Source of the DNA: Rhodococcus sp. W8901 | GTDB taxonomy: Bacteria; Actinomycetota; Actinomycetes; Mycobacteriales; Mycobacteriaceae | Direction: 5' to 3' | DNA: 64,000 nucleotides | NCBI RefSeq assembly: GCF_013348805.1 | Contig: NZ_CP054690.1 | Span: 1,612,001 to 1,676,000 of the forward strand | The notes under the pieces: model-generated | Told to the model about the DNA's origin: nothing | The model's input: the letters and a program-made list of their open reading frames with translations, nothing else | The model's database searches: none | Program-made: the position numbers and the translations under genes | Shown here: one piece after another, positions 1-64,000 of the stretch | How positions within the stretch are numbered: the stretch's first letter is position 1 | How the letters are laid out: every line of letters begins with the position of its first letter

Positions 1-252
1 GCCCACGAGTCCTACCTCGCCGAGCGTAATGAGATCGATTCCCTGGGAACCGATTTCACGGGTGGCGGCATGCCCGATCGGGTCAAGTGCCTGCACGTGT
101 TGATGGCGCACTCCCTCGCGAAGGGGCCGGGTGTCAACCCGTTCGGCGACGAGTCGGTCGCCCTCGCCGCGCGAGGCAAGCTGCGGGGCACCGCGATTCC
201 CGCGGACTGGCCCGAGTACCGCGGACCCGGCGAGGCGGGAGACGGAGAGTGA
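1..252 (+). CDS. DUF501 domain protein (C-terminal part, cut by window start)
   Basis: Reading frame 1 is open from the first base to a TGA at 250-252 and gives 83 residues. The segment around GGGMPDRVKCLHVLMAHSLA and the ending KLRGTAIPADWP match the conserved C-terminal half of DUF501 proteins, which are about 150-170 aa. DUF501 has no established biochemical role; in actinobacteria it sits between septum-protein/enolase genes and ppx. The start lies outside the window. Its stop overlaps the GTG of the ppx gene by 4 nt (GTGA), so the two are almost certainly co-transcribed and translationally coupled. The family call rests on recalled sequence similarity and on the neighbour. Confidence 0.85.
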   Translation, partial: AHESYLAERNEIDSLGTDFTGGGMPDRVKCLHVLMAHSLAKGPGVNPFGDESVALAARGKLRGTAIPADWPEYRGPGEAGDGE

Positions 253-1205
253 CCAGGGTCGCCGCGATCGACTGCGGCACCAACTCGATCCGACTGCTCG
301 TCGCGGACGCCGACGAGCACGGCCGGCTCACCGACGTCGCCCGGCTGATGCGGATCGTGCGTCTCGGCCAGGGCGTCGACGCCACCGGGGCGTTCGCGCC
401 CGAGGCGATCGAGCGGACCCGCGTCGCGCTCGTCGAGTACGCCGACATCATCCGCGAGACCAGGGCGACGGCCGTGCGGATGGTCGCCACGTCGGCTACC
501 CGCGACGCCTCGAACCGCGAGGACTTCTTCGCGATGACCCGTGAGGTGCTCGGTGCCGTGATCCCCGGCGCCGAGGCCGAGGTCATCACCGGCGACGAGG
601 AGGCGCGGCTGTCCTTCTCGGGTGCCGTCGGTGAACTCGATCCGGCCGCGGGGCCGTTCGTCGTGGTCGATCTGGGCGGCGGGTCCACCGAAGTCGTGCT
701 CGGCGACGCCGCCGGCGTCCACGCCGCGTATTCCACCGACGTCGGCTGTGTGCGAGTGACGGAACGCTGCCTGCACGACGATCCGCCCACCGCGGAGCAG
801 ATCGAGTCCGCGCGCTCGTTCGCGTCGGACCGGCTCGAGCAGGCGTTCGCGAAGGTGCCGGTCGAGCAGGCCCGCACGTGGGTCGGTGTCGCCGGCACCA
901 TGACGACGCTGTCCGCCGTCGCGCAGGATCTGCCGGAGTACGACGCCGAGCGGGTGCACCTGTCGCGGCTCGGCATCGACCAACTGCACGAGGTCGCGCA
1001 CCGCCTCGTGACCATGACGCACGACCAGCGGGCCGCCCTCGGCCCGATGCATCCCGGTCGGGTCGATGTGATCGGTGGCGGGGCGATTGTCACCGCCGTT
1101 CTGGCCGACGAGCTTTCCAGGCGTGCCGGAATCGATGAGCTCGTCGTCAGCGAACACGACATCCTGGACGGGATTGCAATGTCAGTCTCGCTGGGCGGGT
1201 CGTGA
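249..1205 (+). CDS. ppx: Exopolyphosphatase / pppGpp phosphohydrolase family (Ppx/GppA)
   Basis: 318 aa from GTG at 249. That start is chosen because the protein then begins VTRVAAIDCGTNSIRLLVAD, the first phosphate-binding loop of the sugar-kinase/Hsp70/actin-fold Ppx/GppA family; upstream in-frame starts only extend into the neighbour. The second loop DLGGGSTEVVLG (about residues 140-151) and a GGGAI stretch near the C-terminus are present. Enzymes of this family remove terminal phosphate from polyphosphate or from pppGpp. The length is the short two-domain form typical of actinobacteria, without the C-terminal HD domain of E. coli Ppx. The gene overlaps the upstream DUF501 gene by 4 nt and is followed by a tRNA gene, the same order recalled for mycobacteria. 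Whether polyP or pppGpp is the main substrate cannot be read from sequence. Confidence 0.93.
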   Translation: MTRVAAIDCGTNSIRLLVADADEHGRLTDVARLMRIVRLGQGVDATGAFAPEAIERTRVALVEYADIIRETRATAVRMVATSATRDASNREDFFAMTREVLGAVIPGAEAEVITGDEEARLSFSGAVGELDPAAGPFVVVDLGGGSTEVVLGDAAGVHAAYSTDVGCVRVTERCLHDDPPTAEQIESARSFASDRLEQAFAKVPVEQARTWVGVAGTMTTLSAVAQDLPEYDAERVHLSRLGIDQLHEVAHRLVTMTHDQRAALGPMHPGRVDVIGGGAIVTAVLADELSRRAGIDELVVSEHDILDGIAMSVSLGGS

Positions 1206-1282
1206 ATTAGCTCACTGTTTGTTCCGCCTACACTGTTCCTTGGTTTCCACTGTCGTGGCCACCGGAGTCGGGCCGGTGGTGG

Positions 1283-1356
1283 GCCCCCATAGCCCAATTG
1301 GCAGAGGCAGCAGACTTAAAATCTGCAAAGTGTGGGTTCGAGTCCCACTGGGGGCA
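1283..1356 (+). tRNA. tRNA, anticodon TAA (Leu), short variable loop
   Basis: A complete cloverleaf can be drawn by hand. The 7-bp acceptor stem is 1283-1289 with 1349-1355. The D stem is GCC/GGC, and the anticodon stem is GCAGA/TCTGC with the anticodon TAA at 1317-1319. The T stem is GTGGG/CCCAC around loop TTCGAGT. Position 1356 is the discriminator A and is followed by CCT, so CCA is not encoded. The anticodon reads UUA leucine codons, which are rare in this GC-rich sequence. The variable region is only 5 nt (1327-1331), which is unusual because bacterial tRNA-Leu normally has a long variable arm. A Leu tRNA gene next to ppx is also recalled in mycobacteria. I am sure of the tRNA and less sure of its charging identity. 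Confidence 0.9.
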
Positions 1357-1551
1357 CCTCCGTCCCGCCGCCCGCCGGCACATGGCATCGCAGGTCCCGC
1401 CCATCGCAATCCGGTGGGTGGGACCTCCGCCGTTGAGCACATCACGAACCGTCGGGCCATTCGCGGTATCCGCCGCTGACGTCACTGCGCTGCAACCCAT
1501 TGCGATGACTCCTTATCGGAGTGGCTCGCCTGAGCGTGCTCGACGGTCGGG

Positions 1552-1797
1552 CTAGCGGCAGTGCCAGTGTCCGTACGCCTGTGGGTTCTGCCAGCGTCGG
1601 CACGGGGCGGTGTGGTCGACGCCTGCCTGTGTCGCCGCGACCGCAGTCGGTCGATCTGCGGTGTATGCCGTCTCGGCCGCTGCCGGAGCCGTGGAGATGC
1701 TCAGCGGAATTGCCGCGAGTGCGGCCGCCGCCAGGATGTTCGCGAGCATTCGCCCTCCGTGCGTGGCGCTGTGGTGTGGGTCGTTCTCCTGTGTCAT
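1552..1797 (-). CDS. Small secreted protein with C-terminal Cys pair
   Basis: 81 aa read on the minus strand from ATG at 1797, with AAAGGA about 9 nt upstream. A second in-frame ATG lies at 1749. The stretch from about residue 17 is a classic signal peptide: MLANILAAAALAAIPL, then APAAAET as the likely signal-peptidase I site. This leaves a mature peptide of about 40 residues ending CRRWQNPQAYGHWHC-R, with two cysteines that could pair in the oxidising exterior. I recognise no family. The gene stands alone, convergent with the tRNA side and divergent from the ANTAR gene. The signal peptide and ribosome-binding site make it credible despite its size. Confidence 0.6.
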   Translation of the reverse strand: MTQENDPHHSATHGGRMLANILAAAALAAIPLSISTAPAAAETAYTADRPTAVAATQAGVDHTAPCRRWQNPQAYGHWHCR

Positions 1798-2201
1798 CGG
1801 TCGATCCTTTCCACGCGGACCAGTGGGCGCCGTCACCGCGAGAGCGCGGGTTCGAAAGGCGCATCGCTCCTGTTCCACTACCCATGTTAGGGCGGGCCAC
1901 CGCCGGGACGGGAGGTCTGGCGAGGATCGGGGGAGCGCCGGGCGCGGGGGTGACGGTCGCCTTTCCCTGCGCATGCCGTACAGTGGGTCTGTCAGGTGCG
2001 CCATCGAGGCTGCATGCCGGCTCGGACACTGGTCCTGAGCCGCCGGACGACGACACCGTCGAATCCCTGACCTCCTCACGAACTCACAGGTCGAGCGCTC
2101 GCGAGTCGGGCCCATCGTCGACCGAAAGATCACAGTCAGGCGCGAAGGCGCCGATACGTGTTGTCGCCGAGGCGAACTCGCGACGACCACGAAGGAATTT
2201 C
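1798..2201. other. 404-bp divergent intergenic region
   Basis: This region separates the start of the small secreted protein (minus strand) from the ANTAR gene (plus strand) and must hold both promoters. I could not assign confident -35/-10 pairs. Open frames crossing it on both strands are extensions of the flanking genes with atypical composition and no ribosome-binding sites. GAAGGAATTTC directly before 2202 is the ribosome-binding site of the ANTAR gene. Confidence 0.5.
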
Positions 2202-2654
2202 ATGCACTACAGCACTGTCCATTCGCCGGTCGGGATCCGTCCGGCCTCCTCGGGAGCGCGTCGAGAGCACGCACGCGGCCGGTCCGCGGCGCTCCGGGCG
2301 CGCGCCCTGGAGATCGTCGGCATCCTCTATCGGTGTGAACCCGACGCCGCCGCGCAACTGCTGATGCGGCACTCGCAGGAGAACAACCTCAAGGTTGCTG
2401 CTCTCTCGGAGGCGTTGGTCGCCGTCGTCGACGGCGCGTCGGATGAGCCGGACGCCTGTGCGCAGACGACGCTCGCGGCGCACTTCTGGCTCCGCGAGAT
2501 CCGTCGGCTGGGCCGCACGCACCGCCGCAGCGATCGCTGGGTGCGCCACGTCGCGGCGTCCGGCGGCTGCGTTTCCGGGTCGCGGACCGAGGCCCGGAAA
2601 TCTTCTGTCCGGCAAAGTGATCCGAATCGCGTCGACTTCTTGACTCAAGTGTGA
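2202..2654 (+). CDS. ANTAR-domain RNA-binding regulator
   Basis: 150 aa from ATG at 2202 with GAAGGA 6 nt upstream. Residues about 30-78 (RARALEIVGILYRCEPDAAA and QENNLKVAALSEALVAVV) match the ANTAR three-helix domain: the helical start, the alternating Leu/Ala pattern, and the N-x-L-x-x-[VL]-A core. ANTAR proteins act as transcription antitermination regulators by binding paired RNA hairpins in leaders. This protein lacks the usual N-terminal receiver, GAF or PAS sensor; only 29 residues precede the domain. The C-terminal tail of about 70 residues, rich in Arg, Ser and His, is unassigned. It lies 163 bp upstream of a cold-shock protein gene on the same strand. The ANTAR call is good; its targets and signal are unknown. 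Confidence 0.75.
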   Translation: MHYSTVHSPVGIRPASSGARREHARGRSAALRARALEIVGILYRCEPDAAAQLLMRHSQENNLKVAALSEALVAVVDGASDEPDACAQTTLAAHFWLREIRRLGRTHRRSDRWVRHVAASGGCVSGSRTEARKSSVRQSDPNRVDFLTQV

Positions 2655-2817
2655 TTGACTGAAAGTGGTCATAGTGTTTTGTGGTTGCATGTTTGTGCGC
2701 TCGCAATTCCTTTAGTTGTGGGGGATAGATCTCCTCTTCGGGTATCGCTTTCGGCAGTACCGGCCCGGGTCGCTCGAACATCGGCGATTCGTGATCGGCA
2801 AGCATGAGGAGTACAAA

Positions 2818-3021
2818 ATGGCAACCGGCACCGTGAAGTGGTTCAACGCTGAAAAGGGCTTCGGCTTCATCGCTCCCGAGGACGGCAGCGCTGACGTGTT
2901 CGCGCACTACTCGGAGATCCAGGGCGGCGGCTTCCGCAGCCTCGACGAGAACCAGCGCGTTTCCTACGATCTGGGCCAGGGCGCCAAGGGCCCCCAGGCC
3001 ACGAACATCAACGCGATCTGA
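2818..3021 (+). CDS. cspA: Cold-shock protein (CspA family)
   Basis: 67 aa from ATG at 2818 with GAGGAG about 10 nt upstream. The protein is a single cold-shock domain. RNP1-like [10 protein letters not shown] and RNP2-like DVFAHYSEI are both present, starting [18 protein letters not shown]. Such proteins bind single-stranded RNA and DNA as chaperones and antiterminators. The full length matches the family. A 163-nt leader separates it from the ANTAR gene and contains a less GC-rich stretch (2640-2740), as is common for csp leaders that fold in a temperature-dependent way. A strong hairpin terminator follows at 3053. Confidence 0.96.
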
Positions 3022-3052
3022 TCGCGCGTCGCCCGAATCGGGTGACGACTGA

Positions 3053-3090
3053 CGACAGGCCCCGCTCCGGAAACGGAGCGGGGCCTGTCG
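3053..3090 (+). terminator. Terminator after cspA
   Basis: A perfect 17-bp stem (3053-3069 with 3074-3090) is closed by a GAAA tetraloop and followed by TGTTGTCT. It lies between the convergent cspA and the small minus-strand ORF at 3103, so it may work in both directions. Confidence 0.88.
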
Positions 3091-3102
3091 TGTTGTCTGG
3101 GG

Positions 3103-3360
3103 TCAGATAACCAGCGCGGCGATACCGACGGGTAGCGCGGCCAGCGATCCCACTGCGACTCCGGTGGCCGCGGTGCCGGTGACGGCCCAGTCGACCACGC
3201 CGGGCGGGACGCCGGCCGCGGCCACGAGCGAGGGTCGCCCCGGACGCCGTCGGACCTCGACGGGGTCCTCGGATGCGACGGTGCACAACTGGTGTCCGGG
3301 CCTGCTCGACGGCGGCAGGGACGAGGTCAGGAAATCGGGACCGGTACGGTCCGGACTCAC
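3103..3360 (-). CDS. Hypothetical small protein with C-terminal hydrophobic segment
   Basis: An 85-aa frame starts at GTG 3360, 28 nt downstream of the GNAT gene on the same strand. The N-terminal half is polar and Pro/Arg rich. The last ~30 residues (WAVTGTAATGVAVGSLAALP and on to VGIAALVI) could form one or two short membrane helices. No clear Shine-Dalgarno site precedes the GTG and no family is recognised. It may be a genuine small membrane protein translated after the acetyltransferase, or a chance frame. The reasons to list it are the hydrophobic pattern and the terminator placed just past its stop. Confidence 0.35.
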   Translation of the reverse strand: MSPDRTGPDFLTSSLPPSSRPGHQLCTVASEDPVEVRRRPGRPSLVAAAGVPPGVVDWAVTGTAATGVAVGSLAALPVGIAALVI

Positions 3361-3388
3361 TTCGGTGCGGACGCCGGGTGGTCACCGG

Positions 3389-3730
3389 TCAGAGTTGTGA
3401 GTCGATGACCGCCTGCTGGGCGGCGGGCGTGACGGCGTCGACGTAGCCCTTGAAGTCGTCGTGCTTCTCCAGGAATCCGGCCACGAACGGGCAGATCGGC
3501 ACGATCCGCTTGTCGTGCGCCACGGTGTCCTCGAGTGCCGCGCGGATCAGCGTGCTCGCCACACCCCGACCGGCGAAACGCTCGCCGATCTCGGTGTGGA
3601 AGAAGATGCGCTGGTCACCGCTGTCGACGAATTGGGTGAATCCGGCGGTGGCATCTCCGACGCGTACCTCGTAGCGGCGGAGGTCCGGTGCGGCATTCAC
3701 TTCGGGCTGTGCGTCCAGTTCGTCGGCCAT
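3389..3730 (-). CDS. Small GNAT-type N-acetyltransferase
   Basis: 113 aa from ATG at 3730, chosen because GGAG lies 4 nt upstream and the protein then has the compact length of this family. An upstream ATG at 3796 would add 22 unlikely residues. ERFAGRGVASTLIRAALED (about residues 51-69) is the acetyl-CoA-binding motif A of a minimal GNAT fold, followed by the conserved PICPFVAGFLEKHDDFKGYV segment. This matches the short acetyltransferase group (Acetyltransf_CG type), whose substrates are unknown. It is read in the same direction as the SRPBCC and acyl-CoA dehydrogenase genes but is separated from them by 229 bp. Confidence 0.85.
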   Translation of the reverse strand: MADELDAQPEVNAAPDLRRYEVRVGDATAGFTQFVDSGDQRIFFHTEIGERFAGRGVASTLIRAALEDTVAHDKRIVPICPFVAGFLEKHDDFKGYVDAVTPAAQQAVIDSQL

Positions 3731-3959
3731 GACTCCACTATGACAACGCGGACGCCTCGGTGCGAGCGTTCCGGCGTCCTCATCGTCGGCGGACACTGGG
3801 TCGTGGGCGCCGATCTGCAGCCGACGCGGACGGCCACGACGGTCCGCAAGTCCGACGGCGGTGCGGCTTCGGTGACCGGGTCGGCATGCTTCGTGCCGAA
3901 AGCCACTCTTGCCCAGCGGATAACGCGGGCCGAACGGAAGATCCGTCTGGCGTGGTGCG

Positions 3960-4442
3960 CTACGCCCGGCGCTCGTGCGTGACGGCCTCGTCCCCGAGTC
4001 GGTCCAGCGTCGTCGTCATGCCCTGTCGCAGATGCTCGGCGCGATCGGTCACCCCGGTCCAGCGCTGGATCATCCGGACGGGCAGCGGCGACGGCACACC
4101 CTGTTGCATCGCCTCGGTTACCAGCGTGCCGCCCTCGGTGGCTTCGAAGGTGTACGTCCACAACGCGCCCGATCGCCCCGGCACCCGGAACGCGAAACGG
4201 TGTCCCGGCTCTGCGGTGACGACCTGCGGTTTCGTCGACCACCGTGCGCGGCCGATCCGGTTGGAGCCCTCGAACCGAGCCCCGACCCGTGGGCCGGTGG
4301 CCCCGTCGAGCCAGTGGGCCGACACGGTTTCCGGACTGTAGTCACCCATTCGAGTGATGTCGCTGATCAGGGCGTACAGCGTGCTCGGCCGTGCCTCGAT
4401 CATCTTGCTGACGGATACGCACACGGGTGAGGGACGGGACAT
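3960..4442 (-). CDS. SRPBCC (START-like) family protein
   Basis: 160 aa from ATG at 4442 with GAGAGG 7 nt upstream. The sequence shows the helix-grip pattern of polyketide cyclase/START-like proteins: an N-terminal strand and amphipathic helix (EARPSTLYALISDITRMGDY, about residues 17-36), then FEGSNRIGRARW, and a long C-terminal helix (TGVTDRAEHLRQGMTTTLDR). These domains bind hydrophobic ligands; the ligand here is unknown. It starts 10 nt after the stop of the AidB-like acyl-CoA dehydrogenase gene, so the two form an operon, which suggests a lipid or acyl-CoA context. Confidence 0.85.
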   Translation of the reverse strand: MSRPSPVCVSVSKMIEARPSTLYALISDITRMGDYSPETVSAHWLDGATGPRVGARFEGSNRIGRARWSTKPQVVTAEPGHRFAFRVPGRSGALWTYTFEATEGGTLVTEAMQQGVPSPLPVRMIQRWTGVTDRAEHLRQGMTTTLDRLGDEAVTHERRA

Positions 4443-4452
4443 GAGTGGCCTC

Positions 4453-6090
4453 TCAGGAACCTACTTTGGGGGTCGCACGGTCGATGATCGGGGCCAGATC
4501 CAGGCCGGTCGGCAGGGTGCCGAACACGGTGCCCCAGTCGCCGTCCAGGCGGGTCGCGCAGAAGGCGTCTGCCACCGCGGGGTGCCCTTGCCGCACCAGG
4601 AGGGCGCCCTGCAGCGCCAGCGCCATGTCGCCGACCACCCGCCGCGCACGGTGCTGCAGCGTGTCGAAATCCGTGAACGCGTCCTTCAGATTCGCGACAG
4701 CGGCGTCGAGGCGGGCGTCGGCACCGGCACTGTCGTCGAGTTCGTCGAAGAACGCCTCCACGGACTCGGGCTGGCGGCCCATCGCGCGCAGGACATCGAG
4801 GGCAGCGACGTTGCCGGAGCCCTCCCACACCGACAGCAGCGGCGCCTCCCGGTACAGCCGGGGCATCCGCGACTCCTCGACGTAGCCGTTGCCGCCCAGG
4901 CATTCCAGGGCCTCGGCTGCGTGCGCGGGGCCGCGCTTGCACACGTAGTACTTGCTCACCGCGAGGGCGACGCGGCGCAGGGTCGACGCCTGCGGATCGC
5001 CGTTGTCGGCGCGGTCGGTGAGCGCAGCGAGCCACAGCGCGACGGTGGTGGACGCCTCCGACTCGACGGCGAGATCGGCGAGCACGTTGCGCATGAGGGG
5101 CTGATCGATGAGGTGGGCGCCGAAGGCGCTGCGGTGCACGGCGTGGTGGGTGGCCTGCGCGACGCCGACGCGCATCCCGGTCGCGGTCCCGATCGTGCAG
5201 TCGAGCCGCGTCATGTTGACCATCTCGACGATGGTGCGGACGCCGCGGCCCTCGTCGCCGACCCGCCACGCGACGGCCTCGTCGTACTCCACCTCGCTGC
5301 TCGCGTTCGAGTGATTGCCGAGCTTGTCCTTGAGCCGCTGCAGGTGCATCGCGTTGCAGGTGCCGTCGGGCAGGATCCGGGGGAGCAGGAAGCACGTGAG
5401 TCCGCCGGGCGCCTGCGCGAGGACGAGAAAGACGTCCGACATCGGCGCCGACGTGAACCACTTGTGCCCGGTGAGCAGGTAGGACCCGTCCGATTGCGGG
5501 ACGGCGCGGGTGGTGCCGGCGCGGACGTCGGAGCCGCCCTGCTTCTCGGTCATCGACATACCCGCGATCAGCCCGGGCTTGGTGAGCGGGGCGCGCAGCT
5601 CCGGGTCGTACACGCGGGCGGTGAGCAGCGGCTCGTACTGCAGCGCGAGTTCGGGATTGTGGCGCAGTGCCGGCACCGCGGCGTACGTCATCGAGATCGG
5701 GCATCCGTGGCCGGCGTCGACCTGCCCCCACACCGCCATCTTCGCGGCGCGCACGAGATGCGCGTGCGGTCGGGGATCCCCCCACGGGGCGCCGTGCAGC
5801 CCCAACTCGACGGCGGTGTCCATCAGCTGGTGGTAGGCCGGGTCGTAGGTGACCTCGTCGATGCGGTGGCCGTACCGGTCGTGGGTCCGCAGGACGGGCG
5901 GATGAGCCTCCGCGAGATCGCCGAGCGCCTGCGCGTCGGCGCCGCCGGCGAGCCGTCCGACGTGGTGCACCTCGTCGAGCGCGTGGTGGGCGCCCTCGCG
6001 CTGCAGGGCTTCGAGGATCGGCGGGTAGTCGGCGGCGTCGTAGTCGATCAGCGGCGGAGCCTGGTTGGTGACGTCGTGCGTGACCCTCAT
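4453..6090 (-). CDS. AidB-like acyl-CoA dehydrogenase
   Basis: 545 aa from ATG at 6090 with AGGGGGT just upstream; the frame is open further upstream but without family sequence. Residues around MSMTEKQGGSDVRAGTTRA and the C-terminal PRLYREAPLLSVWEGSGNVA are hallmarks of the AidB subgroup of flavin acyl-CoA dehydrogenases, and 540-550 aa is its usual length. E. coli AidB protects DNA from alkylation and has weak isovaleryl-CoA dehydrogenase activity. Actinobacterial members are often near lipid genes and may be ordinary acyl-CoA dehydrogenases. It is transcribed with the SRPBCC gene and diverges from the LLM oxidoreductase. No Ada-type regulator is nearby, so an alkylation-response role is not supported by context. 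Confidence 0.9.
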   Translation of the reverse strand: MRVTHDVTNQAPPLIDYDAADYPPILEALQREGAHHALDEVHHVGRLAGGADAQALGDLAEAHPPVLRTHDRYGHRIDEVTYDPAYHQLMDTAVELGLHGAPWGDPRPHAHLVRAAKMAVWGQVDAGHGCPISMTYAAVPALRHNPELALQYEPLLTARVYDPELRAPLTKPGLIAGMSMTEKQGGSDVRAGTTRAVPQSDGSYLLTGHKWFTSAPMSDVFLVLAQAPGGLTCFLLPRILPDGTCNAMHLQRLKDKLGNHSNASSEVEYDEAVAWRVGDEGRGVRTIVEMVNMTRLDCTIGTATGMRVGVAQATHHAVHRSAFGAHLIDQPLMRNVLADLAVESEASTTVALWLAALTDRADNGDPQASTLRRVALAVSKYYVCKRGPAHAAEALECLGGNGYVEESRMPRLYREAPLLSVWEGSGNVAALDVLRAMGRQPESVEAFFDELDDSAGADARLDAAVANLKDAFTDFDTLQHRARRVVGDMALALQGALLVRQGHPAVADAFCATRLDGDWGTVFGTLPTGLDLAPIIDRATPKVGS

Positions 6091-6235
6091 ACGACCCCCT
6101 GGTCGGTGGTGACGGCGATCCTTGTCAGCAGTCAATGACGGTTGGGGGCGATCGTCAAGCAGATCGGTGGAATATCGGGGAGTCGCCCGCGGTTGGTCGC
6201 ATATAGTTGAAACTTGAAATACTTTGGAGGTAGGC

Positions 6236-7324
6236 ATGCAGTTCGGAATCTTCACCGTCGGTGACGTGACCACGGACCCCACGACCGGCCGGACCCCGAC
6301 CGAGGCTGAGCGCATCAAGGCGATGGTCGCGATCGCGGAGAAGGCCGAGGAGGTCGGGCTCGACGTGTTCGCCACCGGCGAGCACCACAACCCGCCGTTC
6401 GTGCCGTCGTCGCCGACGACGATGCTCGGCTACATCGCCGCCCGCACCGAGCGGATCATGCTGTCGACGTCCACGACGCTGATCACGACCAACGACCCGG
6501 TGAAGATCGCCGAGGACTTCGCGATGCTCCAGCACCTCGCGGACGGTCGCGTCGACCTCATGCTCGGCCGTGGCAACACCGGTCCCGTGTACCCGTGGTT
6601 CGGCAAGGACATCCGCGAGGGCATCCCTCTGGCGGTCGAGAACTACGCGCTGCTGCACAAGCTGTGGCGTGAGGACGTCGTGAACTGGCAGGGCCGCTTC
6701 CGCACGCCGCTGCAATCGTTCACCTCGACGCCGCGTCCGCTCGACGACGTCCCGCCGTTCGTGTGGCACGGGTCGATCCGCAGCCCGGAGATCGCCGAGC
6801 AGGCCGCGTACTACGGCGACGGCTTCTTCGCCAACAACATCTTCTGGCCCCGCGATCACTTCGTCCGACTGATCGACCTCTACCGTCGTCGCTTCGAACA
6901 CTACGGTCACGGCTCGGCCGATCAGGCGATCGTCGGCCTCGGTGGCCAGGTGTTCATGCGCAAGAACTCCCAGGACGCGGTCCGCGAGTTCCGGCCGTAC
7001 TTCGACAACGCCCCGGTCTACGGGCACGGGCCGTCGCTCGAGGAGTTCACCGATCAGACGCCGCTCACCGTCGGCAGCCCGCAGGAAGTCATCGACAAGA
7101 CCCTCTCGTTCCGGCAGAGCTTCGGCGACTACCAGCGTCAGCTGTTCCTGATGGACCACGCCGGACTCCCGCTGAAGACCGTCCTCGAGCAACTCGACCT
7201 GCTGGGCGAGGAGGTCGTGCCGGTGCTGCGACGCGAGTTCGACGCGCTGCGCCCCGCACACGTCCCCGAGGCTCCCACGCATGCGAGCCTGCTGGCCGCG
7301 AAGAAGACGGAGGTGCTGTCGTGA
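6236..7324 (+). CDS. LLM-class flavin-dependent oxidoreductase (CE1758 type)
   Basis: 362 aa from ATG at 6236, preceded by TTTGGAGG. It is a luciferase-like TIM-barrel monooxygenase. It starts MQFGIFTVGDV and includes GLDVFATGEHHNPPFVPSSP (flavin pocket), a typical TTLITTNDPVKIAEDFAMLQ stretch and LMLGRGNTGPVYPWFG. The pattern fits the actinobacterial CE1758-like family, which is regularly encoded with a partner NAD(P)H:FMN reductase (CE1759-like). That partner follows here with a 4-nt overlap but is frameshifted. TATAGT about 30 nt upstream of the start is a possible -10 box. The substrate is unknown. Confidence 0.9.
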   Translation: MQFGIFTVGDVTTDPTTGRTPTEAERIKAMVAIAEKAEEVGLDVFATGEHHNPPFVPSSPTTMLGYIAARTERIMLSTSTTLITTNDPVKIAEDFAMLQHLADGRVDLMLGRGNTGPVYPWFGKDIREGIPLAVENYALLHKLWREDVVNWQGRFRTPLQSFTSTPRPLDDVPPFVWHGSIRSPEIAEQAAYYGDGFFANNIFWPRDHFVRLIDLYRRRFEHYGHGSADQAIVGLGGQVFMRKNSQDAVREFRPYFDNAPVYGHGPSLEEFTDQTPLTVGSPQEVIDKTLSFRQSFGDYQRQLFLMDHAGLPLKTVLEQLDLLGEEVVPVLRREFDALRPAHVPEAPTHASLLAAKKTEVLS

Positions 7325-7946
7325 CCGGCGCGAAAACCCGTACGCTGACGGTGATCTCGGCCGGACTGACGCAGCCGTCGTCGAGCCGGTTGCTGGCCGA
7401 CCGGCTCGCCGCGGCCACCGTCGACGCCCTCGCCGAACGCGGCATCACCGCGGATGTCGAGATCGTCGAACTGCGCGACCACGCGCACGCCCTCACCGAC
7501 AACCTGCTCACCGGGTTCGCGGTGGCGGGTTGCGGGCGGTCATCGACCGGGCGGCGAAGTCCGACGGACTGATCGCGGTCACGCCGATCTTCAACGCGTC
7601 GTACAGCGGGCTGTACAAGTCGTTCTTCGACGTCCTCGAGCGGGGGACGCTCGACGGCATGCCGACCCTGCTCGGCGCGACCGGCGGGACCGGTCGGCAC
7701 TCGCTCGCACTCGAGCATGCCGCCCGGCCGATGTTCGCGTATCTGCGGGCCGCGACCGTCCCGACCGCGGTCTACGCGGCATCCGAGGACTGGGCGGGGT
7801 CCGGCGACCAGGGTCTGGCCCAGCGGATCGAGCGGGCGGCCGGCGAGTTGGCCGCGGCGATGATCGCGCGTGAGAACGTCGGCCCGGCCGATCCGTTCGC
7901 GAACTCGGTGCCTTTCGAGGAGTTGCTGTCCCGGCAGGCGCACTAA
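7321..7946 (+). pseudogene. NAD(P)H-dependent FMN reductase (CE1759 type), frameshifted
   Basis: Translation begins at GTG 7321 (overlapping the LLM gene stop by 4 nt) and reads TLTVISAGLTQPSSSRLLAD through ELRDHAHALTDNLLTGF in one frame, which then stops at 7572. From about 7524 the -1 frame continues the same protein (GLRAVIDRAAKSDGLIAVTP, NASYSGLYKSFFDV, GATGGTGRHSLALEHA) to a stop at 7944-7946. Joined, the two pieces give the expected ~208-aa flavodoxin-fold NADPH:FMN reductase. One base appears to be missing in the G-rich stretch 7521-7531. This is either a true inactivating deletion or a sequencing error. If real, the upstream LLM enzyme has lost its dedicated reductase. Confidence 0.85.
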
Positions 7947-8008
7947 CTGACTCGCGAGTAAGATTCCCGCAACGAACGTCGTCGTCGATCGATACGGGGG
8001 AACGGGCT

Positions 8009-9064
8009 GTGCGGGAATCGGACTGGGAAACGCGGTTGAACGTCGCATTGCGCAACGCGTGGGGGCTGACGTTCGGTGACGGCGTCGGGTCGTCGGAGCG
8101 GACGCCGTCCGAGCTGATTCATCAAGAGCCGCATCGGGATCTGCACCGCTACGGCCCCGTCGACTCCGGTGCGCCGGTGCTGCTCGTGCCACCGCTCGCG
8201 GTCCCGATGCACTGCTACGACCTGCGGCCCGGGCAGAGCCTCGCGGCGCACCTGCTCGGGTCCGGTCGCACGCCCTACGTCGTGGACTACGGGACGATGG
8301 GCTACGCCGACCGGAACCTCGGATTCGAGGACTGGACCGACGACATCGTGCCCGGCGCGGTGCGACGGGTCAGCGAACTGCACGGCGGCGCACCGGTGGA
8401 CGTCGTCGGCTGGAGCCTCGGCGGCACGCTCGCGCTGCTCACGGCCTCGGCGCATCCCGATCTGCCGATCGCGTCGGTCACCGCGCTCGGCACGCCGATC
8501 GACTACTCGAAGATTCCGACGATGGCCGTGGCGCGCGCCGTCGCCCGCGTCACCGGACACCGCCCGGTCACCGAACTGACCCGGCTGATGGGTGGACTGC
8601 CGGCGCCCCTGGTGCAGGTGGCCTACCGCGCGACGGCGCCGTCGCGGGAACTCCTCAAGCCGTGGTTCGTCGCGCGCAACCTGCACGACACCGAGACCCT
8701 CGCCCGGATGGAAGCGATCGATCGGTTCATGGCCGAGATGCCCGGGTACCCGGCCCGGCTGTTCTATCAGATGGCGGAGGAGTTGGTGCTCGGCAACGGA
8801 CTCCTCGAGGGCCGGGTCACGGTGGGCGGCACCACGATCAAGCTCGCCGAACTCGCCGTTCCGGTGCTGGCGGTCGGTGGTACCGGTGACGTCATCGCCA
8901 CCGCCGACTCGGTCGGTGCGATCGTCGACGTCCTCACCGGGTCGCCGTCGGTGCGGTTCGAGACCGCGCCCGGCAGCCACCTCGGCCTGCTCGCCGGACC
9001 GGGAGCGCGCGACACCACGTGGCGGCACATCGACGCGTTCCTCGGTGAGCGACCGGCCGGCTGA
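8009..9064 (+). CDS. Alpha/beta hydrolase, PHA-synthase-like
   Basis: 351 aa from GTG at 8009 with GGGGG upstream. Features are LLVPPLAVPMHCYDLRPGQS, then YVVDYGTMGYADRNLGFEDW, then the nucleophile elbow GWSLGG (Ser near residue 136), and a C-terminal GSHLG that supplies the likely catalytic His. The layout resembles polyhydroxyalkanoate synthase class III (PhaC) proteins, but the nucleophile is Ser rather than Cys, so it is more likely a lipase/esterase or acyltransferase of the fold. Actinobacteria carry related hydrolases fused to or near acyl-CoA synthetases. It stands alone here. The substrate cannot be assigned. Confidence 0.82.
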   Translation: MRESDWETRLNVALRNAWGLTFGDGVGSSERTPSELIHQEPHRDLHRYGPVDSGAPVLLVPPLAVPMHCYDLRPGQSLAAHLLGSGRTPYVVDYGTMGYADRNLGFEDWTDDIVPGAVRRVSELHGGAPVDVVGWSLGGTLALLTASAHPDLPIASVTALGTPIDYSKIPTMAVARAVARVTGHRPVTELTRLMGGLPAPLVQVAYRATAPSRELLKPWFVARNLHDTETLARMEAIDRFMAEMPGYPARLFYQMAEELVLGNGLLEGRVTVGGTTIKLAELAVPVLAVGGTGDVIATADSVGAIVDVLTGSPSVRFETAPGSHLGLLAGPGARDTTWRHIDAFLGERPAG

Positions 9065-9067
9065 GAT

Positions 9068-9274
9068 TCAGCTTCCGAACAGTGGGCCGAGCGAGGCGAG
9101 CGATCCGGTGGCGGGTGACGTCGACAGCCGGGCCGGTATGCGCTCGTGGACTCCGTCGACCAGGTAGGCGGCGCCGTTGTCGACGGCCAGACCGCCGATC
9201 TGATTCTCCGCGGTGAAGGGCAGGACGATCGGCGTCGATGCGATTCCCGCTACGCACCTGCTCCTGAACGCCAT
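9068..9274 (-). pseudogene. Possible remnant of an NHL-repeat protein
   Basis: A 68-aa frame contains one recognisable beta-propeller blade, IVLPFTAENQIGGLAVDNGA then YLVDGVHERI, which matches the NHL repeat consensus (LPFTxLNxPxGVAVD...VYVTDxxNxRV). It then ends in a Ser/Gly tail, SLGPLFGS. One blade cannot fold as a propeller, there is no signal peptide, and the ORF begins abruptly at 9274. This looks like the C-terminal stub of a deleted secreted or lipoprotein propeller gene, though a short functional peptide cannot be excluded. The stop is 3 nt past the convergent hydrolase stop. The 139 bp from 9275 to 9413 hold nothing else I can recognise. Confidence 0.4.
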
Positions 9275-9413
9275 CGAATCCCGTCACTGTTTGTCCGGTA
9301 TGCGCCTTCGGGCGGAGCCTAGCGGCAGGAGGAGACCCGAAATTGCGATTCGCCGGGATTCGGGACGGTCCCCGATCCGGCTGCCGTCACGGGGTACGCG
9401 CACACTTACAGCC

Positions 9414-10550
9414 ATGCTCTCCGCCGAAAACCTGTTCACCCTCATGCGTCGATTCCCCGACGTCGAGGCCCCCAACCTGTTCGCCGTCGACGCGGCGGAC
9501 CGTCTGATCCTCGACGAGGCGGCGGACGCCCTGGGCTCGGTCCCGGGCGATTCGATCGTCGTGATCGGCGACCATTACGGCGCGCTCACCCTCGGCACCG
9601 CCGTCCAGTACGAAGTGACCGGGATTCGTGTGCACCAGGATCCGCTCACCGGGGAACGCGCGCTCGCGAACAATGCGTCGACGTTCGAGTTGTCCGACTG
9701 CTACCGGTCGTGCGGCCTGGGGGAGGAACTGCTGGCCGGCGCCCGCGTCGTCCTGCTGCAGCTGCCGCGCAGCCTCGACGAGCTCGACGAGATCGCCGAC
9801 GCGATCGCCCGCTACGCCGACCCCGGCGTCGTCGTGTTCGCGGGTGGACGCGACAAGCACATCACCCCGACGATGAACGAGGTGCTGGCCCGGTCCTTCG
9901 TCAACGTGCGTGCCAGCCGCGGGCGGCAGAAGTCACGCGTGCTGATCGCCGACACGCCGCGGGAGATCTCGACGGCAGCACGGTTCCCGAATTCCGAGCA
10001 CCTCGACGAACTGGACCTCGACGTCTTCGCACACGGTGCGGTCTTCGCCGGCACCAAACTCGACATCGGCACGCGATACCTGCTCGAGTTCCTGCCGCGG
10101 GCGCTGCCCGACGCGCGAACCGCGGTCGACCTCGGCTGCGGCACCGGCATCCTGGCCGTCGCGCTCGCGTCGTGGCGCCCCGAGATCGAGGTCGTCGCGA
10201 CCGACCAGTCGGCGGCGGCCGTTGCGTCGGCCGAGGCGACGGCCCGTGCGGCAGGCGTGGGCGATCGGGTCCGGGGACTGCGCGACGACGCCATGGCATC
10301 GCTTCCGGACGCGAGCGTCGACCTGATCGTCTGCAACCCGCCGTTCCATGTGGGCGCGGCGGTGCACACCGGCGCGGCTACCAAGATGTTCGCCGAGGCC
10401 GGACGCGTCCTTCGTCCCGGCGGCGAGATGTGGACCGTCTTCAACTCGCATCTCGAGTACAAGAGCGGCCTGGCCCGTGCGGTGGGGCGCACCGAGGTGG
10501 TCGGGCGCAACCCGAAGTTCAGCGTCACGCGGTCCGTCCGCGCGCAATAG
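9414..10550 (+). CDS. RsmC/RlmG-like rRNA guanine-N2 methyltransferase
   Basis: 378 aa from ATG at 9414; the frame is open further upstream but that part has no family similarity. The protein has two related domains as in RsmC/RlmG. The N-terminal inactive Rossmann half covers residues 1-200. The C-terminal catalytic half carries VDLGCGTGILAVALASWRPE as the SAM-binding loop and VCNPPFHVG (about residues 306-314), the NPPF motif of base-amino methyltransferases. Family members methylate N2 of guanines in 16S or 23S rRNA; the exact target cannot be told. Its stop is 8 nt from the convergent DUF5709 gene. Confidence 0.88.
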   Translation: MLSAENLFTLMRRFPDVEAPNLFAVDAADRLILDEAADALGSVPGDSIVVIGDHYGALTLGTAVQYEVTGIRVHQDPLTGERALANNASTFELSDCYRSCGLGEELLAGARVVLLQLPRSLDELDEIADAIARYADPGVVVFAGGRDKHITPTMNEVLARSFVNVRASRGRQKSRVLIADTPREISTAARFPNSEHLDELDLDVFAHGAVFAGTKLDIGTRYLLEFLPRALPDARTAVDLGCGTGILAVALASWRPEIEVVATDQSAAAVASAEATARAAGVGDRVRGLRDDAMASLPDASVDLIVCNPPFHVGAAVHTGAATKMFAEAGRVLRPGGEMWTVFNSHLEYKSGLARAVGRTEVVGRNPKFSVTRSVRAQ

Positions 10551-10558
10551 CAGGGGGA

Positions 10559-10897
10559 CTACTGGACCGGTCCGCCGCCGGCTGCGTCCCCGTCAACCTG
10601 GCCGCGGTGGAGTCCGATGTCCTCGACGATGACCCCGTCCACGATCTCGGCGCCCTGCAGTTCGTCGTCGTCCTCACGGTCGGGGCCCGACGGCGGCGTG
10701 TCCGGCTCCTCCTCGGCGAGGCGTTGGTCGAGGCTCTCGCCCTGCTCGGCCTCCCTGAGGGTGGTGCCGAAGCGGTCGGCCTCGCTCCACTCGTCGGGGG
10801 CGTCGACGACGTCGTCGCCGTCGGCGTTGCGGACCTCGTCAGAATCGAGGCTCTCGCTGACATCCAGTGTCTCGTCGAATCCGTCTTCGATTCCCAT
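10559..10897 (-). CDS. DUF5709-type acidic protein
   Basis: 112 aa from ATG at 10897. The protein is very acidic and low in hydrophobics. It includes DRFGTTLREAEQGESLDQRL-AEEEPD, the signature of DUF5709 proteins found across actinobacteria (FGTTxxEqrxGEsLdqRLaxEePD). The function is unknown and it is probably a cytoplasmic, partly disordered protein. It is convergent with the rRNA methyltransferase and divergent from the Bax-inhibitor gene over a 244-bp gap. Confidence 0.8.
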   Translation of the reverse strand: MGIEDGFDETLDVSESLDSDEVRNADGDDVVDAPDEWSEADRFGTTLREAEQGESLDQRLAEEEPDTPPSGPDREDDDELQGAEIVDGVIVEDIGLHRGQVDGDAAGGGPVQ

Positions 10898-11141
10898 GCG
10901 CCCATTGTCGGCCGAATCGTGGTTTTCCGCTGGATTGCGGCCGAACGACGTTACCGTTGATCAGGTGCTCGTATAGCGGTGGCAGACGCGTCCCCGGTAC
11001 AGTCCGAAATGTCCAACTCGGCTCGGCGCGCGGGAACTTTCCCCTCGGTGCCGGACGTTTCACGGACAACGACGCCGGTCCGACCCGGCCGAGACGGGCC
11101 CCGACGGGCACGACAGACGACCACGAGAAGGGATGTGCACG

Positions 11142-11987
11142 GTGCGCACCACCAGCAACCCGGTATTCAAGAACCTGCCCAAGCAAGAGGGCAGCGGATA
11201 CGCCACCTTCGGATCCGCGCAGGCCGGCGCCGCGCAGGTCACGCAGGAATACGGGCAGCAGTACCAGGCGCCCGAGCAGTACCAGACCACCCAGCGGGCC
11301 ATGACGATCGACGACGTGGTCACCAAGACCGCGATCACGCTCGGCGTGCTGACCGTGGCGGCGATCATCTCGTTCTTCCTGGTCAACAACAACGAGGCGC
11401 TGGCCGCACCGTTCGTCATCGTCGGCGGCCTCGTCGGCTTCGTCCTCGTGATGGTCGCGTCGTTCGGCCGCAAGATGGACAACCCGGCGATCGTGCTCGC
11501 CTACGCGGCGTGCGAGGGCGTGTTCCTGGGTGCTTTCTCCTTCATATTCACCAGCTTGGTCGTTGCGGACAGCGTTGAGGCGTCCGTGCTGATCGGCCAG
11601 GCCGTGCTCGGCACGTTCGGTGTGTTCTTCGGCATGCTGGTCGTCTACAAGACCGGCGCCATCCGCGTGACCCCGCGCCTGACCCGCATGATCATCGGCG
11701 GCCTCATCGGCGTCCTGGTCCTGATGGTCGGCAACCTGATCGCGAGCTTCTTCACCGACGGCGGCTTCGGCCTGCGTGACGGCGGCACCATCGCCATCGT
11801 CTTCAGCCTCGTCTGCATCGCGCTCGCCGCGTTCAGCTTCCTGCTCGACTTCGACGCCGCCGACCAGCTGATCCGCGCCCAGGCGCCGGAGAAGGCCGCC
11901 TGGGGCGTCGCCCTCGGCCTCACCGTCACCCTGGTGTGGCTGTACGTCGAGATCCTGCGCCTGCTGAGCTACTTCAACAACGACTAG
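11142..11987 (+). CDS. Bax inhibitor-1/YccA family membrane protein
   Basis: 281 aa from GTG at 11142. This start is preferred over ATG 11133 because AGAAGGG lies 9 nt before the GTG but touches the ATG, and because family members begin VRTTSNPVFKNLP. An N-terminal cytosolic region of ~65 residues rich in Gln and Tyr is followed by seven hydrophobic segments (from TAITLGVLTVAAIISFFLV to ALGLTVTLVWLYVEILRLL). BI-1 homologues such as BsYetJ leak calcium in a pH-dependent way; in bacteria their role is unsettled. The actinobacterial YccA group is a distinct branch with this long N-terminus. The gene ends just before a long hairpin at 12001. Confidence 0.9.
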   Translation: MRTTSNPVFKNLPKQEGSGYATFGSAQAGAAQVTQEYGQQYQAPEQYQTTQRAMTIDDVVTKTAITLGVLTVAAIISFFLVNNNEALAAPFVIVGGLVGFVLVMVASFGRKMDNPAIVLAYAACEGVFLGAFSFIFTSLVVADSVEASVLIGQAVLGTFGVFFGMLVVYKTGAIRVTPRLTRMIIGGLIGVLVLMVGNLIASFFTDGGFGLRDGGTIAIVFSLVCIALAAFSFLLDFDAADQLIRAQAPEKAAWGVALGLTVTLVWLYVEILRLLSYFNND

Positions 11988-12000
11988 CCTCACGCGCCCC

Positions 12001-12059
12001 ACGAACGGGCGGTTTTCTGACAGGCCACGCGGCCGATTGTCAGAAAACCGCCCGTTCGT
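12001..12059. repeat. Hairpin repeat, copy 1
   Basis: A perfect 22-bp inverted repeat (12001-12022 with 12038-12059) surrounds a 15-nt loop that itself contains GGCC...GGCC. The arm core is GAACGGGCGGTTTTCTGA. It follows the stop of the Bax-inhibitor gene by 13 nt and probably ends its transcription. A near copy lies at 12993-13049. Confidence 0.9.
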
Positions 12060-12128
12060 CGTCGTCGGCCTGGGGATAACTCGCTGGCGGTGGCGGTCCT
12101 GCCGGTCGGGGTGGGTGATGCTGCACGG

Positions 12129-12989
12129 ATGGGGGAGTACGACGAGCCATTCCTGCGATCGACTGTGGCCGGCAGGCTGACAGATCACCAGCTCTATCAC
12201 GACTTCGTCCGGATCTACCGTGGCGTGTACCTGAGCAGGCACGTCGAACTCACGCCGGACAAACGGGCCCGAGCCGCGGCGCTGTTCGCCGGCCCCGATG
12301 CGGTGCTGACCGGATTCTCGGCCGCTGCGCTCCACGGGGCGAAGTGGATCGGTGGCCATGAACCTGCCGAGGTGATCCGTTCGGGTCACTGGCGGCCGCC
12401 GTCCGGGATGATCACTCACAACTGTCGGATCGAACCGGACGAGTTTCGCCTTCTTGGTGGGATCGGGGTGGCAACTCCGGCCCGTACCGCATTCGATCTG
12501 GGACGCAGGTTGCCGCGGCTCGAGGCGATCGCGGCAGTCGATGCGCTGTGCAATGCGACGGGCTTGAAGCCGATCGACGTGTCGCGGTTGGCCGACCGGT
12601 ACGCCGGCATGCGCGGGATAGCTCGGCTCCGAGGGATCCTCGACGACGTGGACGGTGGTGCGGAGTCGCCGCCGGAGACCCATACGAGGCTGGTTCTCGT
12701 CGATGCGGGACTCCCCCGGCCGCAGACTCAGATACGTATCCGGAACCGGAGTGGACGTGTCTTCGCGCGGTCGGATCTGGGCTGGGTCCAGTGGTGGGTC
12801 CTCGTGGAGTACGACGGTGCCGATCACTGGAACCGAGGGTAGCGCGCGAGGGACATCGAGCGGCTTGCCCAACTCGAGGCGCTCGGATGGACGGTAGTTC
12901 GGGTAGGTGCAGAGCTGTTGTACGACCGGCCGGAGGCCATGGTCGCCCGCGTACGGGAAAAGCTCCGAGCCGCCGGTGCTCCTGTCTGA
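12129..12989 (+). pseudogene. AbiEi-like/DUF559-type endonuclease-fold protein, interrupted by an amber codon
   Basis: The frame from ATG 12129 reads an N-terminal winged-helix-like part (LTDHQLYHDFVRIYRGVYLS, then GPDAVLTGFSAAALHGAKWI) as in AbiEi-like antitoxin/transcription-factor proteins. A C-terminal Vsr/DUF559-like core follows, with LVEYDGADHWN. A TAG at 12840-12842 stops translation exactly inside that core. Beyond it the same frame stays open for 48 codons and completes the domain (RARDIERLAQLEALGWTVVR) to TGA at 12987-12989. A CAG-to-TAG transition is the simplest explanation. GTG 12090 is an alternative start. The family is common in actinobacteria, where its role is unproven (phage defence has been suggested for AbiE relatives). 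It lies exactly between the two hairpin-repeat copies. Confidence 0.8.
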
Positions 12990-12992
12990 CGA

Positions 12993-13049
12993 CGAACGGG
13001 CGGTTTTCTGACGGGCCTCTCGGCCGACGTTCAGAAAACCGCCCGTTCG
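12993..13049. repeat. Hairpin repeat, copy 2
   Basis: A perfect 19-bp inverted repeat (12993-13011 with 13031-13049) has the same arm sequence as copy 1 and a 19-nt loop that again contains GGCC pairs (GGGCCTCTCGGCCGA). It sits between the interrupted endonuclease-like gene and the convergent thiolase gene. Confidence 0.9.
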
Positions 13050-13065
13050 CGGAATCAGGTGAGGA

Positions 13066-14283
13066 CTAGCTCAGGCGCTCCAGCACCATTGCCATGCCCT
13101 GGCCGCCGCCGACGCACATGGTCTCGACACCGAACTGCTTGTCGTGGGTCTGCAGGTTGTTGATCAGCGTCGCGGTGATGCGGGCGCCGGTCATGCCGAA
13201 CGGGTGGCCGACGGCGATGGCGCCACCGGAGACGTTCAGCTTGTCCTCGTCGATCTTCAGCTCGCGGGCGGAGCCGAGGACCTGCACGGCGAAGGCCTCG
13301 TTGATCTCGAACAGGTCGATGTCGCTGACCGACTTGCCGGCGAGCGCGAGGGCCTTCTTGGTGGCCTCGATCGGGCCCAGGCCCATGATCTCGGGGGACA
13401 GGCCGGAGACACCGGTGGAGACGACGCGGGCCAGCGGGGTCAGGCCCAGCTCCTTGGCCTTGGTGTCGCTCATGATGACCAGCGCGGCAGCGCCGTCGTT
13501 GAGCGGGCAGCAGTTGCCGGCGTTGACGGTGCCGTCGGGGCGGAAGACCGGCTTGAGCTGGCTGACGGCGTCGTACGTGACGCCGGCGCGCGGGCCGTCG
13601 TCGGTGCTGACGACGGTGCCGTCGGCGAGGGTGACCGGGGTGATCTCGCGCTCGAAGAAGCCGGCCTTGATGGCCTCCTCCGCACGGTTCTGCGAGCGGA
13701 CGCCCCAGCGGTCCTGGTCCTCGCGGGAGATGCCGGTCAGCTGCGCGACGTTCTCGGCGGTCTGGCCCATCGCGATGTACGCGTCGGGGACGATGCCGTT
13801 CGACCGCGGGTCGCTCCACTGGACGCCACCCTGGGCGGCGGTCGCGGTGCGCTCCATGGCCTCGGCGAAGAACGGGTTCTTCGTGTCCGGCAGCGAGTCC
13901 GAGTTGCCGGCGGCGAAGCTCGACACCGACTCGACACCGGCGGAGATGAAGACGTCACCCTCGCCGGCCTTGATCGCGTGCAGGGCCATACGGGTGGTCT
14001 GCAACGACGACGAGCAGTAGCGGGTGATCGTGGTGCCGGGCAGGGTGTCGTAGCCGAGCTTGATGGCGACGATACGGCCCATGTTGAAGCCGGCCTTGCC
14101 GCCGGGCAGGCCACAGCCGAGCAGCAAGTCGTCGATCTCGGTGGGGTCGAGCTCAGGAACCTTGGCCAGCGCGGCGGCAACCATCTGCGCGGCGAGGTCG
14201 TCCGGACGCATGCTCGCCAGCGAGCCCTTCATGGCGCGGCCGATGGGCGAGCGGGCAACGGAGACAATGACTGCCTCGGGCAT
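13066..14283 (-). CDS. fadA: Acetyl-CoA C-acetyltransferase (thiolase)
   Basis: 405 aa from ATG at 14283 with AAGGAG upstream. The thiolase catalytic set is complete: Cys90 in TRYCSSSLQTT (acyl-enzyme nucleophile), the NEAFA motif, His360 in GHPFGMTGAR, and Cys390 in CVGGGQG near the C-terminus. It catalyses CoA-dependent cleavage of 3-ketoacyl-CoA or the reverse condensation. The N-terminus MPEAVIVSVARSPIGRA is typical of the FadA/FadA3 group. It diverges from cbs across 284 bp, the arrangement recalled for M. tuberculosis fadA3-cbs. The chain-length preference is unknown. Confidence 0.94.
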   Translation of the reverse strand: MPEAVIVSVARSPIGRAMKGSLASMRPDDLAAQMVAAALAKVPELDPTEIDDLLLGCGLPGGKAGFNMGRIVAIKLGYDTLPGTTITRYCSSSLQTTRMALHAIKAGEGDVFISAGVESVSSFAAGNSDSLPDTKNPFFAEAMERTATAAQGGVQWSDPRSNGIVPDAYIAMGQTAENVAQLTGISREDQDRWGVRSQNRAEEAIKAGFFEREITPVTLADGTVVSTDDGPRAGVTYDAVSQLKPVFRPDGTVNAGNCCPLNDGAAALVIMSDTKAKELGLTPLARVVSTGVSGLSPEIMGLGPIEATKKALALAGKSVSDIDLFEINEAFAVQVLGSARELKIDEDKLNVSGGAIAVGHPFGMTGARITATLINNLQTHDKQFGVETMCVGGGQGMAMVLERLS

Positions 14284-14567
14284 GGAAACTCCTTCGTACG
14301 TTGGTCTCTTCGACCATGAACTTACGTTGCCTGCGCCACATCACCACGCGGCAGTCAGTCGTCGGCGGCCCGGAACTCGTCCTACCGCGGGTTTTGCCCG
14401 GCCGCAGGGGCCGCGACCTGGTCGGATGCACGCGGTTCTGAAACACGTTCCCGGAAGTCGAGTGACGAACGCCCGTCCCACTCAGCGAGAGCCCGTGCCG
14501 GGGCGGTTTCGCGCAGGTAAGGACCCTTCGCGACACGTGTCCGAATCGGATCTGGAAGCATGGGGTC

Positions 14568-15953
14568 ATGCGCATCGCGGATCATGTCGTCGATCTCATC
14601 GGCAACACCCCTCTGGTCAAGCTGTCCTCCGTCGTCGGCGAGAACTCCGGGCTGGTTGCTGCCAAGGTCGAATACCTCAATCCGGGCGGCAGCTCCAAGG
14701 ACCGCATCGCGGTCAAGATGATCGACGCCGCCGAGGCGTCGGGCGAGCTGAAGCCGGGTGGCACCATCGTCGAGCCCACGTCCGGCAACACCGGCGTCGG
14801 CCTGGCCCTGGTCGCGCAGAAGCGCGGCTACAAGTGTGTGTTCGTCTGCCCCGACAAGGTCAGCGAGGACAAGCGCAACGTGCTGCGTGCATACGGCGCC
14901 GAGGTCGTGGTGTGCCCCACCGCGGTCGCTCCCGAGCACCCGGACAGCTACTACAACGTCTCCGACCGTCTGGTGAAGGAGATCCCCGGCGCCTGGAAGC
15001 CCAACCAGTACGCCAACCCGGGCGGACCCGACAGCCACTACGAGACCACCGGGCCCGAGATCTGGCGGGACACCGAGGGCAAGGTGACGCACTTCGTCGC
15101 CGGCGTCGGCACCGGCGGCACCATCACCGGCACCGGTCGCTACCTCAAGGAGATCTCGGGCGGCAAGGTCAAGGTCATCGGCGCCGATCCCGAGGGCTCG
15201 GTGTACTCGGGCGGCACCGGACGGCCGTACCTGGTCGAGGGTGTCGGCGAGGACTTCTGGCCCACCGCCTACGACCCGTCGGTTCCGGACGAGATCATCG
15301 CCGTCTCCGACGCCGACTCCTTCGAGATGACCCGTCGTCTCGCCCGCGAGGAGGGCCTGCTGGTCGGCGGCTCGTGCGGCATGGCCGTCGTCGCGGCGCT
15401 CAAGGTCGCCGAGCGTGAGGGCCCCGACGCCGTCGTCGTCGTGCTCCTGCCCGACGGTGGCCGCGGCTACCTGTCGAAGATCTTCAACGACGAGTGGATG
15501 TCGTCGTACGGCTTCCTGCGCAGCCGCCTCGACGGCTCGACCGGCGAGCAGACCGTCGGCGACGTGCTGCGCGGCAAGTCCGGTGAGCTGCCGGACCTCG
15601 TGCACACGCACCCGTCCGAGACCCTGCGCGACGCGATCGAGATCCTGCGCGAGTACGGCGTCTCGCAGATGCCGGTCGTCGGCGCGGAACCGCCCGTCAT
15701 GGCGGGCGAGGTCGCGGGCAGCGTATCCGAGCGCGACCTGCTCAGTGCGGTCTTCGAGGGCCGGGCCGCTCTCGCCGACCCGGTGGAGAAGCACATGAGC
15801 AAGCCGTTCCCGCTGATCGGTGCGGGCGAGCCGGTGTCGTCGGCGACGAAGGCCCTCGGCGACACGGATGCGCTCATGGTGGTCGACGACGGCAAGCCCG
15901 TCGGCGTGATCACCCGGCACGACCTGCTCGGTTTCCTCAGCGCCGGCGCGTAA
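14568..15953 (+). CDS. cbs: Cystathionine beta-synthase
   Basis: 461 aa from ATG at 14568. Residues 1-320 form the PLP fold type II core with Lys44 in GGSSKDR binding PLP, the TSGNTG loop (phosphate and substrate carboxylate) and GVGTGGTITG. Residues about 330-460 hold two CBS domains (VGDVLRGKSGELP ... VSSATKALGDTDALMVVDDG), the regulatory Bateman module. The enzyme condenses serine and homocysteine to cystathionine, the first step of reverse transsulfuration. With metB 0.75 kb downstream, this gives the cell interconversion of methionine and cysteine sulfur. A perfect hairpin terminator follows the stop. Confidence 0.95.
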   Translation: MRIADHVVDLIGNTPLVKLSSVVGENSGLVAAKVEYLNPGGSSKDRIAVKMIDAAEASGELKPGGTIVEPTSGNTGVGLALVAQKRGYKCVFVCPDKVSEDKRNVLRAYGAEVVVCPTAVAPEHPDSYYNVSDRLVKEIPGAWKPNQYANPGGPDSHYETTGPEIWRDTEGKVTHFVAGVGTGGTITGTGRYLKEISGGKVKVIGADPEGSVYSGGTGRPYLVEGVGEDFWPTAYDPSVPDEIIAVSDADSFEMTRRLAREEGLLVGGSCGMAVVAALKVAEREGPDAVVVVLLPDGGRGYLSKIFNDEWMSSYGFLRSRLDGSTGEQTVGDVLRGKSGELPDLVHTHPSETLRDAIEILREYGVSQMPVVGAEPPVMAGEVAGSVSERDLLSAVFEGRAALADPVEKHMSKPFPLIGAGEPVSSATKALGDTDALMVVDDGKPVGVITRHDLLGFLSAGA

Positions 15954-15968
15954 CGCCGCGAGTTTCAC

Positions 15969-16003
15969 GGAGAATCCCCGACGGCCACCGTCGGGGATTC
16001 TCC
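15969..16003 (+). terminator. Terminator after cbs
   Basis: A perfect 16-bp GC-rich stem (15969-15984 with 15988-16003) closes on the loop CCA and is followed by CGTTTCG. It lies 15 nt after the cbs stop. Confidence 0.88.
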
Positions 16004-16031
16004 CGTTTCGGGGCTCGGTTACGCTCTCGGC

Positions 16032-16640
16032 ATGCAATGGGGGAGAGCAGTGGGGGCTGCCGCATGTCTTGCGGCGGTGGTGATGTCGGGTTCGGCGTGC
16101 GGGAGCACGATCGAGGGGACGCCGCAGGCACAGGGCGACAGCATGGTCGTGGCGGGACCGCCCGACAGCGATTCGGGGTCGCCGGCGACCGAGCCGCGGG
16201 TGCCGGGCGGCGCTGCCGTCCAGGTGTCGAAGCCGCCGACGTGCGCCGAGATCGAGAAGCCGGTGCTGGGCGTGCTGAAGGGCTACCGGTTGGACCGGAC
16301 TCCCTCGGTCGACGGCGGATCGACCATGTGCTGGTTCAACCAGTCCGGTGCCGGGGGCTTGACGAAGGCGGTCACCGTCTCCGTCAACTCCGTGGACCAG
16401 ACCGCCGAACAGCTGGCCCGGACCCGGGACTACATGGCGAAGGAGCGGCCCGACAGGTTCGTGTCGTCTCCTGCCGCGGAACGGCTGGGTGGCTACGTCT
16501 CGACCCCACTGGGTGGTCGCGATGTGGCGTTGTCGTTGCCCGGCGCGCAGATTCTCCTCATCGTTCCCGACGGGGCGGACGTGTCGAAGGAGCAGGCCGT
16601 GGAGGTCGTTCTCGCGGTCGGCGCGGCCATGTCGAACTGA
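16032..16640 (+). CDS. Putative lipoprotein (DUF3558-like)
   Basis: 202 aa from ATG at 16032. The first 23 residues form a lipoprotein signal (positively charged start, AACLAAVVMSGSAC with Cys23 as lipidation site). A Ser/Pro/Gly linker follows. The folded part contains PPTCAEIEKPVLGVLKGY and a second Cys in STMCWFNQSG, the spaced-Cys pattern common in DUF3558 actinobacterial lipoproteins. Function unknown; it is exported and membrane-anchored. It sits between cbs and metB, where mycobacteria have the proline-rich antigen Pra, to which it shows no obvious resemblance. Confidence 0.8.
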   Translation: MQWGRAVGAAACLAAVVMSGSACGSTIEGTPQAQGDSMVVAGPPDSDSGSPATEPRVPGGAAVQVSKPPTCAEIEKPVLGVLKGYRLDRTPSVDGGSTMCWFNQSGAGGLTKAVTVSVNSVDQTAEQLARTRDYMAKERPDRFVSSPAAERLGGYVSTPLGGRDVALSLPGAQILLIVPDGADVSKEQAVEVVLAVGAAMSN

Positions 16641-16700
16641 GGCGGGTGGGCCGACGGCCGGAGGACGGGTGCGGCGGCCCGGGTCGCTAGGCTGGTCGCC

Positions 16701-17855
16701 ATGAGCGAGCAGGGATTCTCCAGCGGTTTCTCCACCAAGGCCATCCACGCGGGGTACGAGCCCGACCCGCAGACCGGTGCGGTCAACGTGCCGATCTACG
16801 CCAGTTCCACCTTCGCCCAGGACGGCGTCGGCGGGATGCGCGGCGGCTTCGAGTATGCGCGCACCGGCAACCCGACCCGTCGCCCCCTCGAGGCGAACCT
16901 CGCGGCGCTCGAGTCGGGCACGTTCGGGCGGGCGTTCGGTTCGGGGATGGCGGCCACCGACTGCGTGCTGCGGTCGATGCTTCGCCCGGGCGATCACCTG
17001 GTGATCCCGAACGACGCCTACGGCGGCACGTTCCGGCTCATCGACAAGGTCTTCACCCAGTGGGGCATCGAGTACACCCCCGCCGCGGTGTCCGACGTCG
17101 ACGCCGTCCGCGCCGCGATCCGGCCGAACACGAAGCTGGTGTGGGTCGAGACCCCCACCAACCCGCTGCTCAACATCGGCGATATCGCCGCCATCTCCGA
17201 GGTGGCACACGCCGCCGGGGCAAAGCTGGTGGTGGACAACACCTTTGCGTCGCCGTACCTGCAGCAGCCGTTGCAGTTGGGTGCGGACATCGCGTTGCAC
17301 TCCACGACGAAGTACATCGGCGGACACTCCGACGTCGTGGGCGGCGCGCTCGTGACGAACGACGAGGAACTGGATACGAAGTTCGCGTTCCTGCAGAACG
17401 GCGCGGGTGCGGTCCCGGGACCGTTCGACGCCTTCCTGACGATGCGCGGCATCAAGACCCTCGCGCTGCGCATGGAACGGCACAGCGACAACGCCGAGAA
17501 GATCGTCGATCTGCTCACCGGCCACGCCGCGATCTCCCAGGTCATCTACCCGGGCCTCGAGTCGCACCCCGGCCACGTGGTGGCGGCCAAGCAGATGCGG
17601 CGCTTCGGCGGCATGATCTCGGTGCGACTGAAGGGTGGCAAGCAGGCCGCGCTCGACTTCTGCTCGCGCACCCAGATCTTCACGCTCGCCGAGTCCCTGG
17701 GCGGCGTCGAGTCGCTTATCGAGCATCCGGGCGCGATGACGCACGCGTCCACCGCGGGCTCCGCGCTGGAGGTGCCGGAGGATCTGGTGCGCCTGTCCGT
17801 GGGTATCGAGGATGCGGCCGATCTGCTCGCCGATGTGGAGCAGGCGCTCGGCTGA
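16701..17855 (+). CDS. metB: Cystathionine gamma-synthase
   Basis: 384 aa from ATG at 16701. It is a fold type I PLP enzyme of the Cys/Met metabolism family, starting FSTKAIHAGYEPDPQTGAVN. It has the YARTGNPTR cofactor loop, SGMAATDCVLRSML, VETPTNPLLNI, VVDNTFASPYLQQPLQLGAD and the Schiff-base Lys204 in HSTTKYIGGHSDV. It joins O-succinyl- or O-acetyl-homoserine with cysteine to make cystathionine; some homologues also have gamma-lyase activity. Its place near cbs supports a transsulfuration role. A long hairpin follows 17 nt after the stop. Confidence 0.94.
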   Translation: MSEQGFSSGFSTKAIHAGYEPDPQTGAVNVPIYASSTFAQDGVGGMRGGFEYARTGNPTRRPLEANLAALESGTFGRAFGSGMAATDCVLRSMLRPGDHLVIPNDAYGGTFRLIDKVFTQWGIEYTPAAVSDVDAVRAAIRPNTKLVWVETPTNPLLNIGDIAAISEVAHAAGAKLVVDNTFASPYLQQPLQLGADIALHSTTKYIGGHSDVVGGALVTNDEELDTKFAFLQNGAGAVPGPFDAFLTMRGIKTLALRMERHSDNAEKIVDLLTGHAAISQVIYPGLESHPGHVVAAKQMRRFGGMISVRLKGGKQAALDFCSRTQIFTLAESLGGVESLIEHPGAMTHASTAGSALEVPEDLVRLSVGIEDAADLLADVEQALG

Positions 17856-17872
17856 TCCCGCGCTGATCTCGC

Positions 17873-17930
17873 GTTTCGCGCACTTGTCGTCGTGTTCGGT
17901 GAACACCGGTCGACGACAAGTGCGCGAAAC
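17873..17930. repeat. Long perfect hairpin after metB
   Basis: A perfect 20-bp inverted repeat (17873-17892 with 17911-17930) carries the arm word CGCGCACTTGTCGTCG. The 18-nt loop contains a further small inverted repeat, TGTTC/GAACA. It probably terminates metB transcription, although there is no T tract. Confidence 0.88.
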
Positions 17931-18017
17931 ACTGAGGGTTTCCTGAATCCCGCCCGCGGCAGTCTGTTTGCCCGTTACCGTGAGTCCTCGGACAAGCACG
18001 ACCCCCAGGAGCGGTGT

Positions 18018-19379
18018 ATGACATGGGAGCCCGCAGCCGCGATCGTGGCTGTCGCAGCAGTAACAGGTGTCGCGTTCCCCGCGGTTGCGAACGCAACACC
18101 CGACCCGGCTCCCGAAGCCCCACAAGCGCCCGCCGCCGTGCAGTCCGCGCCGCAGCTCGTGGAACCGGTGAACAGCATCGTCGCACTGCTCCCACCCGAA
18201 ATGCGGGAGCAGGCGGCGACCGATCTCGTCAGGGTGATACCCGCCCTCGAAGCTCCGAAGGCCCCCGACTCGCTGCCGTCCACCGATGTGGTCCCGACGC
18301 CGGAGGCTCCCGCGCCCGAACCTGCCCCGCCGGTCGCCACACCCCCCGCGGCGGTGCCGACCGTGATCCCTCCCGCTGTCGGCGCGAACACCGCTCCCAC
18401 GATCACGCTGCCCGGTGTCGGCGGTCTGACATTGCCGTCGCTGTCGGCGGTACTCCCGCCCGGCAATCTCCTCGGGCAGGTCGGTTCGATCGCGGTGTTC
18501 GCGCCGTGGCTGCGTCAGGCCGGCGAGATCTGTGGGGGCGTCAAGGCGCCCACCCTCGCGGCGCTGTTCTCGGTGGAGAACGACTTCCGCTACGGTCCGA
18601 CGGCTCCGGTCTCGCTCGCCGGTGGGCGTGGTCCCGCGAAGTTCATGCCGAGCGAGTGGGCCAAGTACGGCAAGGACGCCGACGGTGACGGCACGGCCGA
18701 CATCCTCGGTGTCGCCGACTCGGTGATGGCCGCGGGACACATGCTGTGCGACAACTATGCGCAGGTCGACGCGTGGAAGCAGGAGGGCCTGGTCCAGGGC
18801 GACACCCTCGATCTCGCGCTCGCCGCGTTCAACGCCGGCACCCGCGCGGTGCGCAAGGCGGGTGGTGTGCCGTCGGGTGTCGACGACGCGGCCGACCAGA
18901 GCGGGCCGTACGTGCAGAAGATCCGCGCGTCGGAGGGCCAGTTCGAGCAGTTGCTGTCGCCGTTCGCGAACCTCGACCTCGGCAACATCACTCTCCCGAC
19001 GTCGGGCATCGGGGGCGCGGTCGTGCAGCTCGCGATGCGCTACCTCGGTCTGCCGTACGTGTGGGGCGGCGGCAATATCAGCGGACCGTCGATGGGTGGC
19101 TTCGACTGCTCGGGTCTGACGTCGTTCGCGGTGTTCGCCGCCAGCGGCGGCAAGGTCGCACTGCCGCGCACGTCGGAGACGCAGTGGGGGGTCGGCACCG
19201 AGATCCCGATGGCCGCGGCGCAACCCGGCGATCTGGTGTTCGGTAATTGGCAGGCCGGGGGCCCCGGACACGTCGGCATCTACATGGGCAACGGGATGAT
19301 GGTCCACGCCCCGACCTTCGGCGATGTCGTCAAGGTCGGGCCGGTCTTCGGCGACATGAAGGCACGCCGGGTCATGTGA
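18018..19379 (+). CDS. Secreted peptidoglycan hydrolase: lytic-transglycosylase-like plus NlpC/P60
   Basis: 453 aa from ATG at 18018 with CAGGAG 8 nt upstream. Residues 1-26 are a signal peptide ending VANATP. Residues 27-125 are a Pro/Ala-rich wall-spanning linker. Residues ~165-315 resemble a soluble lytic transglycosylase domain with the likely catalytic Glu187 in ALFSVENDFRYG and later AALAAFNAGTRAVRKAGG. Residues ~330-453 are an NlpC/P60 cysteine peptidase with Cys364 in GGFDCSGLTSF and His418 in GGPGHVGIYMG. The enzyme would cut both glycan and stem peptide during growth or cell separation. It stands alone, 87 nt after the metB hairpin. Confidence 0.88.
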   Translation: MTWEPAAAIVAVAAVTGVAFPAVANATPDPAPEAPQAPAAVQSAPQLVEPVNSIVALLPPEMREQAATDLVRVIPALEAPKAPDSLPSTDVVPTPEAPAPEPAPPVATPPAAVPTVIPPAVGANTAPTITLPGVGGLTLPSLSAVLPPGNLLGQVGSIAVFAPWLRQAGEICGGVKAPTLAALFSVENDFRYGPTAPVSLAGGRGPAKFMPSEWAKYGKDADGDGTADILGVADSVMAAGHMLCDNYAQVDAWKQEGLVQGDTLDLALAAFNAGTRAVRKAGGVPSGVDDAADQSGPYVQKIRASEGQFEQLLSPFANLDLGNITLPTSGIGGAVVQLAMRYLGLPYVWGGGNISGPSMGGFDCSGLTSFAVFAASGGKVALPRTSETQWGVGTEIPMAAAQPGDLVFGNWQAGGPGHVGIYMGNGMMVHAPTFGDVVKVGPVFGDMKARRVM

Positions 19380-19436
19380 CGGTCCGCGCCTCGGCGTGGC
19401 ATTCGCGGTCACGGGAATCGAATACGATCGATCCCC

Positions 19437-21344
19437 GTGACCGAGCCCGATCCCCGTGACCGCATCGCCGACGCCGCGATGACCATTCTTCGTGAGCACG
19501 GAGCGCTGACCACCGAGGAGTGGGGGCGGCGTCTGGCCGACGCGGGGTACGGCTCCGCCCGCGAGATGGAGGACGTCGTCGAGGCACTCGACGACTACGA
19601 TCTCGGTTTCCTCCCCGATGGGCGGAACCTTGCGCTCGGTCCGCTCCTCGAGGGCCGGACGCTGACCCATCGGCTCACGGATGCGGAGATCGCCGCCGGC
19701 ATCCTCGACGCCAACCCCGACCTGACGCCGCTGACTGCCTTTGCATTCGACTCCGAGCAGGGGTTCCGTGTGGTCTTCGAAGGGCTGGACGACGACGTCT
19801 TCGCGGAGCGGGGTGTCACCGATCCCGATTTCCTGTACGACGAGGGGCTGCTGCTCGAGCCGGGGGCTCTGGCCGGTTACGCGGCGGGGGACCTCGTCGC
19901 GATCACCGCCGTCGACGGTGGGCTGGAGTTGCGAAGGGTGACCGGCGAACCGGCTTCCGCGCCCGACCTCACCGCGGCCCTGCGCCGGATCGTGCCCGAG
20001 GATGCCGCCGAGCACCTGGACGCCCTGGTCTGGCAGCTGATGATCGACGACCCGGCGTTGTTCGTCGCCCCCACCGTCCCACTCGCCGAGCTGATCGACG
20101 CCGCCGGCTACGTGCGTGACGGTGACTACCTCGCGGTGCGCGGATTCGATTTCGCCACGCACCGCCTGGCCGTGCAGATCGGGATGGTCGCACGCGAGCA
20201 CGAACTGCACCCGGACGAGGCCCGCGCGGTGGTCGAGTTCCTGAACCTGGTGCGGCAGACGCAGGAGCAGGCGGCGCTCGGTGCCGATCCGAGAACCTAT
20301 GCGCACGAACAGATCTCCGCCGACGTCGACGCGTTCGTGCTGCTGTCGGATCCGGTGGTGGCCGCCGCCGCGCTGGAACTGGTGAGCGAGTTCGACGACC
20401 GGACCGAGGCGCTGCACGCGGTGGCCGTCGGACTCGTGGACCTGGCGCCGCGTCGTGCGAAGGCCGCGGCCTGTTGGCTGGCGGGTAAGGCCGCCGACCG
20501 GCTCGGCGACGTCCTGGCCGCGCGGTCGTACTACGACGAGGCTCTCTCCCACGATCCCGACTGGATCCCCGCGATCTTCGACCTCGCACTGCTCGCCGCC
20601 GACGGCGGCGACGTCACCCGCGCGCAGTCACTGCTCGGCCGGATCGAGGGCGGGGAATCGGAGGCATTGCACGACGTGCTGCAACGCTTCGCGCCGCGCG
20701 AGCACCCCGAGTTGGGACGCAACGACCGCTGCTGGTGCGGATCGGGCCGCAAGTACAAGGCGTGCCACCTCGGTCGGTCCGAGCTGACCTCCGACGACCG
20801 GGCGGCATGGCTGTACAGCAAGGCACAGCTGTTCATGCGGTCCCCGGAACTGTTCGACATCCTCTTGGATCTCGCCGAGATCCATGCGGCGCCCGGGGCG
20901 GACGACGGTGAACTGTTGCGTGCGATCGAGGGCGGACCGGCCGTCGATGTCGCGCTGTTCGAGGGCGGCCTGTTCGAGTTGTTCGTCGGTCGGCGCGGCG
21001 CGTTGCTGCCGGCGGAGGAACTCGAGCTCGCCGGGCAGTGGGTGCGCACCCGGCGGTCGGTGTACACCGTGGTCGCCGCGGCCGACGACGTGGTGACGCT
21101 GCAGGACCTGCGCGGAGACGACACCGTCGAGGTCACGCACGAGGGTGCCGGTCGCGATCTGAACGTCGGGGCAGTGGTCTGCGCCCGACTGTTGCCGACC
21201 GGATCGGCGACGCTGCTCGCGCTCGGTGGGATGGAGCCGGTCGAGGCGTCCGCCGCGGACGACCTGGTCGCGCTGCTCGCCGAGCATCCCGAACCCGAGG
21301 CGCTGGTCGAGTTCCTCGGCGCGCACTCCCTGCTCCGGAGCTGA
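19437..21344 (+). CDS. SEC-C motif protein, unknown function
   Basis: 635 aa from GTG at 19437. The only clear motif is a SEC-C zinc-binding element at residues ~427-446, GRNDRCWCGSGRKYKACH (C-x-C-x8-C-H), as at the C-terminus of SecA and in many stand-alone proteins. The first ~90 residues look like a winged-helix segment (DAAMTILREHGALTTEEWGR). The region before SEC-C has TPR-like helices (ARSYYDEALSHDPDWIPAIF). The C-terminal ~190 residues are acidic and unassigned. It is likely cytosolic. It converges on greA with a shared hairpin terminator. No function should be inferred beyond metal binding. Confidence 0.75.
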   Translation: MTEPDPRDRIADAAMTILREHGALTTEEWGRRLADAGYGSAREMEDVVEALDDYDLGFLPDGRNLALGPLLEGRTLTHRLTDAEIAAGILDANPDLTPLTAFAFDSEQGFRVVFEGLDDDVFAERGVTDPDFLYDEGLLLEPGALAGYAAGDLVAITAVDGGLELRRVTGEPASAPDLTAALRRIVPEDAAEHLDALVWQLMIDDPALFVAPTVPLAELIDAAGYVRDGDYLAVRGFDFATHRLAVQIGMVAREHELHPDEARAVVEFLNLVRQTQEQAALGADPRTYAHEQISADVDAFVLLSDPVVAAAALELVSEFDDRTEALHAVAVGLVDLAPRRAKAAACWLAGKAADRLGDVLAARSYYDEALSHDPDWIPAIFDLALLAADGGDVTRAQSLLGRIEGGESEALHDVLQRFAPREHPELGRNDRCWCGSGRKYKACHLGRSELTSDDRAAWLYSKAQLFMRSPELFDILLDLAEIHAAPGADDGELLRAIEGGPAVDVALFEGGLFELFVGRRGALLPAEELELAGQWVRTRRSVYTVVAAADDVVTLQDLRGDDTVEVTHEGAGRDLNVGAVVCARLLPTGSATLLALGGMEPVEASAADDLVALLAEHPEPEALVEFLGAHSLLRS

Positions 21345-21350
21345 AACGAG

Positions 21351-21385
21351 AGAACCCCGGCCGAGGAATCCTCGGCCGGGGTTCT
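21351..21385. terminator. Bidirectional terminator between SEC-C gene and greA
   Basis: A perfect 16-bp stem (21351-21366 with 21370-21385, arm AGAACCCCGGCCGAGG) closes on the loop AAT. It lies between two convergent stops. Confidence 0.9.
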
Positions 21386-21402
21386 GCGTCTGTGCGCCTG
21401 TA

Positions 21403-21897
21403 TCAGGCGTGGTACGGCTCTGCGCTGACGAGGGTGACCTTCATCAGGCTGCCGTTGGGCAGGGTGTACTCGCGGGTCTCGCCGACCTTGGCCTGGAGCA
21501 GCGCGGCGCCCAGCGGGGAGTTCGGCGAGTAGACCTCGAGTGCGTTGTCGCGGGCGCCCTCTTCGCGGGTCGCGATCAGGAAGGTCTCGGTGTCGGTCTC
21601 GTCGCCGTCGTAGTAGACCTTGACGACCGAGCCGGGCAGTGCGACGCCGGACTGGGTGGGGGCCTCGCCGACCTTCGCGCTGTTCAGCAGCTCCTGCAGC
21701 TGGCGGATGCGCGCCTCCTGCTGGCCCTGTTCCTCGCGAGCGGCGTGGTAGCCGCCGTTCTCCTTGAGGTCACCCTCTTCGCGACGCTCGTTGATCTCGG
21801 CGGCAATGACCGGACGATTGGCGATGAGCTGGTCGAGCTCATTCTTGAGCCTGTCGTGAGACTCCTGAGTAAGCCAGGTCACCTGGGTCTCGGTCAT
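21403..21897 (-). CDS. greA: Transcription elongation factor GreA
   Basis: 164 aa from ATG at 21897 with GGGAG about 8 nt upstream. It has an N-terminal coiled coil ([17 protein letters not shown] ... [20 protein letters not shown]) with the acidic tip residues D and E that coordinate the catalytic Mg2+ in the RNA polymerase secondary channel. A C-terminal FKBP-like domain follows ([13 protein letters not shown] ... [15 protein letters not shown]). It rescues backtracked RNA polymerase by stimulating transcript cleavage. The leader is long (about 190 nt) and appears to start with a hairpin. Confidence 0.96.
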
Positions 21898-22064
21898 TCT
21901 CGATCACTCCCTTGTAGTTGAAGTCCGGGTGGACTCCCTCGGCAGATCACTGCGAACAGCAGCGATCAACGGCCAGGGCCGCTCTCGTCCGTAGCGAATG
22001 TCCGGTGGCGAAGACCCCCGGCTCGCCCATCTCGTGAGCAGACTCGTCCTGCCGTCAATGCAGC

Positions 22065-22105
22065 AATACACGGCTCCGAGTGGAACCGTGTATTGACTCA
22101 TTTTA
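22065..22105 (-). promoter_or_regulatory. Predicted greA promoter -10 and 5' leader hairpin
   Basis: On the minus strand, TGCTAAAAT (TAAAAT at 22105-22100) is a good extended -10 element. About 6 nt further on lies an inverted repeat, AATACACGG/CCGTGTATT (22094-22086 with 22073-22065), which would form a hairpin at or near the 5' end of the greA transcript. Alternatively the hairpin ends transcription of the upstream DUF4307 gene, 62 nt away. Confidence 0.5.
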
Positions 22106-22156
22106 GCACGATGAGGGGTATCGACCGATCCGAACGAAGACCGATCGGTCCACTTG

Positions 22157-22582
22157 TCAGCCTGCGTGAAGGTAGTCCGGAACGTCCAGACTGCAGCCGT
22201 ACAGATCGCCCATAGCGGGCGGCTGAGATGCGCGAACGGGGGCCGTGATCTCGACGGTCCCCGAGTCCGACGGCCCGACGTAGACCTCGCGGCGGCCCGT
22301 CTCGGAGCCGTCCTTGGAGCGGGTACGGATGATGCAGACGGCGGGCTCGGACGGGTCGTCGCGCGTGACGGTGAATCGGATGTTCATCGTCGTCTGGTCG
22401 ACGACGTCGAACGCGACCTGCTCGCCCTCGATCTCCTTGACGGCGAACTTGGTGTAGGCGATGTACGCGAGGCCGACGCCGGCGAGGACGACGAGACCGG
22501 TGAGAATCCACTTGGCCCAGGGGATGGGGCCGGACGTGCGGCGGGTGGACCCGTAGCGGTCCGGGGAAGGCGTACTGCTCAT
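22157..22582 (-). CDS. DUF4307 membrane protein
   Basis: 141 aa from ATG at 22582; the frame is open upstream but without family sequence. A polar N-terminus is followed by one membrane helix at residues ~24-43 (WILTGLVVLAGVGLAYIAYT). An extracytoplasmic beta-rich domain follows, including VDQTTMNIRFTVTRDDPSEP and AVCIIRTRSKDG, with two Cys. This matches DUF4307, conserved next to greA and mca in mycobacteria. Function unknown. The 200-bp gap to the mca gene is the divergent promoter region. Confidence 0.85.
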   Translation of the reverse strand: MSSTPSPDRYGSTRRTSGPIPWAKWILTGLVVLAGVGLAYIAYTKFAVKEIEGEQVAFDVVDQTTMNIRFTVTRDDPSEPAVCIIRTRSKDGSETGRREVYVGPSDSGTVEITAPVRASQPPAMGDLYGCSLDVPDYLHAG

Positions 22583-22782
22583 CACTCTGCTCTCGCCGGT
22601 GGTGGTGCTCTGCACGGCCGTCGGAGTCGCCGTTTGCCGCGCGTAGCGGGGGTACGACAGACGGTCGTATGTGTCAGGTGGAACTATAGGGGAAGGACGA
22701 CGACGACCGACGAGTGGTAGTGGTCGACGACTGCAGGCGACACGCCACGCCGGTGACACGCGAAGCTGAGGTGAAGACACAC

Positions 22783-23658
22783 GTGAGCGGATACCGACTC
22801 ATGGCCGTTCATGCCCATCCCGACGACGAGTCGAGCAAGGGTGCGGCGACGATGGCCCGTTACGCCGCCGAGGGCAACGAGGTACTCGTCGTGACCCTCA
22901 CGGGTGGCGAGCGCGGTGACATCCTCAACCCGGCGATGGACGTCCCGGGCATCCGGGAACGGATGCACGAGGTTCGGCAGGAGGAGATGGCCGAGGCTGC
23001 GCGCATCCTGGGTGTGCAGCAGACGTGGCTCGGGTTCGTCGACTCCGGCCTGCCGGAGGGCGACCCCAAGCCGCCGCTGCCCGAGGGTTGCTTTGCGCTC
23101 GAACCGCTCGAGATCCCCACCGAGGCGCTGGTCCGGGTGATCCGCGAGTTCCGTCCGCACGTCATGACCACGTACGACGAGAACGGCGGCTACCCACACC
23201 CCGACCACATCAAGTGCCACGAGGTGTCGATGGCCGCCTACGACGCGGCCGGCGACCCCGAGCAGTTCCCCGACGCGGGCGAGCCGTGGGAAGTGCAGAA
23301 GGTCTACTACTCGCACGGCTTCATCCGGAAGCGCCTGGTGCAGTTCCAGGAGGAGTACGAGCGCCGCGGGGAGGAGTTCCCGATGGCCGAGTGGCTCAAG
23401 AAGTGGAAGACCGAGCAGGGCGACCTGATGGCGCGCGTCACGACGCAGATCGCGTGTGGCGACTACTTTCCGCAGCGTGACGACGCCCTGCGGGCCCACG
23501 CGACGCAGATCGATCCCAACGGGTCGTTCTTCGCGGTCCCGCTCGACATTCAGCAGAAGATCTGGCCCACCGAGGAGTTCGAGTTGGCCAAGACCCGGGT
23601 GCACACCGCCATCCCGGAGAACGACCTGTTCGCGGGCATTGTGGAGGATGAGCAGTAG
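22783..23658 (+). CDS. mca: Mycothiol S-conjugate amidase
   Basis: 291 aa from GTG at 22783, chosen because GAGGTG lies about 10 nt upstream and the protein then starts [20 protein letters not shown] like its homologues. The HPDD zinc-binding motif (residues 12-15) and [11 protein letters not shown] (third zinc ligand) identify the MshB/Mca metal-dependent amidase family. The length and [18 protein letters not shown] favour Mca over the deacetylase MshB. The enzyme cleaves mycothiol conjugates of toxins to glucosaminyl-inositol and a mercapturic acid for export, so the organism makes mycothiol. Its stop shares a base with the next start. Confidence 0.94.
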
Positions 23659-23981
23659 TGATGACGACGTTGGCCTGGGACTTGCTGGCGCAGGGGACCA
23701 GCACCCCGAGTAGCCCGCAGGGTCCCGAGTTCGGCAAGGCATCCCCGCTGGGGCTCGTCCTGATCGTGGCGCTGCTGGTCGGCACCGTTCTGCTCATCCG
23801 CTCGATGAACAAGCAGCTGCGGAAGCTGCCGGACGACTTCGAGCCGGAGCATCCCGAGGCCGATCAGGCGGCGGACGAGGGCACGGACCGCGGCGCTGCG
23901 ATCGCCGAGGTCGTCGAGCCGAGTCGGCCGGACGAGGACCCGCAGGCCAAGCACGATCCGCCCGCGAAACCGGCGAGCTAG
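23658..23981 (+). CDS. Small single-pass membrane protein next to mca
   Basis: 107 aa from GTG 23658 (or ATG 23661), with the start touching the mca stop. There is one hydrophobic helix at ~30-48 (PLGLVLIVALLVGTVLLIRS). A basic stretch follows, then an acidic, Pro-rich, probably disordered cytoplasmic tail (PDDFEPEHPEADQAADEG). A protein of this kind follows mca in mycobacteria. Function unknown. The tight coupling suggests a shared operon mca - this gene - DUF255 protein. Confidence 0.8.
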   Translation: MMTTLAWDLLAQGTSTPSSPQGPEFGKASPLGLVLIVALLVGTVLLIRSMNKQLRKLPDDFEPEHPEADQAADEGTDRGAAIAEVVEPSRPDEDPQAKHDPPAKPAS

Positions 23982-23988
23982 GACTTCC

Positions 23989-26016
<2,028 letters not shown>

Positions 26017-26024
26017 CGCGAAAA

Positions 26025-26051
26025 GGGCCGTGCGGTCCTACCGCACGGCCC
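26025..26051 (-). terminator. Terminator for the 50-aa peptide gene
   Basis: A perfect 12-bp stem, GGGCCGTGCGGT/ACCGCACGGCCC, closes on the loop CCT. Read on the minus strand it is followed by TTTTCGCG, a short T tract, so it mainly serves the leftward small gene ending at 26084. It also lies just past the DUF255 stop. Confidence 0.85.
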
Positions 26052-26083
26052 TGCTGCGATTCCCGTCCGGGAATCCCTCGGTG

Positions 26084-26236
26084 TTACAGGCTGCCGCCGA
26101 GGCTGCCAGTGACGCCACTGAACCAGGCGGAGATGCCGGCGAGGGCATCGTTGGCGGCCGTGATGTAGCCGGTGAGAACGGTGTCGACACTCCCGACGGG
26201 GATTGCGATGAGACCGGTGATCGAACCGAAGTCCAT
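26084..26236 (-). CDS. Tiny leaderless protein 1 (50 aa), porin-peptide-like
   Basis: 50 aa from ATG at 26236 with TTTGGAGG 6 nt upstream. The sequence starts MDFGSITGLIAIPVGS and ends WFSGVTGSLGGSL. It is almost wholly hydrophobic, Gly, Ser and Thr, without Cys, Arg, Lys or a cleavable signal. It could form an amphipathic or membrane helix. Size and composition recall the PorA/PorH/ProtX peptides of Corynebacterium, which reach the mycolate outer membrane without a signal peptide and are O-mycoloylated. It is the last of six such genes around the mycoloyltransferase and lacks the M-x-S start of the others (Ser is at position 5). The gene is well supported; the channel role is inferred. Confidence 0.7.
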   Translation of the reverse strand: MDFGSITGLIAIPVGSVDTVLTGYITAANDALAGISAWFSGVTGSLGGSL

Positions 26237-26256
26237 GGTGTACCTCCAAAAGAATT

Positions 26257-26279
26257 GTGGGGCGGCCAGGCCGCCCCAC
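26257..26279 (-). terminator. Terminator between tiny genes 2 and 1
   Basis: An inverted repeat with GTGGGGCGGCC arms (26257-26267 with 26269-26279; the central bases form the loop) is followed on the minus strand by AATTCTTTT. It lies 47 nt past the stop of the 34-aa gene and only ~10 nt before the ribosome-binding site of the 50-aa gene, so it may attenuate readthrough into it. Confidence 0.8.
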
Positions 26280-26326
26280 ACGGTGGGGAAGCTCCTCGGT
26301 GGGAGCGGGTGTTCGTGTCGACAGCG

Positions 26327-26431
26327 TCAGCTGTTGAAGATGCCCGCGACCGAACCGGTGATCGTGGTGAACAGGCCCTGGAGCGCGTCCAGCGAGCCGA
26401 GTCCCTTGAAGATGTCCTCGATCGAAGCCAT
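26327..26431 (-). CDS. Tiny leaderless protein 2 (34 aa), porin-peptide-like
   Basis: 34 aa from ATG at 26431 with TTAGGAGAG 6 nt upstream, a near-ideal ribosome-binding site. It starts MASIEDIFKGLGSLDALQGL and ends SVAGIFNS. A helical heptad-like spacing of Ile, Phe and Leu with one Lys and three acidic residues gives a clearly amphipathic helix. There is no signal peptide and no Cys. The length is close to that of C. glutamicum PorA (about 45 aa) and ProtX. It shares the M-x-S-[LI]-x-D-[IL] start with tiny proteins 3 and 4. It is easily missed by automatic annotation because of size. Confidence 0.72.
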   Translation of the reverse strand: MASIEDIFKGLGSLDALQGLFTTITGSVAGIFNS

Positions 26432-26797
26432 GTAACTCTCCTAACGTGAATGCGGGTGGCGCAATTGTCCGCAGCTGTGTGCGGGCATGCGTCTATGTTC
26501 AATCGCAAGCATGTGCTTGTGACCGGAGTGAAGGTAGCAACCCATTGATGCCAGTGTGGTGAATTTGGTGAATCTGATCGACGCGGTTTCGCGGTGCAAA
26601 ATGCCGGGGGAGCGCCGAATTCTGCCACTTCAAACAAATATTTGATCACTTGCCCGTTCGTCGGGTCGGGGAATGCCCGCGCGACCGAAGGGGCGACGTC
26701 GCTCTTGGGTCGACGAGGTGAATGCGCCAGGGGCCCGCGCATGGACGCACGGGCCCCTGGAATCGCACTCACGGAGTCTTGAAAGTTGCGACGTGCC
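26432..26797. other. 366-bp region between tiny genes 3 and 2
   Basis: This holds the terminator of gene 3 (26727-26760) and, to its left, the presumed promoter of gene 2. A 14-bp inverted repeat CAAGCA-TG-TGCTTG lies at 26506-26519, and a notably AT-rich stretch (26560-26650) contrasts with the surrounding GC content. No further credible ORF with a ribosome-binding site was found on either strand. Confidence 0.5.
26727..26760 (-). terminator. Terminator after tiny gene 3
   Basis: The stem CCAGGGGCCCG/CGGGCCCCTGG has flanking GC pairs and lies 37 nt beyond the stop of the 38-aa gene on the minus strand. Confidence 0.82.
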
Positions 26798-26914
26798 TCA
26801 GCTCAGTGCGAGACCGGCGTAATCGATCAAGTTACGGAGCGACTGAAGCACTCCCACGCCGAGAGCGTCGAGGCTCATGACGGGAATCTTGATCAGGTCT
26901 GCGAGCGAACTCAT
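26798..26914 (-). CDS. Tiny leaderless protein 3 (38 aa), porin-peptide-like
   Basis: 38 aa from ATG at 26914 with CTGGAGGC 5 nt upstream. It starts MSSLADLIKIPVMSLDAL and ends RNLIDYAGLALS. It is an amphipathic hydrophobic sequence with one Lys, one Arg and a few Asp, no Cys and no signal peptide. Its first seven residues (MSSLADL) nearly repeat those of tiny protein 4 (MGSLADI). It is read leftward behind gene 4 and ended by its own hairpin. Function is inferred only from composition and from the neighbouring mycoloyltransferase. Confidence 0.7.
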   Translation of the reverse strand: MSSLADLIKIPVMSLDALGVGVLQSLRNLIDYAGLALS

Positions 26915-26933
26915 GTCTTGCCTCCAGGTAGAT

Positions 26934-26955
26934 GCAGGCCTCGTGGAGGCTCTGC
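26934..26955 (-). terminator. Hairpin after tiny gene 4
   Basis: GCAG-GCCTC / GAGGC-T-CTGC around the loop GTG (one bulged base) lies 40 nt past the stop of the 37-aa gene and just before the ribosome-binding site of the 38-aa gene. It is weaker than the other hairpins of the cluster. A 10-bp palindrome GATTCGAATC lies at 26965-26974. Confidence 0.55.
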
Positions 26956-26995
26956 CAGTCGAATGATTCGAATCAGGGCAGGACCGCGGGCCAGG

Positions 26996-27109
26996 TCAGG
27001 CCTCGCTGCTCGTGACGATGTCGCCGAGCCAATCGAGAATGGTCTTGACCGTGTTTCCCGCCAGTTCGATCGACTGGATGGAATCGAAGATGTCCGCTAA
27101 GGAACCCAT
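26996..27109 (-). CDS. Tiny leaderless protein 4 (37 aa), porin-peptide-like
   Basis: 37 aa from ATG at 27109 with GGGAG 5 nt upstream. It starts MGSLADIFDSIQSIELAGN and ends DWLGDIVTSSEA. It is acidic, with five Asp/Glu and one Lys, and the hydrophobic residues fall on one helix face. There is no Cys and no signal peptide. It is the first small gene after the mycoloyltransferase in transcription order, 151 bp downstream of it. An anionic amphipathic peptide of this size resembles the acidic PorH partner of corynebacterial channels, but there is no sequence identity I can claim. Confidence 0.7.
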   Translation of the reverse strand: MGSLADIFDSIQSIELAGNTVKTILDWLGDIVTSSEA

Positions 27110-27260
27110 ATCTACTCCCGACAGGTTGCGGCAACACACTGCTGTCGAGCTCCCGACAGTAATGCGAGTGCCGAGTTCTGCACGAGCAATTGCGCGTGCC
27201 AGTCGACTGTAACAACGACTGGTCGGTTCGTCCGGGTAACACCAAATGGTCGATCGGTGG

Positions 27261-28283
27261 CTATCGAAGAGCCGCCTCGATGGTGGGCCACGAGCGACCG
27301 AGTTCGTCGCGCCAGTACGGCCACGCGTGCACACCCACCGGTTGGGCACTGCGGGTCACGTCGGCGCCCGCGTCTCGAAGAGCCTGCGCCAGTTGGTCGG
27401 TACACAGATTGGAGCCGGCCTCGAGCAGTCCGCCGACGACGACCCGGTCCTGAATGCCCTGTTGGTCGAGGGATTCGTGAGGGCCGGGTAGTCCGTTGCC
27501 GGACGAGAGATACACCTTCTTCCCGGCGAGGGCGGACGCGTTGCGGAACAGATCGTGTTCACGCCAGACGTCGTTGCCCTCCGGGCCCCACATCATCTCG
27601 GAGTTGGCCATGCCGTTGAGCACGACCAGATCGGTCAGCGCGCGCCCGACGGGACCGTCGGTGACGTAGCAGCCGCTGTAGCCGACGACTCCGTCGTACA
27701 GCTGTGGTTCGCGTGCGGCCAGCATCACGGCTCCCTGTGCCCCGGAGGAGATTCCGCCGATGACGTTGCGGCCGTTGGTGTCAAGTTGGGCATCGATGAG
27801 TGGGGGCAGTTCCTTCGACAGGAACGTCTCCCACTGGGTCCGCCCGAACTTCGGGTGGTCCTGGGTCCAGTCGGTGAAGAGAGTTCCGGTACCGCCGACC
27901 GGTAGGACGACATTGACGTTCTTGTCGGCGAAGAAGTCCTCCGCGTTGCCCCTGGTTCGATCGAGCCAGTTGCTGCTCTCGACCTGGCCGGAGTTGCCGT
28001 CGAGGAGGTAGAGCGCACCGCGGGGTTGACTCCGCTCGGCGGGCAGCAGCACGTTGACCGGCACTTCGCGGCGCATAGCCGGAGACGCGACCTGCAGAAG
28101 TAGTAGTCGATCGTCCACCGTCGTGATGCTGGTGATCGACGGTTGCGCGTCCGCGGCCACCTGGACGTATTCCGGTACGACCGTCCCGATCTCGGGTTCG
28201 GCTGCTGCCACTGAAGGAAGCGCCGTGAGGAGTCCTACAGTCAGCAGTCCCGCGGACAGTGCTCGAATATTCTTCCGCTGCAT
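27261..28283 (-). CDS. Secreted mycoloyltransferase (Ag85/esterase D family)
   Basis: 340 aa from ATG at 28283 with GGGGAG upstream; an in-frame ATG further upstream has no signal-like sequence after it. Residues 1-28 are a signal peptide (AGLLTVGLLTALPSVAAA). The mature alpha/beta hydrolase has YLLDGNSGQVESSNW, NVNVVLPVGGTGTLFTDW, HPKFGRTQWETFLSKELPP and the nucleophile Ser179 in GGISSGAQGA, with catalytic His319 in VGVHAWPYWR. These are the marks of the Ag85/Cmt (MytA-F) family, which transfers mycolic acids from trehalose monomycolate to trehalose, arabinogalactan or, for MytC, to serines of small porins. It is flanked on both sides by tiny leaderless genes, which is why a protein-mycoloylating (MytC-like) role is proposed. 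Confidence 0.88.
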   Translation of the reverse strand: MQRKNIRALSAGLLTVGLLTALPSVAAAEPEIGTVVPEYVQVAADAQPSITSITTVDDRLLLLQVASPAMRREVPVNVLLPAERSQPRGALYLLDGNSGQVESSNWLDRTRGNAEDFFADKNVNVVLPVGGTGTLFTDWTQDHPKFGRTQWETFLSKELPPLIDAQLDTNGRNVIGGISSGAQGAVMLAAREPQLYDGVVGYSGCYVTDGPVGRALTDLVVLNGMANSEMMWGPEGNDVWREHDLFRNASALAGKKVYLSSGNGLPGPHESLDQQGIQDRVVVGGLLEAGSNLCTDQLAQALRDAGADVTRSAQPVGVHAWPYWRDELGRSWPTIEAALR

Positions 28284-28484
28284 ACTTGTTCGATCTCCCC
28301 AGCTCGACGCGTTCAGATGCCTGGTGGCCGTGCGATCATCGGTCACGAGTGCATGCAAGTTCTCATCGCAGTATCCCTCCACGAGTGGGAGGCTGCGGGA
28401 CGGAGGTCGGTGCGGCTCGGGTCCTGCAGGCGATTGCTTCCCCGTGGGTCCGTCGCCATGCATTTCCGGTGCCGTACAGACACA

Positions 28485-28517
28485 ATCGGGGCCCGCGCAC
28501 ACAGCGCGAGCCCCGAT
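28485..28517 (-). terminator. Terminator after tiny gene 5
   Basis: The stem ATCGGGGC-c-CGCGC / GCGCG-a-GCCCCGAT has a single mismatch and loop ACACA. It lies 24 nt beyond the 39-aa gene stop and 200 nt upstream of the mycoloyltransferase start, so the two genes are probably separate transcripts. Confidence 0.8.
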
Positions 28518-28540
28518 GAGGTGCCCAGGGCACCAGTGTC

Positions 28541-28660
28541 TTACTGCTTCGGCAGTCCGTCGGGGTAGCCGCTCAGCGTGAAGAGGGACCCGATGCCCTT
28601 CATGATCTGCGCGCTCAGGCTCCCGGTCACATTTCCGAGTACTTCGTAGATGGATCCCAT
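28541..28660 (-). CDS. Tiny leaderless protein 5 (39 aa), porin-peptide-like
   Basis: 39 aa from ATG at 28660 with AAGGAGAG 3-4 nt upstream. It starts MGSIYEVLGNVTGSLSAQIM and ends GYPDGLPKQ. The first ~30 residues are hydrophobic/Gly/Ser with one Lys, followed by a short polar tail. No signal peptide, no Cys. It shares MGS-[LI] with tiny proteins 4 and 6. It is read leftward between tiny gene 6 and the mycoloyltransferase and ended by its own hairpin. Confidence 0.7.
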   Translation of the reverse strand: MGSIYEVLGNVTGSLSAQIMKGIGSLFTLSGYPDGLPKQ

Positions 28661-28779
28661 GACTCTCCTTAGATCAGACGATTCCGAGCGATTGTCAAAG
28701 CTGGATCGAGGCGGGCCGTATCACTCGATGCTGCCCGCCGCGGCTAGTAATCGCGGGGTTGGTAGGCCCGGTTCAGCTA

Positions 28780-28977
28780 TTAGCCCTTGGCCGGAGGCGC
28801 CGAGAAGCTGTCGATCGAGCCGAAGCCGATGGTGACGAGGTCACCCAGCGAGCCGAGGGCATCGGTGATGCTGGTCTGAGCGGAGCCGAGGAATGCGGGA
28901 AGCAGGCCATCGGCCGCGAGGGAGTTGAGCCCACCGTTTCCCAAGATCGCTCCCATAAGTCCTTCGAGTGAACCCAT
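28780..28977 (-). CDS. Tiny leaderless protein 6 (65 aa), porin-peptide-like
   Basis: 65 aa from ATG at 28977 with CAGGAGGC 5 nt upstream, an excellent ribosome-binding site. It starts MGSLEGLMGAILGNGGLNSL, continues through AADGLLPAFLGS and TDALGSLGDLVTIGFG, and ends SFSAPPAKG. It is very rich in Gly, Leu, Ser and Ala with regularly spaced Gly-Ser-Leu. No cleavable signal and no Cys. It is the longest of the six and the first in transcription order, 123 bp downstream of the WS/DGAT gene. Its size is similar to that of corynebacterial PorH (57 aa). Confidence 0.75.
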   Translation of the reverse strand: MGSLEGLMGAILGNGGLNSLAADGLLPAFLGSAQTSITDALGSLGDLVTIGFGSIDSFSAPPAKG

Positions 28978-29100
28978 TTGTGCCTCCTGAAGACGTTATG
29001 TGTTGCCCGGTACCGAATCCCGCACGCAATTCGGATCGCACACCGGTTTTCCGTGTATCACGAGCGGATTGCCTGTGATCAAACGAACGGTAACAACGTG

Positions 29101-30609
29101 TCACGGGATGGCGGGTCGGTTTCGAGAAAGTTCTCGGGAATCGGAGGAAGGTCCTTCGGTCTCTGGGAGCGTTGCGCGCTCGACCAGTGCGCGGAACGAC
29201 TCGGTGAGGAGGGCCTTGTAACGATCGGTGTCCGGCATCATCGCGGTGTCGGTGCAGAACGAGATCTCGATCTCGTCGCCGTGGTGCGACACGATCAGAT
29301 GTCTCAGTCCGACCTTGTCGATGATTCCGAGAATGCCGAAGCTCTTGACGAGAGGCGCACCGCGCAGGACCATGTCGTTACCGGTCCATGGGATGTTGCT
29401 GACCATCGTGTTGATGGTTTCGACGGTTCCCTCGGGCTGTTTGCGTAGACCCATCAGGCTTATGACGAGCTTCAGGAGCCAGGCCGGCGATGTGTCGATC
29501 CTGGACGCGGCTTCCTGGACATCCGGGTTCCGGTGCCGCTCCTTCTCGGCGCGGACCGATGCGTTGATGGCTCGGAGTCGTTGCACCGGGTCGTCGATAT
29601 CGGTGTGGAGATCCACCGCCATCAGCGCGAGATGGTTCGCACGGTTCCCGTCCGGATGGTCGGCCACGCCGGGGCGAGTGCCTCGCAGCGACATCGGCAC
29701 CAGCGTCGATAGAGAACTCGGCGGGGTTTCGCCCTTCTCGGCCAGGTAGGCGGCGAGAGCGCCGGAAATCGTAGCCAGGAGAACGTCGTTGAAGGTGACG
29801 CCCTCGACCGCTGCCTGCACGGCGCGGATGTCCTCGGGCGGGAAGCTCACGACGTCGAACGTGAGGTCAGGGGTGATGGCCGTGTTGAAGCGGGTTGCGG
29901 GTCGCCGTGGCGGTGCCGGGGCGATCGTGCCGGCCTCGACCTGTTCGGTGACTCGGCGCGCCGCCTCGCCCGACGTCGTGAGCCCCTGGCGGAAGTCGCG
30001 CCACTGCTGGGGGAGCCGGCCGATGGCCTTGACGAATTCTGCGGGCGTGAACCAGTTCGCCGACGTCGTCGGAACGGGCGGGTGAGTCTCCGAGCGACCG
30101 AAGATGCGCAACGCCAGGTCGCGGGCGGCCAGGCCGTCCCCGGAACTGTGATGGCAGCGCAGGACCGCGACGGTCATCCGGTCGGGCAGTCCGTCGATGC
30201 CGGTAACACCGGTGAGGAAATGCAGCTTCCACGGCGGCCTGGTGAGGTCGAGTGATTTGCCCGAGAATCGGGCGATGTGGTGTCGCAGGGCATCCCATCC
30301 CGGCCCGTCGACCGGCTCGACGATCACGTGCTGTGCGAGATCGAGGGTGGGGTCCGGAACCCAGAATGGATAGTCCAGCGCCAGAGGAATGTGCCGCAGA
30401 CGTCGGGTGAAGACTCCGCTGTAGCCAAGGCGCGGGCGCATCCACTCGATAGCCTCGGCCTGTGTGATCGGCGCGGCCTCGCCGGTGGTGTCGAACAAAT
30501 AGATGCCCGTCGAGTTCGAGATGTGGTTCTCGCCCTCGTGGTAGACGAAGTCGGCATCCTGCGGTGCCAGCCGGGTGATGCCACCCACTTCTCGCTCGGT
30601 CGTCGTCAC
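29101..30609 (-). CDS. Wax ester synthase / diacylglycerol acyltransferase (WS/DGAT)
   Basis: 502 aa from GTG at 30609, chosen for the GGGAGGG 7 nt upstream and a start VTTTEREVGGITRLAPQDAD typical of the family. The catalytic HHxxxDG motif is HHSSGDG at residues 153-159. The later conserved regions are SLRGTRPGVADHPDGNRANH and VETINTMVSNIPWTGNDMVL. These enzymes acylate diacylglycerol or fatty alcohols with acyl-CoA to make storage lipid. Some actinobacterial paralogues have other acceptors. It lies directly upstream of the tiny-protein cluster, in the same direction. Confidence 0.92.
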   Translation of the reverse strand: MTTTEREVGGITRLAPQDADFVYHEGENHISNSTGIYLFDTTGEAAPITQAEAIEWMRPRLGYSGVFTRRLRHIPLALDYPFWVPDPTLDLAQHVIVEPVDGPGWDALRHHIARFSGKSLDLTRPPWKLHFLTGVTGIDGLPDRMTVAVLRCHHSSGDGLAARDLALRIFGRSETHPPVPTTSANWFTPAEFVKAIGRLPQQWRDFRQGLTTSGEAARRVTEQVEAGTIAPAPPRRPATRFNTAITPDLTFDVVSFPPEDIRAVQAAVEGVTFNDVLLATISGALAAYLAEKGETPPSSLSTLVPMSLRGTRPGVADHPDGNRANHLALMAVDLHTDIDDPVQRLRAINASVRAEKERHRNPDVQEAASRIDTSPAWLLKLVISLMGLRKQPEGTVETINTMVSNIPWTGNDMVLRGAPLVKSFGILGIIDKVGLRHLIVSHHGDEIEISFCTDTAMMPDTDRYKALLTESFRALVERATLPETEGPSSDSRELSRNRPAIP

Positions 30610-30720
30610 AACGGTCCCTCCCAGGTCAGATCCGCCCAGGGTAAGCAGGTGAACCCGGATCTCGGGGTGTTTCGGGGACCTTCCGCGCATTCTCCGCAAA
30701 GGGGAATCTGGGTAATCCCT

Positions 30721-31389
30721 CTACCCGAACACGACCAGGCAGACCGCGACGAAGTGGCACAGCGCCGCGACCGCGGTGGCGGCGTGGAAGAACTCGTGAT
30801 GGCCGAACGTCTGCGGCCACGGGTTGGGCCACTTGGTGGCATAGAGGATGGCGCCGACGCTGTAGAGGACGCCGCCGATCGCGAGCAGGACCAGGGGCAG
30901 AACGCCGGCCTCGTGGACGAGATCTCCGGCCACGGGGACGATGGCCCAGCCCAGCAAGAGGTAGAGCGGGACTCCGACCCAGCGAGGGGCGGTGGGCCAC
31001 AGCATCTTCAGCGCGATCCCGGCGAGGGCGCCGCACCACACGACCGTCAGCAGGATCGCGCCGGTGCGCGGCGGGAGTGCCAGCAGGCCGAACGGGGTGT
31101 AACTGCCCGCGATGAACAGGAAGATCATCGAGTGGTCGGCACGCTTCATCCATGTGCGGGCGCGCACGGTGTGCCAGTGGATGCGGTGGTAGGTGGTGCT
31201 CACCGCGAACAGGCCGCACACGGTGACGCTGTAGATCAGTGTGGCGAGGCCGGCACGTGGCGATTCCTTGGCATAGGCGAACGAGACCAGCACGGCGCTC
31301 GCCAGGATCGCGACCACCAACGACCACGCGTGGATCCAGCCACGCATGCGTGGCTTGACCGGCAGGTCGTCCAGTCCGAGTGCCGTCAT
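30721..31389 (-). CDS. Hemolysin III / PAQR family membrane protein
   Basis: 222 aa from ATG at 31389. Seven hydrophobic helices carry the PAQR metal-site residues. These are STTYHRIHWHTVRARTWMKRADHSMIF (first His and Asp area), then GSYTPFGLLALPP, and the C-terminal FGHHEFFHAATAVAALCHF with the paired His. Bacterial HlyIII/TrhA relatives influence membrane lipid or energy homeostasis rather than being true toxins. It diverges from the Z-prenyl synthase gene, and the 180-bp gap contains a repeated operator-like motif. Confidence 0.9.
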   Translation of the reverse strand: MTALGLDDLPVKPRMRGWIHAWSLVVAILASAVLVSFAYAKESPRAGLATLIYSVTVCGLFAVSTTYHRIHWHTVRARTWMKRADHSMIFLFIAGSYTPFGLLALPPRTGAILLTVVWCGALAGIALKMLWPTAPRWVGVPLYLLLGWAIVPVAGDLVHEAGVLPLVLLAIGGVLYSVGAILYATKWPNPWPQTFGHHEFFHAATAVAALCHFVAVCLVVFG

Positions 31390-31436
31390 GTGGTGCCCCT
31401 GTCGTTGTTCCGCCTGGTGGAACCGTCCGGGCCACC

Positions 31437-31475
31437 AAACCTACGCAACCGTAACCTACGGAAGGGTAACTACTG
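31437..31475. promoter_or_regulatory. Operator-like repeats between hlyIII and Z-prenyl synthase
   Basis: Read on the minus strand the region contains CCGTAGGTT and GCGTAGGTT 15 nt apart, separated by ACGG, and preceded by GTTAC. Partly palindromic CGTA/TACG arrangements of this kind are typical of TetR-family operators in front of lipid-related genes. It sits 50-90 nt upstream of hlyIII. Confidence 0.45.
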
Positions 31476-31569
31476 TAGCGGTGGCGAACGTCTCCGAGGC
31501 GACACTGTGACCGCCGTCGCGGGTGCGCGGGGTTCGCGGCGTAGTCTTTCTTCTCGTGGTGATGTCCAG

Positions 31570-32337
31570 GTGAAGTTGCGCGGCCTGCTGTACAGCATCT
31601 ACGAGCGACGGCTCCTGCGCCGTCTCGACGGTTTACAGCATCCGCGCCATGTGGCGGTGATGTGCGACGGCAATCGCCGGTGGGCGCGGGAGAATGGATT
31701 CACCGACGTCAGTCACGGGCACCGGATGGGTGCGCGCAAGATCGCCGAACTGCTGCGCTGGTGCGACGCGGCCGATATCGAGATGGCCACCATCTACCTG
31801 CTGTCCACCGAGAACCTGCGTCGCGAACCCGAGGAACTCGACACGCTGCTCGAGATCATCACCGACGTCGTCGAGGAGATCTCCGCTGCGGGCCAGAACT
31901 GGAGCGTCAAGATCGTCGGCACCCTCGACCTGCTCCCGGAAGCGCAGGCCCGTCGGTTGCGGGAAGCGGCGGAGAGCACCCGCGGGCGCACCGGCACACA
32001 CGTCAATGTCGCGGTCGGGTACGGCGGCCGGCAGGAGATCGCCGACGCGGTGCAGTCGTTGCTCCGCGAGAAACTCCATGAGGGACTGGCCGGGGACGAC
32101 CTCGTCAAGGCGATGAGCGTCGAGGGCATCGACAGTCACCTCTACACGTCGGGTCAGCCCGATCCCGATCTGGTGATCCGGACGTCGGGGGAGCAGCGGC
32201 TGTCGGGATTCCTGTTGTGGCAGAGCGCCTACTCCGAGATTTGGTTCACCGAGGCCTACTGGCCCGAGTTCCGGCGCGTCGACTTCCTGCGTGCGCTGCG
32301 CGATTACGCCGCCCGGCATCGCCGGTTCGGCGCCTGA
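31570..32337 (+). CDS. Short-chain (2Z)-prenyl diphosphate synthase (UppS family)
   Basis: 255 aa from GTG at 31570, which aligns the start with the M. tuberculosis Z,E-farnesyl diphosphate synthase as recalled; GTG 31507 is an alternative. Conserved regions are HVAVMCDGNRRWAR (catalytic Asp), GHRMGARKIAELLRWC, YLLSTENLRR, NVAVGYGGRQEIADAV and the C-terminal DPDLVIRTSGEQRLSGFLLWQ-SAYSE. The enzyme condenses IPP with geranyl-PP in cis, making the (Z,E)-FPP precursor for decaprenyl phosphate. The neighbourhood (hlyIII divergent) is the one recalled for Rv1085c-Rv1086, which supports the short-chain assignment over undecaprenyl synthase. Confidence 0.9.
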   Translation: MKLRGLLYSIYERRLLRRLDGLQHPRHVAVMCDGNRRWARENGFTDVSHGHRMGARKIAELLRWCDAADIEMATIYLLSTENLRREPEELDTLLEIITDVVEEISAAGQNWSVKIVGTLDLLPEAQARRLREAAESTRGRTGTHVNVAVGYGGRQEIADAVQSLLREKLHEGLAGDDLVKAMSVEGIDSHLYTSGQPDPDLVIRTSGEQRLSGFLLWQSAYSEIWFTEAYWPEFRRVDFLRALRDYAARHRRFGA

Positions 32338-32344
32338 CCGACCG

Positions 32345-32980
32345 CTACCGCGCCGGCGGCGTCATCGCCGGGAACCAGACGTCGGTGAGGATTTCCGCGG
32401 CCTGCTCGCGGGGAACCTCGATGGTGCCCTGCACTGCCCATCGCGTGAAGAACCGTTCGAGTTGGGTGACGAGTAGTTCGATCCGCAGCCGGGCTTCCTG
32501 TTGGCGATCGTCTCCCCACCGCGCCAGGTACGACGGCATCGCGTCCGGAAGTGCCGAGATCGCATCGCGCGCCGCCTCGCGGAACTCCGGTTCGAGCACC
32601 AGTGCCTCGTCCCAAGCCGGCAGGATCGCGCGGTTGCGGTCGAACCAGTCGATCGCCCGACCGACCCAGCGTGCGAACTCGTCGCGAGATCCGCTGTCGA
32701 GAACCTCGTCGAGGTCGGCGTAGACCGACGCCGCACGCGGCTCCATCGATTCGGAGCCGATCTTGCGCAGGACGTCGGTTTTTCCGGTGAAGTGCAGGTA
32801 GAAGGTGGCGCGGCTGCAGCCGGCCGCGGACGTGATGTCGTCGATCTTCACGGCCGCGTAGCCGCGCGCCGAGAACAGTTCGCGCGCGCAGTCCAGTAGC
32901 CGGAGTCGGGTGATCCGTTTCTGTTCGTCGCGCTGTGTCGGCCTTCTGTCGGCCTCGGTCCTGACCTCGATCTCGTTCAC
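32345..32980 (-). CDS. TetR family transcriptional regulator
   Basis: 211 aa from GTG at 32980 with GGAGGTG about 9 nt upstream. The N-terminal helix-turn-helix is clear at residues ~22-68: RLRLLDCARELFSARGYAAV then ITSAAGCSRATFYLHFTGKT. The C-terminal ligand-binding part is unassigned. It converges on the Z-prenyl synthase (7 nt between stops) and diverges from a flavin monooxygenase gene over 147 bp with a short palindrome. It most likely represses that monooxygenase/serine hydrolase pair and itself. Confidence 0.9.
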   Translation of the reverse strand: MNEIEVRTEADRRPTQRDEQKRITRLRLLDCARELFSARGYAAVKIDDITSAAGCSRATFYLHFTGKTDVLRKIGSESMEPRAASVYADLDEVLDSGSRDEFARWVGRAIDWFDRNRAILPAWDEALVLEPEFREAARDAISALPDAMPSYLARWGDDRQQEARLRIELLVTQLERFFTRWAVQGTIEVPREQAAEILTDVWFPAMTPPAR

Positions 32981-33011
32981 CTCACACCTCCGGTCGCATC
33001 GTACGGACCCG

Positions 33012-33080
33012 TTCCACATCGGCCCGTGGAAGCTGTCGCTTGACAGTGTGTCAGTGAATCCGGTTCTATGACGCAGATCA
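33012..33080. promoter_or_regulatory. Divergent promoter/operator between TetR and FMO genes
   Basis: A palindrome TGACA-GTG-TGTCA (33041-33053) overlaps a possible -35 TTGACA (33040-33045) for the rightward gene, followed 18 nt later by TTCTAT as -10. A second inverted repeat TTCCAC/GTGGAA lies at 33012-33031. Both are candidate TetR binding sites. Confidence 0.45.
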
Positions 33081-33127
33081 CGTTCTGTCAGGTTTGAGAT
33101 CAGATCAAGCGCGGGAGAGGAACGTCC

Positions 33128-34462
33128 ATGCCCCAACTGCCCAAGGTGTGCATCATCGGTGCCGGCTGCTCGGGATTCACCACCGCGAAGCGCCTCAAGG
33201 ATCACGGCATTCCCTACGACTGCTTCGAGGCCTCCGACGACGTCGGCGGCAACTGGTACTACAAGAATCCGACGGGCATGTCGTCGTGCTACGAGAGCCT
33301 GCACATCGACACCTCGTCGACGCGGTTGCAGTTCGAGGACTTCCCGGTGCCGGCGGATTGGCCGCACTTTCCGCACCACTCGCTGATGCACGGCTACTTC
33401 CGTGACTACATCGACAAGTTCGGTCTGCGCGAGACCATCACGTTCAACACGATGGTCGAGAAGGCCGTTCGCAACGCGGACGGGACCTGGGCGGTCACGC
33501 TGGATACCGGCGAGACCCGCAACTACGACGCGCTCGTCGTCGCGAACGGTCACCACTGGGATCCGCGGATGCCGGAGTATCCCGGCAAGTTCGACGGCCG
33601 GATCATCCACAGCCACGACTACCTCAATGCGTTCGACCCGATCGACATGCGCGGCAAGAACATCGTCGTGGTCGGGATGGGCAACTCGGCCCTCGACATC
33701 GCCTCCGAACTCTCGCACCGGTCTATTGGCAAGCACGTCTGGGTCTCCGCGCGCCGCGGAGTGTGGGTCCTCACGAAGTACCGCGAGGGCAAGCCGGCCG
33801 ACAAGATGATGATGCCGCCGTGGATGCCGAAGAAGCTGGGCCTGAAGATTGCCCGGCGCAAGATCAAGAAGTCGCTGGGACGGATGCAGGACTACGGCCT
33901 GCCCGAGCCCGATCACGAGCCCCTCGGTGCGCACCCGTCGGTGAGCATCGACTTCCTCGCGAAGGCCGGATCCGGTGACCTGACATGTGTTCCGGCGATC
34001 GAGTCGCTCGACGGCGACCACGTCCGCCTGGTCGACGGCCGCAGGATTCCCGCCGACGTGATCGTGTGTGCCACCGGGTACAACATGAGCTTCCCGTTCT
34101 TCGACGACCCGTCGCTGCAACCCGATGCGCAGCACCGGTTCCCGCTGTTCAAACGGATCATGCAGCCCGGCGTCGACAACCTGTTCTTCATGGGTCTAGC
34201 GCAGGCGTCGCCCACGATCGTCAATCTCGCCGAGCAGCAGAGCAAGCTCGTCGCCGGTGTGCTCGACGGCAGCTATGCGCCGCCGTCCGTCGACGAGATG
34301 CGCCGGATCATCGGGGTCGACGACGCCGCGAGCCTGGCGCAGTACTACGAGACGCCCCGCCACACCATTCAGGTGGACTTCGCGCGCTATGTCCGGGATC
34401 TCAAGAAGGAGATGGTTGCCGGGGAGAAGCGGGCGCAGAGTGTGCCGGTGGGGGCGCGGTGA
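33128..34462 (+). CDS. Flavin-containing monooxygenase (FMO-like, FAD/NADPH)
   Basis: 444 aa from ATG at 33128 with GGGAGAGGA upstream. It has an FAD Rossmann motif VCIIGAGCSGFTTAKRL at the N-terminus, the DVGGNWYYKN loop, and the FMO signature YPGKFDGRIIHSHDY. An NADPH Rossmann motif follows (IVVVGMGNSALDIASEL), with the late ATGY motif VCATGYNMSFPF. FMOs oxygenate soft nucleophiles (N, S); Baeyer-Villiger relatives use FxGxxxHTxxW, which is not seen here. It overlaps the following serine hydrolase start by 4 nt (GTGA), so one operon. The TetR gene upstream is the likely regulator. Substrate unknown. Confidence 0.9.
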   Translation: MPQLPKVCIIGAGCSGFTTAKRLKDHGIPYDCFEASDDVGGNWYYKNPTGMSSCYESLHIDTSSTRLQFEDFPVPADWPHFPHHSLMHGYFRDYIDKFGLRETITFNTMVEKAVRNADGTWAVTLDTGETRNYDALVVANGHHWDPRMPEYPGKFDGRIIHSHDYLNAFDPIDMRGKNIVVVGMGNSALDIASELSHRSIGKHVWVSARRGVWVLTKYREGKPADKMMMPPWMPKKLGLKIARRKIKKSLGRMQDYGLPEPDHEPLGAHPSVSIDFLAKAGSGDLTCVPAIESLDGDHVRLVDGRRIPADVIVCATGYNMSFPFFDDPSLQPDAQHRFPLFKRIMQPGVDNLFFMGLAQASPTIVNLAEQQSKLVAGVLDGSYAPPSVDEMRRIIGVDDAASLAQYYETPRHTIQVDFARYVRDLKKEMVAGEKRAQSVPVGAR

Positions 34463-35598
34463 CGCCCGTCGAGGGGTTCGCGGATCCTAGCTACGCCGGG
34501 CTGCGAGAGCTGTTGCAGCGCAATCTCGACGACGGTACCGATGCGGGCGCGTCGGTATGCGTGGTGCGTGACGGCGAGATCGTCGTGGATCTGTGGGGTG
34601 GCGTCGCCGACGTCGATACCGACGCCCCCTGGGTCAAGGACACTGTCGTCAACACGTACTCGCTGACGAAGACCATGACCACGCTTGCGGCCCTGCTGCT
34701 CGTCGACCGCGGCCTGCTTGACCTCGACGCACCGGTCGCCCGGTACTGGCCGGAGTTCGCCGCGAACGGCAAGGACGGTGTCCTGGTGCGACACGTCCTC
34801 GGGCACACCTCGGGAGTGAGCGGTTGGCAGCAGCCGGTGACGATCGCCGACATCTGCGACGACGTCCTTGCCGAGAACCTGCTCGCCGAGCAGGCGCCGT
34901 GGTGGGAGCCCGGGTCCGCGTCGGGTTACCACGCGACCAACTACGGGCACCTCGTCGGCGGACTGGTCCGCCGGATCGCCGGGCGCAGTCTCGGCGAGTT
35001 CTTCGCAACCGAGATCGCGGAGGTCTGCGGTGCCGACTACCTGATCGGCACACCCGCCGACGTGGATGCACGGGTCGCGCCCCTGATTGCGCCGCCGCCC
35101 ACCGGATTCGACTACGGCGCACTGCCGGCCGACAGTGTCTTCGTCAAGACGATGACCAATCCGGCGATTCCGATCCCGGAGACGTCGAGCAGACAGTGGC
35201 GTGGCGCTCAGATCGGCGGCGTCAACGGTCACGGCAACGCCCGGTCGGTGGCCCGTGTCCAGTCGGTCGTCTCGCACGGCGGGCGGGCCGTCTCCGGCGT
35301 GGAGGTCTTGCGACCCGAGACCGTCGAGCGGGTCTTCGACGTCCAGGCCGACGGCGTCGACCAGGTGCTCGGGGCCGCGCTGCGGTTCGGGCTCGGGTAC
35401 GCGCTGCCCGCTCCCGCGATCCATCCCTCGATCCCCGACGGGCGGGTGTGCTGGTGGACGGGTTACGGCGGATCGATCGTCGTCAACGATCTGGACCGTC
35501 GGATGACCTTCGCGTACGTGATGAACAAGATGACGCCGCAACTCCTCGGTGCGCCGCGCACCGAGGAATACGTCGCCCAGGCGTACGCGGCGCTGTGA
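34459..35598 (+). CDS. Serine hydrolase, beta-lactamase/esterase (EstB) family
   Basis: 379 aa from GTG at 34459 overlapping the FMO stop. The class C beta-lactamase-like fold is shown by SLTKTMTTLAALLLVDRGLL (SxxK nucleophile and general base), VRHVLGHTSGVSGW, the second motif YHATNYGHL, and the closing WTGYGGSIVVNDL. There is no signal peptide, which argues for a cytoplasmic esterase rather than a beta-lactamase or D,D-peptidase. An ester made by the upstream monooxygenase could be its substrate; that is inference from the operon. Confidence 0.9.
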   Translation: MTPVEGFADPSYAGLRELLQRNLDDGTDAGASVCVVRDGEIVVDLWGGVADVDTDAPWVKDTVVNTYSLTKTMTTLAALLLVDRGLLDLDAPVARYWPEFAANGKDGVLVRHVLGHTSGVSGWQQPVTIADICDDVLAENLLAEQAPWWEPGSASGYHATNYGHLVGGLVRRIAGRSLGEFFATEIAEVCGADYLIGTPADVDARVAPLIAPPPTGFDYGALPADSVFVKTMTNPAIPIPETSSRQWRGAQIGGVNGHGNARSVARVQSVVSHGGRAVSGVEVLRPETVERVFDVQADGVDQVLGAALRFGLGYALPAPAIHPSIPDGRVCWWTGYGGSIVVNDLDRRMTFAYVMNKMTPQLLGAPRTEEYVAQAYAAL

Positions 35599-35601
35599 CC
35601 T

Positions 35602-35643
35602 CGGGTGTCCTTTGCGCCGCACGGGGGACGCAAAGGACACCCG
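35602..35643. repeat. Long perfect hairpin between serine hydrolase and coaA
   Basis: A perfect 15-bp inverted repeat CGGGTGTCCTTTGCG (35602-35616) with its complement at 35629-35643 and a 12-nt loop. It lies between convergent stops and probably acts as a two-way terminator. Confidence 0.88.
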
Positions 35644-35648
35644 GACCC

Positions 35649-36581
35649 TCAGAGCTTGCGCAGGCGCAGGCGGTTGATGGTGTGATCGGCGTCCTTGCGG
35701 AGCACCAGCGTGGCACGCGGACGTGTCGGGAGGATGTTCTCGACCAGGTTGGGCCGGTTGATCGAGTTCCAGATGTCCTCGGCCGCCAGGGTCGCGTGCT
35801 CGTCGGACAGCGCCGCGTAGTGGTGGAAGTGCGCGTTGGGGTCGGCGAACGACGTCTTGCGCAGCGCCAGAAAACGTTTGATGTACCAGGCCTCGATGTC
35901 CTCGATGCGGGCATCGACGTAGATCGAGAAGTCGAACAGATCCGAGACCATCAGCCGGGGACCGGTCTGCAGCACGTTGAGGCCCTCGATGATGAGGATG
36001 TCGGGCTGGCGGATGAGGTGGTACTGGCCCGGGATGACGTCGTACGAGGTGTGTGAATAGACCGGGGCGGCAACTTCTTCCGCGCCGGACTTGACCTCGG
36101 TGACGAACCGCAACAGCTTGCGGCGGTCGTAGCTCTCGGGGAAACCCTTGCGGTGCATGATGCCGCGGCGGGTGAGTTCGGCGGTGGGGTAGAGGAACCC
36201 GTCGGTGGTGACGAGGTCGACCCGCGGGTGATGTTCCCAGCGGGCGAGTAGTGCCTGCAGGACGCGGGCGGTGGTCGACTTGCCGACCGCGACGCTGCCG
36301 GCGACACCGATGACGAACGGCACCTGACGGTCGGGGTGCTTCTCGCCGAGGAAGGTTGCGGTGGCGGCGAACAGACGCTGCCTCGCGGCGACCTGCAGGT
36401 GGATCAGACGAGCGAGCGGGAGGTAGACCTCGGCGACCTCGTCGAGGTCGATCTGTTCACCGAGACCGCGGAGCCCGACGAGCTCTTCCTCGGTGAGCAC
36501 GAGCGGCGTCGACTTACGCAGCTTGCGCCACTGCTTGCGGTCGAACTCGACGTAGGGGCTGGACTCGCTCACCCGTGCCAT
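35649..36581 (-). CDS. coaA: Pantothenate kinase, type I
   Basis: 310 aa from ATG at 36581; the upstream open part lacks family sequence. It starts [20 protein letters not shown], has the P-loop [12 protein letters not shown] at residues 92-103, then [18 protein letters not shown] and [11 protein letters not shown]. All are hallmarks of the CoaA (PanK-I) group. It phosphorylates pantothenate with ATP as the first committed step of CoA synthesis and is normally feedback-inhibited by CoA. It diverges from the DUF885 gene, as recalled for the coaA-glyA area of mycobacteria. Confidence 0.95.
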
Positions 36582-36731
36582 CGGTGCATCTCTCGAGAGA
36601 GCGGCTTCGACTGCGATCGGTGCATGCGCGTGCTGGGGGGAGGCAGGTGCATGAGGCAGATTGTGCTCGCAGCCACACACCGCCGATGCGCCGGGTCCAC
36701 TTCGCAGCGAAAACGACTAGTGTCAGCCGCC

Positions 36732-38024
36732 ATGGAGCTCGACACACTGGTGCGTGAATACCTCCTGCTGGGTCTGCGTTTCGACCGCCTGGAGGAGGGT
36801 TTCGTCGACGCCTACACAGGTGATCCGGCGTTGCGCCGTCAGGTGGACAACGAGCCGCGGCCGGACCCGCGCACACTCGTCGGTAGTGCACGCGCGCTGC
36901 GGGCCGAACTGCCTTCCGCGGGACTGACCGACGAGCGAACGAGGTTCCTCGACGCGCACCTGACAGCGCTGGAGTGCTCGGCGCGCAAGTTCGCCGCCGA
37001 CGACATCGGCTTCGTCGACGAGGTCGCCGCGTACTTCGACGTGCGGATCGCGCCCGGCGACGAGGAGCGCTATCGCGACGCGCACCGCCGGATGGATGCC
37101 GTCCTGCCCGGTCCGGGCACCCTCGCCGAACGCATGGAGGCGAACCGCGCGGCCGATCGGATCCCGCCGGATCGGTTGCAGGACTGCGTCGAGGCGTTCA
37201 ACAGCGCGCTGCGCGACCGCGTCCGCGCCGAGTATGCGCTGCCCGAGCACGAGCAGGTCGACTACGAGGTGGTCGGCGACAAGCCGTGGTCCGGGTTCAA
37301 CTACTACCTCGGCGGCTACCGCTCCACGGTCGCGATCAACTCCGATCTCGACCAGCACATGTCGAACCTGCCGCGCCTCATCGCCCACGAGTCCTATCCC
37401 GGTCACCACACCGAGCACTGCCGCAAGGAGGCCGGGCTGGTCGGGGCGGGCCAGCTCGAGCAGACCCTGTTCGTCGTCAACACCCCGCAGTGCCTGATGG
37501 CCGAGGGCCTGGCGGACCTGGCGCTGGAGTCGATCGTGGGGGCGGGATGGGGGACGTGGGCGCAGGAGATCTACGCCGACCTGGGTCTGCGGTTCGACGG
37601 CGAGCGGGCGGAAGAACTCGCGGACGCGTCGAGCGGGCTGCTGTCGGTGCGACAGGACGCCGCGCTGCTGCTCCACGATCGTGGGGCGAGTGCCGACGAC
37701 GTCGCGGCGTTCCTGCAGCGGTGGACGCTGTCGAGTCCCGAGCGGGCACGGCAGAGCCTGCGGTTCCTGTCGTCGCCGCTGTGGCGCGCGTACATCAGCA
37801 CATATGTCGAGGGATATCGCCTGCTCGGCGGCTGGCTGGCGCAGGCTCCGGTCGGTCCCGAACGGTCCGAGCGGTTCCGCCGACTGCTCGACGAACCCCT
37901 CACTCCGGGTGCGCTGCGCGACGACACTCCGGGTGCGCTGCGCGACGACACTCCGGGTGCGCTGCGCGACGACGTCGTGAGCGCTGACGGAGCCGCCTCG
38001 ATGCTCGGCCGAGGTCGTCCTTAG
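36732..38024 (+). CDS. DUF885 (metallopeptidase-like) protein with C-terminal tandem repeat
   Basis: 430 aa from ATG at 36732. It is helical, with the DUF885 signature LIAHESYPGHHTEHCRKEAG (an HExxxGHH-type putative zinc site near residue 220), LFVVNTPQCLMAEGLADLAL and a late SPLWRAYISTYVEGYRL. Family members are distantly related to M32/M3-type metallopeptidases; no substrate is known. The last ~40 residues contain three exact copies of TPGALRDD followed by an unrelated tail, encoded by a 24-bp tandem repeat (37902-37973). No signal peptide. glyA follows 42 nt downstream. Confidence 0.85.
   Translation: MELDTLVREYLLLGLRFDRLEEGFVDAYTGDPALRRQVDNEPRPDPRTLVGSARALRAELPSAGLTDERTRFLDAHLTALECSARKFAADDIGFVDEVAAYFDVRIAPGDEERYRDAHRRMDAVLPGPGTLAERMEANRAADRIPPDRLQDCVEAFNSALRDRVRAEYALPEHEQVDYEVVGDKPWSGFNYYLGGYRSTVAINSDLDQHMSNLPRLIAHESYPGHHTEHCRKEAGLVGAGQLEQTLFVVNTPQCLMAEGLADLALESIVGAGWGTWAQEIYADLGLRFDGERAEELADASSGLLSVRQDAALLLHDRGASADDVAAFLQRWTLSSPERARQSLRFLSSPLWRAYISTYVEGYRLLGGWLAQAPVGPERSERFRRLLDEPLTPGALRDDTPGALRDDTPGALRDDVVSADGAASMLGRGRP
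37902..37973 (+). repeat. 24-bp in-frame tandem repeat, three copies
   Basis: Three identical consecutive copies of a unit starting ACTCCGGGTGCGCTGCGCGA (24 bp) keep the reading frame and encode TPGALRDD three times in the C-terminal tail of the DUF885 protein. Confidence 0.95.
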
Positions 38025-38066
38025 ACTGGTAGCGATACTTCCGCAATCCAGCCTGGAGATTCGCTG

Positions 38067-39377
38067 ATGACTGCTGTGCCTGCCACCGACGTGAACACCG
38101 CGTCCCTCGCCGAACTGGACCCCGAGGTCGCCACCGCGATGGCGGGTGAGTTGTCGCGTCAGCGTGACACTCTCGAGATGATCGCGTCGGAGAACTTCGT
38201 TCCCCGCGCGGTGCTCGAGGCCCAGGGCAGCGTGCTCACCAACAAGTACGCCGAGGGCTACCCGGGACGCCGCTACTACGGCGGCTGCGAGTTCGTCGAC
38301 GTGGTCGAGGACCTGGCCCGCAACCGCGCCAAGGACGTCTTCGGTGCCGAGTTCGCGAACGTGCAGCCGCACGCCGGTGCGCAGGCCAACGCCGCCGTGC
38401 TGATGGCGTTGATGAACCCGGGCGAGAAGCTGATGGGCATGGACCTGGCCCACGGCGGTCACCTCACCCACGGCATGAAGCTGAACTTCTCCGGCAAGCT
38501 GTACGAGGTCGCGTCGTACGGCGTCCGTGAGGACACCCACGTCGTCGACATGGACCAGGTCCGCGAGACCGCGCTCGCCGAGCGTCCTCAGGTACTCATC
38601 GCCGGCTGGTCCGCGTACCCGCGTCACCTGGACTTCGCGGCGTTCCGGTCGATCGCCGACGAGATCGGCGCCAAGCTGTGGGTCGACATGGCGCACTTCG
38701 CCGGTCTGGTCGCCGCGGGTCTGCACCCGTCGCCCGTCCCGCACGCCGACGTCGTCTCCACCACCGTCCACAAGACCCTCGGTGGGCCCCGTTCGGGCAT
38801 GATCCTGGCGAAGAAGGAGTGGGCGAAGAAGCTCAACTCGGCGGTGTTCCCGGGCCAGCAGGGCGGACCGCTGATGCACGCGATCGCCGCGAAGGCCGTC
38901 GCGATGAAGATCGCCGGCACCGACGAGTTCAAGGCGCGTCAGGAGCGCACCCTGGCCGGTTCGAAGATCCTCGCCGAGCGTCTCGGTGGCGCCGACGTCG
39001 CCGGCAACGGCATCTCGGTCCTCACCGGTGGCACCGACGTGCACCTGGTCCTGGTCGACCTGCGGCACTCGCAGCTCGACGGCCAGCAGGGTGAGGATCT
39101 GCTCCACGAGATCGGTATCACCGTCAACCGCAACGCGGTGCCGTTCGATCCGCGTCCGCCGATGAACCCGTCGGGCCTGCGGATCGGTACCCCGGCGCTG
39201 GCCACCCGTGGCTTCGGTGATGCGGAGTTCACCGAGGTCGCCGACATCATCGCGACCGCGCTCGCCAATGGCGCCGACGCCGATGTCCCGGCCCTGCGCG
39301 CCCGCGTCTCCAAGCTGGCGCAGGACTTCCCGCTGTACGACGGCCTCGAGAACTGGGGCCTGCTGCCCAAGGCCTGA
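38067..39377 (+). CDS. glyA: Serine hydroxymethyltransferase
   Basis: 436 aa from ATG at 38067 with TGGAG 8 nt upstream. It has the full SHMT pattern: [77 protein letters not shown] and the PLP Lys236 in [13 protein letters not shown]. It interconverts serine and glycine with tetrahydrofolate, feeding one-carbon units, and also supplies glycine. It is close behind the DUF885 gene and is followed by a classic terminator. Confidence 0.97.
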
Positions 39378-39392
39378 TCCCTCGGATCGCAG

Positions 39393-39425
39393 AACGGCCC
39401 GCACCCTCCTCGGGTGCGGGCCGTT
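39393..39425 (+). terminator. Terminator after glyA
   Basis: A perfect 14-bp stem AACGGCCCGCACCC/GGGTGCGGGCCGTT (loop of 5) is followed by TCGGCG, 15 nt past the glyA stop. Confidence 0.9.
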
Positions 39426-39543
39426 TCGGCGTCATGGCGAGTCTTAACGCGGCGTTCACTCGACACGCCGCGCGCGAGCGTCGCGCTCCTCCTGGACAGG
39501 CGTAGCGTCCCGGATAACAGGCAGCAGGGGTAGCTGACTGTAC

Positions 39544-39611
39544 GGGAGGTCCTGATCGTGGCTGATGCAGTCAGTGCGAGAGGGCCGGCGCCCGGCCCTC
39601 GTGTCGATTGA
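39544..39611 (+). promoter_or_regulatory. Leader mini-ORF and hairpin upstream of phoH2
   Basis: A strong ribosome-binding site GGGAGGT (39544-39550) precedes GTG at 39558, which opens a 17-codon frame ending TGA 39609-39611. Inside it lies a perfect 9-bp hairpin GAGGGCCGG/CCGGCCCTC (39580-39600). ATG 39565 in another frame opens a 63-aa basic ORF that overlaps the phoH2 start. In mycobacteria a small gene, phoAT, overlaps or precedes phoH2 and is reported as its antitoxin, so either reading could matter. Confidence 0.5.
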
Positions 39612-39679
39612 CACTCAGGTTCGGACCGGTCCAGCGAACACGTTTGCGCGGGTGCCACGCAGACAACGAGGAGCCTCAC

Positions 39680-40990
39680 GTGACCGCAATCAGCTCCGTC
39701 CGCACCTACGTCCTCGACACCTCGGTCCTGCTCTCGGACCCGTGGGCTGTCAGTAGATTCGCCGAACACGAGGTGGTCCTACCGCTGGTCGTGATCAGCG
39801 AACTCGAGGACAAGCGTCACCATCACGAGCTGGGATGGTTCGCCCGCGAAGCACTGCGGATGCTCGACGACCTTCGTCTCGAGTTCGGTCGGCTCGACCG
39901 TCCGGTGCCCATCGGCTCCGAGAACGGCACCCTTCAGGTGGAGCTCAACCACACCGATCCGTCGGTACTTCCTGTCGGATTCCGCACGGACAGTAACGAT
40001 TCCAGGATCCTCGCCTGTGCCCTCAACCTCGCCGCCGAGGGCCGGGACGTGGTGCTGGTCAGCAAGGACATCCCGCTGCGTGTGAAGGCCGGCGCCGTAG
40101 GTCTGCCCGCCGACGAGTTCCGCGCGCACGACGTCGTCCCGTCCGGTTGGACCGGGATGACCGAGTTGGATGTCGAGTCCGGCGTCATCGATCAGCTGTT
40201 CTCCGAGGGGATCGTCGATCTGGACGAGGCCCGGGAGTTGCCGTGCCACACGGGTATCCGACTGCTGGGCGAACGGTCGAGCGCGCTGGGGCGGGTCACC
40301 GCGGACAAGCGGGTGCAACTGGTGCGGGGCGAGCGGGAGGCGTTCGGCCTCCACGGCCGCTCCGCGGAGCAACGCGTCGCACTCGATCTGCTGCTCGACG
40401 AGAGCGTCGGCATCGTTTCGCTCGGCGGCAAGGCCGGCACCGGCAAGTCCGCGCTGGCGCTGACGGCGGGGCTCGAGGCGGTGCTCGAACGGCGCAGCCA
40501 CCGCAAGGTCGTCGTGTTCCGGCCGCTGTACGCGGTCGGCGGCCAGGAACTCGGCTACCTGCCCGGCAGCGAGAGCGAGAAGATGGGGCCGTGGGCGCAG
40601 GCCGTCTTCGATACCCTCGACGGCCTCGCGAGCCCCGAGGTGATGGAAGAGGTGCTCAGCCGTGGCATGCTGGAAGTGTTGCCGCTCACGCACATTCGTG
40701 GCCGCTCGCTGCACGATTCGTTCGTGATCGTCGACGAGGCGCAGTCGCTCGAACGCAACGTCCTGCTCACCGTGCTGTCCCGGCTCGGCAGCGGTTCGCG
40801 AGTGGTGCTTACCCACGACGTCGCCCAGCGTGACAACCTGCGCGTCGGCCGACACGACGGCGTCGCGGCGGTCATCGAGAAGCTCAAGGGACACCCGCTG
40901 TTCGCGCACGTCACCCTCACCCGCAGTGAGCGTTCGCCCATCGCGGCCCTGGTGACGGAGATGCTCGAGGAGTTCGGTCCCACCGCCTGA
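39680..40990 (+). CDS. phoH2: PhoH2: PIN-domain ribonuclease fused to PhoH ATPase/helicase
   Basis: 436 aa from GTG at 39680 with GAGGAG 6 nt upstream. Residues 1-~135 are a PIN domain ([44 protein letters not shown]), with the acidic residues that bind Mg2+. Residues ~220-436 are a PhoH P-loop ATPase with Walker [17 protein letters not shown] (about 249-257), [17 protein letters not shown] and Walker [19 protein letters not shown]. Mycobacterial PhoH2 unwinds and cuts RNA and acts as the toxin of a PhoAT-PhoH2 pair. The protein looks intact here. Confidence 0.93.
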
Positions 40991-40998
40991 CCCCGACC

Positions 40999-41049
40999 GG
41001 CCGAATGTCACACACGTTCAGCTGGATTGAACGTGTGTGACATTCGGCC
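40999..41049. repeat. Long perfect hairpin after phoH2
   Basis: A perfect 22-bp inverted repeat (40999-41020 with 41028-41049) has a 7-nt loop; the arm core is CCGAATGTCACACACGTT. It starts 9 nt after the phoH2 stop and probably terminates it. Confidence 0.9.
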
Positions 41050-41156
41050 ACGGCGCCCGGGCCGGAGTGGTAGTCAATATCAGTCCGTGAGTCCGGATCG
41101 CCGAAGGGATAAGGCCAGTTCAGGCTAGGTTTCTGCGCCAAATCGTTGATCAATAG

Positions 41157-41170
41157 TGAAACGTGTTCTA
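41157..41170. promoter_or_regulatory. KstR-type operator upstream of kstD
   Basis: TGAAACGTGTTCTA matches the KstR consensus TnnAACnnGTTnnA at every fixed position. It lies 43 nt upstream of the kstD start codon, where a bound repressor would block transcription until a 3-oxo-cholestenoyl-CoA-type inducer appears. Confidence 0.8.
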
Positions 41171-41212
41171 GATTTTGGGGCACTCTATTTCACACTCGGA
41201 TCAGGAGCGGTC

Positions 41213-42916
41213 ATGGCAGCGCAGACGGAACGGGACGAACAGTTCGACGTGGTCGTGGTGGGTGCCGGCGGGGCCGGTATGTCCGCTGCGATCACGGCCG
41301 CCGCACAGGGCCTGAAGGTCGTCATCGTCGAGAAGTCCGAGTACTGGGGCGGCTCGACGTCGCGTTCGGGCGGCGGCGTGTGGATCCCCGGCAACTCCGT
41401 GCTGAAGCGGGAGGCGCCCGCCGACGACGTCGCGGCCGCCCGCACCTACCTGCACAGCATCATCGGGCCCGGAGTGGATCCGGCCCGGATCGACACCTAC
41501 ATCGACCGTGGCCCCGAAGCCCTGCAGTTCCTCATCGACCACTCGGCGCTGAATCTCGAGTGGGTGAAGAACTATTCGGACTACTACCCGGAGGCGCCGG
41601 GCGGCCTGTCGACCGGGCGGTCCTGCGAGCCGAAGCCGTTCGATGCCGCCAAGCTGGGGTCCGACCTCGGCACCCTGCACCCGACGTACAGCAAGGCTCC
41701 GCTGAACGTCGTAGTGAAGCAGTCGGATTACCGGTGGCTCAGCACCGGACTGCGGCACTGGCGCGGGCCGGTTCGGATGGTCCGGGTGGGCATGCGAACC
41801 TTCGTGGCCAAGGCGCGCCGGCAGAAGCTCATCGGCATGGGCGGCGCACTGATGGCCGAGTTGCTGCTGGGGGTGCGTGAGGCCGGAATTCCGTTGCGCC
41901 TGAACACCGGACTGGTCGACCTGGTCGTCGAGGACGGGAAGGTCACCGGTGTGGTGGTCGAGTCCGGCGGTCGGACATCCACGCTGCGCGCCGAGCACGG
42001 TGTCGTGCTGGCCTGCGGCGGATTCGACGCCAACGACGAGATGCGCAAGAAGTATCAGCGGGCGCCGATCGGTGCGGACTGGACCATCGGCGCCCCGTCC
42101 AACACCGGCGACGGCATCAATGCGGGTCTGAAGGTCGGCGCCGCAATCGATTTCATGGACGACGCATGGTGGGCCCCGTCCATTCCGCTGCCGCGGGGAC
42201 CGTGGTTCGCGCTTGCGGAGCGGTCGCTGCCGCGCAGCATCATGGTCAACGACCGCGGCGAGCGCTTCATGAACGAGTCACTGCCCTACGTCGAGGCGAC
42301 GCACCGCATGTACGGAGGCGAGTTCGGTCAGGGTGACGGTCCGGGCGAGAACCTGCCCTGCTGGCTGATCTTCGACCAGACCTACCGCGACCGCTACCTG
42401 TTCGCCGGGGTGACCGCGCGCAGTCCGCTGCCGCGCAAGTGGCTCGAGAGCGGGGCGATCGTCAAGGCGTCCACCGTCGAGGCGCTGGCCGAGAAGATCG
42501 GGATCCCGGCCGGCACGCTCGCCGCGACGGTCCGACAGTTCAACGGCTTCGCCCGCACCGGCGTCGACGAGGACTTCCACCGCGGCGAGAGCAAGTACGA
42601 GCACTACTACGGCGACATCACCAACAAGCCCAATCCCAGTCTCGGTGAGCTCACCAAGGCGCCGTTCTATGCCGCGCAGATGGTGCCCGGCGACCTGGGT
42701 ACCAAGGGTGGCATCGTCACCGACGTCGCGGGACGGGCCCTGCGTGAGGACGGCTCGGTGATCGTCGGGCTGTACGCGGCCGGTAACACCAGTGCGCCGG
42801 TGATGGGGCACACGTACGCCGGACCGGGCGCCACCATCGGCCCCGCACTGGTGTTCGGTTACCTTGCGGCCCTGGATATTGCGGCGAAGGCGGGCCGGTC
42901 CGTCAGTCCTCGCTGA
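41213..42916 (+). CDS. kstD: FAD-dependent 3-ketosteroid delta1-dehydrogenase-like protein
   Basis: 567 aa from ATG at 41213 with CAGGAG 7 nt upstream. The N-terminal FAD motif VVVVGAGGAGMSAAITAAAQ is followed by YWGGSTSRSGGGVWIPGNSV, the KstD-type signature. Further on come VLACGGFDANDEMRKKYQ, FYAAQMVPGDLGTKGG and a C-terminal LYAAGNTSAPVMGHTYAGPG. The enzyme introduces a 1,2 double bond into ring A of 3-ketosteroids. The KstR box upstream supports a role in cholesterol or phytosterol breakdown. Paralogues acting on 4-ene-5alpha substrates or opened steroids exist, so exact substrate is open. The 3' end overlaps the convergent carboxymuconolactone decarboxylase-like gene by 14 nt. Confidence 0.9.
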   Translation: MAAQTERDEQFDVVVVGAGGAGMSAAITAAAQGLKVVIVEKSEYWGGSTSRSGGGVWIPGNSVLKREAPADDVAAARTYLHSIIGPGVDPARIDTYIDRGPEALQFLIDHSALNLEWVKNYSDYYPEAPGGLSTGRSCEPKPFDAAKLGSDLGTLHPTYSKAPLNVVVKQSDYRWLSTGLRHWRGPVRMVRVGMRTFVAKARRQKLIGMGGALMAELLLGVREAGIPLRLNTGLVDLVVEDGKVTGVVVESGGRTSTLRAEHGVVLACGGFDANDEMRKKYQRAPIGADWTIGAPSNTGDGINAGLKVGAAIDFMDDAWWAPSIPLPRGPWFALAERSLPRSIMVNDRGERFMNESLPYVEATHRMYGGEFGQGDGPGENLPCWLIFDQTYRDRYLFAGVTARSPLPRKWLESGAIVKASTVEALAEKIGIPAGTLAATVRQFNGFARTGVDEDFHRGESKYEHYYGDITNKPNPSLGELTKAPFYAAQMVPGDLGTKGGIVTDVAGRALREDGSVIVGLYAAGNTSAPVMGHTYAGPGATIGPALVFGYLAALDIAAKAGRSVSPR

Positions 42917-43316
42917 GCGGCCCCAGTTCGGCCTCGAGGACCTCCTGCACGACGCGCATCGCGGCCAGTCCGGCGGGGGCGCCGCAGTAGGCGCTCGCGT
43001 GGATGACGGCCTCGACGATCTCGTTGCGGGTCAGCCCGTTCCGCAGCGCGCCGCGCACGTGGCCGCGCAGTTCGTTCTCGGCGCGCAGCGCGATGAGCAT
43101 GCCGAGGTTGATCAGGCTGCGGCTGCGGCGGTCCAGGCCCGGCCGCGTCCACACCGAACCCCACACGTGTTCGGTGATGAATTCCTGGATGTCCTCCGAG
43201 TCCGTGCCGCGGGTGCGCTCGAAGGCCCGTTCGACGAAGTCGGCGCCCATCACCTCGGTGCGGACGTCGAGTCCGGCCTGGAATGCGGGGGAGGTGTTCT
43301 GGTGCTGTTCGGTCAT
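42903..43316 (-). CDS. Carboxymuconolactone decarboxylase family protein
   Basis: 137 aa from ATG at 43316. It has the single CMD fold: SRSLINLGMLIALRAENELRGHVRGALRNG then EIVEAVIHASAYCGAPAGL. The family's conserved E...C..H triad is replaced here: there is HASAYCGAP with one Cys and no CxxC, so it is the PcaC-like rather than the AhpD redox type. PcaC decarboxylates gamma-carboxymuconolactone, but no other protocatechuate gene is nearby, so the substrate is unknown. It overlaps the kstD tail. Confidence 0.88.
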   Translation of the reverse strand: MTEQHQNTSPAFQAGLDVRTEVMGADFVERAFERTRGTDSEDIQEFITEHVWGSVWTRPGLDRRSRSLINLGMLIALRAENELRGHVRGALRNGLTRNEIVEAVIHASAYCGAPAGLAAMRVVQEVLEAELGPLSED

Positions 43317-43394
43317 CGCCGTCGGCTTCCTGTGTGGGGTCTGGCAGCACGCATCGCCGGTACCGCACGGACTGCGAGCCTACTAGGTCTGGTG

Positions 43395-44510
43395 TCAGCT
43401 GGTGCTCGGCGTGAATCCGCTTCCGACGACGCCGCGGGGGTTGAGATCCGCGAGGATGTTCTTCGCCGACGTGTTCACCCACGGCATCAGCACGGTCCCG
43501 TCGGCGGCCGTGATGATGCCGACCCACTGTCCCGTCCCGCGCAGAGCCACCGGGCCGCCCGAATCGCCGGGAACGAATGCCGCGCCCGAGCGGAACAGTC
43601 CGCCGTCCATGGCTGCGCCGACTACGCCGGAACTAGGGGCGCTGGCCTGGAACAGAAGATCGTCTGCCCACCCCGTGAATCGTTCTTCGATGGTGCGGCG
43701 GTCCGAGGACGACCCGAAGTTCTCCACGTACTGTGGGTTCGTCGGCACGGCGACCGCGCCACTGGCATCCCGGAAGATCGAGTCGATCTTGAACTTGGTG
43801 TCCCCGGTCGTGCTCATCACCTCATGGCCGTTTTTGTCCTTGACCTGACTGGTCAACCGCATGCGCGGCGCGAACTCGATGACCATGTAGTCGGTCGTGC
43901 TGTCGGGATCGGTGTGGTCCACTGCGGGAGTCTCCGCGCCGGTGACGGGGTCCTTCAGGACACACTTCGCGCCGTTCGGAAAGACGTCGATCGGATCGGT
44001 ATCGCAGGTGTTGTCGTCCACCCAGCGGATCCAGCCGATCGGTTCTGCGCCGTTCGCGGTGCGGGTGTTGAACACCGGATGGTTGTTCTCGAGGTTCTCG
44101 ACGCCGCGGGTCGCGCCCGGGTGCTTGGGATTGAGGTCCCAGAGCGCGGTGCCGGGGTTGCAGTGCCCTGCGGTGATGCCGACGTTGCGTCCCGCGGAAT
44201 CGGTGCCGACGACCCCGAGCGTGCAAACTCCCGATGTCCCCTTCCTGCCGTCGCCGAGGTCGCTGCCCAAGTACCCCTCCTGGCCGTCGAAGTTGATCCG
44301 CATCCCCGGGAATGCCTCGTCCAGGTTCACCTCGGAAGGTCCGTCGCTGCCAGTCCCGAGGGAGCGGAGACTGCCGGTCCCGATGTTCCCGAGACTGTCG
44401 GTCCCGACAGACCCGAGGCTGCCGGTCTGGGCTGACGCGACCCCGGTCAGGGCCGTCAGTACCGCTGCCGACGCGACTGCGCCGGTGAGAAGTCGAGCAA
44501 TCCTTGCCAA
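43395..44510 (-). CDS. Secreted trypsin-like serine protease
   Basis: 371 aa. The start is TTG at 44510, supported by GAAGGAG 7 nt upstream and by an immediate signal peptide (ARLLTGAVASAAVLTALTGV ending VASAQ); no ATG or GTG lies nearby. The mature N-terminus is a Gly/Ser/Leu-rich repeat stretch (SLGSVGTDSLGNIGTGSLRS). The chymotrypsin-fold domain shows His116 in GITAGHC, Asp207 in STTDYMVIEF and Ser317 in GDSGGPVALRG, a complete triad, plus Cys pairs. It is exported; the target is unknown. It stands alone between two accessory genes. Confidence 0.88.
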   Translation of the reverse strand: MARIARLLTGAVASAAVLTALTGVASAQTGSLGSVGTDSLGNIGTGSLRSLGTGSDGPSEVNLDEAFPGMRINFDGQEGYLGSDLGDGRKGTSGVCTLGVVGTDSAGRNVGITAGHCNPGTALWDLNPKHPGATRGVENLENNHPVFNTRTANGAEPIGWIRWVDDNTCDTDPIDVFPNGAKCVLKDPVTGAETPAVDHTDPDSTTDYMVIEFAPRMRLTSQVKDKNGHEVMSTTGDTKFKIDSIFRDASGAVAVPTNPQYVENFGSSSDRRTIEERFTGWADDLLFQASAPSSGVVGAAMDGGLFRSGAAFVPGDSGGPVALRGTGQWVGIITAADGTVLMPWVNTSAKNILADLNPRGVVGSGFTPSTS

Positions 44511-44711
44511 CGAACACTCCTTCGGACGGTTGGAATCGGCGCGTGAAGCCGCGCCCGGCGGAGGATATCGACGCGATTGCCGACTTCGAGCGTTAATCGG
44601 AAATTTGGCCGAAGATGTTCAGGATTCAGGGGTTGTCCGAATCTGCATGCACTACGCCGGAACTCGGCGGTCGAGCAGGTGCCGTTCGCGGGAGGGCTGC
44701 ACTTCGGACCG

Positions 44712-45137
44712 CTACCGCCGAAGGAGGGAGCGGGCCGTCGCCGTCACGGTGCCGACGGCGAGGTTGCCCCAGCTGAAGCGGTCCCGCCAGAGCGCGATCC
44801 GGCCGTCGCGCATCTCGAACGTTCCGCACACCCAGAACGTGGACCGCAGCGGCCCGATGTAGAGCGTGTCGGTGCGGTCGCTGAGCACGGTGTCGCCGTC
44901 GCTCGCGACGTGGTGCATCACGGCGTCGAATCGGCACGCCGGGCGATTCGCGAACGCGAGCGCCCGGGTCACCGCGGGCAGGCCGCGCAGCGTCGGCAGT
45001 GTCCGGTTCTGCCAGACGATGTCGTCCGTGAGGTGTGCGACGGCGCGGTCCACGTCCATGTCGGCGAGTGCCGAGAAGAAGTCCTCGACCACTCGGACGG
45101 CAGCGTCGCGGCGGTCGGCGTCCGATGTCGTGTTCAT
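44712..45137 (-). CDS. NTF2-like / limonene-1,2-epoxide hydrolase family protein
   Basis: 141 aa from ATG at 45137 with CAGGAG 6 nt upstream. The cone-shaped NTF2-like fold is indicated by AVRVVEDFFSALADMDVDRA, then VWQNRTLPTLRGLPAVTRAL, and FWVCGTFEMRDGRIALWRDR-FSWGNL. The D...R..W/D pattern of the limonene epoxide hydrolase group is present in the last part. The start overlaps the stop of the broken serine hydrolase gene by 4 nt, so they were once co-translated. The specific reaction is unknown. Confidence 0.82.
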   Translation of the reverse strand: MNTTSDADRRDAAVRVVEDFFSALADMDVDRAVAHLTDDIVWQNRTLPTLRGLPAVTRALAFANRPACRFDAVMHHVASDGDTVLSDRTDTLYIGPLRSTFWVCGTFEMRDGRIALWRDRFSWGNLAVGTVTATARSLLRR

Positions 45138-45947
45138 GGTGCACTCCTGGTGAAGGTGCCGAGGTGGTCGGTGTCGAAGGACTCGAGCACGACGGTGTTC
45201 CCGGTGAAGGTGGCCTTGGAGATCGATCCTTCCGGGGCGTCGAACTCGGAGAACTTCTCCTTGTACAGCGCCGTCCAGTCCTCCCGGATCTCGCCGAACT
45301 GCACCAGATCCGCGAATTCGGCGGTGAGAGTCTCCGGTACGCCGACCGGCGCCGCGTTGGTGAGGGCGGCGATCTCGACGTCGGCGGAGGGGATCGCGAC
45401 GAAGTTCGTGGCGGCGCCCAGCGAGAAGGCCCCGGAGTGGCTGAGCGTGACCCGTCCGGCGGGGCTCGTGCCGACGTTGAACCCGAACCCGTAGAAGCCG
45501 GCGCGCGCGTCCGGGCCGGTGGGCGGCGACGAGACGCTCTGCGGGGAGATCGCCGGCAGCAGCGCCTCGGCGGGAATCAGTTGCCTCCCGTCGACCTGCC
45601 CGTCGGCCAGCAGCATCTTCAGCCACGCGGTGAGATCGGTGACCGACGAGCTGACGCCGCCGGCCGGGGACTGGGCGTCGGGCTCGCGCACCGCCTGCGC
45701 GGCGTACTTGCCGTCGACCTTCATGTGACCCACGGCCGCTGTGAGTCCGAAGTTGGTGTAGGCGTAGGAATCCCGGAACGGTTCGAGCGGCAGCAGTCGT
45801 CGTCGCTCGAGGCTGCGCGACGGCGTCGGCCACCGAGGCCTCGGACAGCGGAGGCGCCGCCGTATTCTCGTTCGGAGCGGAACTGCATGCGGTCGCCAGC
45901 ACCGACACGACCGCGACCGCGAGTGCACCGCGACGGAATACGCGCAT
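45134..45947 (-). pseudogene. Serine hydrolase lipoprotein with internal deletions
   Basis: The start at ATG 45947 has GGAGAGAAGG upstream and encodes a lipoprotein signal (VVSVLATACSSAPNENT), then APPLSEASVADAV. The frame then changes and resumes in the middle of a beta-lactamase-type domain, LLPLEPFRDSYAYTNFGLTA. It jumps again to VDGKYAAQAVREPDAQSPAG and continues intact to FDTDHLGTFTRSAP. Compared with the family (about 450-520 aa), roughly 150 residues with the SxxK nucleophile and ~45 residues after NFGLTA are missing. So the protein cannot be catalytic and the first joint also shifts frame. Confidence 0.8.
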
Positions 45948-46019
45948 GGTGGGCCCTTCTCTCCAGTCGGATGGTAGGCCGGTGCGCCGTGCACCGCGGG
46001 GGAATCCGCGGGCCTCGGT

Positions 46020-47429
<1,410 letters not shown>

Positions 47430-47458
47430 GGACCCAGCTTGCCACCGCCACAACGGCC

Positions 47459-47501
47459 GAAGGGTCCCTTCGTGCGCTCGCAGCGCACGAAGGGACCCTT
47501 C
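47459..47501. repeat. Long perfect hairpin between glpX and fumC
   Basis: A perfect 20-bp inverted repeat (47459-47478 with 47482-47501) closes on the loop CGC. Each arm itself contains the palindrome GAAGGGTCCCTTC. It is placed after glpX and ahead of fumC in transcription order, so terminator or attenuator. Confidence 0.9.
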
Positions 47502-47526
47502 AGCTGGTGTATTGCAGGAGAACCCG

Positions 47527-48567
<1,041 letters not shown>

Positions 48568-48749
48568 GGGCAGTGCCTCCTGCTGCAGTCACGGTCGGCG
48601 CGATGTGGTGGCCGACACGATGGGACGGCCGACCGCAGTGCGGCCGTGCCGTCGATTCGGTGGACGAATCTCGAGATGATTCTTTCAGAACCCCCACGAT
48701 GAGTGGGCTGCTGGGCCACCTCGACGGCGGAACAGGAATACTGGACACC

Positions 48750-49319
48750 GTGCCAGAGAAGAAGCCCCGCATTCTGCAGAACGGCCACGACATGGCGTGG
48801 TCGCTCATCCCGCTCGTCCTGGCGTGTCTGCTGATCGCGGCAATCGCGAGCCAGTGCTCGTTCAGCCCGGGTGGCCCCAAGCCGGGTCCGATCCCCAGCT
48901 TCGACGCCGACGCCGCGTTCAAGTACGACTCCCGCGAGCTCGGGTTCCCGATCCGGCAGCCGGAGATCCCCGAGGGCTGGACCCCGAACTCGGGCAGCCG
49001 GAGCATCGTCTCCGGTGACGGTGGCGGCGACTCGAGCAACATCGGGTTCATCACCGAGGTCGGCCGCTACATCCAGCTGACCCAGAGTGATGCCACCGTC
49101 GAGGCACTGGTCCCGTTCATCGCCGGGGAGCCGCGCATCCAGACCGGCACCGAGCAGATCGGCGGCCGCACGTGGGACGTGTTCGACGACGGTGACTCCG
49201 AGGCGATCTGGATCTCCGACTTCGGAGACGCCCGCGTGCTTGTCACCGGGCCGGCCCCGGCGGAAGACTTCACACAGCTCGCGACCGCGATCAGCGGCGT
49301 CGAGCCGTTGCAGCGCTAG
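48750..49319 (+). CDS. DUF4245 membrane-anchored protein
   Basis: 189 aa if started at GTG 48750 (VPEKKPRILQNGHDMAWSLI); ATG 48699 would add 17 residues. There is one membrane helix at ~16-36 (WSLIPLVLACLLIAAIASQC). An extracytoplasmic domain follows: FKYDSRELGFPIRQPEIPEG, then WTPNSGSRSI, and ISDFGDARVLVTGPAPAEDF. This matches DUF4245, conserved divergent from glpX in mycobacteria. Function unknown. It converges on xseB. Confidence 0.85.
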   Translation: MPEKKPRILQNGHDMAWSLIPLVLACLLIAAIASQCSFSPGGPKPGPIPSFDADAAFKYDSRELGFPIRQPEIPEGWTPNSGSRSIVSGDGGGDSSNIGFITEVGRYIQLTQSDATVEALVPFIAGEPRIQTGTEQIGGRTWDVFDDGDSEAIWISDFGDARVLVTGPAPAEDFTQLATAISGVEPLQR

Positions 49320-49350
49320 GACCGCGGCTCGCGGCAGACACCGCTGTCGG

Positions 49351-49584
49351 CTAGTCGTCGTCGGTCGCGTCTGCCGCGTTGTCGGAGTGGGCGAGCGCGT
49401 CCTCGACCCGCTTGCGGGCACCGGCGAGATGCTCCTCGCAGCGCTTCGCCAGCGCCTCGCCGCGCTCCCACAGCGCCAGCGATTCGTCCAGGTCGAGGCC
49501 ACCCAGCTCGAGGGTCTTCACGACGACGACCAGTTCGTCCCGGGCCGCCTCGTAGCCGAGTTCGGCGACATCAGAGTTGCTCAT
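49351..49584 (-). CDS. xseB: Exodeoxyribonuclease VII small subunit
   Basis: 77 aa from ATG at 49584. The XseB helical hairpin is clear ([20 protein letters not shown], then [20 protein letters not shown]), followed by an acidic tail. It starts 6 nt after the xseA stop, forming the usual xseA-xseB operon. It assembles in several copies with XseA to degrade single-stranded DNA. Confidence 0.95.
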
Positions 49585-49590
49585 GGTTGC

Positions 49591-50853
49591 TCAGGACTCT
49601 CTTCCCATCACGGCGGCACGGACGGCGCCGTCTGCCAATCTGACTCGAATCTGCGTTCCCGGCGGCGCGTCGTCCACCGACCGCAGCACCTCGGGTTCGG
49701 CGTCCCCCAACACCCGCTGGACCACCGCGTAGCCCCGCGCGAGGGTCGCGGCCGGCCCGAGGGTCGTCAGTCGGGCCTGGAGATGTTCGACGGTGGTCGA
49801 CTCGGTGGCGATCGCGCGCGTCACGTCCCGGCGCGCGGCGTCACGCAACCGTTCGACTTCCTCGGCCCGACGGTCGACGGCCTGCAGCGGGTCGGCGAGT
49901 ACCGGGCGGCTGCGGAGTTGCGCGACCAGATGAGACTCGCGCTGCACCCAGTTCCGCAGTGCGGCGGCGCTCCGCTGCCGCAGATCGGACACCAGTGCCT
50001 GCTCGGCGACGGCGTCCGGCACGACCCGCTTGGCGGCGTCGGTGGGCGTGGCCGCCCGCAGATCGGCGACGTGGTCACTGAGCGGGCTGTCCGGTTCGTG
50101 GCCGATCGCGCTCACCACCGGGGTGGTGCACTTGACGATCGCGCGGCACAGCGTCTCGTCCGAGAACGGCAGCAGATCCTCGACGCTGCCGCCGCCGCGG
50201 GCGAGGATGATCACGTCCACGCGTGGGTCGCGGTCCAGTTCCTCGAGCGCTTCGATGATCTGCGGCACCGCGGTGGGGCCCTGCACGGCGGTGTTGCGAA
50301 CCTCGAACCGCACGGCCGGCCAGCGGCGCTCGGCAACGCTGAGCACGTCCCGTTCGGCAGCGCTGGCCCGTCCGGTTACGAGGCCGATCGTGCCGGGCAG
50401 GAACGGCAGCGGACGCTTGAGCCGCGGGTCGAACAGGCACTCTGCGGCCAGCAGCGCGCGCAGCCGCTCGATCCGGGCCAGCAGTTCGCCGATGCCGACC
50501 GCGCGGATCTCCGTCACCCGCAGCGAGACGCTGCCGCGGCCGGTGTAGAACGACAGCTTGCCGAACATCACCACCCGGCTGCCCTCGGTGAGTGGTACGG
50601 GGGCGTCCCGCAGCAGTTGCGGCGAGCACGTCACCGACAACGACATGTCGACCGACGGATCGCGCAGGACGAGAAACGCGGTCCGTGTCCCCGGCCTGGC
50701 GTTGATCTGGGTGATCTGACCTTCGACCCACACACTGCCGAGTCGATCGATCCACTGCGCGACCTTGGTGGAGACGGTCCGGACCGGCCAGGGCTGTTCG
50801 GCCGTGCTGGGCGACGGGCCGCTGGCGGCGGAGGCGGGGCGCGCGGAAGTCAC
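49591..50853 (-). CDS. xseA: Exodeoxyribonuclease VII large subunit
   Basis: 420 aa from GTG at 50853 overlapping the preceding stop by 4 nt. It has an N-terminal OB fold ([20 protein letters not shown]), the catalytic domain ([60 protein letters not shown]) and a C-terminal coiled coil. It cuts single-stranded DNA from both ends in repair. It is co-transcribed with xseB and the upstream lipid-droplet-type gene. Confidence 0.95.
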
Positions 50854-51464
50854 TTGGCTTTGGCGGAGGTGATGCGGTTGGCGAGCATGGTCTGGAACGG
50901 CGCCCGGGCCGCGGTGCGCTCCTCGTACTCGAGCAGCGTCGTCAGATCCTCCACCGACAGCGACCGCAGGCGAGAGCGCAGTTGGGCGAGCGTCAGCGCC
51001 GCGTAGTCGAGTTCCTCGGCGATCTCCGGAACCGGGATCTCGTCGGAATCGTCGGTCGTCTTCTCCGGGGTCGTCTTCGCGGTGGGGGCCGCCGGGTTCG
51101 ACGCCGGTTCCCCCGCGTCGCCGTTGTCGGCGGGCGTCATCGAGTACAGCGCGAACCTGCCCGGTGCCGCGGGCCGGTCGTCGTCGACATCGACTTCACC
51201 GTCGGTGTCGAAGTCGGAGGTGTGGTCCTCGTCGAACACCGCCCACGACGGTTCCTCCTCGGCTCGGTTGAGCAGGCAGAACGCCTGGTCGCCCTTGATC
51301 GCGAGCGCAGTCATGGACTGCTGCATCCGCATCGTCGTCTGCAGGACCTGGCTGACCGCGGTCATCGGCAGTGTCACGGCCGTGGACGGCAGCTTGAGCG
51401 CCTCTTCGTAGGCCGTGATGGCCATTCCGGCGGCGACGCGCGCCACGAACGGGGGACGGATCAT
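50850..51464 (-). CDS. Lipid-droplet-associated-type protein upstream of xseA
   Basis: 204 aa from ATG at 51464 (ATG 51482 is possible). The N-terminal ~65 residues form an amphipathic helical region ([40 protein letters not shown]). A long acidic, Pro/Thr-rich linker follows, then a C-terminal helical segment ([20 protein letters not shown]) reminiscent of a SAP-like or LDAP tail. Homologues next to xseA are annotated as lipid-droplet-associated proteins; that label is recalled, not shown here. Its TGA overlaps the xseA GTG. Confidence 0.7.
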
Positions 51465-51574
51465 GCAAACAGCCTGCCTCACGATGGCGCTATTTGGTAG
51501 CTGACGGGACCGAACGTCGGCGAGTGGCCGTGTGCTGCGGGGGTGGGCGACGACCTGCCCCGTAGGCTGGGGTC

Positions 51575-52579
51575 ATGTCTTCGGCAGTTCCTCTCAATCT
51601 GGGTATCGCACGATCTGCGGGTTCCGACGCGGCCGGTGCGGGCAAGCGGATCCTTCTCGCCGAGCCGCGTGGCTACTGCGCGGGCGTCGACCGCGCGGTC
51701 GAGACGGTCGAGAAGGCACTCGAGAAGCACGGTGCTCCGATCTACGTGCGCAAGGAGATCGTGCACAACCGGCACGTCGTGGACACGCTCGCGGAGCGGG
51801 GCGTCGTCTTCGTCGACGAGACCGACGAGGTGCCCGAGAACTCGGTACTCGTGTTCTCCGCACACGGGGTGTCCCCGGCCGTGCATGCGGCGGCCGCGGA
51901 GCGCAGCCTGCACACCATCGACGCGACGTGCCCGCTGGTGACCAAGGTGCACCAGGAGGCCAAGCGGTTCGCCCGCGACGACTACGACATCCTGCTGATC
52001 GGCCACGAGGGTCACGAGGAGGTCGAGGGCACCGCCGGTGAGGCACCCGAGCACGTGCAGATCGTCGACGGTCCCGACTCGGTGGACTCGATCACGGTTC
52101 GCGACGAGGACAAGGTGATCTGGCTGTCGCAGACAACGCTGTCGGTCGACGAGACCATGGAGACCGTCGAGCGCCTGCGGCAGAAGTTCCCGAAGCTGCA
52201 GGATCCGCCGAGCGACGACATCTGCTACGCCACCCAGAACCGTCAGGTCGCGGTCAAGGCGATGGCCCCCGAATGCGATCTGGTGATCGTCGTCGGCTCG
52301 CGGAACTCGTCGAACTCGGTGCGCCTGGTCGAGGTCGCGCTCGGTGCGGGCGCCCGGGCCGCGTATCTGGTGGATTACGCCCGTGAGGTGGACCTCGCCT
52401 GGCTCGACGGGGTCCGCACGGTCGGCATCACGTCGGGTGCCTCGGTACCGGAGATCCTGGTCCGAGGCGTCATCAACCTGCTCGCCGAGCACGGTTTCGA
52501 CGACGTACAGCCGGTGACCACCGCCAACGAGACGCTCGTGTTCGCGTTGCCGCGTGAGCTGCGGGCCGCCCGCGCATAG
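51575..52579 (+). CDS. ispH: 4-hydroxy-3-methylbut-2-enyl diphosphate reductase
   Basis: 334 aa from ATG at 51575. The three cluster cysteines are Cys35 in [12 protein letters not shown], Cys118 in [11 protein letters not shown] and Cys216 in [11 protein letters not shown]. The VHNRHVV and [11 protein letters not shown] substrate loops are intact. This [4Fe-4S] enzyme makes IPP and DMAPP in the last MEP-pathway step, feeding among others the Z-prenyl synthase found at 31.6 kb. A strong intrinsic terminator follows. Confidence 0.96.
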
Positions 52580-52599
52580 CGGCCACCCAGCGAACGAAG

Positions 52600-52637
52600 A
52601 CCGCCCCTGGACGAGGTTTCGTCCCGGGGCGGTTTTT
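52600..52637 (+). terminator. Intrinsic terminator after ispH
   Basis: A stem of 11 pairs with one mismatch (52600-52614 with 52619-52633; ACCGCCCC on the left arm) is followed by TTTTT. It is 20 nt past the ispH stop, between convergent genes. Confidence 0.92.
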
Positions 52638-52646
52638 CGGTTTCGG

Positions 52647-53588
52647 CTACTGATCGATCGGGGGTTCGCGGCGCTGGCGGTAGCGGACCTGCGGCATCGG
52701 GTGCGCGGGGGCATCTGCCACCGGGCGGGCCGTGCGGACCGGGATCGGATCGCGATCGAGGGGCTCGCGGTTCCTGGCGATCGGCTCGTCGTACACGTTG
52801 TCGCGACGCGCGTTCTCCCTGCGTGCCGTGTCGCGATAGACCGGCTCCCGGCGGATCGGCTCGTGACGAATCGGCTCGCGGGGAACGGGGTCGTGATACC
52901 CGTCGCGTCCGCGACGCTGGTCGGGGCCCGCGTAGGTGCCGTTGTACGACGGCGCATGCGCCGTGGCGGGGTCGTGGGACGGGCGCGAGACGCGAGGATC
53001 ACGGATGGGTTCGCGGTCGGGCTCACGGGCATCACGGCGGGGGCGCGAACGGCGGGCGGCGGGGGCCTGCTCGTCGCGGCGATCCGTGCGCGCCTCGGTG
53101 CGGGCGGGACGGGCGGACGTCCGCCGACCACGGGAACGAGCGGGTGCACTCTTGCTCTGCTGGACGAGGAACGTCCGGGCGCCGGCGATCAGCGCCACCA
53201 CGACAGTGGCGGCCAGCATCAACGGGAAGCGGTTGACCAGCGGAATCGCGACGTTGAACGCGAGGTCCTTGAGTCCGGTGCCGGCATTGTCGGTGAGCAC
53301 CTGCTGACCGATCGGCACCGCGACGAACAGGAGCAGCGGCGGCTGCACGACCGCGGTGAACAATCCCCGCTGGCGGACGGCGAGGACCGCCAGCACACAC
53401 CCGAGGAAGTACATCGTCGAGAAGGTCGAGGTCAGCTCGTTGCCCGACATACCGTCGAATGCGAAGCCGAGGAAGGTCAACCCAGCGGCGACTGCGACAG
53501 CTCCCCAGGCGGGTATGCCGGGAATGGTGGGGAGGGCCGATCTCTGGTCGAGCGGCACCCCGGATCTAGCACGTTGGGTTGCGGACAC
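52647..53588 (-). CDS. DUF6542-type membrane protein with Arg-rich tail
   Basis: 313 aa if started at GTG 53588 (VSATQRARSGVPLDQRSALP); the start is uncertain because no good ribosome-binding site is visible. Four hydrophobic segments occupy residues ~20-140 (AWGAVAVAAGLTFLGFAFDG, FLGCVLAVLAVRQRGLFTAV, LLFVAVPIGQ, MLAATVVVALIAGARTFLV). They are followed by ~170 residues of very basic, repetitive sequence with many REPIR, RDRR and RRE words. It is a small integral membrane protein with a long disordered cationic cytoplasmic tail that could bind nucleic acid or lipid head groups. Function unknown; it is conserved beside ispH. Confidence 0.7.
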   Translation of the reverse strand: MSATQRARSGVPLDQRSALPTIPGIPAWGAVAVAAGLTFLGFAFDGMSGNELTSTFSTMYFLGCVLAVLAVRQRGLFTAVVQPPLLLFVAVPIGQQVLTDNAGTGLKDLAFNVAIPLVNRFPLMLAATVVVALIAGARTFLVQQSKSAPARSRGRRTSARPARTEARTDRRDEQAPAARRSRPRRDAREPDREPIRDPRVSRPSHDPATAHAPSYNGTYAGPDQRRGRDGYHDPVPREPIRHEPIRREPVYRDTARRENARRDNVYDEPIARNREPLDRDPIPVRTARPVADAPAHPMPQVRYRQRREPPIDQ

Positions 53589-53761
53589 ACTTCGACAGTA
53601 GTCGCTAACGGTCGGGTTGATTCGTTGGCGGGACCGTCGGAAGCCGAGAAATCGGCCGATGCGAAGGCTGCCGGCCGGCGCTCGAGCATCCTCGTGACAC
53701 AGCCGAGACTGCCACGTCCACATCGGCGTGGTGTCGGCGGTGTGCTCTACCGTCTTGCGGC

Positions 53762-54958
53762 ATGAGGATCCTGCACACGTCCGACTGGCACATCGGTCGC
53801 ACGTTCCACGGCGTCGACCTGCTCGACGACCAGGCGCGGGTGCTCGATGCGATCGCGGAGACGGTCACCGCGCGCGATGTCGACGTCGTGGTCGTCCCCG
53901 GTGACGTGTACGACCGTTCGATCCCGAGTGCGGACGCGGTCACGGTCTGCAACCGGGGCTTCGAGGCGATCCGGGCAGCCGGTGCGGTGATTGTCGCCAC
54001 ATCGGGTAATCACGACTCGCCGGTGCGCCTCGGCGCGGGTGCGGCGTTCGCGGCGGCCGGTGGCCTGCACCTCCTGACCCGGGTGGGGGAGTTGGATACC
54101 CCGGTGCTGCTCGACGACGAGCACGGCCCGGTCGCGTTCTACGGCATCCCCTACCTCGAGCCCGAGATCACACGAGTGGAACTCGACGCGCCCCACGCGC
54201 GTTCGCACGCCGACATCCTCGACGTCGCGATGGCCCGCGTCCGCGCGGATCTCGATACGCGCAGAGCGGATGCGTCGGGGCTGCGCTCGGTGCTGCTCGC
54301 CCACGCCTTCGTCGTCGGCGGCGAGGCGACCGGCTCGGAGCGCTCGATCTCGGTCGGTGGCGTCGAGACGGTGTCGGCGTCCGCGTTCGACGGTGTCGAC
54401 TATGTCGCACTCGGGCACCTGCACTCGCCGCAGACGCTGGCCGAGCACGTCCGCTACAGCGGCTCGCCGCTGCCGTACTCGTTCGGGGAGCGCTCGCACC
54501 GCAAGTCGGTGTGGTTGGTCGACGTCGACGCGGACGGGCTCGCCGCGGTGGAGCGGATCGATCTGCCGGTCGTGCGGGGGCTCAGCCAGCTCGTCGGAAC
54601 GCTCGACGAACTGCTCAGTGACGCGGCGTTCGCATCCGCGGAGGAGCACTACGTCTCCGCGGTGCTCACCGATCCGCTCCGGCCGGTCGACGCGATGCGC
54701 GCCCTGCAGACCCGGTTCCCGTATGCCGTGCACATGGAATGGCAACGCCCCGAAGGAAATCCGGAGCTCAAGTACCGTGACCGGGTGCGCGGGCGCTCGG
54801 ACCTGGAGGTGGCGCAGAGCTTCGTCTCCGATGTCCGCAGCGGCGCGACGGTGGGGGAGGTGCGCCTGCTCGAGCAGGCGCTGCGCAGTTCCACTGCGCC
54901 GGAGGAGTCGGTGTCCGGCGGCGCCCCGCGCGCCGACGCGATGGAGGTCTCGGCGTGA
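53762..54958 (+). CDS. sbcD: SbcD nuclease subunit (Mre11 family)
   Basis: 398 aa from ATG at 53762. The calcineurin-like phosphoesterase motifs are complete: LHTSDWHIGRTFHGVDL, VVVVPGDVYDR, ATSGNHDSPVRLG, LLAHAFVVGG and ALGHLHSPQ. A capping domain follows. SbcD with SbcC forms the ATP-dependent exo/endonuclease that opens DNA hairpins and processes blocked ends. Its stop overlaps the sbcC start by 4 nt. Confidence 0.95.
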   Translation: MRILHTSDWHIGRTFHGVDLLDDQARVLDAIAETVTARDVDVVVVPGDVYDRSIPSADAVTVCNRGFEAIRAAGAVIVATSGNHDSPVRLGAGAAFAAAGGLHLLTRVGELDTPVLLDDEHGPVAFYGIPYLEPEITRVELDAPHARSHADILDVAMARVRADLDTRRADASGLRSVLLAHAFVVGGEATGSERSISVGGVETVSASAFDGVDYVALGHLHSPQTLAEHVRYSGSPLPYSFGERSHRKSVWLVDVDADGLAAVERIDLPVVRGLSQLVGTLDELLSDAAFASAEEHYVSAVLTDPLRPVDAMRALQTRFPYAVHMEWQRPEGNPELKYRDRVRGRSDLEVAQSFVSDVRSGATVGEVRLLEQALRSSTAPEESVSGGAPRADAMEVSA

Positions 54959-57936
54959 GGCTGCACAACCTGGAGGTGAGCGCGTTCGGGCCGTTCGCCC
55001 GGACCGTCGAGGTCGACTTCGACGAGCTCGGCTCGGACGGACTGTTCCTGCTGCACGGCCAGACCGGCGCGGGCAAGACGACGATCCTCGACGCGGTGGC
55101 GTTCGCGCTGTACGGCACGGTGCCCGGCGCCCGCAAGGACGGCAAGCGACTGCTGTCGGACCATGCGCCGGAGGGCTCGGTGCCGACCGTCCGGCTCGAG
55201 GCGACCATCGGGGGACGCCGGCTGCGCCTCACCCGCTCGCCCGAGTACCAGCGAGCCAAGAAGCGCGGCGCGGGAACCATCACGGAGAACGCGAAGGCGA
55301 CGCTCGAGTGGTTGGACGGCAACGGCGAGAACCTGTCCCGGATCCCCGACATCGCGCGGGAGGTCGAGCGGCTGCTGGGGATGACCTCGGATCAGTTCTT
55401 CCAGGTGGTGCTGCTGCCCCAGGGGGAGTTCGCGAAGTTCCTGCGGGCCGACAACGAGGACCGCGGCAAGCTGCTCGAGAAACTGTTCGACACCATTCGG
55501 TTCAAGTCCGTCGAGCAGTGGTTCGTGGACCGGCGGCGGGCCAGCGCGGCCCGGGTCGAGGAGCATCGCAAGCAGGTGGACCTGCTGCTGGCGCGGGTCT
55601 CGACCGCCGCGGGCATCGAGGTGGGCACCGAAGGCGACCCACTGAGCTGGTCGAGGAAACTGCTGGAGCAGGCCGCCGAGACGGTCGACCTGGCGTCGGT
55701 GGAACTCGCACGTACCCGCACGGTCGAGGAGAAGGCGCGCGCTGCCGCCGCCGAGTCACGTCGCGTGCACGACCTCCAGCTTCGACGGGCCCGCGCGAAT
55801 GCCGAACTGGCGCAGCTCGAGTCGGGTGCAGCCGAGCGTGACGAACTCGCCGCCGAGGTCGACCGCGCACGTCGCGCCGCCGCCGTTGGTGCCGTCGCCG
55901 CGGATGCCGAGTCCGCCGCGCGGGACGCCGAGACCGCGGTCTCGCGCGCCCGTGCCCTCGCCGACGGCCTGAGCGCATCCGCGGACGGTGCCGGTCTGGT
56001 CGCCCCGCTGTCGTGGCCGCAGACCGAGACGGACCGGGACACGATCCGGGCGCAGGCGCGGGCCTGGACCGCGGAGGTGGTCCGCCTGGACGCCCTGCTC
56101 GCGGAGGCCCGGACCGCCGATCAGCTCGGTCGCGATCTGGAGGCGATGCGTGGCCGCGGCGTCGAGCTGTCCCGCCGCGCGCAGGAGCTGGCGAGCGCCC
56201 GCGTGCAGTGGCCGGAGGAACTGCGCGCGGCGGAGGAGGCGGTGCGGTCCGCCGAGCATGCGCAGGCGGCACTGCCGGCCCTGGAGGAGACCTGCGCCCG
56301 CGCCGCGGACGCCGCGGCCGCGGCGACCGAGTTGATGTCGACCCGCGCCTCCCTGGGCGAACGACGCCAGGGCGCCGCGAACGCCAGGACCCGCCACCAG
56401 GACGCTCGGGACCGATTGCTCGACCTGCGGGAGCGGCGCATCGCCGGCATGGCTGCCGAGCTCGCCGCGGAACTGGTCGACGGCGACAAGTGTGCGGTCT
56501 GCGGCTCGGTCGAGCATCCCGAGCCCGCGCGTCCCGGCGACTCCACCGTCACCAAGACCGACGAGGACGCCGCACGGGTCGCCGAACAGAAGGCCGCCGC
56601 CGCGTTCGAGGCGGAGACCGAGCGGGTCACCCAGCTCGAACGGACCGCGGATCTGCTGATCCAGCGTGGCGGCGACGGGGACCGTGACGCGCTGCGGCAG
56701 GCGCATGCTGTCGCGACCGCCGACGTCGAGCGCGCGCGGGACGCAGCGGCCAGGCTCGCGCGGGCGACCGGTGCGGTAGACGAACTGCGTTCCCGCGGTG
56801 TGCAGTTGGAAGAACAGTCGCGCGCGGTGGACAACGAGCGCACCGCGCTCGAGACGCGCATCGAGTCCGCCGACGAACAGGTCCGCCGGATGCGCGACCG
56901 GATGGTGGAGGCTGCCGGGACCGATCGGAGCGTGCCGGCCCGGCGGGAGCGGTTTGATGTCCTCGCGACCTGGGCCGCCGAATTGCTCGACGCCCGCGAT
57001 CGCGCCGCCACGCTCGACACCGCCGCACGTGAACTGTCGGACCGGGCACAAACGGCAGCGGCCGACGCCGGCTTCGCCTCGCTGGCCGAGGCGCTTGCGG
57101 CGGTGCGGCCCGCGGCGCGGATCGAGCAGATCGATGCGGTCCTGACCGCGGCCCGGGACCGGCTCGTCGCCGCCAACGCGGTGCTGTCCGAACCCGACGT
57201 CCAGGCGATCGCGGCCCTCGACCCGGTGGACCCGTCGGTGCCGGAAGCGACGGCGCGCGAGGCCGCGACGGCGGTGGAGGTTGCCGCCACGGTGGTGGCC
57301 GAGGCGGAGACCCGCCGCACCAACGTCGAGCGGTTGACGACCCAACTCGCGGCCGCGATGAAGGGCCTGGGGCCGGTGCTGGCGCAGCACGACGAGCTGG
57401 CCGGACTGGCCGACGTCGTCGAGGGGCGCGGCCAGAACTCGCGCAAGATGTCGCTGCGGTCGTACGTCCTGGCCTCTCGGCTCGAGGAGGTCGCGGTGTC
57501 GGCGTCGGTGCGGCTGCGCCGGATGTCGGCCGGACGCTACGAGTTCGTGCACTCCGACGAGGCCGGTTCGCGTGGCCGCCGCGGCGGGCTGGGCCTGGAC
57601 ATCCGTGACGACTACACCGGCGTCGTCCGCTCGGCGAAGACGCTCTCGGGTGGCGAGTCGTTCCTCGCGTCGCTGTCGCTGGCACTCGGTCTCGCCGACG
57701 TCGTGGCCGCCGAGTCCGGCGGTGTGGTGCTCGACACGATGTTCATCGACGAGGGCTTCGGCACCCTCGACGCCGACACCCTCGACCTGGTGATGGGTGT
57801 GCTCGACGAACTACGCGAGGGCGGCCGCGTGGTCGGCATCGTCAGCCACGTGGACGAGATGCGGCAGCGGATCCCGAGCCGGCTGCACGTGGTGCGGGGC
57901 CGGACCGGGTCCACCGTCGAGATGATCGCCGGCTAA
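54955..57936 (+). CDS. sbcC: SbcC ATPase subunit (Rad50 family)
   Basis: 993 aa from GTG at 54955. Walker A GQTGAGKTT is at residues 35-43. Long coiled coils on either side surround the zinc hook CAVC at 513-516. The C-terminal lobe has the ABC signature LSGGESFLASLSLALGLADV near residue 898 and Walker B DTMFIDEGFGTLD. It is the SMC-like partner of SbcD. Its 3' end overlaps the convergent permease gene by 4 nt. The abundance of hairpins in this chromosome makes an intact SbcCD of interest, but that link is speculative. Confidence 0.95.
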   Translation: MRLHNLEVSAFGPFARTVEVDFDELGSDGLFLLHGQTGAGKTTILDAVAFALYGTVPGARKDGKRLLSDHAPEGSVPTVRLEATIGGRRLRLTRSPEYQRAKKRGAGTITENAKATLEWLDGNGENLSRIPDIAREVERLLGMTSDQFFQVVLLPQGEFAKFLRADNEDRGKLLEKLFDTIRFKSVEQWFVDRRRASAARVEEHRKQVDLLLARVSTAAGIEVGTEGDPLSWSRKLLEQAAETVDLASVELARTRTVEEKARAAAAESRRVHDLQLRRARANAELAQLESGAAERDELAAEVDRARRAAAVGAVAADAESAARDAETAVSRARALADGLSASADGAGLVAPLSWPQTETDRDTIRAQARAWTAEVVRLDALLAEARTADQLGRDLEAMRGRGVELSRRAQELASARVQWPEELRAAEEAVRSAEHAQAALPALEETCARAADAAAAATELMSTRASLGERRQGAANARTRHQDARDRLLDLRERRIAGMAAELAAELVDGDKCAVCGSVEHPEPARPGDSTVTKTDEDAARVAEQKAAAAFEAETERVTQLERTADLLIQRGGDGDRDALRQAHAVATADVERARDAAARLARATGAVDELRSRGVQLEEQSRAVDNERTALETRIESADEQVRRMRDRMVEAAGTDRSVPARRERFDVLATWAAELLDARDRAATLDTAARELSDRAQTAAADAGFASLAEALAAVRPAARIEQIDAVLTAARDRLVAANAVLSEPDVQAIAALDPVDPSVPEATAREAATAVEVAATVVAEAETRRTNVERLTTQLAAAMKGLGPVLAQHDELAGLADVVEGRGQNSRKMSLRSYVLASRLEEVAVSASVRLRRMSAGRYEFVHSDEAGSRGRRGGLGLDIRDDYTGVVRSAKTLSGGESFLASLSLALGLADVVAAESGGVVLDTMFIDEGFGTLDADTLDLVMGVLDELREGGRVVGIVSHVDEMRQRIPSRLHVVRGRTGSTVEMIAG

Positions 57937-59186
57937 CTCTGCGCGGACTCCGCTGTCGGCCCCGAGGAGTTCCCGCTCGGGAGTGCCGGTTGGAGCGGGC
58001 TCGGTTCCTCCGGCGCCGGCTCCGGGTTCGCGGTGGCGGTGCCGTCGGCGGTCGCCTCGGCGGCGTCGAGCAGCGCGTCGTCCTCGAGGCGGTGGTCGAT
58101 CTGCTCACCGAGGTACCGGATGACCACCGCGCCGACGGCCGCGACGGGCACGGCGAGGAATGCGCCGACGATGCCGAACAGCGAGCTGCCGGCCGCGACC
58201 GCCAGCAGCACGATCACGGCGTGCAGCTTCATGCTCTTGCTCTGCAGCACCGGCTGCAGCACGTTCCCCTCGATCTGCTGGACCGCGATGATGATGGCGA
58301 GCACGATCAGCGCGGTGGTCACGCCGTTGGCCACGAGCGCGACCAGGACGGCGAGTGCGCCGGCGACGAAGGCACCGACGATCGGGATGAAGCCGCCGAT
58401 GAACGTGAGGATCGCGAGAACCGGGGCGAGCGGCACACCGAGGATCAGCAGTCCCGCGCCGATGAAGACGGCGTCGATGAGGCTCACGAGGGCCTGGGTG
58501 CGGATGAAGCCGCCGAGGGTGTCCCACATCCGGCCGAGGACTTCTTCGAGATGCCGTCCCGCCCGGCCACCGCCCACGCTGTGCAGCCACGGGATGAATC
58601 GCGGGCCGTCCTTGACGAAGAAGAACGCCAGCACCAGGACCAGGCCGAGCGTGACGATCATCGATCCGGCGGTGGTGACGCCGCTGAACACGCCCGAGGC
58701 GATCGCGGTGCCGCTCTCTTGCACCTTGGCCGTGATGGCGTGGACCGCGGTGTCGATCTGCTCGTCCTGCAGGTTGATCGGCGGACCCTTGAGCCAGTCC
58801 TGAACCTGCTGGATGCCCTGGGTCGCCTTGTTCGCGAGTTCCGGGGCCTGGTCTACCACCGACGGCACGACCAGAGCCACGACGCCGCCGAAGAGGCCGA
58901 AGAAGACGAGCAGCGTGATCGCTGCCGCGCCGGCCGGGGGCACGCCGCGCTTGGTGAGGGCACGGGTGGGCGGCCACAGCACGGTGCAGACGACGATCGC
59001 GAGCAGCACGGGCAGGACGATCACCCACAGCTTCTGCAGGATCCAGCCCAGCACCAGCGCTCCGACGGCGATCGCGGCGATGCACAGCGACCACTTCGCC
59101 AGCCACAATCCGCCGGCCCCGATCACCTCGCCACGATCACGCATGCGCGGGCGCGCGGTGGGCTGGGCGGTCTTCTTGGCGCTCAC
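57933..59186 (-). CDS. AI-2E family transporter / PerM-like permease
   Basis: 417 aa from ATG at 59186. About eight membrane helices are visible, with the family pattern FVKDGPRFIPWL, LEEVLGRMWDTLGGFIRTQA, IGGFIPIVGAFVAGALAVLV, QQIEGNVLQPVLQSKSMKLH and a GIVGAFLAVPVAAV end. A polar, acidic C-terminal tail follows. In mycobacteria the homologue PerM stabilises the divisome; elsewhere the family exports AI-2 or acts as Na+/H+ antiporter. Role here unknown. Confidence 0.88.
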   Translation of the reverse strand: MSAKKTAQPTARPRMRDRGEVIGAGGLWLAKWSLCIAAIAVGALVLGWILQKLWVIVLPVLLAIVVCTVLWPPTRALTKRGVPPAGAAAITLLVFFGLFGGVVALVVPSVVDQAPELANKATQGIQQVQDWLKGPPINLQDEQIDTAVHAITAKVQESGTAIASGVFSGVTTAGSMIVTLGLVLVLAFFFVKDGPRFIPWLHSVGGGRAGRHLEEVLGRMWDTLGGFIRTQALVSLIDAVFIGAGLLILGVPLAPVLAILTFIGGFIPIVGAFVAGALAVLVALVANGVTTALIVLAIIIAVQQIEGNVLQPVLQSKSMKLHAVIVLLAVAAGSSLFGIVGAFLAVPVAAVGAVVIRYLGEQIDHRLEDDALLDAAEATADGTATANPEPAPEEPSPLQPALPSGNSSGPTAESAQS

Positions 59187-59327
59187 AGGTCGAGGGTCCT
59201 TCCGGCGGACGGTGATGGTCGACGTTGAATCTACGCATTTCTCCCGGAGTGGGCTCGAGTAATCGATCCGGTCACGACGCGGTGAAACCCGGAGTTCGCC
59301 GCCGGAACCGTCCGTAGGATCCGGCGC

Positions 59328-59795
59328 ATGGGGAGAATCTGGAAAACCACGGGCAAGACCACAGCCACGATTGTCGCCGCAACCACAGCCGTGTTCGTGA
59401 TCACCGCGTGCAGCAACGACGGCGGCACATCCCAGGAAACCAAGGAGAAGATCAGCTCCGCCGCCACGTCGGAGCCTGGACCGGGCGAGGCGCTGCGCTC
59501 GAGCATCGAGTCGACCGCGTCGAGCGCGGTATCGGGCATCAGCGGTGCCTGGGACCAGGCGAAGCTGACCGCGTTCACCGCCACGTTCCGGACGGCCTAC
59601 CCGAACCTGTCGAGCGACCGCGACGACGAGTCGATCGAGTCGATCGTCAAGGAGACGTGTACGGCCATCGACTCGGGCGCGAGCGACCAGGATCTGGTGG
59701 CGAAGGTCACCGAGGTCGCGACCAACGACGGCACCGTCCCGACCGAGGATCAGGCCAACCGGATCCTGCAGATCGTCCGGCCCGCCTGCCCGTAG
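59328..59795 (+). CDS. Putative lipoprotein, DUF732-like
   Basis: 155 aa from ATG at 59328. A lipoprotein signal ends AVFVITAC with Cys28 as lipidation site. The mature part is a small helical domain (FRTAYPNLSSDRDDESIESI, KETCTAIDSGASDQDLVAKV, QIVRPACP) with two Cys that could pair. This matches the DUF732 pattern of short exported actinobacterial proteins (a Cys in the middle and one at the C-terminus). Function unknown. It converges on the glutamate-synthase-like gene with 9 nt between stops. Confidence 0.8.
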   Translation: MGRIWKTTGKTTATIVAATTAVFVITACSNDGGTSQETKEKISSAATSEPGPGEALRSSIESTASSAVSGISGAWDQAKLTAFTATFRTAYPNLSSDRDDESIESIVKETCTAIDSGASDQDLVAKVTEVATNDGTVPTEDQANRILQIVRPACP

Positions 59796-59804
59796 ACCCG
59801 CCGA

Positions 59805-61382
59805 TCAGAACCGGGACGGGTCAGCGGTGCGCCAGTCGCGCCGCCAGGACTCGCGGGCGTGGTCGAGCAGTTCCTTCGGCTCGAGCCAGTCGTAGAGCTC
59901 GTCGTACGTGCGGGTGGTGACGCCGTCGACCCGGCGGTGCAGCATCGACGGGTCCAGCTCGTCGAAGCCGTCGAGGCCCATCGACGCGACCATCTGCTGG
60001 GCGCTGGCGACGGTCGCCTTCTGGAACCGATAGACCCGCGCCGTCTTGTCGGGCACGTCGAGAGCCTGTGCCCGGGCCGGATCCTGGGTGGCGACGCCGA
60101 CCGGACACCGGTTGGTGTGGCAGCTCTGCGCCTGGATGCAACCGACCGCGAACATCATCGCGCGGGCCGCGAGGGTGAAGTCCGCGCCCTGGATGATGCG
60201 CTTGACGATGTCGGATCCGCTGGCGACCTTCCCGGAGGCGCCGATCTTGATGCGGTCGCGCAGGCCGACGCCGACGAGCGCGTTGTGCACCAGCATGAGC
60301 CCCTCGGTGAGCGGCATGCCCATGTTGTCCTCGAACTCGACGGGGCCGGCGCCGGTGCCGCCCTCGGAGCCGTCGACGATCACGAAGTCCGGCGTGACGC
60401 CGCGCGCGAGCATGGCCTTGCAGATCGCGAGGAACTCGACGCGCGACCCCACGCAGAGTTTGAAGCCGACGGGCTTGCCGCCGGAGAGCGTGCGCAGACG
60501 CACGACGAAGTCGATCAGCTCGTGCGGTGTGCCGAACTCGCGATGCGCGGGCGGTGAGATCACCGTCTGCCCGATCGGGACGCCGCGGGCCTCGGAGATC
60601 TCGGCGGTCACCTTGGTGCCGGGCAGGACACCGCCGAGACCGGGCTTGGCGCCCTGCGAGAGCTTGATCGAGATCGCCTTGACCTGGTCGTCGGCGGCCT
60701 TGGCGGCGAACTGTTCGGGATCGAATCGGCCGTCGGGGGTGCGGCATCCGAAGTAGCCGGACGCGATCTCCCAGATCAGATCGCCGCGGTGCTTGCGGTG
60801 GTGGCGGCTGATGCTGCCTTCGCCGGTGTCGTGCGCGAACCCGCCGCGTGCGGCGCCGGCGTTGAGTGCCTCGATCGCGTTCGCCGACAGCGACCCGAAG
60901 CTCATCGCCGAAACGTTGAGCAGCGCGATGTCGTACGGGCGGCCGCAGTCGGGGCCGCCGATGCGCACCGAGGGCGTGGCCGCGGGTGCGGTCCGGGCGC
61001 GCAGCGAGTGCGTCATGAATTCGTAGCCGATCGCGTGCACGTCCCGCTCGGTGCCGAACGGCTCCTCGTCCAACGTGCCCTTCGCGCGCTGGTACACCAG
61101 ATCTCGCGTCTCGCGGTCGAACGGTGTTCCGCCGGTGGGCGTTTCGATGAAGTACTGCTGAATTTCGGGGCGGATGTGTTCCATGAGGAAGCGCATGTGG
61201 CCGAGGATGGGGTAGTTGCGCAGCACATTGTGGCGCCGCTGCAACAGATCCCACGTCCCGACGAGCGCGAGTGCAACCAACGGAACCGTGGCGACGAGCC
61301 ACCATGGCGAGAAGACTGTGGACGCGACCGCCGCGGCCGCAGCGAGGACCCAGACACCGACGACGATCGACCAACGGACCAT
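59805..61382 (-). CDS. FMN-binding glutamate synthase-like protein
   Basis: 525 aa from ATG at 61382. The first ~45 residues hold two membrane segments (WSIVVGVWVLAAAAAVASTV, PWWLVATVPLVALALVGTWD). The rest is the FMN-binding (beta/alpha)8 domain of glutamate synthase: NVSAMSFGSLSANAIEALNA, GEGSISRHHRKHRGDLIWE, KAISIKLSQGAKPGLGGVLP, DGSEGGTGAGPVEF and the [3Fe-4S] cysteines in CIQAQSCHTNRCPVGVATQD. The glutaminase domain of GltB is absent, so it is not a complete GOGAT. Membrane-anchored homologues are widespread and uncharacterised. It diverges from the first MarR gene. Confidence 0.9.
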   Translation of the reverse strand: MVRWSIVVGVWVLAAAAAVASTVFSPWWLVATVPLVALALVGTWDLLQRRHNVLRNYPILGHMRFLMEHIRPEIQQYFIETPTGGTPFDRETRDLVYQRAKGTLDEEPFGTERDVHAIGYEFMTHSLRARTAPAATPSVRIGGPDCGRPYDIALLNVSAMSFGSLSANAIEALNAGAARGGFAHDTGEGSISRHHRKHRGDLIWEIASGYFGCRTPDGRFDPEQFAAKAADDQVKAISIKLSQGAKPGLGGVLPGTKVTAEISEARGVPIGQTVISPPAHREFGTPHELIDFVVRLRTLSGGKPVGFKLCVGSRVEFLAICKAMLARGVTPDFVIVDGSEGGTGAGPVEFEDNMGMPLTEGLMLVHNALVGVGLRDRIKIGASGKVASGSDIVKRIIQGADFTLAARAMMFAVGCIQAQSCHTNRCPVGVATQDPARAQALDVPDKTARVYRFQKATVASAQQMVASMGLDGFDELDPSMLHRRVDGVTTRTYDELYDWLEPKELLDHARESWRRDWRTADPSRF

Positions 61383-61479
61383 GCGGCGATGGTAGGCGCC
61401 GGACGCGCGCCGTACCCTGTCGGGCGTTGCGGTCGGTGTGTCCACCGGCACCGGTCGACACGAAGGGATGCCCACGAAC

Positions 61480-61911
61480 ATGAGCACGGATCCGATCACC
61501 GAGCTGGAGGCCGAGCTGGTCGACATGTGGCGGCGTGGACGGATTCAATCACGTGCGCAGGCCCGTGCGATCCATCCGAAACTCGACCCGGCCTGCTATC
61601 CGCTGCTCGTGATCCTCACCCGCGCCGACGCGGTCCCGATGTCGGATCTGGTCGCCGAGCTCGGGGTCGAGAAGTCGACGCTGACCCGTCAGATCGACGC
61701 TCTCGTCCGCCTCGGCCTGGCCGAGCGCCGGCCGGATCCGCAGGACGCCCGCGCCCGGCTGGTCGCGCTCACCGATCCCGGGCGCGGCAGGCTCACCGAA
61801 TCGCGGGAGGCCGTCATCGCGCGGTGGCACGAGCGGCTGTCGCGATGGGATCCCGAGGACGTCCGTCAGCTCGCGACGCTGCTGCGGCGCCTGGGCGACT
61901 GCTCCGACTGA
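61480..61911 (+). CDS. MarR family transcriptional regulator
   Basis: 143 aa from ATG 61480 (ATG 61468 is an alternative, but GAAGGG touches it). Winged helix at residues ~40-105: YPLLVILTRADAVPMSDLVA, ELGVEKSTLTRQIDALVRLG, ERRPDPQDARARLVALTDPG. Typical dimeric MarR with ligand-responsive DNA binding. It is followed 76 bp later by a second MarR gene in the same direction. Target not obvious. Confidence 0.88.
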   Translation: MSTDPITELEAELVDMWRRGRIQSRAQARAIHPKLDPACYPLLVILTRADAVPMSDLVAELGVEKSTLTRQIDALVRLGLAERRPDPQDARARLVALTDPGRGRLTESREAVIARWHERLSRWDPEDVRQLATLLRRLGDCSD

Positions 61912-61927
61912 AGCACCACTCGAATAT

Positions 61928-61974
61928 TAGTTGCGCGATACAACCATTAGCTCTATAGTTGTACTACTCAACTA
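61928..61974 (+). promoter_or_regulatory. Double MarR-type operator
   Basis: Two inverted repeats of identical design, TAGTTG-N7-CAACCA (61928-61946) and TAGTTG-N7-CAACTA (61956-61974), start 28 bp apart immediately upstream of the ribosome-binding site of the second MarR gene. TATAGTTG within the second copy may include the -10 element (CTCTATAGT). Confidence 0.75.
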
Positions 61975-61987
61975 ATTGGGAGGGGTC

Positions 61988-62443
61988 ATGGTCGCCACGG
62001 ATACGGCGGACGCGCTGCTCGACAGTCTGCGCGATCTCGTGCGTCGTGGTCGTGAGGTCTCCGCCTCGCTGGCCCGCGAATCCGACGGCGACATGCTCAC
62101 CGAGCCGATGGGGGCGGTGCTGTCGCACGTCGCCACCGGTCAGGGGAGACGCTGCAACGTGCTCGCCGAGCGGATGCGGATCACTCCCTCGACGTTGAGT
62201 CGGCACATCGCCCATGCGGAGGATCTCGGCTACCTGATGCGAGTTCCCGATCCCGCCGATCGCCGGGCCACCCTGCCCGCGTTGACCGACGAGGGGGAAG
62301 CGGTTCTACGTCGGCACCGCGAACGGCAGAGGGAATGGTTGCTGGCCTCGATCTCGGACTGGACCGACGGCGAGGCGCAACAGCTCGTGGACGGGCTCAC
62401 GCGTTTGCGTATGTCGGTCCCGGACGCGATCTCGACACTTTGA
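61988..62443 (+). CDS. MarR family transcriptional regulator controlling the MFS exporter
   Basis: 151 aa from ATG at 61988 with GGGAGGGG 3-9 nt upstream. Winged helix at ~45-110: MGAVLSHVATGQGRRCNVLA, ERMRITPSTLSRHIAHAEDL, LMRVPDPADRRATLPALTDE. It sits behind a double operator and 71 bp ahead of a drug-exporter gene, the usual layout for an autorepressing MarR that governs an efflux pump. Confidence 0.9.
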   Translation: MVATDTADALLDSLRDLVRRGREVSASLARESDGDMLTEPMGAVLSHVATGQGRRCNVLAERMRITPSTLSRHIAHAEDLGYLMRVPDPADRRATLPALTDEGEAVLRRHRERQREWLLASISDWTDGEAQQLVDGLTRLRMSVPDAISTL

Positions 62444-62514
62444 CGTCGAGTTATTCAATTCACTTTTTACGCAACTGTTTTCGGGGTCACTCGAACAACT
62501 CGTGAGGTTTCTGC

Positions 62515-64000
62515 ATGAGCACATCTGCCACCCGGGACACCGGGACATTCGATCCGTCATCCGATTCGCCGATGACCCACAAGCAGCGCATCCAGGCGCT
62601 CGTGGGCCTGCTGCTCGGCATGTTCGTCGCCTTCCTGTCGTCGACGATCGTCTCGAACGCGCTGCCGACGATCATCACCGATCTGCACGGCACGCAGGAC
62701 CAGTACACCTGGGTCGTCACCGCGACGCTGCTGGCCTCCACGGCCACCACCCCGATCTGGGGCAAGTTCTCCGACCTGGTCAGCAAGAAGCTCCTGGTCC
62801 AGCTTGCGATCGCGATCTTCACGATCGGGTCGATGCTGGCCGGTCTGTCGCAGTCCGTCGGCATGCTCATCGGATTCCGTGTGATCCAGGGCATCGGACT
62901 CGGCGGTCTCCAGGCGCTGGTCGTCATCGTGATCGCGAGCATGTTCAGCCCGCGTGAGCGTGGCCGCTACCAGGGCCCGATCGCTGCCGTGATGTCCGTC
63001 GCGACGGTCGCCGGGCCGCTGATCGGTGGCGTCATCGTCGACACCAGTTGGCTGGGCTGGCGCTGGACGTTCTTCGTCGGCGTCCCGCTCGCGGTGATCG
63101 CGTTGGTCTTCGTCCAGCGCACCCTCAACCTGCCCGTGGTCCGCAAGGACGTCAGCATCGACTACCTCGGTGCGGTGCTGATCGCGTCGGGCGTGAGCAC
63201 CCTGCTGATCTGGGTGACGCTGGCAGGCAAGAACTTCGACTGGGCGTCGGGAGTGTCGTACGGCCTCGTCGCGCTCGGTGTGGTGCTGCTCGGGCTCGCG
63301 GTCTTCGCCGAGTCCAAGGCGAAGGATCCGATCATCCCGCTGCGGCTGTTCCGTGACCGCACCACCGCCCTCGCAACCCTCGCGAGCGTCGCGGTCGGCA
63401 TCGCCCTCTTCGGTGGCGCGGTGTTCCTGGGCCAGTACTTCCAGATCGCGCGCGGTTACTCGCCGACGGCGGCCGGTCTGCTGACGCTGCCGATGGTCAT
63501 CGGTTCGATGGTCTCGTCCGCGGTGTCGGGTTCGCTCATCACCAAGTTCGGCCGTTGGAAGGGCTTCATCGTCGGCGGCTCGATCATGATGACGGTCGGC
63601 TTCTTCCTGCTCTCGACGATCGACCACCAGACCAACATGGTGCTGCTGGGCAGCTTCCTGTTCGTGTTGGGCGTCGGCATGGGCATGACGATGCAGAACC
63701 TGGTGCTGGCGGTGCAGAACACCGTGAGCCCGGAGGATCTCGGTTCGGCCAGTTCGACCGTCGGGTTCTTCCGCTCGCTCGGCGGCGCGGCCGGCGTCTC
63801 CGTCCTCGGCGCGGTGCTGTCGAGCCATGTCGCCGACCTCACCACCAAGGGCCTGGCGGCGGTCGGCATCGACGTCGGTGCGGGCGGCGGCTCCGGAGCG
63901 GGACTGTCGAACCTCAACGAGCTGCCCGGTCCCGTCGCGGACATCGTCCGCGGCTCCTACGGTGATGCAACCGCGCGGATCTTCCTGATCTCCGGCATCG
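62515..64000 (+). CDS. MFS multidrug exporter, DHA2 (EmrB/QacA) type, cut by window end
   Basis: The frame opens at ATG 62515 with GTGAGG 8 nt upstream and remains open to base 64000 (495 codons); the stop is outside. Helices start from IQALVGLLLGMFVAFLSSTI with the DHA motif around NALPTIITDL. Motif A is GKFSDLVSKKLL. Motif C-like AGPLIGGVIVD and LGWRWTFFVGVPLAVIALVF follow in order. The long central stretch and 14-helix spacing fit the DHA2 family of proton-driven drug exporters. It follows the MarR gene directly. Substrates cannot be told from sequence. Confidence 0.92.
   Translation, partial: MSTSATRDTGTFDPSSDSPMTHKQRIQALVGLLLGMFVAFLSSTIVSNALPTIITDLHGTQDQYTWVVTATLLASTATTPIWGKFSDLVSKKLLVQLAIAIFTIGSMLAGLSQSVGMLIGFRVIQGIGLGGLQALVVIVIASMFSPRERGRYQGPIAAVMSVATVAGPLIGGVIVDTSWLGWRWTFFVGVPLAVIALVFVQRTLNLPVVRKDVSIDYLGAVLIASGVSTLLIWVTLAGKNFDWASGVSYGLVALGVVLLGLAVFAESKAKDPIIPLRLFRDRTTALATLASVAVGIALFGGAVFLGQYFQIARGYSPTAAGLLTLPMVIGSMVSSAVSGSLITKFGRWKGFIVGGSIMMTVGFFLLSTIDHQTNMVLLGSFLFVLGVGMGMTMQNLVLAVQNTVSPEDLGSASSTVGFFRSLGGAAGVSVLGAVLSSHVADLTTKGLAAVGIDVGAGGGSGAGLSNLNELPGPVADIVRGSYGDATARIFLISGI

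Follow-up and report, generated by a model that had tools for sequence, protein, structure and literature searches.

Three pairs of leaderless mini-protein genes around a mycoloyltransferase gene in Prescottella, candidates for O-mycoloylated mycomembrane proteins

The window (the whole stretch of DNA analysed, 64,000 nucleotides) comes from a Prescottella genome (Rhodococcus equi group) and carries six small minus-strand ORFs, P1 to P6, that surround the gene for a secreted mycoloyltransferase (Myt) and form three two-gene cassettes: P1-P2, P3-P4 and P5-P6. We consider it rather probable, from our computational analysis, that the three pairs encode leaderless, mostly acidic, amphipathic α-helical mini-proteins that are exported without a signal peptide, O-mycoloylated and located in the mycomembrane, where they may form hetero-oligomeric channels. 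Relatives hold such pairs too, and their linked enzyme, MytX, is kin to Cmt1/MytC, the Corynebacterium protein mycoloyltransferase that puts mycolate on PorA and PorH.

Gene pairs and their hairpins

The original prediction of six ORFs and a Myt gene on the minus strand was confirmed, with one amendment: the six genes around Myt hold their positions but are three gene pairs. In the first pair, P1 (28780..28977, 65 aa) is preceded by the Shine-Dalgarno (SD) sequence AGGAGG and P2 (28541..28660, 39 aa) by AAGGAG; in the second, P3 (26996..27109, 37 aa) by GGGAG and P4 (26798..26914, 38 aa) by GGAGG; and in the third, P5 (26327..26431, 34 aa) by AGGAG and P6 (26084..26236, 50 aa) by GGAGGT. With an upstream GTG start, P6 would have 65 aa instead. 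The Myt gene (27261..28283, also minus strand) encodes a protein of 340 aa, here called MytY. The near-ideal SD sites claimed for every ORF are borne out for five of them, with matches of five to six bases, and the description suits P3 least, because its GGGAG escaped the SD filters. As predicted, Cys is absent from all six ORFs, and no signal peptide was recognised, the first Lys or Arg being at residue 9 or later in each; leaderless here means without a basic N-terminus, judged by sequence inspection.

Each cassette probably ends at a strong minus-strand hairpin: after P2 for cassette 1 (inverted repeat I1, 28468..28534, -30.9 kcal/mol), after P4 for cassette 2 (I4, 26727..26760, -33.7 kcal/mol) and after P6 for cassette 3 (I2, 26024..26052, -29.6 kcal/mol, with 13-nt arms that are 100% complementary). 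Equivalent places in the four relatives folded gave -24.6 to -34.9, -34.4 to -42.5 and -30.5 to -38.8 kcal/mol, respectively, and a strong hairpin thus stands behind P2, P4 and P6 alike in all five genomes folded (the window and 4 of the 9 other loci in its genus, g1), as measured against 60 random stretches with a median of -18.4, a tenth percentile of -23.4 and a minimum of -38.2 kcal/mol. Two further minus-strand hairpins lie within pairs, one between P1 and P2 (I3, 28707..28742), near the random median at -20.7 kcal/mol, and one between P5 and P6 (I6, 26256..26280, -24.4 kcal/mol), which is the sole terminator-like site. Since the terminator scan returned this one site against 1.9 expected by shuffling, hairpins were judged by position and strength and not by a T tail. 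A sigma-70 promoter scan returned no sites.

Coding signal and conservation

Of the window's 254 ORFs that start with ATG and encode 30-70 aa, six rows pass a filter on SD and composition, namely five of the P ORFs and an internal start of P1, and 30 Markov-randomised windows gave two such rows in total. Near Myt locus L005, two antisense-type Ala/Thr/Arg-rich ORFs, unlike the P families, passed the filter applied there. Chance ORFs were rejected on the randomised-window comparison together with conservation in related genomes, the latter being the stronger proof that the ORFs are real. A search with the P1 profile gave matches in 41 of the family's 301 genomes, spread over 5 of its 31 genera; in an order-level sample there were matches in 8 of 298 genomes, every one in the same family. 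P2 comes after P1 in the relatives examined, the P4/P6 profile is found in 16 of the 301 genomes and 4 of the 31 genera, P3 has counterparts within the window's genus, and P5 has counterparts too. The complement varies, some relatives holding fewer than all six genes and others three or four different pairs at a single locus, with up to four side by side. Excluded from the 41 genomes is a divergent P1-like gene in G082 (genus g4), and short P1 matches inside long frames in G285, G111 and G197 (E 0.003-0.004) were dropped as chance. In G003, a genome 79% complete, P1 and P2 are without start codons and MytY is frameshifted.

Values of dN/dS were 0.36 for P1, 0.51 for P2, 0.55 for P3 and 0.19 for P4, and the in-frame pN/pS of each of these four is under both shifted-frame controls. 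P5 (dN/dS 0.83; in-frame pN/pS 0.86 versus 0.87 and 1.14 in shifted frames) and P6 (dN/dS 1.08; 1.06 versus 0.69 and 1.27) gain no support from this measure, their in-frame values not lying clearly under the shifted frame. A non-coding RNA was rejected, as there was no Rfam match at gathering score. Neither Pfam nor NCBIfam names P1-P6, and titles and abstract openings in the open-licence literature yielded no prior report of such proteins in Rhodococcus or Nocardia.

Properties of the peptides

Consistent with the amphipathic character originally predicted, the mean α-helical moment computed exceeds that of shuffles in every P family, and a β signal is absent. P1 is the weakest (z above 1 in 15 of 25 rows), and AlphaFold gives it a weak, though helical, model (mean pLDDT 66.5, pTM 0.34). 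Net charge runs from 0 to -5 among the six peptides of the window and from -8 to +1 across the families, which are mostly acidic, with P2 near neutral. In hhalign comparisons the first genes of the pairs are akin (probability 96 for P1-P5 and 94 for P3-P5, only 31 for P1-P3), as are the second genes P4 and P6 (95), and P2-h gives 93. Invariant Ser residues occur in P1 (S3, S19 and S32; 18 rows) and P2 (S3 and S30; 17 rows), and a C-terminal Ser in P4 (7/7) and P5 (7/7); where G007 and G009 carry P4 copies outside the locus, these have lost the terminal Ser. Searched against solved structures, the P2 profile matched only armadillo-repeat and importin chains, with E of 0.06 or worse. P3 has a W-x-G motif, and a type VII (WXG100/PE) substrate was considered and rejected, there being no Pfam or NCBIfam match and a length of 34-65 aa versus about 100.

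Linked mycoloyltransferases

MytY has a signal-like N-terminus (by eye) and matches Pfam Esterase at 1.7e-27; among solved structures Cmt1/MytC is its best match (187 bits, with PS1 at 148 and Ag85C at 88), and it keeps S179/E288/H319 in the S, E and H columns, in common with Cmt1. In an alignment of 16 rows, MytX, MytY and Cmt1 have a Cys pair in common that is absent from PS1, Ag85A and both of their own-genome kin. In 40 of the 41 P1 genomes, P2 is followed downstream within ~1.2 kb by a Myt on the same strand, and in the sole genome where none was seen (G167) the locus is cut by a contig end. Outside Prescottella, and also in three genomes of that genus, the Myt linked to the pairs falls in the Cmt1/MytC clade: 11 MytX rows and Cmt1 group in a 19-row clade (support 100/98), and for the MytX of a genome in g22 (a genus called Nocardia-like by kinship, as g23 is called Rhodococcus-like) the nearest solved structure is Cmt1 (238 bits; PS1 153, Ag85A 109). 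This placement covers 11 loci, with Cmt1 on a long branch (1.08), and the fork within the clade is open, so it speaks for kinship and does not establish strict MytX-Cmt1 orthology.

MytY forms a 10-row clade of its own, apart from the 19-row clade. The window has lost MytX and keeps a neighbour, MytY, and its genome has six Cmt1-clade paralogs elsewhere. The original prediction had given the mini-peptides their own enzyme, which is left unproved because the window Myt falls in this separate clade; at the same time MytX of the relatives strengthens the acylation idea through a link that is invisible in the window itself. Pairs are also found without a nearby Myt, namely P3-P4 in G007 (second copy), G008 and G009, P5-P6 in G010, and further pairs in g21, g23 and g27.

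Alternative explanations

The pairs could instead be lipid-storage partners, at the droplet or inner membrane, of a neighbouring wax ester synthase/diacylglycerol acyltransferase (WS/DGAT), which is almost as constant a neighbour as Myt: it adjoins the module in the window and in each of the nine other g1 loci that were checked, in both g21 loci, all seven g22 loci and the one g25 locus of one comparison and in four more g22 loci, and in G082 it lies beside the divergent P1-like gene and a possible partner, with no Myt in the 6.5 kb examined. In six g23 loci, however, the only WS/DGAT-like match is ~26% identical and ~3-5 kb upstream while Myt stays adjacent, and the restriction of P1 matches to one family in the order sample and the PorH/PorA-like pair layout likewise make this unlikely. 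True distant homology to PorA, PorH or ProtX, in place of mere likeness, is similarly improbable. It would suit the size class, pairing, SD sites and helix periodicity, the M-x-S start common to ProtX and the P families, and the 8.2 bits scored on the P2 profile by a partial ProtX (30 of 38 residues, from published primers), above all 500 shuffles. Against it, hhalign gives the P families a probability of 28 or less with PorA/PorH, in a test of limited power because PorH and PorA themselves give only 2, and the locus differs. Out of 500 shuffles, those that came up to the partial ProtX score numbered 2 on the P3/P5-type profile and 0 on P4, but also only 1 on PorH and 3 on PorA, so that the score mainly reads shared periodicity.

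We strongly doubt that the peptides serve the neighbouring mycoloyltransferases as cofactors or regulators, in the manner of chaperones or specificity factors, instead of being their substrates: small helical proteins in near-constant adjacency to MytX/MytY might act in this way, but three or four different pairs can share one locus, some pairs have no Myt nearby, and the peptides have no signal peptide though Myt looks secreted. Least probable are leaderless secreted surfactant or antimicrobial peptides akin to phenol-soluble modulins or leaderless bacteriocins, which are secreted and amphipathic, since despite the small size, lack of leaders, multi-gene cluster and amphipathic helices the window peptides are neutral to acidic whereas leaderless bacteriocins are usually cationic, gene order beside Myt is kept across genera, and no immunity or exporter family was found among the ten proteins scanned.

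Model and implications

As O-mycoloylated mini-proteins, the two partners of each cassette would be translated from their own SD sites, the cassette ending at its hairpin, and would cross the inner membrane by the signal-peptide-independent route common to PorA, PorH and ProtX. A Cmt1/MytC-like Myt would then transfer mycolate from trehalose monomycolate to conserved Ser residues of the peptides; this enzyme would be MytX where present, and in the window genome the task would fall to MytY or to one of the six paralogs in the Cmt1 clade. Once acylated, the partners would form hetero-oligomers in the mycomembrane, which may be pores. More tentatively, the Rhodococcus-Nocardia branch may possess a separate set of mini-proteins that form hetero-pairs, are anchored by mycolate, are unrelated in sequence to those of Corynebacterium and are encoded by genes that accompany one for a Cmt1-type enzyme, and Prescottella may have multiplied exchangeable pairs that build different channels.

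If so, protein O-mycoloylation and α-helical mini-porins would not be confined to Corynebacterium, and the anion-selective channel of R. equi that PMC9233653 cites from Riess et al. (2003) would have candidates in the P pairs. Export to the mycomembrane without a signal peptide and protein O-mycoloylation outside Corynebacterium are presented as open questions in PMC12632848 and PMC11066868, and the conserved gene set of the Rhodococcus-Nocardia branch, in which very small leaderless proteins are tied to an enzyme of Cmt1 type, would offer ready substrates and enzymes for studying both.

Comparison with known systems

Known Rhodococcus and Nocardia channels had been said to be larger and to have signal peptides, in agreement with the account in PMC9233653 of the MspA-like porins PorARc, PorARr/PorBRr and NfpA/NfpB (~20 kDa subunits, PF09203, signal peptides). 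The putative P channels would be of the same outer-membrane kind, and some of these porins likewise come as two-gene sets (described in the same source), but the P proteins have no Pfam MspA match. Antigen 85 and PS1 are of the same Esterase-type family as MytY, which keeps their S/E/H columns, but a 100/100 branch separates Ag85A and PS1 from both MytX and MytY.

A close likeness is to PorH-PorA: two adjacent genes, leaderless mini-proteins of ≤80 aa, strong SD sites, acidic and α-amphipathic sequences, and the existence of a Cmt1-type protein mycoloyltransferase. Unlike PorH-PorA, the P locus includes a Myt gene among the pairs, of which as many as four stand abreast, and it is bordered by genes for a WS/DGAT and a DsbH-type thioredoxin, not by groEL2 and ppk2, between which PMC5944148 places porH/porA. 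By computation, the α periodicity of the P families resembles that of the PorH/PorA controls. ProtX, for which we know of no pair partner, shares the M-x-S start with the P families and a C-terminal Ser with P4 and P5. In C. glutamicum, ProtX (cg2875) is described in PMC5310785 as a 38-aa protein without a classical signal sequence that is O-mycoloylated at the penultimate Ser37 in a MytC-dependent manner.

Gene structure and conservation of the mini-protein locus

In the single-contig, 5.71-Mb genome of Rhodococcus sp. W8901, the six leaderless minus-strand ORFs and the mycoloyltransferase (Myt) that they surround were borne out by ORF reading of the window, at the positions where the original prediction had placed them as a candidate O-mycoloylated channel-peptide system around an Ag85-type enzyme. 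Numbered by order of transcription, P1 to P6 (65, 39, 37, 38, 34 and 50 aa) form the cassettes P1-P2, P3-P4 and P5-P6. The Myt matches the Pfam Esterase family, and none of P1-P6 had an explanatory match in Pfam or NCBIfam. A filter for ATG start, Shine-Dalgarno (SD) site and composition, applied to the 254 window ORFs of 30-70 aa, kept six rows, all inside the cluster (five of P1-P6 and one internal P1 start; P3 failed on SD), and the same filter on thirty randomised windows kept two rows altogether. With six to eight sequences each, dN/dS was 0.36 (P1), 0.51 (P2), 0.55 (P3), 0.19 (P4), 0.83 (P5) and 1.08 (P6), and in-frame pN/pS for P1-P4 was lower than in both shifted frames, so P1-P4 are under purifying selection. 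In-frame pN/pS about equalled that of one shifted frame for P5 and exceeded one for P6, giving neither support in the dN/dS test, though both are retained in position and pattern.

The P1-P2-Myt locus is present in Prescottella defluvii, P. equi, P. subtropica, Rhodococcus sp. OK519, R. oryzae and R. spelaei, and counterparts of P1-P6 in relatives keep the gene order of the window. Among the ten genomes of the window's genus (g1, Prescottella) with P1, all six genes are found in the window, G001, G003 (P1 and P2 without a start codon), G004, G006 and G007; G005 has P1-P4 followed by the contig end, G002 has P1, P2, P5 and P6, and G009 and G012 have P1-P2 only at the main locus. The order in this genus is P1-P2, then a second Myt (MytX), an extra pair or neither, then the window's Myt or its counterpart (MytY), and then P3-P4 and P5-P6 where present. 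MytX directly follows P1-P2 in G001, G003 and G006; in G005 and G007 the extra pair, g (52 aa) and h (40-41 aa), stands between P2 and MytY in place of other species' MytX (6316-6698 in locus L049, 6216-6596 in L051).

The 130 nt behind each gene were folded for the window and for four relatives. The most stable hairpin lay between -24.6 and -42.5 kcal/mol behind P2, P4 and P6, and between -10.7 and -24.6 kcal/mol behind P1, P3 and P5 (random stretches: median -18.4, minimum -38.2 kcal/mol). Profile comparison linked the first genes (P1-P5 96, P3-P5 94, P1-P3 only 31) and likewise the second genes (P4-P6 95, P2-h 93, P2-P6 77). We read the locus as a single kind of two-gene unit that has been multiplied.

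Distribution and linkage to mycoloyltransferases

An initial P1 profile matched 43 of the 301 genomes of the family, of which three look like chance hits; at E 0.001, an improved profile matched 41 genomes, spread over 5 of 31 genera: 10 in g1, 3 in g21 (R. oryzae/spelaei type), 19 in g22 (Nocardia-like, 6-9 Mb), 8 in g23 (Rhodococcus-like) and 1 in g25. In an order-wide sample it matched 8 of 298 genomes, every one in the same family. At 40 of the 41 P1 places inspected, a Myt lies on the same strand downstream of P2, within about 1.2 kb; the one exception is G167, where the contig ends before any Myt. These 41 genomes are not independent of one another, and the layout is common to five genera. 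In the window's genome, 0 of 15 other Myt loci (about 1.5 kb flanks; two loci are pieces of one gene) carried a P-like ORF, and the P2 profile found no second place beyond this cluster.

Two Nocardia-like loci vary the first cassette, with the entire P1-P2 pair in tandem duplicate (L098, G127) or P2 followed by a second P1 (L094, G294). At about 5-8 kb downstream of their P1-P2-Myt module, Rhodococcus-like genomes carry single SD-bearing, hydrophobic, Ser-rich ORFs of 34 aa (L086, about 15105; L089, about 16032; L090, about 13780; reverse-complement coordinates), which may be a further mini-protein family.

Among solved structures, the window's Myt is best matched by Cmt1/MytC, the Corynebacterium protein mycoloyltransferase (187 bits; PS1 148, Ag85C 88), and the g22 MytX after P1-P2 is closer still (238 bits; PS1 153, Ag85A 109). 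This closeness matters because Cmt1/MytC mycoloylates PorA, as demonstrated in vitro, and is required for it in vivo, according to PMC11927696; Cmt1 orthologs in Nocardia and Rhodococcus are mentioned in a mycoloylome paper (PMC11066868). In a 41-row tree, a 100/100 branch sets Ag85A and PS1 on one side. Opposite them lie a 19-row clade (100/98), made up of 11 MytX rows, Cmt1, six paralogs from the window's genome and a single row from Tomitella, and a separate 10-row MytY clade (100/100). Since the Cmt1 branch is long and the clade fork open, we claim no strict orthology between MytX and Cmt1; the remaining g22 loci are called MytX-like solely from 38-42% identity to the window's Myt. MytX and MytY stand in tandem in G006 and others, and MytY without MytX in the window, G002, G004, G005, G007, G009, G012 and G221; identity assigns G074 and G212 to this second group. 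MytY S179, E288 and H319 align with the family's catalytic Ser, Glu and His. Over 16 aligned rows, a Cys pair is common to MytX, MytY and Cmt1 and absent from PS1, Ag85A and two own-genome kin. One Myt paralog of the window's genome (G000:C1:1924509-1925332; L009, L016) matches in two different frames, so that either a frameshift or an error in sequencing interrupts it.

Peptide properties and proposed function

The mean alpha-periodic hydrophobic moment exceeded that of shuffles in every P family (z 1.1 to 3.3, P1 weakest), as in Corynebacterium-genome controls (PorH z 4.5, PorA z 2.1), and beta-angle periodicity gave no signal above shuffles in any P family. The AlphaFold model of P1 is helical, with low confidence. 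P1 and P2 share an invariant Ser3; S19 and S32 are likewise invariant in P1, and S30 in P2. A C-terminal Ser is invariant in P4 (7/7) and P5 (7/7), resembling PorH S56 and ProtX S37 as described in PMC12632848 and PMC5310785; in P4 copies distant from the locus it is not kept. Based on the helix periodicity and conserved Ser, we propose that the P proteins, once translated, would be exported without a signal peptide and O-mycoloylated by a Cmt1-clade or MytY enzyme, each pair assembling in the mycomembrane as a hetero-oligomer. With Met included, the average masses calculated for the window's P1-P6 are 6194.0, 4030.6, 3911.3, 3958.7, 3474.9 and 4845.4 Da; the proposed acylation would increase each by at least one mycolate, which for C32:0 means 478 Da (PMC5310785) and for a different chain length a different increment.

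Pairs without a nearby Myt count against this proposal: G008 (P3-P4) and G010 (P5-P6) keep a pair at a locus without Myt, and P5-P6-like pairs in g21, g23 and g27 have no Myt within the fetched stretches. G007 has a second P3-P4 copy on a different contig, and the sole P3-P4 found in G009 is far from the main locus. The pairs may instead serve lipid storage: a gene for a wax ester synthase/diacylglycerol acyltransferase (WS/DGAT)-type enzyme (29101-30699) adjoins the module and, among loci tested, is almost as constant as Myt (the window, 9/9 other g1, both g21, 7/7 g22 and one g25), so that such a role is possible, but six g23 loci have merely a distant WS/DGAT match (26%), 3-5 kb off. G082, a smaller genome from a different genus, has at L151 a divergent P1-like ORF of 44 aa and a possible 58-aa partner beside a WS/DGAT gene, with no Myt in the 6.5 kb of sequence covered.

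Comparison with known mini-porins

Mini-porins and their kin are described from Corynebacterium (PorA, PorH, PorACj, PorACur and ProtX; PMC3792995, PMC5944148 and PMC5310785), and the Rhodococcus and Nocardia channels known so far are MspA-like (PMC9233653); among titles and abstract openings we found no prior account of leaderless mini-proteins of Rhodococcus or Nocardia. Profile comparison of PorA and PorH with the P families gave no homology (28 or less). Partial ProtX scored above shuffles on several profiles, those of PorH and PorA included, which favours shared periodicity over descent. For C. glutamicum, an AlphaFold2 prediction arranges PorH and PorA, five copies of each, about a pore that mycoloylation sites encircle as a belt (PMC12632848), and the mycoloylated P pairs that we propose may form a similar pore. 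The P pairs are not members of the PorA-PorH-MytC system by sequence, and their locus differs from it in uniting a Myt gene with several pairs; on present evidence, they would function like that system.
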